The translations under genes and the position numbers were made by a program. A DNA stretch of 45,690 nucleotides from an uncultured Bacteroidales bacterium (GTDB lineage Bacteria; Bacteroidota; Bacteroidia; Bacteroidales; F082), in the NCBI GenBank assembly GCA_900318085.1, contig ONJF01000013.1, forward strand, positions 1 to 45,690. The letters are read 5' to 3'. The notes beneath the pieces are model-generated. The model was not told where the DNA came from. It saw only the letters and a list, made by a program, of their open reading frames with translations, and ran no database searches. This document shows, piece after piece, positions 1 to 45,690 of this stretch. Every line of letters starts with the position of its first letter. The first letter of the stretch is position 1.

Positions 1-2559
1 GACGGAACTGGGGATGACAATTGAGGTCAAGTTACAACTGCCAAATGCCGTTTGTCCAATGAAAATCACGGAATTTGGAATGGTTACCGAGGTCAAATTA
101 TGGCAACCCGAAAAAGCTCTATGCATGATGGAGATCACAGAGTTGGAGAAGGTCACCTGTGTCAGATTTCGGCAGTTGTAGAAAGCTTCATTATTAATCA
201 CCTCCAAGCCAGTGAAGTACTGCAACTCGTTGAAGGAAGTGATGCTGGTGTTTTGGTAGAACGCGCTATTTGTCTCCCCTTCAGGTATCAGGCTCGTCAC
301 CGCGGCGGCTTCGGCATAGCTCAACTCGCCGTCGCCGTTGGCGTCCCAGTTATCCACGCAGATGGCCTTCACGGCGGGGTCGACGAAGACGATATTGCCT
401 AAGTCGCATTGGATGTTGGTGAAGTTGCTCCAACCCGCTGCGGCTTGGTAGGCCGCCAACGAGCCGCATGGCACGTAGACGGGGATGCCAGTGGAGATAC
501 CATAAAAAGTATTGGTCTCCAACGAGGGCGGTGTAGCGGCCGGCACCGTCAGCGAGGTCAGGCTGGTGCAATCTTCGAACACAACGTTTCCGATGTAAGT
601 CACGGAATTGGGGAAGACAAACAATTCAAGGCTTGAGCAAAATCGGAACGCACCGCCTCCAATGATAGTCACGGAATTGGGAATCGCTATCGAGGTCAGG
701 CCGGTGCAGCCCCAAAAAGCCCCTATTCCAATCGCCTCGATATTATTGGGGATGACCGTGTTGATGCAGCCCGTCTTCAGTGTATTGGTGGCCGTCACGA
801 TGATAGCGTTGCAATTGTCGCGCGAGTCGTAAACGGTGTTGCCTGCTTCCACAACGATGTTCGCTAAGGCGGGGCAAGACATGAAGGGATTATCATGTAT
901 GTTGTGAACACTGCTTGGGATAATGATGGAAGTAAGGCTGGAGCAACCAGTGAAGGCATTGTTATAGATGGTACCAACACCGCTTGGGATGATGACGGAG
1001 GTGAGTTGTTCGCAAGAAAAAAACGCCTCGTCAAGGATATAACTCAATCCTGTGAAATACTGCAACTCATCGAACGAAGTGATGGAAGTTTCTCCGAACA
1101 CAGTCCCCAGTTCCGTCACCGCGGCGGCCTCGTCATAGCTCAGCTCGCCGTCGTGGTTGGTGTCCCAGTTGGCCACGCAGATGTTTTTCACCTGCGGGTC
1201 GGCGAATTCGATACTTGTCTGTGGTGCGGAGAAGTAATCGAAGGTGGTCTTGGGCAGGAATTGGTAGAAGCCTAGGCCTCGGGTTTCTTCATAGCCACCA
1301 ATGGCAACAGTGCTATTCTTGGAAACGCCGTACCATTTACTAGTAACATTATTACCACTGACCACTTGCTTGATGCCCACCTTCAAGTTGCCGCCCTGGT
1401 ATAGGTAGGGTAGCGAAAGAACGACTTCCATCTTGTTGTTAGCGACGCTGAGCGAGGCGTTTTCCAGCACTTTGGTCATTCCAGTCCAATCTAAGGTTGT
1501 GCTTCCGAATGAGGTTTCTTCCACCTCGGCTAGGTACACATCGAATCGGGCATCGCCCCAACTGACGTTCGTATTAAGAGCATAGAATGTCAGCTTCGTG
1601 ATGATGCTCTGTTGCATCGTCTGCAAGTCGGAGGCGGGGATGATGAACTGGCTTTTTGAATAGTGGTCGCAAAACCAGCCAAAGACAGGGATATAATTGT
1701 TGTCCTCAGGGCCGTTGTTCACAGTCAGTTGTTGCGGGCAACTTTCCACCAGGTTGGAAAAGCTGCTCCAGCCTGGGGCGTTTTGGTAGGCCTGCAACAA
1801 GCCGCACGGCACAAATACGGGAATCGTGGTCGGAACGTTATAGAACACGGTTGTGCCCAATGTGGGCGGCGTTTCGGGAAACGCCTTAATGGAAGTGAAG
1901 CCAGTGCAACGATAGAAAGCACCATTATCAATCGAGGTCACCCCCGTGCCGAGAGTCAACGACCCCGTGAAGCCAGTGCAGTCCTGAAAGGCAGTAGCAC
2001 CTATCGAAGTCACGGAATTCGGGATAATGAGCGAGCCCGTGAAGCCGCTGCAACTCCAAAAAGTAGAATTCTGAATCTCAGTCACAGAATCCGGTATGGT
2101 TAACGAACCAGAAAAATGTGTGCATCCATAGAAAGCACTCATACCAATCGAGGTTACGCCCGTGCCGAAGGTCAGCGAGCCATGGAAGCCAGAGCAACCT
2201 TGGAAAGCTAAATGGCCTATCGAAGTCACGGTATTGGGGATGGTCAGCGAACCCGTCAAACCGGAGCAATTGAAGAAAGCCTTATAACCAATCGCAGTCA
2301 CGGTGTAAGTAACCCCGTTATGTGTGACATAGGAAGGCAGTTCGATGTTCCCAGTGGGTTGGGTGTAGCCACTCCATGAACTTGATCCAGGACAAGTTAT
2401 CTCCACATAGTGGTTGGTGGCATCGGTGATGTTGTAGTACAGCGTCTGCCCTGTGGAGCATATCGCGGAAAAGTTGTAGGCATACGCCGTTCCCATCCCC
2501 AAGGATAGGGCAAGGAGGAGGGCGAGGACTCCTTTTCGAATTGATAAAACTCTTTTCAT
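1..2559 (-). CDS. BspA-like leucine-rich-repeat secreted protein (partial, runs off left edge)
   Basis: The frame is open from an ATG at 2559 to base 1 with no stop, giving 853 codons; the C-terminus is outside the window. Residues 1-26 are a signal peptide (basic MKR start, Leu-rich core, end near TAYA). Two blocks of BspA/LRR_5 repeats follow, of the type 'ALxGCxxLTSIxIPxSV', at about 85-225 and 480-690, with a third starting near 770. Residues about 235-430 form a beta-sandwich module resembling one in the two C25 peptidases. Two perfect EF-hand loops (DTNHDGELSYDE near 465, DANGDGELSYAE near 735) suggest calcium binding. The family is usually surface-exposed and adhesive; the T9SS tail expected at the C-terminus cannot be checked here. 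The gene lies directly downstream of a two-component pair and has its own promoter and palindrome. Family assignment is firm; ligand unknown. Confidence 0.93.
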   Translation of the reverse strand, partial: MKRVLSIRKGVLALLLALSLGMGTAYAYNFSAICSTGQTLYYNITDATNHYVEITCPGSSSWSGYTQPTGNIELPSYVTHNGVTYTVTAIGYKAFFNCSGLTGSLTIPNTVTSIGHLAFQGCSGFHGSLTFGTGVTSIGMSAFYGCTHFSGSLTIPDSVTEIQNSTFWSCSGFTGSLIIPNSVTSIGATAFQDCTGFTGSLTLGTGVTSIDNGAFYRCTGFTSIKAFPETPPTLGTTVFYNVPTTIPVFVPCGLLQAYQNAPGWSSFSNLVESCPQQLTVNNGPEDNNYIPVFGWFCDHYSKSQFIIPASDLQTMQQSIITKLTFYALNTNVSWGDARFDVYLAEVEETSFGSTTLDWTGMTKVLENASLSVANNKMEVVLSLPYLYQGGNLKVGIKQVVSGNNVTSKWYGVSKNSTVAIGGYEETRGLGFYQFLPKTTFDYFSAPQTSIEFADPQVKNICVANWDTNHDGELSYDEAAAVTELGTVFGETSITSFDELQYFTGLSYILDEAFFSCEQLTSVIIPSGVGTIYNNAFTGCSSLTSIIIPSSVHNIHDNPFMSCPALANIVVEAGNTVYDSRDNCNAIIVTATNTLKTGCINTVIPNNIEAIGIGAFWGCTGLTSIAIPNSVTIIGGGAFRFCSSLELFVFPNSVTYIGNVVFEDCTSLTSLTVPAATPPSLETNTFYGISTGIPVYVPCGSLAAYQAAAGWSNFTNIQCDLGNIVFVDPAVKAICVDNWDANGDGELSYAEAAAVTSLIPEGETNSAFYQNTSITSFNELQYFTGLEVINNEAFYNCRNLTQVTFSNSVISIMHRAFSGCHNLTSVTIPNSVIFIGQTAFGSCNLTSIVIPSSV

Positions 2560-2654
2560 AATGTTATATTTTTGTTGGTTAATTATCGTAGCAATAGGTT
2601 ACCCTTGGGGTAATTTCTTCCTTCCCAACCACTTAAAGGTGGTGGTTTTCGCAA

Positions 2655-2662
2655 CAAAAATA
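2655..2662 (-). promoter_or_regulatory. -7 promoter element of the LRR gene
   Basis: The minus strand reads TATTTTTG, matching the Bacteroidota -7 consensus TAnnTTTG. It would start a leader of about 90 nt that contains two short hairpins (about 2599-2613 and 2629-2644) before the ATG at 2559. No good -33 TTTG is seen. Instead a palindrome begins 22 bases upstream, as expected for an activator-dependent promoter. Confidence 0.6.
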
Positions 2663-2684
2663 TAAGGGATTATCGAAACGATTG

Positions 2685-2700
2685 TAAGTAAATTTACTTA
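2685..2700. promoter_or_regulatory. 16-bp palindromic operator upstream of the LRR gene
   Basis: TAAGTAAATTTACTTA is a perfect inverted repeat. The same 16 bases occur at 5386-5401 in front of the histidine kinase gene, and I saw no other copy in the window. The site is 22 bases upstream of the -7 element and 126 bases from the start codon. It is a probable binding site for a dimer of the neighbouring response regulator; that partner is inferred. Confidence 0.65.
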
Positions 2701-2716
2701 TTACGGCGAAAAACTA

Positions 2717-3346
2717 TCAGCTTTTTGCCACCAATCCGGCATCATAGGCGTATTTCACCAAATCTGCCGTGGTCTTGAGGTCGAGCTTTTCGAAGATATG
2801 GCTTTTGTGCACTTCCACCGTGCGACGGCTCAGACCAAGGTGGTCGGCAATCTGTTGGGCCGACATGCCGTTGGCGCACAACTGGATGATTTCTATCTCG
2901 CGTGTCGAAAGGTCGGCTTTTGCACTGATGCGATATTGTTTCTCTTCATCGTCACCATCGACGCCAAACAGGGCAGTGAGTTCTGCCTTCAGCGTTTCCG
3001 GATCCACATCCTTGCCCAAATACCCATCCACAAGACCTTGGGTATGCGTCACAACTGTTTTATTCTTGATTTCGCCAGAAAGCAGGACTATTTTGGCCTT
3101 GGGGTTGAGCGCCCGCGCATGATGGATCACATCAACGCCATTGCCGTCGGGCAGGAAGTAGTCGAGCAAGATCAGGTCCACCTCATCGGCATGTTGATCA
3201 AGATAGCTCTTGGCCGACTTCACGTCTTCGACCTCGGCTACGACGACGCTGTTCACACCCGAATAGTTGAGCGACAAGCGTGTGCCCACGCGATAAATCG
3301 GATGGTCCTCCACCAAAAGGATTCTTATAGGCTGTTGTTGGGTCAT
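2717..3346 (-). CDS. NarL/LuxR-type response regulator
   Basis: A 209-residue transcription factor. Residues 6-125 are a receiver domain with the acidic pair E13-D14, phosphoacceptor D62 in LILLDYFLPDGNG, S90 and K112. Residues about 143-205 are a GerE/LuxR helix-turn-helix ('LSTREIEIIQLCANGMSAQQIADHLGLSRRTVEVH' region). It lies 79 bases after the histidine kinase and is probably co-transcribed with it and phosphorylated by it. The intercistronic gap is almost entirely an 8-bp tandem repeat. The likely targets are the two identical palindromes at 2685 and 5386, which would give control of the LRR gene and autoregulation. All key receiver residues are present. Start is the ATG in MTQQQPIRIL. 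Confidence 0.95.
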   Translation of the reverse strand: MTQQQPIRILLVEDHPIYRVGTRLSLNYSGVNSVVVAEVEDVKSAKSYLDQHADEVDLILLDYFLPDGNGVDVIHHARALNPKAKIVLLSGEIKNKTVVTHTQGLVDGYLGKDVDPETLKAELTALFGVDGDDEEKQYRISAKADLSTREIEIIQLCANGMSAQQIADHLGLSRRTVEVHKSHIFEKLDLKTTADLVKYAYDAGLVAKS

Positions 3347-3365
3347 GGTAATTATTTGTTTGTTT

Positions 3366-3421
3366 GACTGCGAGACTGCGGGACTGCGAGACCGCGGGAC
3401 TGCGGGACTGCGGGGCTGCGG
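3366..3421. repeat. 8-bp tandem repeat (7 units) between kinase and regulator
   Basis: Seven consecutive octamers of consensus GACTGCGG (variants GACTGCGA, GACCGCGG, GGCTGCGG) fill 56 of the 79 bases between the kinase stop and the regulator start. It is non-coding and lies about 20-75 bases before the regulator ATG. Copy-number change could alter leader spacing or translation of the regulator; that role is inferred. Confidence 0.85.
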
Positions 3422-3425
3422 GATT

Positions 3426-5258
3426 TCATTTCTTAACGCTGAGTGTCACCATAGTTCCTTTTCCTTCTTCGCTTTCGATGGCTATGGTTCCGCCGTTGCG
3501 TTCCATCATCTGCTGGCTGACGAAGAGGCCGATGCCTGTGCCCGACTCACCGAAGGTGCCTTCGGTCGAAGCGGTCGTCATCTTCAGCAGTTTGTCTGGA
3601 TTTTCGATGCCTTTGCCGTGGTCAATCACCTTAATCAGGTAGCGCTCGCCACCGTCTTCGGCTTCCAGCCTGATTTCACCGTTGGCGAAAGAGTATTTCA
3701 CCGCATTCGAGAGGATGTTCTGCAACACCATCTCAATGATTTGTGGGTCGTCGTTGCCCATCCAATCCTTAGGTATGACATTGATGACCTTCAGTTGCTT
3801 CTGCTCGATTGCGAAGGCTTGGCTGTGCATCACCGTCTCGGCCAATTCGCACAAGTTGAAAGGCTCGGCTTGGCTCTCGTTGTCGCCCATCATGCCTTTC
3901 ACCCAACCGATGACATTGACGGTCTTGACCCTCAAATCCTGGGTTGACGACTTCAGTGAGATCAGATAATCCTCCAGGTCATCAAGTGGCATATCGTTGA
4001 TGTGCTTGCAGAGAATGTCGAGGATTTTCTCGTGCGACAGCAGCGGTGTCTTGATGTCGTGCGAGACCACGGTGAGCAGCTGGTCTTTGGTATTGTTGAG
4101 ACGGGTCAGCGTTTCGTTCTGCTTTTTTCGTTGTATGGCGTTGCGGGCCAGCACAATGACCAGGATGAGGAGCAAGGCGGCCACAAGCAGCGACAAGAAA
4201 AGCAGGCGACGGCTTTGTCGGGTTTTCTCTTCCTGCATTTCCAGTGCATGCTCTTTCTCTGACATTTGGTATCTCACTTGGTAGTCGCGAATCAAGGCTT
4301 GCTGGTCTTCGTTGTAGATGGAGTCCCTCATCTTGTTGCATTCCTCAAGATAGCCGATGGCGCGTTCCGGGTGCGAGGCCTTTGTGGCCAGATATGCCCC
4401 TTGCATGCACTCCAGGTAGAACTGGTTATACTGGTTTTCTTTCGCGATGTCCAAGGCTTGGAGGAAGAGTTGCTCCGAAGCCATGTCGTCGCCACGGTCG
4501 TGGGCATATTGGCCGTGGAGCATGATGATGGCGGTTTCGAAGTAGAGTTCCTTTTCGTGTTGTGCAATGACGAGTGCGGTGTCGAGTTGAGCATGGGCCT
4601 CGTCGAGGCGTCCTGCCGCCTGGTAGGCTCTCGACAAGGTGATGTGCCTGTTGATGAGCTTTTCCTGGTTGTCGCCATATTGTTGCGACAAGGCCAAGGC
4701 TTGTTCGGCAAAGCCGATGGCCTCGGCTTGGGTTTTGTCGTGCTGCGGGTCGTCGGCTGCCATCAGTCCAAGTTGCATCAACCGCACTCCCGAGAGGTTC
4801 TGGTAATAGGTGGCCAAGTCGAGGTTGGCTGTCGTTTCGGTACCCACGTCGCCCAGCATCTCGATACATTTCCAGTACATCTCCTCCGACTGGTCGTATT
4901 CCTCCATGTCGAAATAAATCGAAGCGATGTTGTTGATGACATACCGTTTGTTGACGGAGGCCATCTCACCTCCGATTTCATCCATGATTTCGGTACAGAG
5001 GGTGTAGTTGCGTATGGCTTCATCATATTGCCCCATGCGCATGTAGGCCCCTGCAATGGTGTTGTAGCATCCAGCCACATTGTATTTGTCGTCAGCCTGT
5101 TCATAGAGTTGCAACGCCTGCTTGCTGTAGTCGATCACCTCAACGAATCGGCTCTCGTTGAAGCATTGCAGTATCATGGCCCTAAGGCTGTCGGCGTCTT
5201 GTGCCTTCAGCCCTATGGCGAGGCAGGCAAGGATAATCGTGGAAAACAGTCTTTTCAT
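3426..5258 (-). CDS. TPR-containing sensor histidine kinase
   Basis: A 610-residue inner-membrane sensor kinase, counted from the ATG at 5258. A longer frame reaches 5294, but the MKRLFSTIILACLAIGLKAQ signal peptide begins at 5258. Residues 20-340 are a periplasmic array of tetratricopeptide repeats. A coiled segment and one membrane helix (about 352-372) follow. The dimerisation/phosphotransfer helix has H400 in SHDIKTPL, with Asp where Glu is usual. The ATPase domain has an N box near N514-N518, a G1 box DHGKGIE near 546 and a G2 box GTGIGL near 573. It should phosphorylate the response regulator encoded just downstream. The signal sensed is unknown; a TPR sensor suggests a protein or peptide partner. 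The promoter carries the same palindrome as the LRR gene. Confidence 0.95.
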   Translation of the reverse strand: MKRLFSTIILACLAIGLKAQDADSLRAMILQCFNESRFVEVIDYSKQALQLYEQADDKYNVAGCYNTIAGAYMRMGQYDEAIRNYTLCTEIMDEIGGEMASVNKRYVINNIASIYFDMEEYDQSEEMYWKCIEMLGDVGTETTANLDLATYYQNLSGVRLMQLGLMAADDPQHDKTQAEAIGFAEQALALSQQYGDNQEKLINRHITLSRAYQAAGRLDEAHAQLDTALVIAQHEKELYFETAIIMLHGQYAHDRGDDMASEQLFLQALDIAKENQYNQFYLECMQGAYLATKASHPERAIGYLEECNKMRDSIYNEDQQALIRDYQVRYQMSEKEHALEMQEEKTRQSRRLLFLSLLVAALLLILVIVLARNAIQRKKQNETLTRLNNTKDQLLTVVSHDIKTPLLSHEKILDILCKHINDMPLDDLEDYLISLKSSTQDLRVKTVNVIGWVKGMMGDNESQAEPFNLCELAETVMHSQAFAIEQKQLKVINVIPKDWMGNDDPQIIEMVLQNILSNAVKYSFANGEIRLEAEDGGERYLIKVIDHGKGIENPDKLLKMTTASTEGTFGESGTGIGLFVSQQMMERNGGTIAIESEEGKGTMVTLSVKK

Positions 5259-5355
5259 AACGTACTCTGTTTTATTTAAACAAATGGCAATCAATTAAAA
5301 GCATACTATTTTGCGTGAATTTGCAGTATTTCATAAACTTGCAATTTACGATATA

Positions 5356-5363
5356 CAAAATTA
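5356..5363 (-). promoter_or_regulatory. -7 promoter element of the kinase-regulator operon
   Basis: The minus strand reads TAATTTTG, fitting TAnnTTTG, about 98 bases upstream of the kinase ATG at 5258. Exactly 22 bases separate it from the upstream palindrome, the same spacing as at the LRR gene. Confidence 0.6.
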
Positions 5364-5384
5364 GTATAGACTTCGGAAATAGCT

Positions 5385-5402
5385 ATAAGTAAATTTACTT
5401 AT
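5385..5402. promoter_or_regulatory. Palindromic operator upstream of the kinase gene
   Basis: The sequence ATAAGTAAATTTACTTAT is an 18-bp perfect palindrome whose inner 16 bases are identical to the site at 2685-2700. It lies 128 bases from the kinase start, against 126 for the LRR gene. It probably mediates autoregulation by the response regulator (inference). Confidence 0.65.
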
Positions 5403-5571
5403 TGGCTGGACTCATTTGAGTGTCATTTCCAATAATGCATTTGTATAATTGTTTCATAATCAAATAATTAAATGTTTTTACATAATATTAGACGCTTCAA
5501 AGATAGTATTATTTCGAAAAAAGCAAAACAGTTGAGTGTCAAGAATTTTGGGGAGAACCCTCAACAAGGGC

Positions 5572-5600
5572 AAAAAAAAGGCCGCCCCGCGGGGCGGCCT
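5572..5600 (-). terminator. Intrinsic terminator after the first C25 peptidase gene
   Basis: A perfect 22-base palindrome (5579-5600, arms AGGCCGCCCC and its complement) is followed on the minus strand by eight T residues. It lies 18 bases after the stop of the C25 gene and closes the hydrolase operon. Confidence 0.9.
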
Positions 5601-5618
5601 CGTTACTGTTTGGCTGCA

Positions 5619-8600
5619 TTACTGCCTTCTATAGACGTAGCCATGTCCAGGCTGCAGTGTGGTGAGGTTGCCGCTCCAACCATTATTGTAGGTAGCTGTA
5701 TGGCCATCTTTGTCGGTAATGGTGTCACCATTAACAGGCGTGAAGCTACCCAAGGCAGTGGCGATATCGGCGGCCTGCGTGCCCGTGTAGCCGAACCAGT
5801 TGTAGCCGGGCATGATGGTCATGCTGACGCCTGTGGCGGGTGCTCCACTCAGGGTAAGGCTGACAGGAGTCGTGGTCTCGATCTTATACATCTGTCCGGG
5901 ATTGATCTCCGTCAGCGTGCCACTCCACTGGCCACCCTCATAGCGGGCAAAGCCAGCGTCCTGCGAGTTGATGAGGACAGCGTTGCCGCCGAGGGCCTCC
6001 TCAAGTTGCTCAAGCGTCATCGCCTTGGTGGGGGTCCACCAGTTGCAGCCGGCAGCCAAGGTGGGATAGACCTCGCCGTTGAGGCTGACGTTGGAGGTGA
6101 TGTCGCCCGTGGCGACAGACATGGTCTCGTTGTAGATGCCTTGGCCGAGGCCGCCCTTGAGGCGGACATAGACATTGGCGGCGAGCAGGTCGGTGGTCGG
6201 GGTGGGTGGCGTCACCGGCTCTTCGCCCTCCACGATGGTGACGTCGTCGATCTTAAGTATCCATTGGTCGTAGCAGTCGAAGTGGCGGATGGCGATGTAA
6301 CCCGTGCCGCTGTAGGCACTCAGATCGACGGTGAATTCTTGCCATTCACTACCTGAAGATGCATTGGGAGAATAAGTCCATGTCTGAACCGCAGTAAAGT
6401 CACCGACCGTGTTGTTGCCAGCCATCGAGACCATCACGGAGAATTTTTCTGCACAATAGCTGACATTCTGCACGCCAGCATGGAAGGTGATGCTGCCACC
6501 AAGGGTCACCTGGGGCGAGACAAGGTAGTTGTCGGGTGTGACGGCGGTGCCGCTGCCGCTCGTAGAACCGGAGATATAAGACTCGGAAAGCATGAACCCA
6601 TCACTACTGTTGTAACCATAGCCACTGCTAAAGTCATTGTTGGTGGTAGGATATTCCGTATTATGCATCCAACTATTTGGCGAAGTGGTGGTACCTTGGA
6701 AGGTCGTCCAGTTTTGCCAGCCATCCTCGAAGTCGTAGGTGAGCGTTTCGCGGTTGCCCCTACTGCTTGCTGTGAGGGTCAGAGAGGAACCATAGGTGCC
6801 GTTCTCCGTATCGCTGATCTCGAAGTCGGTCGGGGCAGTGACGGTGATGTCGCCTGTGAGGTTGGTGCCGATGACGGCAAGGTTCTTCACCGATGATGGA
6901 CCGAAGCCTTCGGCATAGGTAAAGTCGGCTAAAGTGTTGGGTGTGGCTATCAGAGTCTCACTGCTGCCAGGAACAGTCTTGGTAAAGATGACTTGGTTGT
7001 TGTAATTTGAACGTGAACCTGAACCTAAAGCCGAAGTATTCGCTGGACTGTAATTGGTGTTTCCTGCTTTGTATAGAGAAGTGTTGCTAGTAGTATAGTG
7101 GTAGAAATATAGTCTGTTCGAGTATGACAGAGCAGAATTGGTATTGTCATCTACTGTAAGCAACAAATTGCTGGTCCCGTTATAATCAAACGGAGTGTCT
7201 AACGTAATAGTAGTCCATCCAGAAGCTTCAAAAGTCACTGAACCTGAGAACACTTTATATGTTGAAGATTGCGAAACCCAATCAGAAGTGCTCGAGAAAG
7301 AGGCTTTCGTGGTGTGTGAAAGATAAATCTCAAGTGTTCTAGTTGTTGACTTGGAATTGGAAACCTTGAAAGCAACCTTTGTAATCGTCCCCGCTTCGCC
7401 CACTTCAGAGGCAGTGAAGATTTGTTGTGACACAGAGTACTTTTGGTATGTGTTTGTCGGTAGGTTGATATTGTTGTTTGTTCCGCTCCCAACAGTCACA
7501 TCCCCACCTTGAGGAGAACCGAAGAGACCGACAACGGTCACATCGTAGGCTGGTAAGGTGAACTGGTTGTTCGTCACTACGACGGTGGTGTTCACGTCGC
7601 CCGTCTTGAAGACGATCCAGGTGCTCAAGTAGTAGCCATCCTCGGGCGTGGCTGTCAAAACAACAACCGTTCCGGGAGCGCCTCCCGTTGTTGATGCCGT
7701 CACAGTGCCGTGCTCCACCTCGGCCACGGTGACAGTGCAGCCGCTGACGAAGGTGGCATTGATGGTGACATCGCTGTCGGGCATGGTGAACTGGTTGCCG
7801 GTCACCGTGATGCTGTTGTTGCTCGCATCCCTCACATCCCAAGCCGAGAAGAAGTATCCCGAAGCTGGGGTGGAACTCAAGGTGACGGTCTCGTTCTTGT
7901 AAGCTGTGGTCGGGTTAGCGCTGATGCTGCCGTTCTCGACGGGGTTGCAGGTCACGCTGTGGGCTTGCAAGGCCGTGAAATTGGCCGTGTATGAAGCGTT
8001 TTGCGTGACGGTAAAGGTATAAGTCGGGTTGGTGCTGACCACGTTGTTGCCCATCTTCCAGTTGGTGAAATCGTAATGGGTATTGGGGGTGGCCGTCAAG
8101 GTGCAGCTGGTGCCAGAATAGAAGGTCCCTCCCCCACTCACCGTGCCACCGGCTGTCGGGTTGGCCGACACCGAGATGGTGTATTGCGGGATGGCGGTGA
8201 AAGTAGCTGTGTAGGTGGCACTCTCCGTTACCTCGAAGGTGTAGGTGGCGTTGGTGCTGACCACGGTGTTACCTTTCTTCCAGTTAGTAAAGGTGTAGCC
8301 TGTGTTTGGCGTCGCCGTCAAGGTGCAACTCATGCCCGAGTAGTAGGTGCCAGCGCCACTCACATTGCCTCCGTTGCTCGGACTGGCCGTTGCGGCGATG
8401 GTATAAGGCGTGCCACCATTGACGGTAATGGTACCGAGATAAGTCACCTTGTTATATCCAAACACACAAAGTGTGAGCTCTTGGTTAGCCGTCAAAGTGC
8501 CATTGATGCTGATGTTGGCCGTGGTGCCGCTCACGGTGGCCTTGCCCAAGATGTTGTGATCCGCGTCGGTGATGGTAGCCACTGCCCCACTGCCGTTGTT

Positions 8601-10469
8601 GACAGTGACGGCATATGAGGTGGCCCCTGGGGTGATGCTGCCCGTGTGGGTGACCGTCATGGCTTGCGGGGTCTTGGTGCGGAGCATTAAGGTGGGGTCG
8701 CCGTAGAGGATCCAGGCTTGATAGGTGCCCACTGCTTGTTGTTCCGAAGTGCTGTAGTGGTCGAAGATACCCATCAGACCGTTGATGGAAGTACCGCCCC
8801 ACGTGTGCTTGATGTTGCTGCTATAGCTCTCCACGAGGATGTCGACGCATTCGTCCTGAGCCCACATGGGCGGAATCCAAGGTTGGCTAATGTATGACAT
8901 CAAGGTGCCTATAGCACCCGTAGGATTGCTACCGTTGGTAGCATTCATCCAAGCCTCGGCGAAGCAGTCGCTGCTGTGGTCGTATTTACCGACGAGGCAA
9001 GCCACCGACCAGATGAAAGGCAACTTGTTGTCATTGGTCAAGGCGTTAACATGGCTATTAGCGTAATAAATATAACCAGAGGTGTTAGCGCCCCAAGCCG
9101 TCTCCTGTCCATGGTTGGCATAGTTGATGATACCCACGCCGCTGTTGATGTCCGAAGAGATGGTGGCGGATGAACCATCATATCCCGAAAGATTGGCATA
9201 ACGCTGATAAACAGTTGTATAGCCATAATTTAACAAATCCGTACGAATGTTGTTAATATGCTGGTAGTCGTCTTCGTTGTTATGCCCAGAGCCGCCTTCC
9301 TTTCTCGAGATACCTTCACCTATCTGAAGCCATGACGCGGAAGTGGTAAGGTCGCGCTCGTAGGTGATGACACGTTGCACTTGCGTGCTTACGCGTGAAG
9401 CACTGCTAGCGGAGAAACGGCCGATGAAAACATCGTTGTAGATATCGCTACCCACAATCTGGCCGTAGGCGTTGTCACCAAGACCACTGTAAGATGAGCC
9501 ACCGCCCGAATAGGAATAACCCGGGATCTGCGCCACATCACCGACGAGCAGCACATGGGTCAGGTTGTTGTTGGCGTTGTATTGGCTCTGAATAAAGCTC
9601 TTGATGGCCGAGTAGGTGCTGCCAGCGGTGCTGATGCCCACGATGGTGGTGTTCACGCCGCGGGTCTTCTTCCAGTTGACGAAGTCGGTCATCGAGCTGA
9701 TGAAGTTGTCGTAGCAGATGATGAGCAGGTCGCCTTCCTCATCGAGGGGCGTGTAACGGTTCATCGCGGCTTCGTAGTTGATGAAGTGGCGCTGGTAGAC
9801 GCTCTTGAAGTCAGGGTCCATCTTGACAACGTTGCTACGACGGCTCTCGATGGTGTTGCTGCCGTGGTCGTCCACCTTGTACATCTCCACCGTCATGTTG
9901 TAGTACACGCGGAGGGTCTTAGTGGCAGGGTTGTAGGCAAAGGGATAGACCACCATGTTCTGGCCACGGAAGTCGCGGATGATATAAGGTTCATAAAGGC
10001 CTATGTTGCTGGCTGGGAAGAACGCATCCTCGCTATAGCATGTGCCGTATGTGTAAGGCACATCCTCGGGGTTGATGGTACGGGGGAAATCGCCCTTCGA
10101 AGGGGCCACCTCGATGCCTTCGAAGTCACGATACTGGGCATCGATGACGCGGATGCTCATGCGGGCCTTGTCGCCGATGAGGACAGGGATACCCGTCATG
10201 GGCATGTCGGGTTCACCGGCATGGGCGGTGCTGACGGCCTTGGGCAGGGTGACGACTTGCGCCTCACCTCTCGGCGTGGTGACGGAGGCGGTATAAAAAC
10301 CAGGCACCTGCACGTTGACTTGTATGCTGTTTTCGGAGCTGCTGATGAGCTGGGTGCGGTAGGTTTCGGGCTGACCGCCCAGGATATTGTGCCATTGGGG
10401 CGCGGCTTGCTGGGCGAAGAGGCTCAGGCCGACGGCCAGAAGGAGGCTAAGGATGATGCTTTTCTTCAT
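5619..10469 (-). CDS. Secreted gingipain-like C25 cysteine peptidase (first copy)
   Basis: A 1616-residue secreted protease; start chosen at MKKSIILSLL (10469) because it begins the signal peptide, 13 codons inside a longer frame. A pro-region (about 20-235) precedes the C25 catalytic domain (about 240-620), with catalytic H453 in NYANHGQ and C491 in SVACLVGKYD, and a 'LYGDPTLMLR' close. Next come an Ig-like part, two InlB-type repeats, two 'HSVTC/GCTVTVAEVEHG' repeats, a beta-sandwich module, and a cleaved-adhesin domain (TYDFEDGWQNW to ILKIDDVTI). The C-terminus is the two-repeat GxNWW module shared with four neighbours. Its tail stops at GYVYRRQ, about nine residues short of the sister copy. 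The gene is last in the operon and ends at a strong terminator. Gingipain-type specificity (Arg or Lys) cannot be told from sequence. Confidence 0.95.
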   Translation of the reverse strand: MKKSIILSLLLAVGLSLFAQQAAPQWHNILGGQPETYRTQLISSSENSIQVNVQVPGFYTASVTTPRGEAQVVTLPKAVSTAHAGEPDMPMTGIPVLIGDKARMSIRVIDAQYRDFEGIEVAPSKGDFPRTINPEDVPYTYGTCYSEDAFFPASNIGLYEPYIIRDFRGQNMVVYPFAYNPATKTLRVYYNMTVEMYKVDDHGSNTIESRRSNVVKMDPDFKSVYQRHFINYEAAMNRYTPLDEEGDLLIICYDNFISSMTDFVNWKKTRGVNTTIVGISTAGSTYSAIKSFIQSQYNANNNLTHVLLVGDVAQIPGYSYSGGGSSYSGLGDNAYGQIVGSDIYNDVFIGRFSASSASRVSTQVQRVITYERDLTTSASWLQIGEGISRKEGGSGHNNEDDYQHINNIRTDLLNYGYTTVYQRYANLSGYDGSSATISSDINSGVGIINYANHGQETAWGANTSGYIYYANSHVNALTNDNKLPFIWSVACLVGKYDHSSDCFAEAWMNATNGSNPTGAIGTLMSYISQPWIPPMWAQDECVDILVESYSSNIKHTWGGTSINGLMGIFDHYSTSEQQAVGTYQAWILYGDPTLMLRTKTPQAMTVTHTGSITPGATSYAVTVNNGSGAVATITDADHNILGKATVSGTTANISINGTLTANQELTLCVFGYNKVTYLGTITVNGGTPYTIAATASPSNGGNVSGAGTYYSGMSCTLTATPNTGYTFTNWKKGNTVVSTNATYTFEVTESATYTATFTAIPQYTISVSANPTAGGTVSGGGTFYSGTSCTLTATPNTHYDFTNWKMGNNVVSTNPTYTFTVTQNASYTANFTALQAHSVTCNPVENGSISANPTTAYKNETVTLSSTPASGYFFSAWDVRDASNNSITVTGNQFTMPDSDVTINATFVSGCTVTVAEVEHGTVTASTTGGAPGTVVVLTATPEDGYYLSTWIVFKTGDVNTTVVVTNNQFTLPAYDVTVVGLFGSPQGGDVTVGSGTNNNINLPTNTYQKYSVSQQIFTASEVGEAGTITKVAFKVSNSKSTTRTLEIYLSHTTKASFSSTSDWVSQSSTYKVFSGSVTFEASGWTTITLDTPFDYNGTSNLLLTVDDNTNSALSYSNRLYFYHYTTSNTSLYKAGNTNYSPANTSALGSGSRSNYNNQVIFTKTVPGSSETLIATPNTLADFTYAEGFGPSSVKNLAVIGTNLTGDITVTAPTDFEISDTENGTYGSSLTLTASSRGNRETLTYDFEDGWQNWTTFQGTTTSPNSWMHNTEYPTTNNDFSSGYGYNSSDGFMLSESYISGSTSGSGTAVTPDNYLVSPQVTLGGSITFHAGVQNVSYCAEKFSVMVSMAGNNTVGDFTAVQTWTYSPNASSGSEWQEFTVDLSAYSGTGYIAIRHFDCYDQWILKIDDVTIVEGEEPVTPPTPTTDLLAANVYVRLKGGLGQGIYNETMSVATGDITSNVSLNGEVYPTLAAGCNWWTPTKAMTLEQLEEALGGNAVLINSQDAGFARYEGGQWSGTLTEINPGQMYKIETTTPVSLTLSGAPATGVSMTIMPGYNWFGYTGTQAADIATALGSFTPVNGDTITDKDGHTATYNNGWSGNLTTLQPGHGYVYRRQ
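5622..8410 (-). repeat. Long intragenic duplication, copy 1 (3' half of C25 gene)
   Basis: This stretch and 10599-13415 encode nearly the same domains in the same order (InlB repeats, HSVTC repeats, sandwich, cleaved adhesin, GxNWW module), with long runs of near-identical nucleotides, for example around 7900 and 12930. The N-terminal catalytic halves are much more diverged, so the 3' halves have been homogenised or shuffled more recently. Confidence 0.8.
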
Positions 10470-10534
10470 GATCAGATGTGTCTTTAGTTCTTGGTTTATT
10501 GTTGACATTTGTTATTTCACCCTGACCGCTGACC

Positions 10535-10582
10535 TTGACCCTGACCAACTTCAAAATGTTGTTGGGTCAGGGTCAGGGTCAA
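10535..10582. other. Intercistronic hairpin between the two C25 genes
   Basis: Arms TTGACCCTGACC (10535-10546) and GGTCAGGGTCAA (10571-10582) are perfectly complementary, and extra GGTCAG units allow slipped pairing. No T-run follows on the minus strand, so it looks more like a processing or attenuation structure than a terminator. The 126-base gap has no -7 element. Confidence 0.5.
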
Positions 10583-10595
10583 AGGTCTGGGTCTG

Positions 10596-13500
10596 CTAGA
10601 ATGACAGTGTGCGGCTTTGCGTGGCCTTGCTATAGTAGACATAGCCATGGCCAGGCGTGAGGGTGAAGGCGCCGCTCCAGCTGCCGTTGCTGTAGGTGAC
10701 GGTAATGCCATCCTGTGCGGTGATGGTGTCACCGTTGGTGGGCGTGAAGCCTACGAGGGCGGTGGTGATGTCCTTGGCCTGTGTGCCAGTATAACCGAAC
10801 CAGTTGTAGCCAGGCAGGAGGGTCAGGCTGACACCTGTGGCGGGTGCACCACTCAAGGTGAGGCTAACGGTAGCCGTGGTCTCAATCTTATACATTTGTC
10901 CGGGGGTAATCTCCGTCAGCGTGCCGCTCCAAGCGTTGTCCTCGTAGCGGGCAAAGCCGGCGTCCTGCGTGTTGATAAGGACGGCGTTGCTGCCGAGGGC
11001 GGCTTTCAGTTGCTCAAGCGTCATCGCCTTGGTGGGGGTCCACCAGTTGCAGCCGGCAGCCAAGGTGGGATAGACCTCGCCGTTGAGGCTGACATTGCTG
11101 GTGACATCACCTGTGGAGACAGCCAAGGTCTCGTTGTAGACGCCTTGGCCGAGGCCGCCCTTGAGGCGGACGTAGACGTTCGCGGCAAGCAGGTCGGTGG
11201 TCGGGTTGGTCGGGTTCACGGGAGCCTCGCCACCTTCCACGATGGTGATGTCGTCGACCTTAAGTATCCATTGATCGTAGCAGTCGAAGTGGCGGATGGC
11301 GATGTAGCCCATGCCGCTGTAGGCGCTCAAGTCAACGGTGAACTCTTGCCATTCGCTGCCTGAAGTAGCATTGGGGGCATAGGTCCACGTCTGGACCGTA
11401 GTAAAGGCGTTGGCAGCAGTGTTGCCTGTCGTCGACACCATCACGGAGAACTTCTCAGCTGCATAACTGACGTTCTGAACGCCTGCCTGGAAGGTGATGC
11501 TACCGCCGAGGGTCACTTGGGGCGAGACAAGATAGTTGTCGGGCGTGACGGCGGTGCCGCTGCCGCTCGAAGAGCCAGAGATATAGGACTCGGAAAGCAT
11601 GAATCCATCACTGCTGTTGTAACCATATCCGCTGCTAAAGTTATTGTTGGTGGTAGGATATTCCGTATTATGCATCCAGCTGTTTGGCGAAGTGGTAGTG
11701 CCTTGGAAGGTTGTCCAGCCCTGCCAGCCGCCTTCGAAATCGTAGGTCAACGTCTCACGATTGCCCCTGGTGTTGGCTGCAAGTGTTACCGTGCTGCCAT
11801 ACGTGCCGTTCTCCTCATCGCTGATCTCATAATCAGACGGAGCCGTTACAGTAATGTCATCCGACAGGTCGGTGCCGATGACGGCGACACTCTTCACCAC
11901 TGACGGACCGTTTCCCTCGGCATAGCTGAAGACTGCCATGGCGTTGGGCGAGACAGTAAGCGATGCGTCATTGCCAGCTACTGTGAAAGTGAAGGTGACT
12001 TGGTTATTAGAGGTAACCTGGGTACCAGAACTGGAAGAGGCTGAGGCAGGATTGTAGTTGGTATCATCACTGAAAATCCTCAAAGCGCGATTAGCACTAG
12101 TAGAATAGACATAGAATTTTGGCGAGTTGCTCGAACTGCTCACATAGGAGCCCGTGTTATCGTCCATACAGACAAGCAGGTTGCTCACGCCATCATACTC
12201 AAAGGGGTTGGCCAAAGTGATGGTAGTCCAACCTGAAGAATTGAAAGTAACGCTGCCACTGAACACCTTGTCACTGTTGGAGCAAGTCGCCCAGTCGGTA
12301 CCACTACTGAAAGCACTCTTGGAGGTGTGTTTCATATAGAGGTCTATATTTCTAGTAGCGGATTTGGAGTTCTGTACTTTGAAGGCGACGGCGGTGATGG
12401 TACCGGCATTCCCGACTTCCGCTGCAGTATAGATTTGTTGCGTCAAGCAGTATTTGTAGTATGCGTAGGTCGGCAAGTATTGGTTCGAATTTGTCCCGCT
12501 ACCAATGGTTATTTCAGCCTCCTGGGTCATCTTGAAGATGCCGACAACGGTCACATCATACGCGGGCAGGGTGAACTGGTTGCTCGTCACGGTCACGGTG
12601 GTGTTCACGTCGCCCGTCTTGAAGACAAGCCATGTGCTCAAGTAGTAGTCGGTCTCGGGCGTGGCTGTCAAAGTGACAACCGTCCCAGGGACGGCACCCG
12701 TCGTCGAGGCGGTCACGGTGCCGTGCTCCACCTCGGCCACGGTGACGGTACAGCCGCTGACGAAGGTGGCACCGACGGTGACGTTGCTGTCGGGCATGGT
12801 AAACTGGTTGTCGGTCACCGTGATGCTGTTGTTGTTGGCATCCCTCACGTCCCATGCCGAGAAGAAGTAGCCCGAAGCCGGAGTGGCACTCAAAGTGACG
12901 GTCTCGTTCTTGTAGGCCGTGGTCGGGTTGGCGCTGATGCTGCCGTTCTCGACGGGGTTGCAGGTCACGCTGTGGGGCTGCAAAGCCGTGAAGTTGGCCG
13001 TGTAGCTACCCGATGCCGTAACGGAGAAGGTATAGGTCGGGTTGGTGGAGACCTGTGCACCATTGCTGGTCCAGTTGGTGAACTCATAGTGGGTGTTGGC
13101 CGTGGCCGTCAGCGTGCAGGATGTGTTCTGGTAATATGTGCCTGCTCCTGTGACGGTACCGCCTGCGGTTGGGTTGGCGTTGGCCGTGATGGTGTATTGC
13201 GGAATCATGGTGAAAATGGCCGTATAGGAGGCGTTGCCGGTCACCGTGAAGGTGTAGGTCGGGTCCGTGCTGACCTGAGTGGAACCCTGTCTCCAGCATA
13301 TGAACTCATAGCCTGTGTTCGGCGTCGCCGTCAAGGTGCAGCTGGTGTTCCCGTAATACTGGCCCGCGCCGCTCACCGTGCCTCCATTGCTCGGACTGGC
13401 CGTAGCAGTGATGGTGTATTGTGTGCCTCCCACGATGCTGATGGTACCAAAATAGGGCTGGTATTGCTGGCGGGTGACGACCACATAAAGGGTGCCACTG

Positions 13501-15632
13501 CTGGGGATGGCATTAGTGAAGTTCACGGTGGCCACACCCGACAAGTTGGCCTCGGCAACGCCGTAGATGACCGAGCTGTTGTCGGTGACGGCGACGTATG
13601 AACCCGCCAAAGCGTTAACGGTGATAGAGGTGGTACCTGGTGTGACCGTGCTGGGTATCGTCACGGTGTTCACTTCGGGTTTGGTGATGTAAGGCATCAC
13701 GGAACCATCGCCAAAGGTGTGGTAGAACTGGAAGTAATAGTGGGCCGAGTTGTTGCAGTTGCCATCGGTGATACTAGAATTGGTATTGCCGTTGGTGACG
13801 GCCTGCTGCACGGCGAGATTGCCAAGATAGAGCAGTGCTGACGCCGAGTTCCAATATTGGTCTTCAAACATAATATCATAAACGCCTTTTGAAGAAGCCG
13901 ATTGTGTCGGGTAGTTGCCTTGAGAATATGAATGTGCTCCAACTGCCCAGTAAAAGTCCTCATACCAATAGGAATAGGGCGAGCAGCCAACGTAGGCAAC
14001 GGCACCGGCATTGGGAACACGAATCATGGTTTCCGCAAAACAGGCGTTGGTGCCTATGGCAGAGCCAGGAGAATAGGTTGTCGTGGTGTTGTTGAAGTTA
14101 CCTGTCAAGCAGCAGTTACCCACACCAAAGAAATACTTGCCCGTGTTGGTAAGCGTGGCCACGTGGGCGGCAGTCATTTTGGGCTGATACCACTCTTGCT
14201 TGTCGCCGTGTGCGGTATAGTTCAAGAAGCACACACCGTTGTTGATGCCATTGTAGCAACCGTTGTTTGTTCCAGAATAACCCTGTGTCGAGCTTGTTGA
14301 CACTGTGGCACTGATGGTGCCGTTTTCAAAGCCACCATAGGTGGTGTTGCTTGATTTGAAGTAATAGTTCGTGGCATAGTTGATGGTGGGCTTGGCCACT
14401 CTGGCTGTCCAATTCGAATCCCAACCACCGACGAGGATAACATTGTTCAGGTAGTTACCGCCATCGGTAAACTCGTATTTCTCGTAGGTCAGCACTTTAT
14501 TGATATAGTTGGTCAAGTGCGTAGTGTTCTCCACCGAAATACGACTATAGTACATGTCGGGGAAATAATTGCTCGTGCTTGACGAGAAATTGACACTTGC
14601 ATAACCGAGGTCGGAAGCACAATTGCCTATTGAAGAGTCAATGTTTTTCGTCATATATTGCGGCACTTGCCCTGTGTCGCCAATCACAACCAGATAAGTG
14701 TAGGCGTTGCCTGCAGAAACAGAAGCGTTGTACTTAGTCTTAATGAACGAAGCGATGGCGCTTGCCGTAGTACCTGTTTCGCTGGTATAATAGATGTCAA
14801 CATAATAGCCCTTCTGGAGTTTCCATTGCAGCCAGCTGTTAAGAGCGTCATTTCCTTGGAAACCCGAATAGCAGATCACCAACATCTTAACCGGTGTGTT
14901 GTAAAAGTCAGGGTGGTCGGTGTAGGCGTCTCTTGAGGGACCGCCCATCAGCATGTCGATGTTGAAGATTTGGTCGTAAACGCCCTGGAAGGCAACGTTA
15001 GCCGTACTCTTGAACATACGTTCCGTGCCTTCAGCGTCGCCGCCTTGGAAGTCAACGCTCACCTCAATGTCGTTGAACACTTTCACGGTACCGGCGACGG
15101 GATTGTAGCGGACGGGTTGAACTATGAGACGACCTAGCGTTATGCCACGCATGGTACCAAGCACCTCGACCATGGCAATCGGGTCGTCATTGTAGCTGTC
15201 GCGAGCATAGGCGGCCTCGCTGAAGGCATATTCTACCGTATTTGGATCAACGTCCTTACGGATAGGTGCCTGCATGGCCGCGACCGTGCCAATGCCATAG
15301 TCGCTCAAGGTGTATTCAGTCTCAGAATGGGCACCTACCGTAACAATTGGCGTAGCTCCTGTGGGAATGGCGATGAGCCTTGTAAACATCGGTAACTGCG
15401 GTTCGCCAACATTGCCATTGTGATAAGCGCCATCAATGTGGATTTCAGACAATTCACCACGTGTGGTCTCAATTTTTTCGGCATTAAGGCTAGAAAAAGA
15501 GAAGTTGGCCCTCAAGCCCGTCATGTCGCTCTTCACACATTCGGCCTTGTCGGCGGAACGCAGTTGTATCTGTTGTGCCATGGCACTCAGGCCGAAGGCA
15601 AGAAGCAATAGTGAGAATAGTACTTTCTTCAT
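10596..15632 (-). CDS. Secreted gingipain-like C25 cysteine peptidase (second copy)
   Basis: A 1678-residue secreted protease starting MKKVLFSLLLLAFGLSAMAQ, a clear signal peptide. A pro-region runs to about 240. The C25 domain (about 245-690) has catalytic H475 in NYTAHGDKQEW and C508 in GNCCLTGNF (C507 is adjacent). Then follow InlB-type repeats, two HSVTC/GCTVTV repeats, a sandwich module, a cleaved-adhesin domain and the two-repeat GxNWW module, ending in GYVYYSKATQSRTLSF. It starts 19 bases after the stop of the M14 gene and is followed by the first C25 copy, so the three form one operon. The C-terminal half is nearly the same as the sister gene while the catalytic half differs, implying different cleavage preference. 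No canonical T9SS type A tail is present. Confidence 0.95.
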   Translation of the reverse strand: MKKVLFSLLLLAFGLSAMAQQIQLRSADKAECVKSDMTGLRANFSFSSLNAEKIETTRGELSEIHIDGAYHNGNVGEPQLPMFTRLIAIPTGATPIVTVGAHSETEYTLSDYGIGTVAAMQAPIRKDVDPNTVEYAFSEAAYARDSYNDDPIAMVEVLGTMRGITLGRLIVQPVRYNPVAGTVKVFNDIEVSVDFQGGDAEGTERMFKSTANVAFQGVYDQIFNIDMLMGGPSRDAYTDHPDFYNTPVKMLVICYSGFQGNDALNSWLQWKLQKGYYVDIYYTSETGTTASAIASFIKTKYNASVSAGNAYTYLVVIGDTGQVPQYMTKNIDSSIGNCASDLGYASVNFSSSTSNYFPDMYYSRISVENTTHLTNYINKVLTYEKYEFTDGGNYLNNVILVGGWDSNWTARVAKPTINYATNYYFKSSNTTYGGFENGTISATVSTSSTQGYSGTNNGCYNGINNGVCFLNYTAHGDKQEWYQPKMTAAHVATLTNTGKYFFGVGNCCLTGNFNNTTTTYSPGSAIGTNACFAETMIRVPNAGAVAYVGCSPYSYWYEDFYWAVGAHSYSQGNYPTQSASSKGVYDIMFEDQYWNSASALLYLGNLAVQQAVTNGNTNSSITDGNCNNSAHYYFQFYHTFGDGSVMPYITKPEVNTVTIPSTVTPGTTSITVNALAGSYVAVTDNSSVIYGVAEANLSGVATVNFTNAIPSSGTLYVVVTRQQYQPYFGTISIVGGTQYTITATASPSNGGTVSGAGQYYGNTSCTLTATPNTGYEFICWRQGSTQVSTDPTYTFTVTGNASYTAIFTMIPQYTITANANPTAGGTVTGAGTYYQNTSCTLTATANTHYEFTNWTSNGAQVSTNPTYTFSVTASGSYTANFTALQPHSVTCNPVENGSISANPTTAYKNETVTLSATPASGYFFSAWDVRDANNNSITVTDNQFTMPDSNVTVGATFVSGCTVTVAEVEHGTVTASTTGAVPGTVVTLTATPETDYYLSTWLVFKTGDVNTTVTVTSNQFTLPAYDVTVVGIFKMTQEAEITIGSGTNSNQYLPTYAYYKYCLTQQIYTAAEVGNAGTITAVAFKVQNSKSATRNIDLYMKHTSKSAFSSGTDWATCSNSDKVFSGSVTFNSSGWTTITLANPFEYDGVSNLLVCMDDNTGSYVSSSSNSPKFYVYSTSANRALRIFSDDTNYNPASASSSSGTQVTSNNQVTFTFTVAGNDASLTVSPNAMAVFSYAEGNGPSVVKSVAVIGTDLSDDITVTAPSDYEISDEENGTYGSTVTLAANTRGNRETLTYDFEGGWQGWTTFQGTTTSPNSWMHNTEYPTTNNNFSSGYGYNSSDGFMLSESYISGSSSGSGTAVTPDNYLVSPQVTLGGSITFQAGVQNVSYAAEKFSVMVSTTGNTAANAFTTVQTWTYAPNATSGSEWQEFTVDLSAYSGMGYIAIRHFDCYDQWILKVDDITIVEGGEAPVNPTNPTTDLLAANVYVRLKGGLGQGVYNETLAVSTGDVTSNVSLNGEVYPTLAAGCNWWTPTKAMTLEQLKAALGSNAVLINTQDAGFARYEDNAWSGTLTEITPGQMYKIETTATVSLTLSGAPATGVSLTLLPGYNWFGYTGTQAKDITTALVGFTPTNGDTITAQDGITVTYSNGSWSGAFTLTPGHGYVYYSKATQSRTLSF
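10599..13415 (-). repeat. Long intragenic duplication, copy 2 (3' half of C25 gene)
   Basis: Partner of 5622-8410; same domain order and very similar bases. The two copies are direct repeats about 5 kb apart and could recombine, deleting one peptidase. Confidence 0.8.
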
Positions 15633-15651
15633 CGTATGTTATGTTTGTTAT

Positions 15652-18012
15652 TTATTCAAAAGTAATGTTACGGCTTTCTTGGGCGTTGGAGTGGTAGACA
15701 TAGCCGTGACCCGGAATTAGGATGAAGTTATCATCCCAACTGCCATTGGTGTAAGTGGCGGAAGTGCCATTCTCTGCGGTGATGGTGTCGCCTTCGGTGG
15801 GAGTGAAGTCGCCGAAAGCCGTGGCAACATTCTTCGACTGACTACCTGTGTAGCCAAACCAGTTGAAGCCCGGAAGGAAGGTGATCGTAGAGGTCACTGC
15901 ATCGCCGCTCAAGGTGAATTCCGTTGCTACGGTGGTCAGAATGCGATACATCTGTCCCGCGACTATCGTATCAAGAGTGCCGCTCCAACTTTCGCCGTCG
16001 TAGCGGACAAATCCGTCATCTTGCGAGTTGATGAGGATGGCGTTGCCAGCAAGAAGGGTTTCCAGTTCACCCAAGGTCATTGCGACAGTGGGGGTCCACC
16101 AGTTCCATTCAGCATCGAGGGCTACCGTGGTGGGGCAATCGCCTTCTTGGTAGAAGGTGATGTTGTTACGCTGCGTTGTACTGAGGGCAAAAGAACCATT
16201 ATTGCAGTACAAGTAATAGTTGGTGCTTCCACTCCAACCACTTGACACACTCACATATATGCCGTTCTCATCAATGTGCCACCTACCAGTGCTACTTTGA
16301 CTCTGGACCCAAGCAAGGCTGCTCCCATAATTGGATTTTGCCAAATAGCGACCGTTATAGGAAATATAATACTGTCCATTGTTTCCATAGGCAGTCAGAG
16401 TGACTTGAGGGAGTGTAGTGCCTTCTTCCACCGAGAAGCCGTTGATGTTAGGCTCTACAGTGGCCGAAACGCTTGTCACATTTGAGTTGTTCTGACCTGG
16501 CACATATAGCGTCTTGCCCTCGAGATGGCCCATGATGTATGATGTGTCAGCGGCAATGCCAGTCACGGCATTGTAGCATTCCGTCTGCACTTCGCAATGG
16601 CCAAGATTCACAGTGAGATCCACACGCTGTCCGTCTGTTATGGTGACATCAACGGTTTCGGTGCAATACCCACTCTTCCTAAATTCAAAAGTATAGCTGC
16701 CACCTTTAATGGGTCTGTGAAAATCACCCACTGAATGCGTAGTGACAAACGAAGTCTCACTGTCGTGGTTGAGCACTGTCACTTTCACGCCTTCAATAGG
16801 TAGGCCAGTGTCGGCGTCACGCACCACGCCATGAACGCCATTACGGCATTGCTCCATGAAGGCCAGCATGCTGTTGTGGTTGTAGTTCCAAAAGTTGGGC
16901 AACTGTGAAGCAGCAGGGGTCTTGGTGCTGGAGCATTCCACGGTCACCTCGCGGCATTGTCCGTAGGCATTCATGTAGTCCTGCCGGCTACCTGTGATGA
17001 CATACCAGGCAGCGCCGCTAGTGACGCCATCAGAATAGGTGTCCGACATGTAGGAGGAATAGACCTGTCGGGCGATTCGGACATATTCGGTACAGACGTA
17101 TTCATACCAATCCTTGTCCGCGTGATCGTCGTAAACGGCATCCCAAGGATAGTTCATCACCTCTGCCCCACCGTGATAGTTGGCACTCATGGTGAACAGG
17201 TTCTCGTCGCCCATGGCCATGGTCCAAACGGTCTCATCCTCATAGCTGTTTCCATCGGGATGAGCACCTTGGTAGTAATCTTTGTAATTGCGGTTAAGGT
17301 CGACGTTATTACCATTATAGCGCTGGGCGCTATTGACAGTATTGTTGCCCCCTTTATATGTGCCATCGGGGTTAGTCAGAGGCATAATATAGATGTCGAG
17401 ATCGTTCACCAAGTTAACGATACGGCTGTCGGTGCTGGTGCATAGTTCGTCAATAAGGCGCAGCATGAGAATCATACCCGTAATCTCATCGCCATGCATC
17501 GTAGAAGTATAAAGGAATTTCGGCTTGCCTTCGGGGTTCCCATTGTTGATGCGGACCCCTAGGAGTTGGCGATGGTTTGTGGTGGAAAGCGTGCCCAAGC
17601 TAAACAAAGTGCATTCACGGCCTTCAATAGCCTTGTTTGGGAAGCCTTCCATCATGGTTACATACTGGGTGTATGTCAAATACTTGTTCCAATTATAGGT
17701 ACCCTGGCCGTCCCACATTTCGACATTGGCGCGCAGCGAAGGCGGCGTCTGCAACTCCAGTTGGTAGCCCAAGGCTATCAGTCTATCGTATTCCTGTTGG
17801 TTGGCGTAGGCCACCACGTTACGGCCGTCGGTGCCGTCGACGGAGCAGATGCGGCTGAGTTCCTGAATCTGAGAGGAGTCGTCAACGCTGAGGGTGAAGT
17901 AATACTCACCGCGGTTGCGCATGAGTTGTTGGAGTTCATCTTGGCTCTGGGCCATGGCTGTGCTGCCAAGGATGACGGCACAAAAAAGGCATACAAAACG
18001 TAAAAGCTTCAT
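15652..18012 (-). CDS. Secreted M14 zinc carboxypeptidase
   Basis: A 786-residue protein; start at MKLLRFVCLF (18012), which opens the signal peptide and lies downstream of a good -7 element, rather than the 48-codon extension to 18156. The peptidase M14 domain (about 105-380) has zinc ligands H173 and E176 (TSTMHGDEITG) and H280 (NYHGGAEV), substrate-binding N240-R241, and catalytic E359 (EVTVEC). A carboxypeptidase-regulatory-like beta domain follows (about 435-510, 'GVVRDADTGLPIEGV'). The C-terminal 155 residues are the two-repeat GxNWW module ending GYVYHSNAQESRNITFE. It should remove C-terminal residues from peptides released by the endopeptidases encoded with it. First gene of the M14-C25-C25 operon. 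Confidence 0.94.
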   Translation of the reverse strand: MKLLRFVCLFCAVILGSTAMAQSQDELQQLMRNRGEYYFTLSVDDSSQIQELSRICSVDGTDGRNVVAYANQQEYDRLIALGYQLELQTPPSLRANVEMWDGQGTYNWNKYLTYTQYVTMMEGFPNKAIEGRECTLFSLGTLSTTNHRQLLGVRINNGNPEGKPKFLYTSTMHGDEITGMILMLRLIDELCTSTDSRIVNLVNDLDIYIMPLTNPDGTYKGGNNTVNSAQRYNGNNVDLNRNYKDYYQGAHPDGNSYEDETVWTMAMGDENLFTMSANYHGGAEVMNYPWDAVYDDHADKDWYEYVCTEYVRIARQVYSSYMSDTYSDGVTSGAAWYVITGSRQDYMNAYGQCREVTVECSSTKTPAASQLPNFWNYNHNSMLAFMEQCRNGVHGVVRDADTGLPIEGVKVTVLNHDSETSFVTTHSVGDFHRPIKGGSYTFEFRKSGYCTETVDVTITDGQRVDLTVNLGHCEVQTECYNAVTGIAADTSYIMGHLEGKTLYVPGQNNSNVTSVSATVEPNINGFSVEEGTTLPQVTLTAYGNNGQYYISYNGRYLAKSNYGSSLAWVQSQSSTGRWHIDENGIYVSVSSGWSGSTNYYLYCNNGSFALSTTQRNNITFYQEGDCPTTVALDAEWNWWTPTVAMTLGELETLLAGNAILINSQDDGFVRYDGESWSGTLDTIVAGQMYRILTTVATEFTLSGDAVTSTITFLPGFNWFGYTGSQSKNVATAFGDFTPTEGDTITAENGTSATYTNGSWDDNFILIPGHGYVYHSNAQESRNITFE

Positions 18013-18034
18013 TTTTCTTAAAAAAACAAACACG

Positions 18035-18042
18035 CAAAGGTA
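18035..18042 (-). promoter_or_regulatory. -7 element of the M14-C25-C25 operon
   Basis: The minus strand reads TACCTTTG (TAnnTTTG), 23 bases before the chosen M14 start at 18012. CTTG/TTTG-like bases lie about 18-23 further upstream (18061-18069). It lies inside the longer possible frame, which supports the shorter start. Confidence 0.6.
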
Positions 18043-18117
18043 CAAAAAAAAGTTGACTTGCAAGACAAAGAGGGTTTGTTTTTTGCGGATTTTGGAAAGT
18101 GGTATTAAGGTGAATGG

Positions 18118-18295
18118 GTGTGTGTTGACTCCCCCGCCCTGCGGGCACCCCCTCAAGAGGGGGACGCGCGAAGCGACGACTAGGACAGACCTAGACAGCG
18201 TCCGGTAGGCGTCCCCCTTCTAAGGGGGGCAGGGGGGATTCAACACGCACACCAGCAGGCAAATTAATCCCTATTTACAAAAAACCTTATCTTTG
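18118..18295 (+). repeat. GC-rich palindromic element, copy A (upstream of DUF559 gene)
   Basis: Imperfect terminal inverted repeats of about 40 bases (left from GTGTGTGTTGACTCCCCC at 18118, right ending at 18252) enclose small hairpins such as CCCCCTCAAGAGGGGG and a core of about 45 bases. A tail (18254-18295, from 'caggcaaattaatccct') is shared with copy B and ends in TATCTTTG, a -7 element for the DUF559 gene. Looks like a MITE or REP-type element that carries the promoter of its cargo. Confidence 0.75.
18288..18295 (+). promoter_or_regulatory. -7 element of the DUF559 gene
   Basis: TATCTTTG fits TAnnTTTG and lies 20 bases before the ATG at 18316, inside the tail of repeat copy A. Confidence 0.5.
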
Positions 18296-18315
18296 CATGA
18301 TTTAACTTCCATGCC

Positions 18316-18771
18316 ATGAATTTCGAAGACATTACCCCTGACTATCTTTACCAACAAGGCATCAATCCTGATGGTTTGTTGTTTAGCAGATATCATCTTC
18401 CGTATAATCCAAAGCTTAAAGAATTCAGCAGGGACATGCGTCGAGACGGAGAAAAAGCCGAGGCAATGCTTTGGAATCGTCTAAAAGCGAAACAATTAGG
18501 TTTTACTTTCAACAGGCAGAAGCCGATTCTAAACTTCATTGCGGATTTCTACTGCAAGGAGTTGAACCTCGTAGTTGAAATCGACGGAGCCTCCCATTTT
18601 TCTGCCGAGGCCCAGCAAAGGGACAAGGAAAGAGATAGACAGATGCAGGCGTTGGGATTGGAAATCCTGCGAGTGTTGGATGGTGATGTGCGTAAAGATG
18701 CAGATAGGGTGGCTTGTTTCATTGAGGAACAGTGCAGGGGGATTCAAGAGAGAATTAGTAAGAACGAATAA
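18316..18771 (+). CDS. DUF559 Vsr-like endonuclease-fold protein
   Basis: A 151-residue protein of the DUF559 family, related in fold to the very-short-patch-repair endonuclease. The PD-(D/E)xK core is visible: E46 (GEKAEAMLW), D77 (FIADFYC) and E88-x-D90 (VVEIDG), with H94 after it. It is one of few plus-strand genes here, inserted between two minus-strand hydrolase genes, and bracketed by two copies of a GC-rich palindromic element. The upstream copy appears to carry its promoter, and the downstream copy begins three bases after its stop. The biological role of DUF559 proteins is not settled. The setting suggests a nuclease tied to spread or upkeep of the flanking repeats (inference). The active site looks intact. 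Confidence 0.9.
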   Translation: MNFEDITPDYLYQQGINPDGLLFSRYHLPYNPKLKEFSRDMRRDGEKAEAMLWNRLKAKQLGFTFNRQKPILNFIADFYCKELNLVVEIDGASHFSAEAQQRDKERDRQMQALGLEILRVLDGDVRKDADRVACFIEEQCRGIQERISKNE

Positions 18772-18773
18772 AA

Positions 18774-19009
18774 GGAGTCAACACATGTGATTAGTTTGGG
18801 TGTGTTTTGACTCCCCCGCCCTGCGGGCACCCCCTCAAGAGGGGGACGCCTACCGGGCGCAGAACCTACCGGATGCTGTACAAGCCCGTCCTAGTCGTCG
18901 CTTTGCGCCGCGACCGGAGGCGTCCCCCTTCTAAGGGGGGCAGGGGGGGGGGATTCAACACGCACACCGGCAGGCAAATTAATCCCTGATTTACAAAAAA
19001 ACCGTATCT
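18774..19009 (+). repeat. GC-rich palindromic element, copy B (downstream of DUF559 gene)
   Basis: Starts with an outer hairpin (GGAGTCAACACA at 18774, complement near 18801-18812), then the same left arm (18799), inner hairpins, core, right arm ending at 18967, and the same tail as copy A to about 19009. The core is in the opposite orientation to copy A (the gtcctagtcgtcgctt run here matches the reverse complement of 18165-18187), while the tails point the same way. The -7 element in the tail is degraded. Confidence 0.75.
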
Positions 19010-19040
19010 GGAAGAGGAAACCTCTTTAAATGAGTAATAA

Positions 19041-22000
19041 TCAGAATGTTAGTGTCTTCGATTGAGTAGCCACCGAAATATACACATATCCCTTACCCGG
19101 CTGGAGGCTTGTGAGTGTACCTACCCATGCATTGCCGTTGTAGATGGCGAAACCGCCGTCCTGCGAGACGACCTTGTCGCCTGTCGCAGGATTGATGCCG
19201 AGGGCAGTGAGGGACAGCGGTTCCGTTCCCGTAAAGCCGAACCAGTTGCAGCCCTGCGTGATGGTGACCTCCACCCCTGTGGCAGGCAGGCCACTCAAGG
19301 TGAATTGGCATGGGGCACTGGTCTGGATGCGGTACATCTGCCCGAGAACAAGCTCGGTAGGTGTTCCGCCCTGCGACTTGATCTGCATAAGCGTGTCGCC
19401 AAGTGCCGTTTGAAGCGCCTCAAGGGTCGTTTCCACCGTTGGTGTCCACCAGTTCCAGCCAGCTTCGAGGGTCACATACTGCTCGGCAGGGTAATCCTCG
19501 AGCTCAGTGCGGCGGAAGAGATAAACGTCCTGCTGACCAGAGGCATAACACGAAAAGATATCGTTTTGGTTGTTGTATTTCAACAGATTATGTGAATTGC
19601 TGCCTTGCGCCGCAAGGGTGGCCGTACCCCCCTCACCTATCGCGATGCTCCACTGTCCATTGGCATTGTTGGATGCCTGCGTCTTCAAATGGTTAGCGCT
19701 GCTACTTGCCGCATAAAGATAGCCGCCGTTATTACCCCACCCTGCATCAAAGAATGTCCAAGCCCCAGTACTTCCACCCAAAGTCAGCTCGCAAACAGTA
19801 TTGTCAATGGTGGAGATGATGTCATTCTCAATCGTGACATCCGAGGCACTGCGATTGTTGGAATTTTGCGTGGTTCCCAAGGCCTTGTCATTGACCACAT
19901 TGACAATCAGATAAGTGCGACCTGCAACGAGTTGGTCAGTCGAGGTGACGAGCTGGTACTCCTGCACGAAGCTCTGCGGAGAATAGGTGATTACTGCGCT
20001 CACGGTGACATCGCTGGCGGGCATCTCAAACTGGTTTTCGGTGACGGTGACGGCGTTGCCCTGCGCATCGGTCACCAGCCATTGCGTAAAGGCATAACAG
20101 GGATCCACCGTGGCGGTCAGGATGATTTCAGTTTCGGCAAAGGCCTGCGAGGCACTGGCACTGATGCTGCCATGGTTCGGTTGCACCAAGCTGATGTTGA
20201 ACAACTGGTTCCACTGGGCGTAAAGCGTCAGGTCGTCGAGCAAGGTGACCGTGGCACCATCAGCATAATAGTCGCCTGTGCCGTCGGCAATGGTGTTCCA
20301 ACCTTCAAAGACAAAGCCCTCTCTCACAAAGGCATTGCTTTGCAAAGCCGTAGGCTCAAACTCATTGACGGCCTGGTCGTTCATTGTGCCATTACCACCA
20401 TTGGAATCAAAGTGGATGGTGTGGGTCTGCGTGGCATAGGTCCTTTTATAGAGTTGAACGGGCTGCTGGTTGGTGTAGGTGCTGGATTGGAAGTAACGAA
20501 AACGGTCCTGACCGGAATTGTTATTGTACCGCATCACTGAGGTATTGGAGACCATCTTCACGCTATTGGACTCATAGGAGAGCGTGTTCAAGGATGGGTT
20601 AGTCCCAAAATTGATTTTGTTACTACCCGAAGTGCCATAGATGTATTTACCATTATTAGTGCCTCCATTGATTTTAACGGAATACCCACCGGTCATGGGC
20701 GCTATGGTGATGGTGACAAAACCATCATCAACAATGGAGTTGTTTGAAATTGTTTTGGAAACATAGCTATTAGTGCCATCCACACCCGTCCAGACATAAC
20801 CTGTAGTCGCACTTTGCTCATAAACGAGGATATATTCCCCGCTCCAGTCCGTCGGCGCGCTCGCCACCTTCACGAAGTCTCCGTTGACACTGCCTTGCAC
20901 GAAGGTGGCCATCACGGTGACATCGAAGGCAGGCATAACGAAGCTGTTACCACTGACATTGACTATGGTGTTCATGTCGCTCGTCTTGAAGACATACCAC
21001 GCATAAAGGCTGTAGCCTGAGTTGGGCATAGCCGTCAGCGTGATGTTCGTCCCCGACTTGGCGCTGGTCGCCGAGGCACTAATTGTACCATGGCTGACCT
21101 CGCCTAAGGCGATGTTATAATAGTTGTTATTCTCCACAAAGGTGGCACTCACCGTGACGGCATAGTCCGGCATGGTAAAAGTACCGTTGCTGCTCACCGT
21201 GACCGTAGTGCTCGGGCTGCCGGTCTTATACACGGTGTAAGTGTCTACCATATACCCCGGCTCGGGCGTGGCGCTGATGGCCACCGTGGTGCCTTCCATG
21301 GCGCTCTCGGGAGCCGACACGCTGCCGTGCAGTAAACCCGACGTGCAGGTGATATTGTAGTAAATCCCTCCTTGCCAGTTCGGATCCCAAATCATTCGAG
21401 CATATTCGGGATGGTCGATGAAGGGGTTGCGGTTGTTTTGGTAGCCGTAGACGGCGTTGTTACGCGCTATCTCTTTGTCGCTCACAGGGTCTTCGTCGCT
21501 CCAGCGCAATAGCATGGTCATGGCCCATGGCAGGATCTCCGATTTGTTGGTCATGCCGCTAGTACCCCAATTGCTGTCTTCGCTGTAGTAGCGCACGCTC
21601 ATGTAGAAATAGCTGCGGGCGATGTCGCCTTTGTATTCGTCGATGGGCTCAAACACACGGCCCGTATAACCCGAAGTGACGCAAGTTCCCAACTTGGAGC
21701 CATTCCCCGAGATGTAAATGTAGTTACCGACCTCGCCGTATGGGTAGTTGCTGCGTTGTCCGTTCACATAACCGTCGGTGGGATACACGTGGAAGAGGTC
21801 GCTGCGGGGCGTGGTACTCTCGTTGAACCAGCTCTGCGGCCAGGTGTGCTCACGGTTCCAGCAGTCGCCTTCCTGTTCGTATTCACCACATTGCGAGTTA
21901 CCGCTATAGCTAAATAAGCAGTTGGAGTAGATGTCCCACACGTTACCGTTACCATCGTTGTCGGTGTAGGCAAAGGCGTTCAGCAATCCTTCATAGCTCA

Positions 22001-22151
22001 CCACATGGTGACCCTTGATGATGTTATGCAAGGCCACTTTCAACTCGTCGCCAGTCTTGCCGTTGGCAGCATCATAGTAGCCGCTGGGGATCTGAGCGGT
22101 GAGAGCGAGGGTGGAAATAAAAAAGCCAAGTGTCAGAAAAAAACGTTTCAT
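19041..22151 (-). CDS. Secreted endonuclease I family nuclease
   Basis: A 1036-residue secreted protein with signal peptide MKRFFLTLGFFISTLALTAQ. Residues about 22-260 are an endonuclease I (EndA/NucM-like) beta-beta-alpha-metal nuclease. H102 lies in NREHTWPQSWF, followed by SDLFHVYPTD and VNGQRSNYPYGEV with the metal-binding Asn. InlB-type 'GTISASATS' repeats follow, then a beta-sandwich region, an InlB B-repeat (about 590-660), another repeat, and the two-repeat GxNWW module ending GYVYISVATQSKTLTF. Such enzymes cleave extracellular DNA and RNA without sequence preference. Its ATG overlaps the stop of the C10 peptidase (ATGA), so the two are translationally coupled. A nuclease coupled to a protease fits digestion of nucleoprotein or biofilm material (inference). 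Confidence 0.94.
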   Translation of the reverse strand: MKRFFLTLGFFISTLALTAQIPSGYYDAANGKTGDELKVALHNIIKGHHVVSYEGLLNAFAYTDNDGNGNVWDIYSNCLFSYSGNSQCGEYEQEGDCWNREHTWPQSWFNESTTPRSDLFHVYPTDGYVNGQRSNYPYGEVGNYIYISGNGSKLGTCVTSGYTGRVFEPIDEYKGDIARSYFYMSVRYYSEDSNWGTSGMTNKSEILPWAMTMLLRWSDEDPVSDKEIARNNAVYGYQNNRNPFIDHPEYARMIWDPNWQGGIYYNITCTSGLLHGSVSAPESAMEGTTVAISATPEPGYMVDTYTVYKTGSPSTTVTVSSNGTFTMPDYAVTVSATFVENNNYYNIALGEVSHGTISASATSAKSGTNITLTAMPNSGYSLYAWYVFKTSDMNTIVNVSGNSFVMPAFDVTVMATFVQGSVNGDFVKVASAPTDWSGEYILVYEQSATTGYVWTGVDGTNSYVSKTISNNSIVDDGFVTITIAPMTGGYSVKINGGTNNGKYIYGTSGSNKINFGTNPSLNTLSYESNSVKMVSNTSVMRYNNNSGQDRFRYFQSSTYTNQQPVQLYKRTYATQTHTIHFDSNGGNGTMNDQAVNEFEPTALQSNAFVREGFVFEGWNTIADGTGDYYADGATVTLLDDLTLYAQWNQLFNISLVQPNHGSISASASQAFAETEIILTATVDPCYAFTQWLVTDAQGNAVTVTENQFEMPASDVTVSAVITYSPQSFVQEYQLVTSTDQLVAGRTYLIVNVVNDKALGTTQNSNNRSASDVTIENDIISTIDNTVCELTLGGSTGAWTFFDAGWGNNGGYLYAASSSANHLKTQASNNANGQWSIAIGEGGTATLAAQGSNSHNLLKYNNQNDIFSCYASGQQDVYLFRRTELEDYPAEQYVTLEAGWNWWTPTVETTLEALQTALGDTLMQIKSQGGTPTELVLGQMYRIQTSAPCQFTLSGLPATGVEVTITQGCNWFGFTGTEPLSLTALGINPATGDKVVSQDGGFAIYNGNAWVGTLTSLQPGKGYVYISVATQSKTLTF

Positions 22152-24721
22152 GGCATTTCGGTGTAAAACTTCAGTGTTTTGGCCTCTTGTGCAGTCGACA
22201 CATAGACATAGCCGTGCTGGGGTTGCAAGGCTGTCAGCGTGCCACTCCAGCCGTCAGGGCCGTAGACGGCAAAGCCTTCGTTTTGCGAGATGATCTTGTC
22301 GCCTAAGGCAGGCGTGATGACGAGGTCGGCAAGGGAAATGGATGCGGTGCCCGAACAGCCGAACCAGTTGACGCCATAGCCAATGGGGATTTCGATGCTA
22401 CTGAGGTCGGCGACGATGCCCGTCAAGGGAAATTCAACAGTCTCGGGAGTCTGTATCTTGTAGAACTGTCCAGCGGCGAGGTCACCAGTGGTAGGACCGT
22501 TCTGCGAGAGGATCTGGTAGGGCTCACTCAGGAAGGCTTCAATCTCAGCCACGCTGGCAGCCATGTCGGATGCCCACCAGTTCCAACCCTCGTCGAGGTG
22601 TGCCAACTCCAAACTCACCGTATTGGAAGCCCCGGACTCACCTGCGTAATAGTTGGTCGTGACATAATAGGAATGTTGTCCGATAGGCAGATCGTTGTCG
22701 ACAAACGAAGTCTCCGTCAACGGACTTGCGATATTGGTGCCGTCCCTATAGAGGTTATAGGTATAGGAGCCATCGGTGAGGTAGGTGCGGAACACCCAGG
22801 AGATGTTGCTTCCGGCATAGTGCCATTGGTTCAAAGACTCTCCAAGCAGCCGGGGATTGAAGCGCTCTTCATCTTCTTCGTTGTCAAACGCAATTTCAGA
22901 ATAATCTCCGCTTGTGGCAGGATAATTATAGGTATTGGAAAAGCCCTCCCTATAAGGGTAATACATGACAATCCATAGTTCTTTGGCACAGTCTAACGCG
23001 ACTGGAGAAGGAAGCACGATGTCGTACCATCCGCTACTCGAAATCGTGATGGATTGTTGGAACAGTTTGTTGGCCTCGTCGTTGGTGTTATCTTCGAAGA
23101 TATACAATGTGTAGGTGCCATCCAAATACAGATAAGCGGAGACCTTTTCAATATACATCCCGACATAGTCAGCCAGTCTTGAAGGGGCAAACACCTCAGT
23201 CCAATAGGTGTCCTTTCCTGCTCCCATTCCCCATCGCTGTCCCGACGGGCCTGTAGCATACTGAAGCGTGCCGGAGTTGTTCTCAGGGGCGGTCCATGTC
23301 AAGGTGGCGTCACCATCCGACACGCTGAGGGTCAAATCGGAAGGGGTATAGTCGCGGAAGAAACAAGATCTGGAGACGAGATTTGAGGGGTTCGACTTGG
23401 TCTCGCCCGCCACCGCCCTGACATAGTATTCATAATAGACACTAGAGGCGATGTCGTCGTCGGTGTAGCTGTTTTCCGTCACCTCGGCAGCAATCTTGAC
23501 ATTGTCGCGGTAGATATCGTAAGCATCGGCTTCCTCGATGGCGTTCCACGACAATACGATGGCGCCATCGGCTGCAGCAGCCGAAAGGGTAGGTGCCGTA
23601 AGGTCGCTGATGGGCTCGACATAGAAAGCAGCCCCGTTGCTAAGGTTATAGGTTCCCGACCCACTACCAGTATTGCCGCCACCTGGATTCAAGGCACCGA
23701 TGGCGAAATAGCCGTCTCTGCTGCCACCCCAACCCCAATTGAAATGGAAATAGTCATCGGAACGGTAGCCGTCGCAGACGAAGGCATGGCCGCCCGTGTT
23801 ACCCTCATTGTCCATATAGTTTCCTGCATAGAACAGAGGCCTGCTTTCATCCAATTCAGACTTCAACAGCGCGACCCATTGATCGAGGGAATAGGATTCC
23901 TTTGTCTTATAGATGGCCGAGGGCGCATACCTAAAATACTCCACCAAGGACGACGGCACTTTGGATGAGACAGCACCGCTGCTAGGTCCATAGTTCATGT
24001 CGACCGAAACACCGCAGTGATACATCAGCGTAGCGACAGCCTCTTTCTGCACTTGGGAACTCGAACTGCCGTAGGTGTTGGTCATATTCTCCCAATCATA
24101 GGTCGTTTCGGCAAAATTAACAGTTTGCAATGTGTCGTTCTCATTGGTATGGCTGCCTTGTCCTTGTTCGGGGTAGTTCCAGTATTTCATCACTTGAGCC
24201 ATAGCGGTAGCCACACAACCTGTGACGGTACCGCTCGGGCAATACATATTGTAAGGCGAGCCTTGGTTCCATTGGGTGGCAATCAGCGGGGCGACGACGT
24301 TGTTGGCTTTCGCCGTGCCAGGCTTACCAACCGCCAAATCGTTCCATTGCTGTGTTATTTCGGGTGTTGCCACCGCCTTGCCATCAATTGCCTGTTGTAT
24401 CTCATCATCATATTGCTGTAGCCACCAGCGCATATTGTCAGGCATGTCGACATCGCTGAAGCTATCGGTGAACGAATAGCCGAGGATAGGCTTGGCGCGA
24501 TCGTCAGCAGCCATCACGACAAAGCCTGGGTTGGCGTTGAAGATGTATAGGTTGGTGAAGCCTGCTGCTGGGGTGACGTCGGTGAGTTGTGCCGACTTCA
24601 CGCCGTTATTGTTCAGGAAGGTCTGGGCGGCCTTTTGGGCGCGGGTAGCTTCTACGTGCTCGGCGAAGGCCATCATGGGCAGCAGCGCCATCAGAACCAA
24701 AGAGAATAAAAACCTTTTCAT
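22148..24721 (-). CDS. Secreted C10 (streptopain-like) cysteine peptidase
   Basis: An 857-residue protein; start at MKRFLFSLVLMALLPMMAFA (24721), which opens the signal peptide, with a -7 element behind it. Residues 21-115 match a Spi-type inhibitory pro-domain. The C10 peptidase (about 140-395) has nucleophile C169 in GTVTGCVATAMAQ, H312 in TGGHAFVCDGY, and FNWGWGG. Fibronectin-III-like and beta-sandwich segments follow, including a divergent copy near 485-690. The C-terminus is the two-repeat GxNWW module, ending GYVYVSTAQEAKTLKF plus five extra residues. First gene of a two-gene operon with the endonuclease. Streptopain relatives cleave host proteins broadly; here the substrate is unknown. 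Confidence 0.94.
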   Translation of the reverse strand: MKRFLFSLVLMALLPMMAFAEHVEATRAQKAAQTFLNNNGVKSAQLTDVTPAAGFTNLYIFNANPGFVVMAADDRAKPILGYSFTDSFSDVDMPDNMRWWLQQYDDEIQQAIDGKAVATPEITQQWNDLAVGKPGTAKANNVVAPLIATQWNQGSPYNMYCPSGTVTGCVATAMAQVMKYWNYPEQGQGSHTNENDTLQTVNFAETTYDWENMTNTYGSSSSQVQKEAVATLMYHCGVSVDMNYGPSSGAVSSKVPSSLVEYFRYAPSAIYKTKESYSLDQWVALLKSELDESRPLFYAGNYMDNEGNTGGHAFVCDGYRSDDYFHFNWGWGGSRDGYFAIGALNPGGGNTGSGSGTYNLSNGAAFYVEPISDLTAPTLSAAAADGAIVLSWNAIEEADAYDIYRDNVKIAAEVTENSYTDDDIASSVYYEYYVRAVAGETKSNPSNLVSRSCFFRDYTPSDLTLSVSDGDATLTWTAPENNSGTLQYATGPSGQRWGMGAGKDTYWTEVFAPSRLADYVGMYIEKVSAYLYLDGTYTLYIFEDNTNDEANKLFQQSITISSSGWYDIVLPSPVALDCAKELWIVMYYPYREGFSNTYNYPATSGDYSEIAFDNEEDEERFNPRLLGESLNQWHYAGSNISWVFRTYLTDGSYTYNLYRDGTNIASPLTETSFVDNDLPIGQHSYYVTTNYYAGESGASNTVSLELAHLDEGWNWWASDMAASVAEIEAFLSEPYQILSQNGPTTGDLAAGQFYKIQTPETVEFPLTGIVADLSSIEIPIGYGVNWFGCSGTASISLADLVITPALGDKIISQNEGFAVYGPDGWSGTLTALQPQHGYVYVSTAQEAKTLKFYTEMP

Positions 24722-24748
24722 AGGGATAAGGGCTTGCGTTTGCGGCTT

Positions 24749-24756
24749 CAAAGGTA
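24749..24756 (-). promoter_or_regulatory. -7 element of the C10-endonuclease operon
   Basis: The minus strand reads TACCTTTG, 28 bases before the start at 24721. Confidence 0.55.
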
Positions 24757-24796
24757 GTAAAACTCTTTGAAACCCAGATGGACGCGGAGGTTTTTT

Positions 24797-24893
24797 TATA
24801 AACACGGAGGGACACGGACAACACGGAGGTTCCCCTCGGGGAAGTGGATGGTTTTTTGGAAGTAAATCTTACGTAAATCTAGCGTAAATAATT
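24797..24893. repeat. Decayed ACACGGA-rich intergenic repeat, copy 1
   Basis: Contains three ACACGGA units followed by a stretch with 'aaatctagcgtaaat'. A related segment with the same parts in the same order lies at about 29864-29938. No reading frame of merit. The rest of the gene-free stretch 24757-25120 holds the terminator at 24911 and two small 'ttgccttcggcaag'-type direct repeats (about 24963 and 24994). Confidence 0.4.
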
Positions 24894-24910
24894 TGCTCGC
24901 TAGCTCGCAC

Positions 24911-24944
24911 AAAAAAAGGCGCCACCTTACGGTGACACCTTTTT
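24911..24944 (-). terminator. Terminator after the first 89-residue gene
   Basis: Stem GGTGTCACC / GGCGCCACC (G-U tolerant) with a TTAC-type loop, flanked by A and T runs, so it may act in both directions. It lies about 175 bases after the stop at 25121, with a matching structure behind the second copy at 30642. Confidence 0.7.
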
Positions 24945-25120
24945 CTAGGGTTTGTTTTGGGGATTGCCTTCGGCAAGAAATGCTTTTTTTTGGATTGCTT
25001 CGCAAGAAATCTTTCTAAAATCTATTGCTTTGATTTTTGACCGATTTAACCACGTTGAAATCGAAGATTCGACGTTAGTCAATACCGCGTATTTCTCGGC
25101 GTAAGCCGATCCCATAACGA

Positions 25121-25390
25121 TTATTCCTCTCTGCGTTTCTTGGCCACGAGGTAGGCGCCGCCAAGGGCTGCCAGGACGGCGATGCCGGTGCCCATGGGCA
25201 CTTGGTCAGCATCTTGGTTGCCGGTCAGGCCATGATTAGGCAGCAGCGGGGTTGCCGGATCGGTACGATTACCGAATACACCGTTTTGCTCTTCCGGGTT
25301 GGCACCACGTTGGAACAGGCCACCGCCGTCGGCGAAGGTCGTCATGCTCAGTCCAAGGACGATTGCGAGTGTTAATCCTATTTTTTTCAT
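25121..25390 (-). CDS. Small secreted protein with C-terminal membrane anchor (copy 1)
   Basis: An 89-residue protein I do not recognise by name. Residues 1-20 are a signal peptide ending TTFA. The mature part starts DGGGLFQRG, is rich in Asn, Pro and Gly, and ends with a hydrophobic helix (about 64-83) and a basic KKRREE tail. That layout resembles C-terminal sorting tails (hydrophobic helix plus positive end). The mature part is identical to the second copy at 30695 except for residue 55 (Leu here, Gln there), while the signal peptides differ at several positions. It follows a T9SS surface protein gene across a large hairpin element. Function unknown; could be a sorted surface peptide. Confidence 0.8.
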   Translation of the reverse strand: MKKIGLTLAIVLGLSMTTFADGGGLFQRGANPEEQNGVFGNRTDPATPLLPNHGLTGNQDADQVPMGTGIAVLAALGGAYLVAKKRREE

Positions 25391-25442
25391 CGTATTTTAG
25401 GTTTTATGTTTTGTTCAACTTATACTTTCGTTTTCCGGGTTT

Positions 25443-25550
25443 GCTTCTGGCTTCTGGCTTTTGGCTTCTGGCCGTCATTGCGGGCAAAGATCCGCAATCT
25501 CCTTAATGGAAGGGACGGCCAGTAGCCAGTTGCCAATGGCCAGTAGCCAG
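25443..25550. repeat. Long imperfect hairpin with REP tip (copy 1)
   Basis: Left arm of CTTCTGG/CTTTTGG units (25443-25476) pairs with a right arm of CCAGTAG/CCAATGG units (25514-25550). At the tip is a smaller palindrome, attgcgggcaaagatccgcaat, of the REP family also seen at 31066 and 40674. The right arm begins at the stop codon of the T9SS gene. A matching element lies at 31016-31141 in the same relative position. Confidence 0.7.
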
Positions 25551-25551
25551 T

Positions 25552-28500
25552 TTATCTCACAACCACCTTTTGGACTTTCACGTCGTTGCCGTTGACCAGG
25601 CGCAGCATGTAGATACCGGCGGGTTGGTTGAGGCTGACGGTGGCGTTGCCGTTGATGGTCTCGCTGCTGACGATGCGGCCGGTGATGTCGACCACTTGTA
25701 GGGTGGCGTCGCCGGTGTTGCTGACGGTCCAGTTGGTGCCGTTGAAGTAGGCGAAGGTCTCGGCGGTTTGTTCGTCGATGCCGTTGGCGCTAAACACCAG
25801 GCGGAAGCGGCTCGTGTAGTCGTTGGTGCGGGCCTCGAAGGTGTAGTTCGGGGTGGCGAGCAGGTCGACGTCGGCGCCGGTCATATTATCGATGAGGTGG
25901 AGGTAGTTCATGTCGACGTTCTCGGCCTCAACGGCGATGGTGTAGGTGCCGTTCTCGCTGGCGCGGAAGCTGACGGGCATCTCGCCTTGGGCGGCGCTGC
26001 GGACGATGGCATAGTCCTCATTACCCTGCGGGATGTAAAGCTTGGTGCTATTCTCGAAGAGTTGGAACTTACTGAGGATTCTGCCGTTGTCGAAGCGAAC
26101 GATAGCATTGTCGATAACATTGCCACGATTTTGGCTCACGTTGAGGTTAAGGGTAGCCACGCTCTTGCCGTTCACGGGGGTGAATTCCACAACAGGCATA
26201 TCACCCGTTTCCGGATCACTAACGATTTCAACGAACACACCTTCCATGGCATTCACATTGCCTTCTGTGACTGACACCAAGGCAGAGCCTGCAGGATTCA
26301 TTCTATAGAAAGGCAAGTTCAGTGAAGCGGCTGTAGCATAGGGGTTACCGATGAGGTTCCAACCAAGTTCGGGCGTGAAAATACCATCGCCGCTGTAAGG
26401 TTCGCCAGCAAAGGAAAGGGTGACGTTATTCTTATTGGCATAGAGGTAGCCCTTGCCAGGTTCAATAGTGTTAAAGCCACCTTGTCTGTAGTTAATCCAT
26501 TCAAGCTCTTGAGCTTGATCGAAGGAGTAAAGGTCGTAAGTGGCAGTCTCAGGAGTAGCATTAGCACCCTCAGTGTCGGTGATCATGCCGGCATCCTCAG
26601 GCGTGGTGCTGACGGGCGAAGCCACGAGGACGTAGCCGCCATCGCCTTCGCCATAACCCTCGATTGCGATGGCAGGAGTGTAATCATTATTGCGCTTATA
26701 GAGAGACAAAGCACCGCCAGTACCTGTTCCATAGCAAGCAAAGCCATATTCGCCATTGTTTCTCAAATTAGCATTGACATTATTTGTGGCATTTTGTTTA
26801 TTGACAAACTCATAGGTTGCAGTTCCGCTAACAGTCCAAAGGGCTTTGTTATCCGTTCCGTCCTCAAGCATTTGGGCTTTATTCTTGGCACCAGTACTTG
26901 CTGCGTAAGCATTTGCATCAGCACTATAAATAGTCCAATAAGCGCCACTAGGAGCAATATGCCAAATAGCTTCGGCGTTTTCCATAACTATAACGTCATT
27001 GTTTGTAGTCACCCCAACATATTGGAGTCTATCATTTACAACAACGTTGTTCATAGCTTTACCATTATAAACTATTAAATAATCACCTTCAACAAGGTCG
27101 CCGCTATAGAGTGCATAATTATTGCCAGTGGCGGGAGCTACATAAGCGGCCTGGTTGACGGTAACGAGGTTGGAATAGGTTTCACCAACATACACTTTGA
27201 AGTAGCAAGAGCGGGCTTCGCCTTCGTTGGCGGAAATTACAGCCAAGGTTACATTATAGCCTTCATCGTTTGTTCCGGTAACACTTGCACTAAAAATCCA
27301 ATCGGGTTTTGTTGTGGGTTCGTCGTTGGTGTCATAGAACTGGACAGCGAAACTTTCGTAGTTTTCAATTTCGAGGTTTTCGTATGTGAAAGGCACTTGC
27401 AAAGTCAAGTGCTGAGCCGCATCCAAATTAATCACATCAGGGGTGACGGTAATGGAAGACTCGGTGCTGGTAGGATGTACTAAAGAAATCAACTGGCAAC
27501 CTTGGGCAAATTCGTATAACGAACCAGTTTCGTAATAATACAAATTGCCATAAACCACAACGCTATCGCCTACTTGAACATCAGCAGCCTCATCGCCGCC
27601 ACAACGATATGCTCTCAAGAACACTTCATTCCCTGTCTCATCAACAATATCAAAGGTAATATTGTGATATTGGGTGCTATAGGCAGTTTCAATATTCGAA
27701 ACAAAACCTGTTGCATACTTACCATTGACAGTTTCGCCATTTGCGTCAACAATAACAGCGATGGCTTGGGCAACGGTATAAGGATTGTTCTCCGTGCCAG
27801 GAGCGTTTGGGTCGGCGGTCTGAGTGATGGTCACGTCTTTGGTAGCGATCTCATTGTCGCCATAGGTGTAGGTCAGTGTAACGGTGGCTATGCGGGCGAT
27901 AGCCGAATTATTGACCGTGGTGGTGAAACCGACTTCGAAGATTTCTTCAGCTTGGTCATAAGTGAAATCGCTAATCCAATCGGCTTCTGTGTTGGCAGCC
28001 AATGTTCCTGCAACATAGTTGTTGATGGTGGCATAAATGCTGCCGTCGGTGGCATCGTAAGTAATTTCTACAGGGTCGGCGGAGATGGAGGGCTCTGTGG
28101 AAGGCACATCCAATTCACACACCAATTGTACGGAGGTAAATTGGGAGTTGTAGTTGTTAGTGACATTCAACGAAAGAGCGGAAGTCTGATAGTCCGCAGC
28201 AATATCATAGGTAAAGTCGCTATTAGTTGCCCATTTTTGAGCTGCTGATGCAGTATTGTCACCTGAAACAATGGATACCTGAACATTGGTGGAGACAGAG
28301 CCTGAAGTGTGCACTATCACTTGCGTGATTTTGTATCCTTCAAATGTCGGGAGGCTGATTTGGGCACCCGTCTTACCTAACATGAAATATCCTGAAGAAG
28401 CGGAACTGAAATATCTGTTTGTTCCTGATGCAACAAAAGCGCTTCCGTCGTTATAATAGATGGTTTCAACGTTATTTCCATTTCCTGAACTTGGATGTGT

Positions 28501-29637
28501 AGTCAGGGCAGCATCAGTATAAAAGTTATTGGCACCTGCAAAATTATAGGTGTATGTTGCGTTGGTGCTTTCTTCCCATTGGGCATACAATTCAACGTTG
28601 GCTTGAATGTTTTCAATAGTGGCTGCAGGCTGATAGTCCATGCCACTTCCATTGGCTGCAGTGTTCCATTTGGTGAAAGCGTGTCCCGTATAAACAAAAG
28701 TGTTAGAACGAACCGTAACATCTTCACCTTGGTAATAAGTATCTACGACATCATCACCAGTGCCGCCATTGGCTTTATAGGTGACCGTATAAGTAGGTGT
28801 GCTATTAGCAACAGATACCGTGAAAGTTGCTTCGCCTGCATTATAAGTGTTGTCGGCAGCTTGGCTGACAGTGATGGTTTGAGCCTCGGGAGTCACGGCA
28901 ACAGGCGTTACAGTGATGGTAGCAACACCATTGACTGCGGTAGAGACATAAGCATTATTGCTCACGCTAATTGCACCAGTGCTTGATGTAGAAATGGTAA
29001 TGGCCTTTGCTTCTGCATCATCAAAAAGGTCAAAGGTAAGAGCCGTGGGCGAAAGCGACAGGTCGCTATCTTGCAAAGTAGTGCCAGTTTCTTTGTAAAA
29101 CTCAGCTTTTATAAATTGGGCATATTGGTTGCTGCTACCAGCAGTAACATTATAAACTATTTTGAAATACTTATCCGTCCAGTCGGCATTAGTAGGTCTT
29201 TCGAATGTTGTTGTGCTTGAAGCAGCCCATGTGCCCGATACCGTACTCACAATATTAGTGAAATCCTCATTATCAGCGACAATCAGTGACATGGAGTTCA
29301 CGGTAGCTGTAGCCGTGCCGTTAGTAACAACAACCTTTGTGATATTGGTGCTATTGCTAGTAAGGGCAGTTGTAGTGTATGCTGGACGATCCACCTCGGA
29401 GAGATTCTTTCCACCGAATCGCCAAGGATTGATATCTGTGTTGGCTGTAACCATCCAGGTGATGTTATTCTGTGTGATTTCACTTTCGGTGGCGTATCCA
29501 TTGGTTCCTCCAGTTTGTGTTCCATCCAATGTGTAAGCAACCACTTCTGTTCTCGTTTGTCCCCATCCCACCATACTCGGCGTCATGAAGACCAGCAGCG
29601 CGAACGCTGCCAAGATTCTTGTAAAGTTTCTTTTCAT
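25552..29637 (-). CDS. Large T9SS-secreted surface protein with BACON-like and InlB-like domains
   Basis: A 1361-residue protein with signal peptide MKRNFTRILAAFALLVFMTP. Visible parts in order are a carbohydrate-binding-like beta domain (about 30-180), an Ig-like segment, an InlB B-repeat (about 280-355), a second beta domain, a BACON-like domain (about 530-610, ending VTITQTA), an OB-like domain (about 620-715), another BACON-like part, and a long conserved C-terminal region. That region starts at EGYGEGDGGYVLVASP, is shared with the protein at 31143, and ends in a type A T9SS sorting domain with final residues KVQKVVVR. It should be exported by T9SS and anchored at the surface. No catalytic motif was recognised; glycan binding or adhesion is the likely role. 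Confidence 0.88.
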   Translation of the reverse strand: MKRNFTRILAAFALLVFMTPSMVGWGQTRTEVVAYTLDGTQTGGTNGYATESEITQNNITWMVTANTDINPWRFGGKNLSEVDRPAYTTTALTSNSTNITKVVVTNGTATATVNSMSLIVADNEDFTNIVSTVSGTWAASSTTTFERPTNADWTDKYFKIVYNVTAGSSNQYAQFIKAEFYKETGTTLQDSDLSLSPTALTFDLFDDAEAKAITISTSSTGAISVSNNAYVSTAVNGVATITVTPVAVTPEAQTITVSQAADNTYNAGEATFTVSVANSTPTYTVTYKANGGTGDDVVDTYYQGEDVTVRSNTFVYTGHAFTKWNTAANGSGMDYQPAATIENIQANVELYAQWEESTNATYTYNFAGANNFYTDAALTTHPSSGNGNNVETIYYNDGSAFVASGTNRYFSSASSGYFMLGKTGAQISLPTFEGYKITQVIVHTSGSVSTNVQVSIVSGDNTASAAQKWATNSDFTYDIAADYQTSALSLNVTNNYNSQFTSVQLVCELDVPSTEPSISADPVEITYDATDGSIYATINNYVAGTLAANTEADWISDFTYDQAEEIFEVGFTTTVNNSAIARIATVTLTYTYGDNEIATKDVTITQTADPNAPGTENNPYTVAQAIAVIVDANGETVNGKYATGFVSNIETAYSTQYHNITFDIVDETGNEVFLRAYRCGGDEAADVQVGDSVVVYGNLYYYETGSLYEFAQGCQLISLVHPTSTESSITVTPDVINLDAAQHLTLQVPFTYENLEIENYESFAVQFYDTNDEPTTKPDWIFSASVTGTNDEGYNVTLAVISANEGEARSCYFKVYVGETYSNLVTVNQAAYVAPATGNNYALYSGDLVEGDYLIVYNGKAMNNVVVNDRLQYVGVTTNNDVIVMENAEAIWHIAPSGAYWTIYSADANAYAASTGAKNKAQMLEDGTDNKALWTVSGTATYEFVNKQNATNNVNANLRNNGEYGFACYGTGTGGALSLYKRNNDYTPAIAIEGYGEGDGGYVLVASPVSTTPEDAGMITDTEGANATPETATYDLYSFDQAQELEWINYRQGGFNTIEPGKGYLYANKNNVTLSFAGEPYSGDGIFTPELGWNLIGNPYATAASLNLPFYRMNPAGSALVSVTEGNVNAMEGVFVEIVSDPETGDMPVVEFTPVNGKSVATLNLNVSQNRGNVIDNAIVRFDNGRILSKFQLFENSTKLYIPQGNEDYAIVRSAAQGEMPVSFRASENGTYTIAVEAENVDMNYLHLIDNMTGADVDLLATPNYTFEARTNDYTSRFRLVFSANGIDEQTAETFAYFNGTNWTVSNTGDATLQVVDITGRIVSSETINGNATVSLNQPAGIYMLRLVNGNDVKVQKVVVR

Positions 29638-29726
29638 TTTTTAGTTTGAATTTTTTGTTAATTTATTGATTTCTAATTATTTATTGCTTATTAAGCGGTT
29701 TGGTTTTTGGCTACTATTTGAGGGTG

Positions 29727-29734
29727 CAAAATTA
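29727..29734 (-). promoter_or_regulatory. -7 element of the large T9SS protein gene
   Basis: The minus strand reads TAATTTTG, 90 bases before the ATG at 29637. No copy of the 16-bp palindrome lies upstream. Confidence 0.5.
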
Positions 29735-29863
29735 GGAAATTAATTGGTACTTAGGTAAATGATTGGAAATTAATTTTTTGAATGGAGTTGGGGAAGCCAA
29801 TCGAACGCAAATCTAGAATTATTGATCCTCCTTCGCAGAGCTCAGGAGAACGCGGAATTGGTT

Positions 29864-29938
29864 TGAACACGGATGGACACGGATTTGCACGGAAATGGAT
29901 TGGGAAACAAATCTGGCGCAAATCTATCGTAAATATTC
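29864..29938. repeat. Decayed ACACGGA-rich intergenic repeat, copy 2
   Basis: Holds 'aacacggatggacacgga' and later 'aaatctatcgtaaat', in the same order as at 24797-24893. It lies in the 379-base gap between the T9SS gene start and the HsdR_N gene, where nothing else is apparent apart from the promoter at 29727. Confidence 0.4.
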
Positions 29939-30016
29939 TCCTTTGCGATGCTCTAGAGAGGACGCGAAAGGGGGAAAAAAAGATTTATTTAAAGATTTAC
30001 GGAAGATTTGTTTCCG

Positions 30017-30466
30017 TTATCTTAAAGCGATCATCTCGGCGTAGGTGGGCAGATGGTCGAGGGGCTGCAGGGACTGGCCTTCGGCCTTGTAGCAGTAGAA
30101 GGTGTTGCCGTTGGTGAGGAGGAGATAACGGGGCTGAATGACCGAATGGTAGCGCACGGCCTGGTCGAGGACGACGTCGGTGAGGGCCACCGTGGCGGCC
30201 TTGCACTCCACCACCATCAGGGGCTCGCCCGCGCCACCGAAGACGACGGCATCGGCGCGCTTGTCCTGTCCGTTCACCTTGAGGGAGTACTCCACCGCCA
30301 CCCTGCCCGCCGGCACCCCGAGGTGCTCCACGAGGAGGTACAAGGTCTTCTGGCGCACCTCCTCCTCGGGCGTCAGGACCACCCAACGGCGGCGCAAGGG
30401 GTCGAAGACAGTCATTCTCCCGTCACGCTCTTCTGTTTTGAACCATATCAACGAGGTTGTTCCCAT
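30017..30466 (-). CDS. HsdR_N-type (type I restriction R-subunit N-terminal-like) nuclease-fold protein
   Basis: A 149-residue stand-alone domain. The PD-(D/E)xK pattern is D72 (KRADAVVF) with E87-x-K89 (MVVECKA), plus E36 in LTPEEEVRQ. Bacteroidota commonly carry such a single-domain protein away from any restriction system, so a housekeeping nucleic-acid role is more likely than restriction. Relatives have a short segment before FDPLRRRWVVLTPEE, so the upstream ATG at 30466 is preferred over an internal ATG at 30415. That leaves only seven bases between a good -7 element and the start, a nearly leaderless message. No hsdM or hsdS is nearby. The third copy of the GC-rich element lies just upstream. 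Confidence 0.85.
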   Translation of the reverse strand: MGTTSLIWFKTEERDGRMTVFDPLRRRWVVLTPEEEVRQKTLYLLVEHLGVPAGRVAVEYSLKVNGQDKRADAVVFGGAGEPLMVVECKAATVALTDVVLDQAVRYHSVIQPRYLLLTNGNTFYCYKAEGQSLQPLDHLPTYAEMIALR

Positions 30467-30473
30467 TATTTTG

Positions 30474-30481
30474 CAAAAATA
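30474..30481 (-). promoter_or_regulatory. -7 element of the HsdR_N-like gene
   Basis: The minus strand reads TATTTTTG, ending seven bases before the start codon at 30466. Confidence 0.5.
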
Positions 30482-30531
30482 AGCATTATTGGCTTGCCCG
30501 CTTTAACTGACTCTTGGTTTTTTTGGAAAGA

Positions 30532-30631
30532 GGGGAGTCAACACACGGGTTTGATTAAGGCGTGTGTTGACTCCCCCGCCCTACCGGGCACCCCCTCAAG
30601 AGGGGGAAGCGCAAAGCGACAACAAGATGAG
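30532..30631. repeat. GC-rich palindromic element, copy C (left half only)
   Basis: Opens with a perfect 16-bp inverted repeat (GGGGAGTCAACACACG at 30532 and its complement at 30561), then the same ACTCCCCCGCCCT and CCCCCTCAAGAGGGGG parts as copies A and B. The beginning of the core is in copy A orientation. The right arm and tail are missing; the sequence runs into the terminator at 30642. Confidence 0.7.
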
Positions 30632-30641
30632 TTGTAGTAAT

Positions 30642-30675
30642 AAAAAAAGCGTCACCCGAAGGGTAACGCTTTTTT
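30642..30675 (-). terminator. Terminator after the second 89-residue gene
   Basis: Stem GCGTTACCC / GCGTCACCC around a TTC loop, followed on the minus strand by seven T residues, 20 bases after the stop at 30695. Confidence 0.85.
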
Positions 30676-30694
30676 AGGTCCACAGTAATAAGGA

Positions 30695-30964
30695 TTATTC
30701 CTCTCTGCGTTTCTTGGCCACGAGATAGGCGCCGCCAAGGGCTGCCAGGACGGCGATGCCGGTGCCCATGGGCACTTGGTCAGCGTCTTGGTTGCCAGTC
30801 TGGCCATGGTTAGGCAGCAGCGGGGTTGCCGGATCGGTACGGTTACCGAACACACCGTTTTGCTCTTCCGGGTTGGCACCACGTTGGAACAAGCCACCGC
30901 CATCGGCGAAAGATGTCATACCCAATCCAAGAATTATTGCTGCAGTGATTATGAGTTTCTTCAT
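30695..30964 (-). CDS. Small secreted protein with C-terminal membrane anchor (copy 2)
   Basis: An 89-residue paralogue of the protein at 25121. The mature 69 residues differ at one position only (Gln55), and the bases of the mature region are nearly identical, whereas the signal peptide (MKKLIITAAIILGLGMTSFA) has drifted. Same layout: signal peptide, polar Gly/Asn/Pro-rich stretch, hydrophobic helix and KKRREE end. It follows a T9SS surface protein across a hairpin element exactly as copy 1 does, and is closed by a strong terminator. Function not recognised. Confidence 0.8.
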   Translation of the reverse strand: MKKLIITAAIILGLGMTSFADGGGLFQRGANPEEQNGVFGNRTDPATPLLPNHGQTGNQDADQVPMGTGIAVLAALGGAYLVAKKRREE

Positions 30965-31015
30965 TGTATTTTGTGTTTTATTATTTTGTTCAACTTGTTT
31001 TTTCTATTTTCGATT

Positions 31016-31141
31016 TGCTTCTGGCTTCTGGCTTTTGGCTTCTGGCAGCTTCACTCTTGTTTCAGGAGATTGCGGATCGAGTCCGCAATGACACCATGGG
31101 AGGAGGCTGCCAGAGGCCAGTAGCCAATGGCCAATAGCCAG
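31016..31141. repeat. Long imperfect hairpin with REP tip (copy 2)
   Basis: The same layout as 25443-25550: CTTCTGG/CTTTTGG units at 31016-31047, complementary CCAGTAG/CCAATGG units at 31110-31141, and a REP palindrome (attgcggatcgagtccgcaat, about 31069-31089) near the tip. It abuts the stop of the T9SS gene at 31143. Confidence 0.7.
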
Positions 31142-31142
31142 T

Positions 31143-32753
31143 TTATCTCACAACCACCTTTTGCACTTTCACGTCGCTGCCATTGACGAGGCGGAACATG
31201 TAGACGCCGGGGGCGGCGTTGATGTCGAGTTGGGTGGTACCGTCGATGGTCTTGGTGCTGACGAGGCGGCCAGTCACGTCGATCACCTGCAGGGTGGCTT
31301 CGCCTTGGTTGCTGACGGTCCAGTTGTGGCCGTTGAAGAAGGCGAAGTGTTCAACGAGGCCAGTGGTGTTGCGCAGCACGAGGGTGAAGCGGCTGGCGTA
31401 GTCGCCGGTGTTGGCTTCAAAGGTGTAGTTCGGGTTGGCGAGCAGGTCGGTGTCGGTGCCGGCCAGGTTATCGACGAGGTGGAGGTAATCCAGCTCGGCG
31501 TTTTGCACGGCCACGTTGAGGGTGTAGGTGCCATTGCTGGCGGCCTTGAAGCAGACGGGGATCTCGTCCTCGTTGCTGCTCACCATGGCGTAGTCGTCGC
31601 CACCTTGTTCGATATAGATCTTGGTGTTCTCGGGGTTGAGCATGAACTTAGGCAGGGTGCCGCCTTCGCCAAGGCGCACGATGGCGCGGTCGATGACGGT
31701 GCCGCGGTTGCGATTGAGGTTCAAGACGACCTTACTGTCAACAAGCGGTTGAAGTGCCTGTGAGAATTTCACCGTTTGGCCTTCTGCAGTGGCCAACACG
31801 AAGATACCTTGCATAGGGGCAATAGCAGTTTCCTCAGACACAATGATATCATTGCGGCCCTCTTCATTCATGACATAGAAGGCAACTTTGTCAACGGTGG
31901 CACCGTATGTAAATGGGTTACCCACAAGGTTCCAGCCACGCATGTCCGCGCTCGGGTTGCCCGTTGAATAGGCCAAATCAAATTGGCCATCGCCATCGTA
32001 AAGCTCGCCAGAGAGTTCGAGTTCAGCATCCTCCTCACGAGCATAGAGGTAGCCTTTACCAGGGGTAAGGGGACCAAAATCGCTATTAATGGTGCCGTTT
32101 TGATCCATTATATAGTTAATCCACTCTTGTTCTTTAGAATTGTCGAAATAATAGAGGTCGAAGTTGCCTTCGGTCATACCTTGGGGATCGCCTGCAACAT
32201 CGGCGGGAGCCACAGTGACGGGCGAAGCGATGAGGTAGTAGCCTCCAGCATTCTCACCATAACCGGTGATGGGGAGAGGATAGACAGTGGGCTGGGGAGT
32301 GGGGGTGGTGAAACTGAATACAAAATAATGCTCTTCGTCAAATTCGCAGCCAATACAACCCATATTTTCACTAAGAGTTGCATTTACCTCGCAATTAAGC
32401 TCTAATTCTTGATTCGAGGCATGATCGTACAATTTGAATGTAACAACATCACCAACGGTTCCATAAAAAGTCACTACATAAAGCATATGGCCATCCCACT
32501 CAGAAGGATTTTCAGCGACAAGATCCCAATCGGCACCCACACAAGTACCGGGTTGAGCTTCGGGATTAGTAGAACTGACAATGAAAGTGCCTATCTCAAT
32601 TTGATTGGATGTATTCTCCTCACCATCAATGGTGATATACCCCACCAAATTATATGCATCTGAACCAGGTTTTGAAGATGTCCAATGCGTTTGTGCAAAG
32701 CCCATTAAGCAACTTGCTAAAAGGCCAAAAACAAGTAATACTATTCTTTTCAT
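31143..32753 (-). CDS. T9SS-secreted surface protein
   Basis: A 536-residue protein with signal peptide MKRIVLLVFGLLASCLMGFA. The N-terminal 130 residues form a beta domain with 'IEIGTFIVSS' and 'VTFKLYDHASNQEL', related to the N-terminus of the upstream neighbour ('MRLGAFINDS', 'ITFKFYDGT'). From about residue 165 (ITGYGENAGGYYLIASP) it is homologous to the C-terminal region of the 1361-residue protein and ends in a type A T9SS sorting domain with final residues KVQKVVVR. The gene starts 35 bases after the upstream gene and is probably co-transcribed with it and with the 89-residue gene downstream. No enzymatic motif seen. Confidence 0.87.
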   Translation of the reverse strand: MKRIVLLVFGLLASCLMGFAQTHWTSSKPGSDAYNLVGYITIDGEENTSNQIEIGTFIVSSTNPEAQPGTCVGADWDLVAENPSEWDGHMLYVVTFYGTVGDVVTFKLYDHASNQELELNCEVNATLSENMGCIGCEFDEEHYFVFSFTTPTPQPTVYPLPITGYGENAGGYYLIASPVTVAPADVAGDPQGMTEGNFDLYYFDNSKEQEWINYIMDQNGTINSDFGPLTPGKGYLYAREEDAELELSGELYDGDGQFDLAYSTGNPSADMRGWNLVGNPFTYGATVDKVAFYVMNEEGRNDIIVSEETAIAPMQGIFVLATAEGQTVKFSQALQPLVDSKVVLNLNRNRGTVIDRAIVRLGEGGTLPKFMLNPENTKIYIEQGGDDYAMVSSNEDEIPVCFKAASNGTYTLNVAVQNAELDYLHLVDNLAGTDTDLLANPNYTFEANTGDYASRFTLVLRNTTGLVEHFAFFNGHNWTVSNQGEATLQVIDVTGRLVSTKTIDGTTQLDINAAPGVYMFRLVNGSDVKVQKVVVR

Positions 32754-32788
32754 TTTTATTATAATTTATTATTCTCTTTTTACTTATT

Positions 32789-34321
32789 TTACTTTACAAT
32801 CAGTCTTCCATAATATGTATTACCAGAACGGCAATAGACCTTTATGGTATAGACGCCTGCCACGGGAAGTCCTGTAATGGTGGACTTCAAGGCACCTGTG
32901 TCATGACGAACAACGGCACCCAATGCGTTGACCATGGTCACATCTAAGACTTCCTCTTCCTGGGGAATGTTGAGTTTAAAGGCCTGACCTCTATCAACGG
33001 GGTTAGGATACATTGCTACTCTCTGGGTGGATTCTTCAATGCCCAAAGAACTGAAATGGATTTCGTAGGGTTGGTCAAAATAGCCAACAATGGCATTTTT
33101 ACTAAAAGCAAGATGGTCGATGCTTTCATTATAGACAATGCCTTTACTATTATTTACTAGGCCGAAACTGATTCTGTCACCATCATTTGCCCCAACAGTC
33201 AAAACGGTGAAATAGCGGTCGTCCTCTTCAACATAAAATAGTTTGGCACTTCCTGTGCATTCACCATTTACAAAAGCACCCAATTCCATGGTTTCATCAC
33301 GTTGTTCTTCTTCCCCGATGTAGACAACAGCAACTATTGCCATGCAATTCTCGTATCTATGGGTATTAGCAATCCAGAACGGCTGCTCTTGAGTCTCATA
33401 AGGAATGGAAGGTCTATTGACGGCATAGACAAAAGTCTTTGTTGTAGACGCATTTGATTTATACAAATAACCAGACCCTGGAGTTAAGGTGATATTCGGA
33501 ATCCACCGCCCGCTTCTATAGAAACCAGTACCATTGGGGCCCATAATAGCATCTCCCGTCTCAGGGGTAAGATTTGCCAAAGCCGAACCAGCTTGTTGAG
33601 AAATTGTAACAGGGTATCCAATCCAATTCCATTGGCCATCACCTGCTAAAGTAATCTCATGGTCGTTGGGATCGGCCCAAACTCCTGTCATAGTCACCGT
33701 GGAGGTTTCTGATACGTTGATTTTATAACATTGCTCATTTTCCAATGAAGTGAAGCCACCCATCCAACTGCCGTTAGGTCTTTTCATGCGAGTACCAGAT
33801 TGAGACATGATTTTAGTACCATACTGGCTAATGGAATTCTGTAACTGCTCTAAACCATTATTACCCTCCATTTCAATCGGTGTTGACCACCAAGTCCAAC
33901 CCTCAGCCAATGTACTCGTCTGCGTCATTGTCTGCGTCGTTGTGAAGTTCAGCACTTGGGGTGCACTGGGTGTTCCATAGCCATCTTCGGCTCCAGCAAG
34001 GGTGGTCTCACAGGTGGTGTACTCATCCGTGCCGTCATAGAACTTAAAGGTGATGTTGTCGTTGGCATCGGTGTAGAACACCTGAATCCAAAACTTGCCG
34101 TCGGTGTGCGGCGCGGCAATGCCACGCAGTGAATCGTTAATGAAAGCGCCAAGGCGCATCGTATTGTCGAGAGTAACAGACTCGCCATTAACAGTAATGC
34201 TAGCCACAATAGGCGTGTTAGAAGGTTGAGCATGCGAATCTGGATTTTCACCCCAACTTTGTGCGTTCACCACTCCTCCCAGGAGCAGCGCCGCAATGAT
34301 TGTGAGTAATGTTTTCTTCAT
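32789..34321 (-). CDS. T9SS-secreted protein carrying an internal GxNWW-type module
   Basis: A 510-residue protein with signal peptide MKKTLLTIIAALLLGGVVNA. The N-terminal beta domain (about 35-130) is followed by a two-repeat Trp module (about 137-300: LAEGWTWWSTPIE, then GQWNWIGYPV, ending GSGYLYKSN). A second beta domain comes next ('MELGAFVNGECTGSAKLFYVEEDDRYF'), and a type A T9SS tail begins near LGIEESTQRVAMYPNPV and ends YYGRLIVK. This is the only protein here with both the Trp module and a canonical sorting tail, which shows the module can be internal. First gene of a probable three-gene operon. Confidence 0.87.
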   Translation of the reverse strand: MKKTLLTIIAALLLGGVVNAQSWGENPDSHAQPSNTPIVASITVNGESVTLDNTMRLGAFINDSLRGIAAPHTDGKFWIQVFYTDANDNITFKFYDGTDEYTTCETTLAGAEDGYGTPSAPQVLNFTTTQTMTQTSTLAEGWTWWSTPIEMEGNNGLEQLQNSISQYGTKIMSQSGTRMKRPNGSWMGGFTSLENEQCYKINVSETSTVTMTGVWADPNDHEITLAGDGQWNWIGYPVTISQQAGSALANLTPETGDAIMGPNGTGFYRSGRWIPNITLTPGSGYLYKSNASTTKTFVYAVNRPSIPYETQEQPFWIANTHRYENCMAIVAVVYIGEEEQRDETMELGAFVNGECTGSAKLFYVEEDDRYFTVLTVGANDGDRISFGLVNNSKGIVYNESIDHLAFSKNAIVGYFDQPYEIHFSSLGIEESTQRVAMYPNPVDRGQAFKLNIPQEEEVLDVTMVNALGAVVRHDTGALKSTITGLPVAGVYTIKVYCRSGNTYYGRLIVK

Positions 34322-34361
34322 AACTATGCTGATTTTGATTTATATACTATATTTCAATCTG

Positions 34362-34369
34362 CAAAAATA
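34362..34369 (-). promoter_or_regulatory. -7 element of the T9SS three-gene operon
   Basis: The minus strand reads TATTTTTG, 41 bases before the ATG at 34321. Confidence 0.55.
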
Positions 34370-34380
34370 TGGGTTTTGTT

Positions 34381-34398
34381 TTTTTCTTGCAAGAAAAA
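34381..34398. promoter_or_regulatory. 18-bp palindrome upstream of the operon promoter
   Basis: TTTTTCTTGCAAGAAAAA is a perfect inverted repeat whose near edge lies 11 bases from the -7 element, so it covers the -33 region. It could be an operator or just an A/T-rich accident; no second copy was seen. Confidence 0.35.
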
Positions 34399-34472
34399 TT
34401 TCAAAAAAATGAATTAAAAAGTTGTATAGAGGAGAAAACTCCTTGTTTTATGGACAGAGCAGCATGTGAAGA

Positions 34473-36701
34473 TTATTTTCTGTAACGGTCCTCGAGCTCG
34501 GCGCGGTATTTGTCGGCCATCGTGCGGGCCAAGGCGATGCCATCGCCTTGTGGCTCAGCGCTGAAGGTGCCGAGACGCTCGCGCCACCACTGGCCTTCGT
34601 ATTGGCAGATGCGCTCGTGGTAGGCCTTCTCGTCGAAGGGCTTCTTCGCTTCGATGGCGGCGTCCACGTCGTTGAAGAACTCCTTCCAACGGTAGGCATA
34701 GTAGGTCGCGGTGAGACCCGCCCAGGCACGGCTGGCGTATTCGTTGAGCAAGGCGTCTTCCTCGCCCCAGGTGGTGATGATGTTGCGCGCGTTGCTCTCG
34801 AAGTAGTCCTTGTCTTCCTCGCTGGTGCCGATGGCCCTCGCGTCACGAATCCAACGGCCCACGAGGAAGGCGCTTTCCGTGGCCAGGATGGCGTCGGTGT
34901 CATCGAGGATAGAGGTCATGGTCTTTTCGAATTCATGCACCTTGTCGTAGTCGCCTTCGCGGTAGGCCTTCACGTAGTCGGCATAGAGGTCGCTGAAGTA
35001 GTTGCCCAGCAACTGCCTCGTGATGTTGACCACATCGAAATGGCGCGTGCGCGTGTTGCAGTCGGCGGCCAACAGCTTGTCCAAGGCATCCAACAGCGTG
35101 ATATTGTTGTACTTATAGGTCGGGGCCACATAATACTGGCGGTATTCGTTGATGTCGCCCATGGTCGGCCTCTGGTTGATGCGGACGGTCTGGCCTGGCG
35201 ACGACACCTTATTATATATACTGTCGGCCAACAAGGTCCAGGCGGCCCTCATGTCGGGGTCTTCCTTGCCGGCGCGTTGGTCGGCGAGACGCTGCACCCA
35301 GGCATCCACATCCTGTGTGAGCGGGTTGTCCCAGGCCTTCTCGAAGACGTATTCATACATGAAGGGGTTGCAGTCGAAGCCTTCCAGCGTGGAGCCGATG
35401 CCGACGAAGTTGTCGCCGCCTTTTTCGAAGACGCGTTCCACCCTCACGTTCACCGTGTCGAGGTTGCCGGCCAGCATGGAGTTGCCGCCGAAGTTGCCGA
35501 GGTAGCACCAGATGTAAGGCACGCCATAATAGGCGTTGGTGCGCTCCCACACGGGCTGTCGCTCGCAGTAGTAATCGAGCATGATGTGGCGGTCTTTCGG
35601 CATGGAGGTGATGTAGGCCTCGATGCGGTTGTCGACTTCCCAGTATTGGCGTTCGTTCCAGAACAGCCATGCCATCTCGAGCCATTTGGCCTCGGGGTCG
35701 GCGGCCTCGAGCGACTCATACACCTGACGGCTCACGCGGCTGAGGTATTCGGGCTCCCAGCTGGGCGGGATGAGTTCGTTGAAGATGTCGATGCCGTAGA
35801 TATGGTCGGTGCCGTAGAACTCGGTCTGCTTGTCGATGAATTTCTTCTGGATCTCGGCATACAAGGGGTCGAGGGGGTCGAGGAACTTGCACCAGCAGGT
35901 GCTGTCGAAGCCTGCCCAGTCGCCCAGCGAGGCCAGCGGTGCATCGGGGTAGATCCTCGTGATGCAAGGCGGCACATGGCCTGCGAAGCCGGGCAGCACG
36001 GGGCGCATGTTGAGTTCGCGCTCGCGGGCTACGATTTGCTTTTGCAGTTCCTTTTGGTTCTCGAGCCACGACATGGGCAGCGGTCCGCCCCAGCGGTCGA
36101 TGTTCTGCATGCGGTGCCACGGCAGGTGGGCGGGACCCGTGAAGTAGCTGCGGATCTCCTCGTCGGTGAGGCCGAAGTCGCTCCACACCTCATACCACAC
36201 CGACTCTTGTCCCGTGATGGCCAGGGTCAGGTTGATGCCGTTGAGCGCCATCCAGTCGATGAAATGCTCCCACTGCGACCAGTCCCACCAGGGCAGGGTG
36301 TAGCCGAAGGTGCAGTAGTTGAGGAAGAAACGGTCGGGCACGCGGGCGCTCAGGCTGACCTTCTCGGGCACTGCGGGCATGGTGGCGGGAATCTGCAGCG
36401 GCTCTTCCTTGAACCAGGAGTATTGCGCCATGCAGTAGTATTTCAGGTAGTGGTTAAGGCCGACGGCCATGCTGTTGGCGTTGTTGCCGCGGATGACGAG
36501 GCGTTTGCCTCGCGTCTCGATCTCGAAGCGGTCGACGGTGTCGTTTTCGAGGCGTTCGAGGACGATGTTATCGGAATACTCGGGCACGACACGGTTCACC
36601 AGTCCGCGCATGGCGATGACTTCGGGGTCGGTTTCGGCCTTCTTCGTGCAAGAAACGCACAGCATGAGGCCCAACAAGGTGATGAGGTAAAGCTTTTTCA
36701 T
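34473..36701 (-). CDS. GH89 alpha-N-acetylglucosaminidase lipoprotein
   Basis: A 742-residue enzyme, the same length as human NAGLU (743). Start at MKKLYLITLL (36701); the longer frame to 36728 would begin inside a -7 element. A lipoprotein-type signal ends at C18 (LCVSC). The N-terminal GH89 domain (about 30-110) precedes the catalytic barrel, with general acid E309 in DIFNELIPPSW and nucleophile E440 in IGSTLEGF. These positions are close to E316 and E446 of the human enzyme. The helical C-terminal domain follows. It removes terminal alpha-linked GlcNAc, as found on gastric-type mucin glycans and heparan sulfate; mucin use fits a host-associated lifestyle. Divergent to the lipoprotein gene at 36791. 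Confidence 0.95.
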   Translation of the reverse strand: MKKLYLITLLGLMLCVSCTKKAETDPEVIAMRGLVNRVVPEYSDNIVLERLENDTVDRFEIETRGKRLVIRGNNANSMAVGLNHYLKYYCMAQYSWFKEEPLQIPATMPAVPEKVSLSARVPDRFFLNYCTFGYTLPWWDWSQWEHFIDWMALNGINLTLAITGQESVWYEVWSDFGLTDEEIRSYFTGPAHLPWHRMQNIDRWGGPLPMSWLENQKELQKQIVARERELNMRPVLPGFAGHVPPCITRIYPDAPLASLGDWAGFDSTCWCKFLDPLDPLYAEIQKKFIDKQTEFYGTDHIYGIDIFNELIPPSWEPEYLSRVSRQVYESLEAADPEAKWLEMAWLFWNERQYWEVDNRIEAYITSMPKDRHIMLDYYCERQPVWERTNAYYGVPYIWCYLGNFGGNSMLAGNLDTVNVRVERVFEKGGDNFVGIGSTLEGFDCNPFMYEYVFEKAWDNPLTQDVDAWVQRLADQRAGKEDPDMRAAWTLLADSIYNKVSSPGQTVRINQRPTMGDINEYRQYYVAPTYKYNNITLLDALDKLLAADCNTRTRHFDVVNITRQLLGNYFSDLYADYVKAYREGDYDKVHEFEKTMTSILDDTDAILATESAFLVGRWIRDARAIGTSEEDKDYFESNARNIITTWGEEDALLNEYASRAWAGLTATYYAYRWKEFFNDVDAAIEAKKPFDEKAYHERICQYEGQWWRERLGTFSAEPQGDGIALARTMADKYRAELEDRYRK

Positions 36702-36725
36702 CGGATCATGGATTTTTTGTTTGGG

Positions 36726-36733
36726 CAAAAATA
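36726..36733 (-). promoter_or_regulatory. -7 element of the GH89 gene
   Basis: The minus strand reads TATTTTTG, 25 bases before the start at 36701; it forms a divergent promoter pair with 36768-36775. Confidence 0.6.
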
Positions 36734-36767
36734 ATGTTTTTCGTTTTCCGCGTTATTAATTAGTTCG

Positions 36768-36775
36768 TATTTTTG
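36768..36775 (+). promoter_or_regulatory. -7 element of the lipoprotein gene
   Basis: TATTTTTG, 16 bases before the ATG at 36791. It overlaps the alternative start at 36773, which argues for the later start. Confidence 0.6.
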
Positions 36776-36790
36776 CACAAAATCATCCCC

Positions 36791-37429
36791 ATGAAACGCT
36801 TGCTTCTGTTCTTCGCCCTCACTGCGATGCTCTTCACGAGCTGCAAGAAATATGAGTCGCCCTCGTCGGGTGGCGGCACTCCCCTGCCCCATCACATCGA
36901 CCCTGTCTACCAAGTCGGCGACTATTTCCGCAACGACACCTTGGAGGGTGTGGTGTTCCTCACCTATGGCGCGCATAGCGGGCTGATGGTCAGCCTCGAA
37001 GAGGTGCGGCTCCCCTGGTGCGTGCCTAACTACCTCAACAGCGAGACGGGGGCCACCAACCCTTTCGATGGCTGGTGCAACACCAACATCGTCATGTCGA
37101 ACTACGACCTGAACCGCTTCCCTGCCCTGCAATGGAGCCATCAAAGGAACACATGGCACATGGTCTATTACGACTACCGTCTCATCACCGCGAACCAATG
37201 GTTTGTGCCGTCGAGTGGCGAGATGAGCAAGCTCCTGCAGAACCAGGCGGCGGTGAATGCCACGCTCGACTCGTTGGGGTATCCCACCTTAGAGGACAAG
37301 GTCTATTGGTCGAGCACCGAGACGGGCACACGCGGTGCAGCGGCAGTGCGAATGCAGGATGGGCAGATCGTGATCAGTGACTCGGTGAAAAGCCAAGCCT
37401 TTTATGTGAGGGCTATTAGGAATTATTAA
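36791..37429 (+). CDS. Lcl/FISUMP-like (DUF1566-type) lipoprotein
   Basis: A 212-residue protein, start at MKRLLLFFALTAMLFTSCKK, with a lipobox Cys at residue 18. After a Ser/Gly linker, the domain runs from 'YQVGDYFRNDTLEGVVFLTYGAHSGLMVSLEE' to 'VYWSSTETGTRGAAAVRMQDGQIVISDSVKSQAFYVRAIRNY'. This is the pattern of Lcl_C/DUF1566 C-type-lectin-like domains common in Bacteroidota lipoproteins. It is surface or periplasmic. No enzymatic residues recognised; its ligand is unknown. Divergently transcribed from the GH89 gene. Confidence 0.75.
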   Translation: MKRLLLFFALTAMLFTSCKKYESPSSGGGTPLPHHIDPVYQVGDYFRNDTLEGVVFLTYGAHSGLMVSLEEVRLPWCVPNYLNSETGATNPFDGWCNTNIVMSNYDLNRFPALQWSHQRNTWHMVYYDYRLITANQWFVPSSGEMSKLLQNQAAVNATLDSLGYPTLEDKVYWSSTETGTRGAAAVRMQDGQIVISDSVKSQAFYVRAIRNY

Positions 37430-37440
37430 TTATGGGTACG

Positions 37441-37477
37441 CTTTGCGTCATTGCGAAGACCTCGCAATGACGCAAAG
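37441..37477. repeat. REP-like perfect hairpin after the lipoprotein gene
   Basis: Sixteen paired bases (CTTTGCGTCATTGCGA and its complement) around a five-base loop. The inner TCATTGCG/CGCAATGA part matches the REP family at 25473, 31066 and 40674. It lies 12 bases after the stop and could also act as a transcript end. Confidence 0.7.
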
Positions 37478-37490
37478 TGACAACAGGTAT

Positions 37491-37618
37491 GAGATTCCCT
37501 TTGGGAATGGAGAAGAGGGCCTGTGTATATCGCGGCGGCAAGGAACGATTATGGATTGTAAACACCTAAGCCGCCGCTTTTTGAACTAATGACTAATGCC
37601 ATTCCCACAGGGAATCTC
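37491..37618. repeat. 128-bp MITE-like element with nested inverted repeats
   Basis: Terminal inverted repeats GAGATTCCCTTTGGGAATGG (37491-37510) and its complement (37599-37618) match at 19 of 20 positions. Inside, GCGGCGGC (37532) pairs with GCCGCCGC (37570), which is followed by TTTTT. No reading frame. It lies between convergent genes. May be a non-autonomous mobile element or a structured RNA; the inner stem could also terminate the lipoprotein transcript. Confidence 0.6.
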
Positions 37619-37659
37619 TGGATTAGCTCCGTTGTATCAGCGTATTCTGCGTGAGAAAA

Positions 37660-39159
37660 CTATTTCTTCGCAACGGGGTCGCAAGTGAGTCCGATGCCGA
37701 GTTTCTTGAAGATTTTCTGGTCCACCTCGCTGAGCATCACGGTGCTATGCACTTGGCAGCCTTTGAGTTGTGGCAGGCATTCCAAGGCTTTCTTGCAGTT
37801 CTCGTCCCAGAGGCTGAGCATGGAGAGGGCCACCAGCACCTCGTCGGTGTGCAGGCGTGGATTCCTGCCGTGCAGGTAGTTCACCTTGGTGGTCTGGATG
37901 GGCTCGATCATGGCTTGCGGGATGAGTTTCACCTCATGGGGTATGCCAGCGATGTGTTTGGTGGCATTCAGGATCAGGGCGGCGCTGGGACCGAGCAGGT
38001 CACTGGTGTGGGCAGTGATGATGGTGCCGTCTTCCAACTCGATGGCGGCCGAGGCCACGCCTTCCTTTTCCTTCCTTTCCTTGGCCGCAGTGGTGGTCCT
38101 GCGCAGTTCAGTGGTGATCTTGGCCTGTTTCATCAGCAGGGCGATCTTGTTCACCTCGTTCTCCGTGCCTTTGCCTTTGGCCAGGTTGCACAAGGCGGTA
38201 TAATAACGGCGGATGATCTCCTGCTTCGAGGCTTCGCAGCATACGGCATCGTCGCTGAGGCAGTAACCCACCATGTTGACGCCCATGTCGGTCGGCGACT
38301 TGTAGGGATTCTCCCCATAGATGCTCTCGAAGATGGCATTCAGCACGGGGAAGATCTCGATGTCGCGGTTGTAGTTGACTGCAGTATTTCCATAGGCTTC
38401 CAGATGGAACGGGTCGATCATGTTGACATCGCTGAGGTCGGCGGTGGCGGCTTCATAGGCCACATTAACGGGGTGCTTCAGCGGCAGGTTCCAAACGGGG
38501 AAGGTCTCGAATTTGGCATAGCCCGCCTTGATGCCGCGCTTGTTCTCGTGATAGAGCTGGCTGAGGCAGACGGCCATCTTACCGCTACCGGGACCCGGGG
38601 CTGTGACCACCACCAGCGGGCGCGTGGTCTCCACATAGTCGTTGCGGCCGAAGCCTTCCTCCGAGTCGATGAGGGCCACATTGTTGGGATAGCCTTCGAT
38701 GATGCGATGGTAATACACCTTGATGCCCATGCGCTCGAGACGCTGACGGTAGGCGTCGGTGCTGGCCTGGCCGTTGTAGTGGGTCACCACCACGGAATTC
38801 ACCATGAAACCACGGCTCAGGAACTCCTCGCGCAGGCGGAGCACATCCACATCATAGGTGATGCCCAAGTCGCCACGCACCTTGTTCTTTTCGATGTCGA
38901 TGGCGCTGATGACGATGATGATCTCGGCAACGTCAATCAGTTGGGAGAGCATCTTCAGCTTACTGTCGGGCTGGAAACCGGGCAGCACGCGGCTGGCGTG
39001 GAAGTCGTCGAAGAGCTTGCCGCCGAATTCGAGATACAGTTTATCGCCGAATTTTGCGATGCGTTCCTTGATGTGTTCTGACTGGATTTTGAGGTATTTC
39101 TCGTTGTCGAACCCGTATTTTGCTACAGCGGACGCTGAGCCTGTCGAAGCGTTTTTCAT
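37660..39159 (-). CDS. DUF1846 family protein
   Basis: A 499-residue cytosolic protein of the DUF1846 family, start at MKNASTGSASAVAKYGFDNEKYL (39159); the 42-codon extension upstream overlaps the -7 element. The conserved start 'GFDNEKYLKIQSEHIKERI' and 'TAPGPGSGKMAVCLSQLYHE' are clear. The family is widespread in Firmicutes and Bacteroidota with no settled function; the glycine-rich GPGSGK stretch suggests nucleotide binding. The first ten or so residues (ASTGSASA) are encoded by bases 39126-39150, which read like a common REP motif (cttcgacaggctcagcg). The N-terminus may therefore have been extended by a repeat. Downstream of the glyA terminator with its own promoter. Confidence 0.92.
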   Translation of the reverse strand: MKNASTGSASAVAKYGFDNEKYLKIQSEHIKERIAKFGDKLYLEFGGKLFDDFHASRVLPGFQPDSKLKMLSQLIDVAEIIIVISAIDIEKNKVRGDLGITYDVDVLRLREEFLSRGFMVNSVVVTHYNGQASTDAYRQRLERMGIKVYYHRIIEGYPNNVALIDSEEGFGRNDYVETTRPLVVVTAPGPGSGKMAVCLSQLYHENKRGIKAGYAKFETFPVWNLPLKHPVNVAYEAATADLSDVNMIDPFHLEAYGNTAVNYNRDIEIFPVLNAIFESIYGENPYKSPTDMGVNMVGYCLSDDAVCCEASKQEIIRRYYTALCNLAKGKGTENEVNKIALLMKQAKITTELRRTTTAAKERKEKEGVASAAIELEDGTIITAHTSDLLGPSAALILNATKHIAGIPHEVKLIPQAMIEPIQTTKVNYLHGRNPRLHTDEVLVALSMLSLWDENCKKALECLPQLKGCQVHSTVMLSEVDQKIFKKLGIGLTCDPVAKK

Positions 39160-39186
39160 GATGCTTAAAAGTAAAAATACGGGATG

Positions 39187-39194
39187 CAAAGATA
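39187..39194 (-). promoter_or_regulatory. -7 element of the DUF1846 gene
   Basis: The minus strand reads TATCTTTG, 28 bases before the ATG at 39159; TTTG bases lie about 17-23 upstream of it. Confidence 0.6.
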
Positions 39195-39227
39195 TGGGTT
39201 TTTGAAACACCAAAAACAAATTGACAC

Positions 39228-39260
39228 AAAAAAAAGGTCGCCCGAACGAGCGACCTTTTT
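39228..39260 (-). terminator. Intrinsic terminator of glyA
   Basis: A perfect 11-bp stem (AAAAAGGTCGC with GCGACCTTTTT) and an eight-base loop, followed on the minus strand by more T residues, 19 bases after the glyA stop. Confidence 0.9.
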
Positions 39261-39278
39261 CGTTTTCGCAATGAAGGT

Positions 39279-40577
39279 TTACCAAGCGAAGAGCGGATAG
39301 TCCTTCATCATCTTGTTGACCTCGGCGCGGACAGCGTTGATCTTAGCCTCCGAAGCGGTCTTGGTCTCAGGATTGATGTCGCTGATGACATCGTCAATCA
39401 ACTCGACGATGACGGCCATCTTGTCTTGCTTCAGACCACGGGTGGTGATGGCGGGCGTACCAACGCGCAGACCAGAGGTCAGGAAAGGCGAACGGGTGTC
39501 GAAGGGCACCATGTTCTTGTTGACGGTGATGTCGGCAAGGACGAGGGTGTTCTCCACCATCTTACCGGTGATCTCCGGGAACTTGCCGCGGAGGTCGATG
39601 AGCATGGAGTGGTTGTCGGTGCCACCGCTGATGACATCATAACCTTTATCCATGAAGGCTCTGGCCATGAAGGCGGCGTTCTTTCTCACCTGCTGGATGT
39701 ACTCCATGTACTCGTCGCTGAGGGCTTCGCCGAAAGCAACGGCCTTGGAGGCGATGACATGCTCCAGAGGACCACCTTGGATGCCCGGGAACACGGCGCT
39801 GTTGATCAAAGCAGACATCATCTTCGTCTCGCCCTTCGGGGTCTTGCGGCCGCGCGGGTCTTCGAAGTCATGACGGATGAGGATCATGCCGCCACGGGGA
39901 CCGCGGAGGGTCTTGTGGGTCGTGGTGGTGATGATGTGGCAGTACTCCAACGGGTCGTTGAGCAGGCCCTTGGCGATGAGGCCAGCGGGGTGGCTGACGT
40001 CGGCCATGAGGACGGCGCCCACTTGGTCGGCGATGGCGCGCATGCGCTTGTAGTCCCAGTCACGGCTGTAGGCAGAAGCGCCAGCGATGATGAGTTTGGG
40101 ATGGCACTCGAGGGCGATCTTCTCCATCTCGTCGTAGTCGACGCGGCCGGTTTCCTTGGCCACATGGTAGGCGACGGGCTTGTAGAGCATACCCGAAGCG
40201 TTGACCGGGCTGCCGTGTGAGAGGTGACCACCGTGCGAGAGGTCGAGACCCATGAAGGTGTCGCCGGGTTCAAGCAGGGCTTGCATCACAGCCATGTTGG
40301 CCTGTGCGCCCGAGTGGGGCTGCACGTTGGCGAAGGTGGCGTTGAACAGCTGGCAGGCGCGGTCGATGGCGATTTGCTCGCTCTGGTCGACGATTTGGCA
40401 GCCGCCATAGTAACGCTTGCCAGGGTAACCCTCGGCGTATTTGTTGGTCATGACAGAACCCATGGCTTCCAGCACTTGCTCGCTGACAAAGTTTTCAGAA
40501 GCGATGAGCTCGATTCCGTGCATCTGACGCTCTTTCTCTTGGCGAATCAGATCAAAGATTTTTTCGTCTCTTTTCAT
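39279..40577 (-). CDS. glyA: Serine hydroxymethyltransferase
   Basis: A 432-residue PLP enzyme that interconverts serine plus tetrahydrofolate with glycine plus 5,10-methylene-tetrahydrofolate, the main source of one-carbon units. Full family length and collinear. The PLP lysine is K222 in [14 protein letters not shown], with ELIASENF near the start, HSGAQAN, and [10 protein letters not shown] before the active-site lysine. Start is the [13 protein letters not shown]. Monocistronic: terminator just downstream, a REP pair about 100 bases upstream. No clear TAnnTTTG within the upstream 100 bases. Confidence 0.98.
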
Positions 40578-40673
40578 TTGTTGATTATTGTTGATTGTTT
40601 AATTAACTTCGTTGAATCTTCGATTTGTTGAATCGTTGTTTTATTACACTAGGCTCTGGGACAGCCTCTATTC

Positions 40674-40769
40674 TTGCCGTCATAGCGGACTTGATCCGCT
40701 ATCTCCCAAGCATAAAGAGGTATCCTTTTCGCATGGGAGATTGCGGGTCTGCGCCCGCAATGACGGCAA
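40674..40769. repeat. Inverted pair of REP sequences (BIME-like)
   Basis: TTGCCGTCATAGCGG...CCGCTATCTCCCA (40674-40708) and its near-complement TGGGAGATTGCGG...CCGCAATGACGGCAA (40734-40769) face each other across 25 bases. Each unit is itself a palindrome. The same family is seen singly at 25473, 31066 and 37441. It lies in the 297-base gap between divergent glyA and the DUF3089 gene. Confidence 0.75.
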
Positions 40770-40843
40770 ACAGTAGGGCGGTCTAATTCCGCTGCAAAGT
40801 TGCGAAAAATAATTGAGTCTTCGACAAAAATTCTAACTTTTAC

Positions 40844-40851
40844 TACCTTTG
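40844..40851 (+). promoter_or_regulatory. -7 element of the DUF3089 gene
   Basis: TACCTTTG, 24 bases before the ATG at 40875. It lies inside a longer TTG-started frame, which is therefore not used. Confidence 0.6.
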
Positions 40852-40874
40852 TCGGCCGAAAAATGGTTCACCCT

Positions 40875-41864
40875 ATGAAAAACCTACGTTTATTTGCCTC
40901 ATGTTTGGTTGTTTTAGCCACATTCTGCCTGTCTTGTTCTGAGAAAAAAACGACAGAAACCATCATAACTTCCATCGACTATTCCGACACCACCTACTGG
41001 TACAGCTGCGGCGACACCACACAAGCCGCTGACGTCTTCTATGTCTATCCGACCGTATCGACCCTCTCTTTTGCCGATAACGACTCATCGTGGTTTGCCG
41101 ACATCACCCTGTCCGAAGTGCGCGAAGAAGCCAACGGCAACCAACGGTTCAACAAGATGCTGTATGGCGAGTACAACTTTTATGCTCCCTATTATCGGCA
41201 GATGATTTTCGAGGCGTACAGCCAGCCTTCACTGGTGTTGGACTCGTTGGCACAAATCGCGGCGAAAGATGTCAACGATGCCTTCCAATATTATATGGCA
41301 CATTTCAACCATGGGCGTCCCTTCTTCCTGATGGGGCATAGCCAAGGCTCACAGATGCTTATCGAATTGTTGAAACATGGCATGACCGAAGAGCAACGCA
41401 AGTTGATGGTGGCTGCCTATTGTATTGGTTATCACGTCGATGCAGAAGAACTGGCCGCCTATCCCGAGGCTTTGCAACCTGCCACCGACAGCACAATGCA
41501 AGGTCTGGTCGTCTTCAATTCCGTGACGGACACAACGGCCATCGGCATGGTGTCGCGCAGCGATGTGGTCGGCATCAACCCCACCACTTGGACGATGGCT
41601 GCGGACACCGTTCCGGCCGAGTTCCACTTGGGCATGGCCAAATACAACGAGGCTCGCGACAGCGTCCTCATAGTGCCTTGCCCGACGAGGACTTATCTCT
41701 ACAAGCACAACACCGTTTGCCCTGACCTCGACCCCGAGATGGTCTTCATCCCGGCTTATGAGGACAAGTTCCCGAAAGGCAACCTCCACTTTGCCGACTC
41801 ATGGCTGTTTGGCGGGAATGTGTTGGAGAATATGCGGTGTAGGTTGAAGAATTACAACAATTGA
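40875..41864 (+). CDS. DUF3089 alpha/beta-hydrolase lipoprotein
   Basis: A 329-residue protein with a lipoprotein signal ending at C21 (MKNLRLFASCLVVLATFCLS then C). An in-frame ATG at 40863 is a second possible start. The domain matches DUF3089: 'DVFYVYPTVSTLSF' near residue 53, 'YNFYAPYYRQM' near 101, and the nucleophile elbow GHSQGS with S156. This is a lipase/esterase-like fold in the cell envelope; its substrate is unknown. Its TGA stop directly abuts the stop of hipT on the other strand with no spacer and no terminator between them. Confidence 0.88.
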   Translation: MKNLRLFASCLVVLATFCLSCSEKKTTETIITSIDYSDTTYWYSCGDTTQAADVFYVYPTVSTLSFADNDSSWFADITLSEVREEANGNQRFNKMLYGEYNFYAPYYRQMIFEAYSQPSLVLDSLAQIAAKDVNDAFQYYMAHFNHGRPFFLMGHSQGSQMLIELLKHGMTEEQRKLMVAAYCIGYHVDAEELAAYPEALQPATDSTMQGLVVFNSVTDTTAIGMVSRSDVVGINPTTWTMAADTVPAEFHLGMAKYNEARDSVLIVPCPTRTYLYKHNTVCPDLDPEMVFIPAYEDKFPKGNLHFADSWLFGGNVLENMRCRLKNYNN

Positions 41865-42815
41865 CTATCTTTCCTTTAAATCCAACAATTTATTCATCCT
41901 TTTGGAAATCAATTCTTTATAATCCATTTTCATCTCATCAGACAGGAACGATTCATCGATTTTCATTTCCCATGCAGGCAAACATTGCTTGAAATGCGTA
42001 ATCAGTCCATCCAAGACTTTCTCCGAAACCCCAAACTTACTTGCGGCTTCAACAAAATCTTTGCGGGAAATGCGACGTTTTTTGCCATTTAAGGTGAGGG
42101 CCAATTCTTCGGTATCATCAGGATTCACGATGACCACATTGAGCAAATCGTATGCAGGCGACAACTCATATCGACTTTCACCCAGCGACAGCAGAGAGAA
42201 ATTCTTCAAGTGCATGTCGTTGTTGCCTGTAAGCCAACAAAAGATTACCTCTTCGTAAAAATTGATTACATCCAATTGAGGCACAGTGGAATAGCGTTCG
42301 ATAGCTTTAGCCACCTGCTCATATGAACTACGGTATTTGTATTCCGTCTGTCGCTCGGTCAGTTGGCAAAAATCTTCCATAGGAAACTTGTTGCCTTTTG
42401 CATCACGATCCATACGGCGCGTGAGGTAACCCAAAGAATCATCAGCAAGTCGAATCAAGGAATGTTGTGCCGTTTTTAGTCCAGCAATCTCAGCAAGGTG
42501 CATAGTAAGGTCTTCATTCTCGGGCAACTCAGCAAACCTTGAAGTCTGAGGCTTAAAGATATAGGCACCCCATAATCCAACTATAGTCAATCGTTGACTC
42601 CCTTCGTGCTTTTGTAGGTTCAACGACAATTTGGGCTGCACGCCCGTCAATGTTGTCTGCGAACGGATGATTTGTTCGCCCAAACGGTCCATGTCGGATT
42701 GTGTGTATTCCATGTCGGGTGCTGTGGACGAACCAAAGAATTTGCGGGCACAACGGGCATGAAAATCCTTCTCTCCCTCGTTCAATTCCTTGTAGCAAAA
42801 CAAGCATTTACTCAT
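41865..42815 (-). CDS. hipT: HipT-like Ser/Thr kinase toxin (HipA C-terminal kinase)
   Basis: A 316-residue kinase-fold protein. It starts MSKCLFCYKEL with a small zinc-binding knuckle (C4, C7, H19, C22), typical of Bacteroidota HipA proteins. The phosphate-binding loop is TLTGVQPK (T55, T57), where the E. coli HipT family has two serines. Catalytic D200 lies in GNNDMHLKNFS and the metal-binding D223 in SPAYDLLN. It lacks the N-terminal HipA subdomain, which is encoded separately by the overlapping upstream gene. Known HipA and HipT kinases phosphorylate aminoacyl-tRNA synthetases (GltX and TrpS) and halt growth; the target here is unknown. Start overlaps the hipS stop by eight bases. All catalytic residues are present. 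Confidence 0.88.
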   Translation of the reverse strand: MSKCLFCYKELNEGEKDFHARCARKFFGSSTAPDMEYTQSDMDRLGEQIIRSQTTLTGVQPKLSLNLQKHEGSQRLTIVGLWGAYIFKPQTSRFAELPENEDLTMHLAEIAGLKTAQHSLIRLADDSLGYLTRRMDRDAKGNKFPMEDFCQLTERQTEYKYRSSYEQVAKAIERYSTVPQLDVINFYEEVIFCWLTGNNDMHLKNFSLLSLGESRYELSPAYDLLNVVIVNPDDTEELALTLNGKKRRISRKDFVEAASKFGVSEKVLDGLITHFKQCLPAWEMKIDESFLSDEMKMDYKELISKRMNKLLDLKER

Positions 42816-43143
42816 GGCTTTCCTCCTCATTATCAGGTATTACACTCACAGCTCCAATACAATCCTTGCAGCAAAGCAACAGCAATGACATCCTGTCGAG
42901 CATACTGATGTCGGTGTTACGCAAAGCCACATCCAAAAGCCAACCTTCAGGTATCAGTCCGTCGAAAAACGGGAATAATACATGGTTTTGATAAGCATCT
43001 TCGCACAAAGGCAAGGTGAGGCTAATGGGCTCGGCTTGTGGCCTGGCAAGGTAGGTTGCTTCGTATCGAAACTCATAACCATCTTCTGTCTCGGAGAGTC
43101 GTCCCGCCAAAATATCCCGAAAATAAACCAGAGCCTTTTTCAT
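42808..43143 (-). CDS. hipS: HipS-like protein (separate HipA N-terminal subdomain)
   Basis: A 111-residue protein matching the HipA N-terminal (couple_hipA) subdomain: 'VYFRDILAGRLSE', 'YEATYLARPQAEPISLTLPL' and 'FFDGLIPEGWLLD'. In HipA this part is fused to the kinase; in HipBST systems it is separate and serves as the antitoxin. The gene order hipB-hipS-hipT and tight overlaps (ATGA with hipB, eight bases with hipT) match that three-gene layout, so an antitoxin role is inferred from the family. Confidence 0.85.
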   Translation of the reverse strand: MKKALVYFRDILAGRLSETEDGYEFRYEATYLARPQAEPISLTLPLCEDAYQNHVLFPFFDGLIPEGWLLDVALRNTDISMLDRMSLLLLCCKDCIGAVSVIPDNEEESHE

Positions 43144-43355
43144 TGCTTATCCTTTCTTGGCATGGGCACCATTTCATAGTTAAACAAATTGAGCACTTGA
43201 TTGACTTTATCAAGCCTGACAGTGGCCTTACCTTGCTCCATCTCACGGACAAAATTCAATCCGACGCCTGATTTGTAGGCAAGTTGTTCCTGCGTCAGAC
43301 CATATTGCTTTCTCAACTGTTTCACAGTCTCTGTCAAAGGGGTTTTCTTCATCAT
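43140..43355 (-). CDS. hipB: HipB-like XRE-family antitoxin repressor
   Basis: A 71-residue helix-turn-helix protein ('LRKQYGLTQEQLAYKSGVGLNFVREMEQGKATVRLDKVNQVLNLF'). The start is MMKKTPLTET (43355) or the next Met; the longer frame to 43385 covers the -7 element. It should repress its own operon through two palindromes at 43398 and 43440. The stop overlaps the hipS start (ATGA). Confidence 0.9.
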   Translation of the reverse strand: MMKKTPLTETVKQLRKQYGLTQEQLAYKSGVGLNFVREMEQGKATVRLDKVNQVLNLFNYEMVPMPRKDKQ

Positions 43356-43373
43356 TTTACATCCTTTCGGCTG

Positions 43374-43381
43374 CAAAAATA
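43374..43381 (-). promoter_or_regulatory. -7 element of the hipBST operon
   Basis: The minus strand reads TATTTTTG, 18 bases before the hipB start at 43355. The first operator begins 16 bases upstream of it, over the -33 region. Confidence 0.6.
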
Positions 43382-43397
43382 ACACTTTTTATTGAAA

Positions 43398-43417
43398 TTA
43401 CATTAGAAAGAATGTAA
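43398..43417. promoter_or_regulatory. HipB operator box 1
   Basis: TTACATT and AATGTAA flank AGAAAG, a 20-base inverted repeat. Bound protein would cover the -33 region of the hip promoter. Confidence 0.65.
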
Positions 43418-43439
43418 AAACCATAAATTTCCATATAAA

Positions 43440-43457
43440 TACATTCGAAAGAATGTA
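43440..43457. promoter_or_regulatory. HipB operator box 2
   Basis: TACATTCGAAAGAATGTA has perfect 7-base arms around GAAA. Its centre is 41 bases (about four helical turns) from box 1, so two dimers would sit on one face. A further half-site, TACATT, lies at 43463. Confidence 0.7.
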
Positions 43458-43528
43458 AATTCTACATTAATCTTCATCCTTTGCCAAAGATTTTTCAATG
43501 AATAATCCGATTATTTCCTGTTTTCCCG

Positions 43529-43536
43529 TATTTTTG
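43529..43536 (+). promoter_or_regulatory. -7 element of tyrS
   Basis: TATTTTTG, 23 bases before the tyrS ATG at 43559. Confidence 0.6.
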
Positions 43537-43558
43537 CATCTCAAAACTAACCCTAACG

Positions 43559-44783
43559 ATGAAGAATTTTGTTGAAGAACTCCGCTGGCGCGGAATGCTG
43601 GCACAGATCATGCCAGGCACGGAAGAACTCCTCCAGAAAGAAATGGTAACGGCTGCAACACTGCGGCCACAAGCCCATCATTTTGGTGGGTGGTGCCACA
43701 GGCATGATTGGCGACCCCTCGGGCAAGAGCCAAGAGCGTAACCTGCTCAACGAAGAGACCTTGCGTCACAACCAAGAGTGCATCAAGGCCCAAGTGGCCA
43801 AGTTCCTCGACTTCGACTCGAAGGAGCCCAACGCTGCCGAGATGGTGAACAACTACGACTGGATGAAGGACTTCACCTTCCTCGACTTCGCCCGTGAGGT
43901 GGGCAAGCACATCACCGTGAACTACATGATGGCCAAGGACAGCGTGCAGCAACGCCTCAACGGCACCGCCCGCGACGGTCTCAGCTTCACCGAGTTCACC
44001 TACCAGCTCCTGCAAGGCTACGACTTCCTGTGGCTCTACCAGCACAAGAACTGCAAGCTGCAGCTGGGCGGTAACGACCAATGGGGCAATATCACCACAG
44101 GCACGGAACTGATTCGTAGAACATTAGGCTTTGAAAACGAGGCCTTTGCTTTGACTTGCCCGCTCATCACCAAGGCCGACGGCAAGAAGTTCGGCAAGAC
44201 TGAGAGCGGCAACATCTGGCTCGACCCGAAGCGCACCACGCCTTACAAGTTCTACCAGTTCTGGCTCAATGTCAGCGACGAGGATGCCGAGAAATACATC
44301 AAGATCTTCACCTCGCTGGATAAAGAAACCATCGACGCCCTGATTGAAGAGCACAAGAAAGACCCAGGCATGCGTGTGTTGCAAAAGCGTTTGGCCCAGG
44401 AAGTCACCGTGTTGGTGCACTCACAGGAAGCCTTGGATGCCGCCATCGAAGCCTCCAACATCCTCTTCGGCAAGTCGACCAAGGAAGGCTTGGAGAAACT
44501 CGACGAAGCCACCTTCTTGGACATCTTCGACGGCGTGCCGCAGGAGCACATCGCCCGCACCGACCTCGAAGCCGGCATCCCGATCGTCGATTTCATGGCC
44601 GTCAACACGCAGATCTTCCCCTCGAAAGGCGAGGCCCGCAAGATGACCCAAGCCAACGGCGTGAGCGTCAACAAGGAAAAGGTCACATTGGACAAGGTCG
44701 TCACTACCGATGACTTGGTCGATGGCAAGTATATTCTCGTCCAGAAGGGCAAGAAGAACTATTATCTTGTGGTAGTCGAATAA
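43559..44783 (+). pseudogene. tyrS: Tyrosyl-tRNA synthetase with internal out-of-frame deletion
   Basis: The first 32 codons ([13 protein letters not shown] to KEMVTA) and everything from [23 protein letters not shown] onward (about 43660) match TyrRS closely, in different reading frames. The join falls near 43653. Family members have about 25 residues here, including the 'DPTADSLHIGHL' segment with the ATP-binding HIGH motif. So roughly 74 bases appear lost, and the frame shifts. The rest is intact: KFGKTESGN (KMSKS loop), the anticodon-binding part and an S4-like C-terminus ending [11 protein letters not shown]. TyrRS is essential, so either another copy exists or this is an assembly or sequencing error. 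A promoter is still present. The deletion size is estimated from memory of the family. Confidence 0.85.
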
Positions 44784-44785
44784 TC

Positions 44786-45091
44786 ATGGAAGACAAGGAT
44801 AAGCTACACGGCCTCAGCCCATATTTGTTTTGGGACTTCGATACGACCCAGTTCGACATCGACAAGAATGCTGCGTGGCTTATCCAGAGGGTGCTGGAGT
44901 ACGGGCAGATGAGCGATTGGAACATCATCGAAAAGCATTTTGGTGTTGATACAATTGTATCTTATGCCCTGAATTTCAGAACACTAAATCCAATTGCACG
45001 TTCGTTTTTGAGCTTTATTTCTGGTGCTAAAAAGGAGGACTTCAGATGCTATCGTATCGCACAATCGAGCCCCACACTTTGGAACTCCTGA
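44786..45091 (+). CDS. DUF6922-type small protein, putative antitoxin partner
   Basis: A 101-residue protein with the pattern 'LFWDFDTTQFDIDKNAAWLIQRVLEYGQMSDWNIIEKHFG...FLSFISG', which I recognise as the DUF6922 family that commonly precedes AbiEii-type nucleotidyltransferases in Bacteroidota. It starts two bases after the tyrS stop and overlaps the next gene by 46 bases. Tight coupling to the toxin-like gene suggests an antitoxin role (inference). Confidence 0.7.
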   Translation: MEDKDKLHGLSPYLFWDFDTTQFDIDKNAAWLIQRVLEYGQMSDWNIIEKHFGVDTIVSYALNFRTLNPIARSFLSFISGAKKEDFRCYRIAQSSPTLWNS

Positions 45092-45675
45092 AATACTTGA
45101 TGGCAGAGCCTTATCTGAAAGATTGCCGTCTCGTGGGTGGGACAGCTTTGGCTTTGCAATACGGACATCGCTCGTCGGTGGATTTGGACGTTTTTGGTGT
45201 GATTCCCGACAATGATGCTGCATTGCAGGACATTTTGGAAGGCTTCGGAAAGATTCAAGGCCAAATGACGTCCAAATACATCAAATCATTCATTGTTGAT
45301 GGAATCAAGGTGGATTTTGTCAATTATTCACGTTATCCTTGGCTTGATGAGGCGGTTATTGAGGACGGTTTGCGATTGGCTTCGCCGAAAGACATTGCCG
45401 CTATGAAAACCTATGCAATACAAAACCGAGGCTCGCGAAAGGATTTCATTGACATGTACTTCCTTTTGCAGCACTTCACTCTTGAGGAAATACTTGTTTT
45501 TTATGCTCAAAAGTATCCCAACTATTCCATGTTCAGGACGCGGATGGCCTTGACCTATTTTGAAGATGCGGAAAACAAGGAATGCCCGCCCATGTTCATT
45601 AATGCTGATTGGAATGACATCAAGTCGTTCATCTCACAGAAAGTCAGGGAGATTGATTGGGAAAAGTTTGAGTAG
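45046..45675 (+). CDS. AbiEii/AbiGii-family nucleotidyltransferase (toxin-like)
   Basis: A 209-residue protein with the nucleotidyltransferase signature G31-G32-T33 (LVGGTALALQYG) and D46-x-D48 (SSVDLDVF), and the later 'SRKDFIDMYFLL' helix typical of the AbiEii family. Relatives are toxins of type IV or abortive-infection systems that transfer nucleotides to RNA or other targets. Start is the ATG at 45046, overlapping the upstream partner. The catalytic residues look complete. Whether it is active in phage defence cannot be told here. Confidence 0.87.
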   Translation: MLSYRTIEPHTLELLKYLMAEPYLKDCRLVGGTALALQYGHRSSVDLDVFGVIPDNDAALQDILEGFGKIQGQMTSKYIKSFIVDGIKVDFVNYSRYPWLDEAVIEDGLRLASPKDIAAMKTYAIQNRGSRKDFIDMYFLLQHFTLEEILVFYAQKYPNYSMFRTRMALTYFEDAENKECPPMFINADWNDIKSFISQKVREIDWEKFE

Positions 45676-45690
45676 TTTTTCCGCGTGAAA

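Follow-up and report, generated by a model that had tools for sequence, protein, structure and literature searches.

A predicted palindromic operator at fixed promoter spacing in a FimS/FimR-like two-component locus of uncultured Bacteroidales

A two-component locus with twin palindromes

At the beginning of the window, the 45,690-nucleotide stretch of an uncultured Bacteroidales genome analyzed here, a gene for a secreted BspA-type leucine-rich repeat (LRR) protein is followed by the genes for a NarL/FixJ-type response regulator and a TPR-sensor histidine kinase (Table 1). The contig end truncates the LRR gene, of which a full-length relative in genome G064 encodes 2721 aa. The regulator combines a receiver domain (Response_reg, 4.6e-17) with a GerE/LuxR-type helix-turn-helix (GerE, 1.2e-18), both of which pass the Pfam cut-offs and place the protein in the NarL/FixJ family, and its residues D62 and K112 are invariant in an alignment of 14 sequences. 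The kinase carries TPR_12 and HATPase_c domains and is adjoined by the GerE regulator, an architecture like that of FimS/FimR; its top NCBIfam match is the equivalog HK_Porph_FimS (NF053520; 207.2 bits, E 3.5e-61), at a score that misses the 600-bit cut-off.

Table 1. Genes and promoter features of the two-component locus
Feature	Position	Strand	Remark
BspA-type LRR secreted protein gene (LRR_5)	1..2559	-	incomplete at contig end
TATTTTTG, sigma-A -7 element of LRR promoter	2655..2662	-	22 nt downstream of palindrome
16-bp 7-2-7 palindrome TAAGTAAATTTACTTA	2685..2700	-	predicted regulator operator of LRR promoter
NarL/FixJ-type response regulator, 209 aa (Response_reg + GerE)	2717..3346	-	predicted palindrome binder
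TPR-sensor histidine kinase, FimS-like, 610 aa	3426..5258	-	NCBIfam HK_Porph_FimS 207 bits, cut-off 600 bits
TAATTTTG, -7 element of kinase promoter	5356..5363	-	22 nt from palindrome
Second exact TAAGTAAATTTACTTA palindrome	5386..5401	-	predicted operator of kinase-regulator operon (autoregulation)

The first-pass annotation of this DNA had reported that the 16-mer TAAGTAAATTTACTTA occurs exactly twice, once before the LRR gene and once before the kinase gene. Both copies were found at the positions it gave, and the window contains no third match within 3 mismatches. The half-sites, TAAGTAA and TTACTTA, form a 16-bp inverted repeat in 7-2-7 layout, an arrangement resembling that of a NarL dimer site. 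Chance would give 0.06 matches in the window, and two copies were seen in 0/100 shuffles. Identical sites could in principle stem from a REP or MITE repeat or from a recent promoter duplication, and in genome G053 the sites on contigs C39 and C51 are identical through the spacer and -7 element, so that duplication of a promoter together with its gene probably occurs there. The two window sites, however, are poorly alike outside the palindrome (identity 31/100 and 27/100 in the flanks, 9/22 in the spacer), and the genome has only three exact copies; such an origin was rejected for the window sites from the low flank identity and is very improbable. The palindrome might instead fold as an RNA hairpin serving as a terminator or 3' stabilizer of the regulator mRNA, given that 16 bases separate the regulator stop codon from the nearer copy. 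Against this, the palindrome is A+T-rich, the other copy lies 5' of the kinase gene without a regulator before it, and both copies stand 5' of a -7 element at a fixed distance; a hairpin was rejected from composition and position and is extremely improbable.

Promoter geometry and the proposed mode of activation

In both promoters 22 bases separate the palindrome from a TAnnTTTG element, as first described (TATTTTTG and TAATTTTG on the minus strand). The distance to the start codon, earlier given as 126-128 bases, recounts to 125 bases for the LRR gene and 127 for the kinase gene. The 26 nt preceding each -7 element contain neither TTG nor TTTG, in agreement with the annotation's statement that both promoters are without a good -33 element, and this suggests that an activator is needed. 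In Flavobacterium, TAnnTTTG occupies -12 to -5 (PMC9723704); if that numbering holds for the window, the operator would span -50 to -35 with its center at -42.5. For comparison, a class II activator promoter has its operator centered near -41.5, on top of a weak -35/-33 box. A window-wide scan for perfect 7-2-7 palindromes preceding TAnnTTTG returned 4 matches, 2 of them at spacing 22. The same scan over 400 kb of the home genome at spacings 5-60 gave 1 perfect match, at 22, which is the site of paralogous system D; this sample comprised contigs C44, C52, and part of C65, the first two known beforehand to hold paralogous systems. Palindromes with 6 of 7 pairs were found 41 times in the same 400 kb, without a peak at 22.

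Precedents for such an arrangement are available. The Escherichia coli NarL site is reported to span 16 bp, with two 7-mers facing each other as an inverted repeat across a 2-bp gap (PMC9314961, PMC2718512), and at ogt1052 a single NarL site at -44.5 suffices (PMC9314961). The window regulator shares with E. coli NarL its domain layout and, by prediction, a 7-2-7 site, and its best PDB relative is 1a04 (NarL), but half-site sequence, sensor type, targets, and polymerase (Bacteroidota sigma-A, TAnnTTTG) all differ. Other NarL-family regulators, of the RcsB/VraR type, are also among its PDB matches; the RcsB box TAAGA..TCTTA looks similar to the window half-sites, and regulators of this type respond to other signals and use other sites. 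A literature search found no structure of a NarL activation complex. In Porphyromonas gingivalis FimS-FimR, the kinase is a TPR periplasmic sensor and the regulator is described as binding and activating the promoters of surface-structure genes (PMC1974823, PMC11053733). The window system likewise pairs a TPR sensor kinase with a response regulator, and HK_Porph_FimS is the kinase's best match, but the score lies well below the family cut-off and the sites precede LRR and T9SS-tailed genes rather than fimbriae. The terms palindrom, inverted repeat, footprint, and motif are absent from PMC1974823, which thus names no operator.

The locus very probably encodes a two-component system resembling FimS/FimR, in which the NarL-type regulator uses a 7-2-7 site near -42.5 to activate its own operon and surface-protein genes. 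According to this model, the membrane-bound TPR sensor kinase would, upon a presumed signal, phosphorylate the NarL-type regulator encoded just downstream, a dimer of which would bind the inverted repeat through its two half-sites. The bound dimer would occupy the place of the -33 box and might recruit sigma-A polymerase to a promoter in which TAnnTTTG is the sole element, that is, by class II activation. One operator type would thereby drive the kinase-regulator operon, a positive autoregulation, as well as the LRR gene next to it and, elsewhere in the genome, the genes of two or more surface proteins with a T9SS tail. With its operator lying over the -33 region, the regulator might also bind and repress, in a negative autoregulation, and the predicted -50 to -35 position fits occlusion of polymerase as well. 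However, the promoters are missing a -33 element, which points to dependence on an activator, and the spacing does not vary, although a repressor would tolerate shifts in it. P. gingivalis FimR, moreover, is described as an activator (PMC1974823), and repression is therefore quite unlikely.

Candidate targets in the home genome and conservation across the genus

The genome-wide search that the annotation had proposed found the motif to be rare and nonrandomly placed: the 3.24-Mb genome has 3 exact copies of TAAGTAAATTTACTTA, all three with 22 nt to TAnnTTTG, and 2 more with 2 mismatches, with 1 control match. The third exact copy lies 5' of the gene for a T9SS-tailed surface protein; of the 2-mismatch copies, C81:104916 has the 22-nt spacing and C81:27002 is absent from the hits to the composite pattern. 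That pattern (palindrome, 22 nt, TAnnTTTG), with up to 3 mismatches, gave 8 rows in the home genome and none in controls; the rows represent 7 sites, because one palindrome was also read in reverse. Relaxing the half-sites to TARGTAA..TTACYTA gave 6 perfect composite sites; with as many as 3 mismatches allowed, the control matched once. The genes behind the 7 sites are the LRR gene, the kinase gene, one for a DUF6935 lipoprotein-like protein, and four for proteins with a T9SS tail; Por_Secre_tail was found in these four (two on C81, one each on C65 and C44) and in a paralogue-D gene, but neither in the lipoprotein-like protein nor in the full-length G064 relative of the incomplete window LRR protein. 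None of the genes after the 7 sites gave a fimbrial family match, so control of fimbriae is not indicated.

The motif at the 22-nt geometry is present in 15/99 genomes of the genus and in no control. It occurs in all 10 genomes that hold the regulator, one of them as a fragment, and in 5/89 others (Fisher 1.9e-10, a value that overstates independence because the genomes are related). At the 9 loci with a full regulator the motif stands 5' of the kinase gene in every case and 3' of the regulator in 8, the -7 element being imperfect at two of the latter (G076, G088). Within the 9 kinase promoters, invariant columns make up 12/16 of the palindrome, 6/8 of the -7 element, 4/22 of the spacer, and 7/159 elsewhere. 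The distance from motif to kinase ATG varies, being for example 48 nt in G088 and 273 nt in G018, a genome in which the kinase reading frame is broken into two. An LRR gene lies 3' of the regulator at 5 of the 8 loci, each time preceded by the motif, and surface genes of other types at 3. Thus the annotation's proposal of a regulator-driven circuit joining the kinase and LRR genes draws support from conservation and co-occurrence, and neither random abundance of the motif in the genome nor its absence from orthologous promoters, either of which would have refuted the proposal, was observed. Two amendments apply: the circuit appears wider, as the site is also found at genes elsewhere for T9SS-tailed and lipoprotein-like products, and other species have a different partner surface gene. 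Direct binding and activation of both promoters by the regulator encoded between them are predicted from these patterns.

Another protein, either a one-component repressor or a NarL-type paralogue of the regulator, might bind the palindrome and control both promoters, the cognate regulator gene being merely a target. Five of the 15 motif genomes (G019, G021, G054, G057, and G095) have no detected regulator orthologue; three of these carry a paralogue at 47-48% identity, a fourth carries one at 42%, and G019, which is 98% complete, yielded no relative at E<=1e-12. Furthermore, the relaxed motif TARGTAA..TTACYTA, with up to 1 mismatch, occurs in 13 genomes without the orthologue, 4 of which have paralogue B (control matches in 2/99 genomes). 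The constant presence of the site at the cognate kinase promoter and its near-constant presence 3' of the regulator argue against this, as do systems C and D, which have their own palindromes at equal spacing beside their own genes. Control by another protein is thus unlikely.

Sister systems and a possible recognition code

Some sister systems in the genus appear to use equal spacing with half-sites of their own: the palindrome/22-nt/TAnnTTTG layout recurs in some paralogous TPR-kinase/NarL systems with half-sites GGAGTTTTCTCC, TGGGTGTTTACACCCA, and TRGGTAA..TTACCYA. Among paralogues the half-site type tracks the recognition helix of the regulator. C1 sites lie in the 3' flank of 12/17 regulators with an ENM or ENL helix and 0/11 with ENH, and C2-type sites at 6/11 ENH regulators and 0/17 ENM/ENL, counts that depend on a C2 consensus and a 61% line for C1 set only after the members had been inspected; the 3'-flank scan found no site at 5/17 C1 and 5/11 C2 regulators. 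The kinases of systems B, C, and E showed no upstream site, the stretch scanned for system E being short; in system C the site is solely 3' of the regulator. Across the order, the FimS cut-off of 600 bits was reached in 0/393 genomes among the best 3 candidates listed per genome. At 30 FimS-like loci from the order, the strict palindrome is absent at spacing 22 (3 strict matches at other spacings), and 6-of-7 palindromes gave 40 matches, one at 22 (L175), without a peak there, so the layout is claimed for the genus only.

Collectively, these data make it conceivable, if somewhat short of an even chance, that surface-display modules insulated from one another form a family in the genus, each combining a swappable surface gene with a TPR kinase and a NarL-type regulator through invariant promoter geometry. 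New modules would originate in duplications, after which helix and half-site diverge together, yielding a readable recognition code that blocks cross-talk between sisters while surface genes are exchanged. In the open literature searched, we found no description of an operator for a NarL-type regulator of the TPR-kinase kind in Bacteroidota. The present work offers, for a system resembling FimS/FimR, a precise predicted operator with its geometry. It also offers a candidate surface-protein regulon from uncultured relatives of ruminant gut bacteria, and natural paralogues whose half-sites change with the helix at constant geometry, which should help the study of how duplicated two-component circuits are insulated.

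Paralogue B showed no site in a 3' scan of 7 loci and none at its own operon by other scans. Relaxed-motif sites are present in 4/7 B holders and 19/92 other genomes (p 0.049), or, with the holders of regulator A set aside, in 4/7 and 9/82 (p 0.008), which weakly points to paralogue B as the owner of TAGGTAA sites. A site with an imperfect -7 element stands directly 3' of B in G057 and G070. The C1 pattern scan is noisy, with control matches in 7 genomes, and its match genomes G001, G044, G061, and G097 resemble chance; it also matched in G018 and G031, both without RR-C. In the 3' flanks, spacing 20 forms another, secondary peak (5 matches), which we judge to be an overlapping reading of TATATTTTT.

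The paired palindrome and its setting

The palindrome TAAGTAAATTTACTTA, a 16-bp inverted repeat of 7-2-7 layout, occurs exactly at 2685-2700 and 5386-5401, with no other match in the window at up to three mismatches; two copies were found in 0 of 100 shuffles (0.06 expected by shuffling). On the minus strand both are followed, after exactly 22 nt, by a -7 element, TAnnTTTG, and because the window holds 32 such elements on both strands, or about 3.5e-4 per position, chance alone would seldom place both palindromes at one and the same offset. The first-pass annotation, made from sequence alone, proposed that the NarL-type regulator encoded here directly activates the promoters of the LRR and kinase genes through this palindrome, and it was right in the main. 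The identical spacing of 22 nt was borne out; the 126-128 bases reported between palindrome and start codon came to 125 and 127 on recounting. As it also reported, a good -33 element is missing, with neither TTG nor TTTG within 26 nt before either -7 element; PMC7366714 describes TTTG near -33 as the second box in Bacteroides fragilis promoters. A copied segment as the source of the paired palindromes is ruled out because their spacers and flanks show little likeness.

Genes of the window
Feature	Position	Strand	Remarks
BspA-type LRR protein gene	1-2559	-	LRR_5; contig end cuts gene
NarL/FixJ-type regulator gene	2717-3346	-	
TPR histidine kinase gene	3426-5258	-	best NCBIfam match FimS, 207 bits, below the 600-bit cut-off
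Gingipain-like C25 peptidase gene	5619-10508	-	Peptidase_C25, Propeptide_C25, Cleaved_Adhesin

A search with the regulator among named genomes gave 11 loci, seven of which (74-97% identity) belong to Bacteroidales MAGs from samples that include goat abomasum, water buffalo abomasum, and red deer. Short 'gactgcggg' units form, by eye, a tandem-like run at 3361-3425 in the regulator-kinase gap. The LRR protein has a relative that is full length, at 2721 aa, in genome G064 of the same genus (locus L195), and by eye the final ~60 residues of the C25 peptidase look like its C-terminus. Neither protein has a Por_Secre_tail or any Pfam match at its end, and the likeness may reflect another sorting or anchoring signal.

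Conservation and co-occurrence in the genus

The composite pattern of palindrome, 22 nt, and -7 element (up to two mismatches) is present in 15 of the 99 genus genomes compared, with no control matches. The regulator of the window's pair (system A) is found at E<=1e-60 in 9 of the 99, and G064 is a tenth holder, with a 41-residue fragment, 93% identical, that lies at a contig edge and adjoins an LRR site. All 10 holders carry the motif, versus 5 of the 89 others (Fisher 1.9e-10, overstated because the genomes are related). Those five are G019, G021, G054, G057, and G095, and in G019, which is 98% complete, no regulator relative was found at E<=1e-12. A relaxed motif also occurs in 13 genomes without regulator A (control matches in 2 of 99). 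Thus, related regulators may share the motif.

The first-pass annotation had suggested examining orthologous promoters, and the site indeed lies upstream of the kinase gene at all nine full-regulator loci, with one mismatch in G052 and as TAGGTAATATTACTTA in G033, at distances to the kinase ATG that vary (273 nt in G018, 48 nt in G088). A second site lies 3' of the regulator at eight of the nine, two with an imperfect -7 element (G076, TTATTTTG; G088, TAGTTTTA); in G033 the second site is on a different contig, before another secreted-looking protein. The proposed LRR partner holds for part of the set: LRR_5 follows the second site in G000, G018, G052, G053, and G083, whereas other genes do so in G027, G088, and G076. 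In the part covered, the first two of these lack a Pfam match and the third has an InlB B-repeat; all three proteins begin, by reading of the sequence, with a signal-peptide-like stretch. The promoter is therefore kept while its cargo gene changes. In the alignment of the nine kinase promoters, invariant columns number 12 of 16 in the palindrome, 6 of 8 in the -7 element, 4 of 22 in the spacer, and 7 of 159 elsewhere. The geometry, conservation, and co-occurrence are established from sequence; the palindrome is a genuine operator that is conserved, and the local regulator very probably targets it directly.

In the closest relative, G018 (regulator 97% identical), the kinase gene (locus L064, 2179-4010) is two overlapping ORFs, a frameshift or assembly error. 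G053 has three sites (loci L039, L041, and L033) before genes with similar N-termini, with LRR_5 tested in one, and two of these sites are identical across spacer and -7 element; G052 has two LRR_5 genes (L021 and L032). LRR genes seem to have multiplied along with the A-type promoter in both.

A FimS/FimR-like system and its proposed mechanism

The system is FimS/FimR-like with a NarL-type regulator. According to PMC9723704, TAnnTTTG occupies -12 to -5 in Flavobacterium sigma-A promoters; if the -7 element is placed likewise, the palindrome would span -50 to -35, centered at -42.5. In PMC9314961, the NarL 7-2-7 layout is 16 bp, as is the palindrome here, and one site at -44.5 is enough for Escherichia coli NarL at ogt1052. 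Based on this position and layout, we propose class II activation: a phosphorylated regulator dimer would bind and activate, the kinase promoter site would give positive autoregulation, and the surface genes would be co-activated via the same operator. The sensor TPR domain may read a polypeptide, by analogy with the proposal for FimS (PMC11053733). The part of PMC1974823 available reports FimR of Porphyromonas gingivalis binding mfa1, names no motif, and finds no difference in binding with or without acetyl phosphate; phosphorylation may thus not set binding here either.

Of 393 genomes of the order, at least 119 encode FimS-like kinases (NF053520, E<=1e-60). With three candidates scored per listed genome, none exceeded the curated cut-off, and these kinases constitute a large, mostly unnamed family. 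Among 30 FimS-like loci from the order, the palindrome/22-nt geometry gave no peak. A distant one (L175, 4322, genome G338) has TTCGTAATTTTACGTA 22 nt before TATCTTTG, with 6 of 7 pairs and an A/B-like motif, which may be chance. A search of one open-literature collection found no mention of the 16-mer, and the titles and abstracts retrieved on FimR/FimS, NarL-type, and BspA regulation yielded no description of such an operator.

Further sites and sister systems in the same genome

Searched genome-wide, as the first-pass annotation had advised, the 16-mer proved rare, with three exact copies. The third (contig C81, position 100281) lies 22 nt before TAATTTTG and 102 nt before the ATG of a gene whose 930-aa, T9SS-tailed product carries InlB B-repeats. 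The relaxed pattern TARGTAANNTTACYTA-N22-TANNTTTG has six perfect matches: two in the window, two on C81, and one each on contigs C30 and C65. The second C81 site precedes a 1450-aa T9SS-tailed relative, and the C30 site a 285-aa lipoprotein-like protein (DUF6935). At the C65 site the automatic rule picked a 91-aa ORF; from coordinates we assigned instead the next long gene, T9SS-tailed, 1370 aa, beginning ~350 nt downstream. A seventh site (C44, two mismatches) lies ahead of a 721-aa T9SS-tailed protein; the eighth row of both composite scans is the third exact copy on the opposite strand and no extra site. The backwards-read control pattern matched once in the relaxed scan and never in the stricter composite scan.

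The most interesting extension is that several sister systems share one promoter geometry with differing palindromes. The genome encodes at least four more TPR-kinase/NarL pairs (B, C, D, and E), all four kinases having TPR and HATPase_c domains. System D has a perfect palindrome, TGGGTGTTTACACCCA, then 22 nt and TATTTTTG, upstream of a T9SS-tailed gene, the kinase, and the regulator; of the 99 genomes, 2 carry its motif, one copy each, ~4 kb from the D regulator in both (the regulator was sought in eight genomes). In system C, AGGAGTTTTCTCCT stands at the 22-nt spacing in front of the secreted-protein gene that lies 3' of the regulator; there is no such site upstream of the system's own kinase. 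Scans of own-operon flanks found no palindrome/22/-7 site for systems B and E.

Two palindrome types, C1 and C2, occur near regulator-C loci. The C1 pattern is present in 24 of 99 genomes (control matches in 7), namely in 18 of the 31 with a regulator-C match (E<=1e-50) versus 6 of 68 others (p 4e-7), and in 18 of 18 above 61% identity (p 5e-15), a line drawn after the fact that coincides with recognition-helix class, the 18 including G068 fragments. At 28 regulator-C loci (3' flanks up to ~1.5 kb, spacings 8-39 allowed), a C1 site accompanies 12 of 17 regulators with an ENM/ENL helix and 0 of 11 with ENH (p 2e-4); a TRGGTAA..TTACCYA-type (C2) site (up to two mismatches), its consensus picked after some members were seen, accompanies 6 of 11 ENH and 0 of 17 ENM/ENL regulators (p 1e-3). 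C1 spacings were 22 (12) and 20 (5), and those of C2 were 22 (6) and 8 (1). A separate 3'-flank scan covered 45 of 46 regulator loci (G077C had no recognized HTH; G057 and G070 each appear twice): strict matches (7/7 pairs, perfect -7 element) numbered seven, all at 22 and six from system A, and the looser matches fell at 22 (12) and 20 (5), with single matches at 12, 17, and 38.

The recognition helix of regulator A reads SRRTVEVHKSHIF or SRRTVEVHKSHVF at eight of nine loci, and that of B reads SARTVESHKNKIF in three of seven. It is suggestive only that G033 has both the sole A orthologue with V to A in this helix and the sole TAGG half-site at the kinase promoter. The B regulator of the window's own genome (locus L077, 16890-17459, on C44) lacks ~22 receiver residues that its relatives in G054, G057, and G021 possess, and its HTH is intact.
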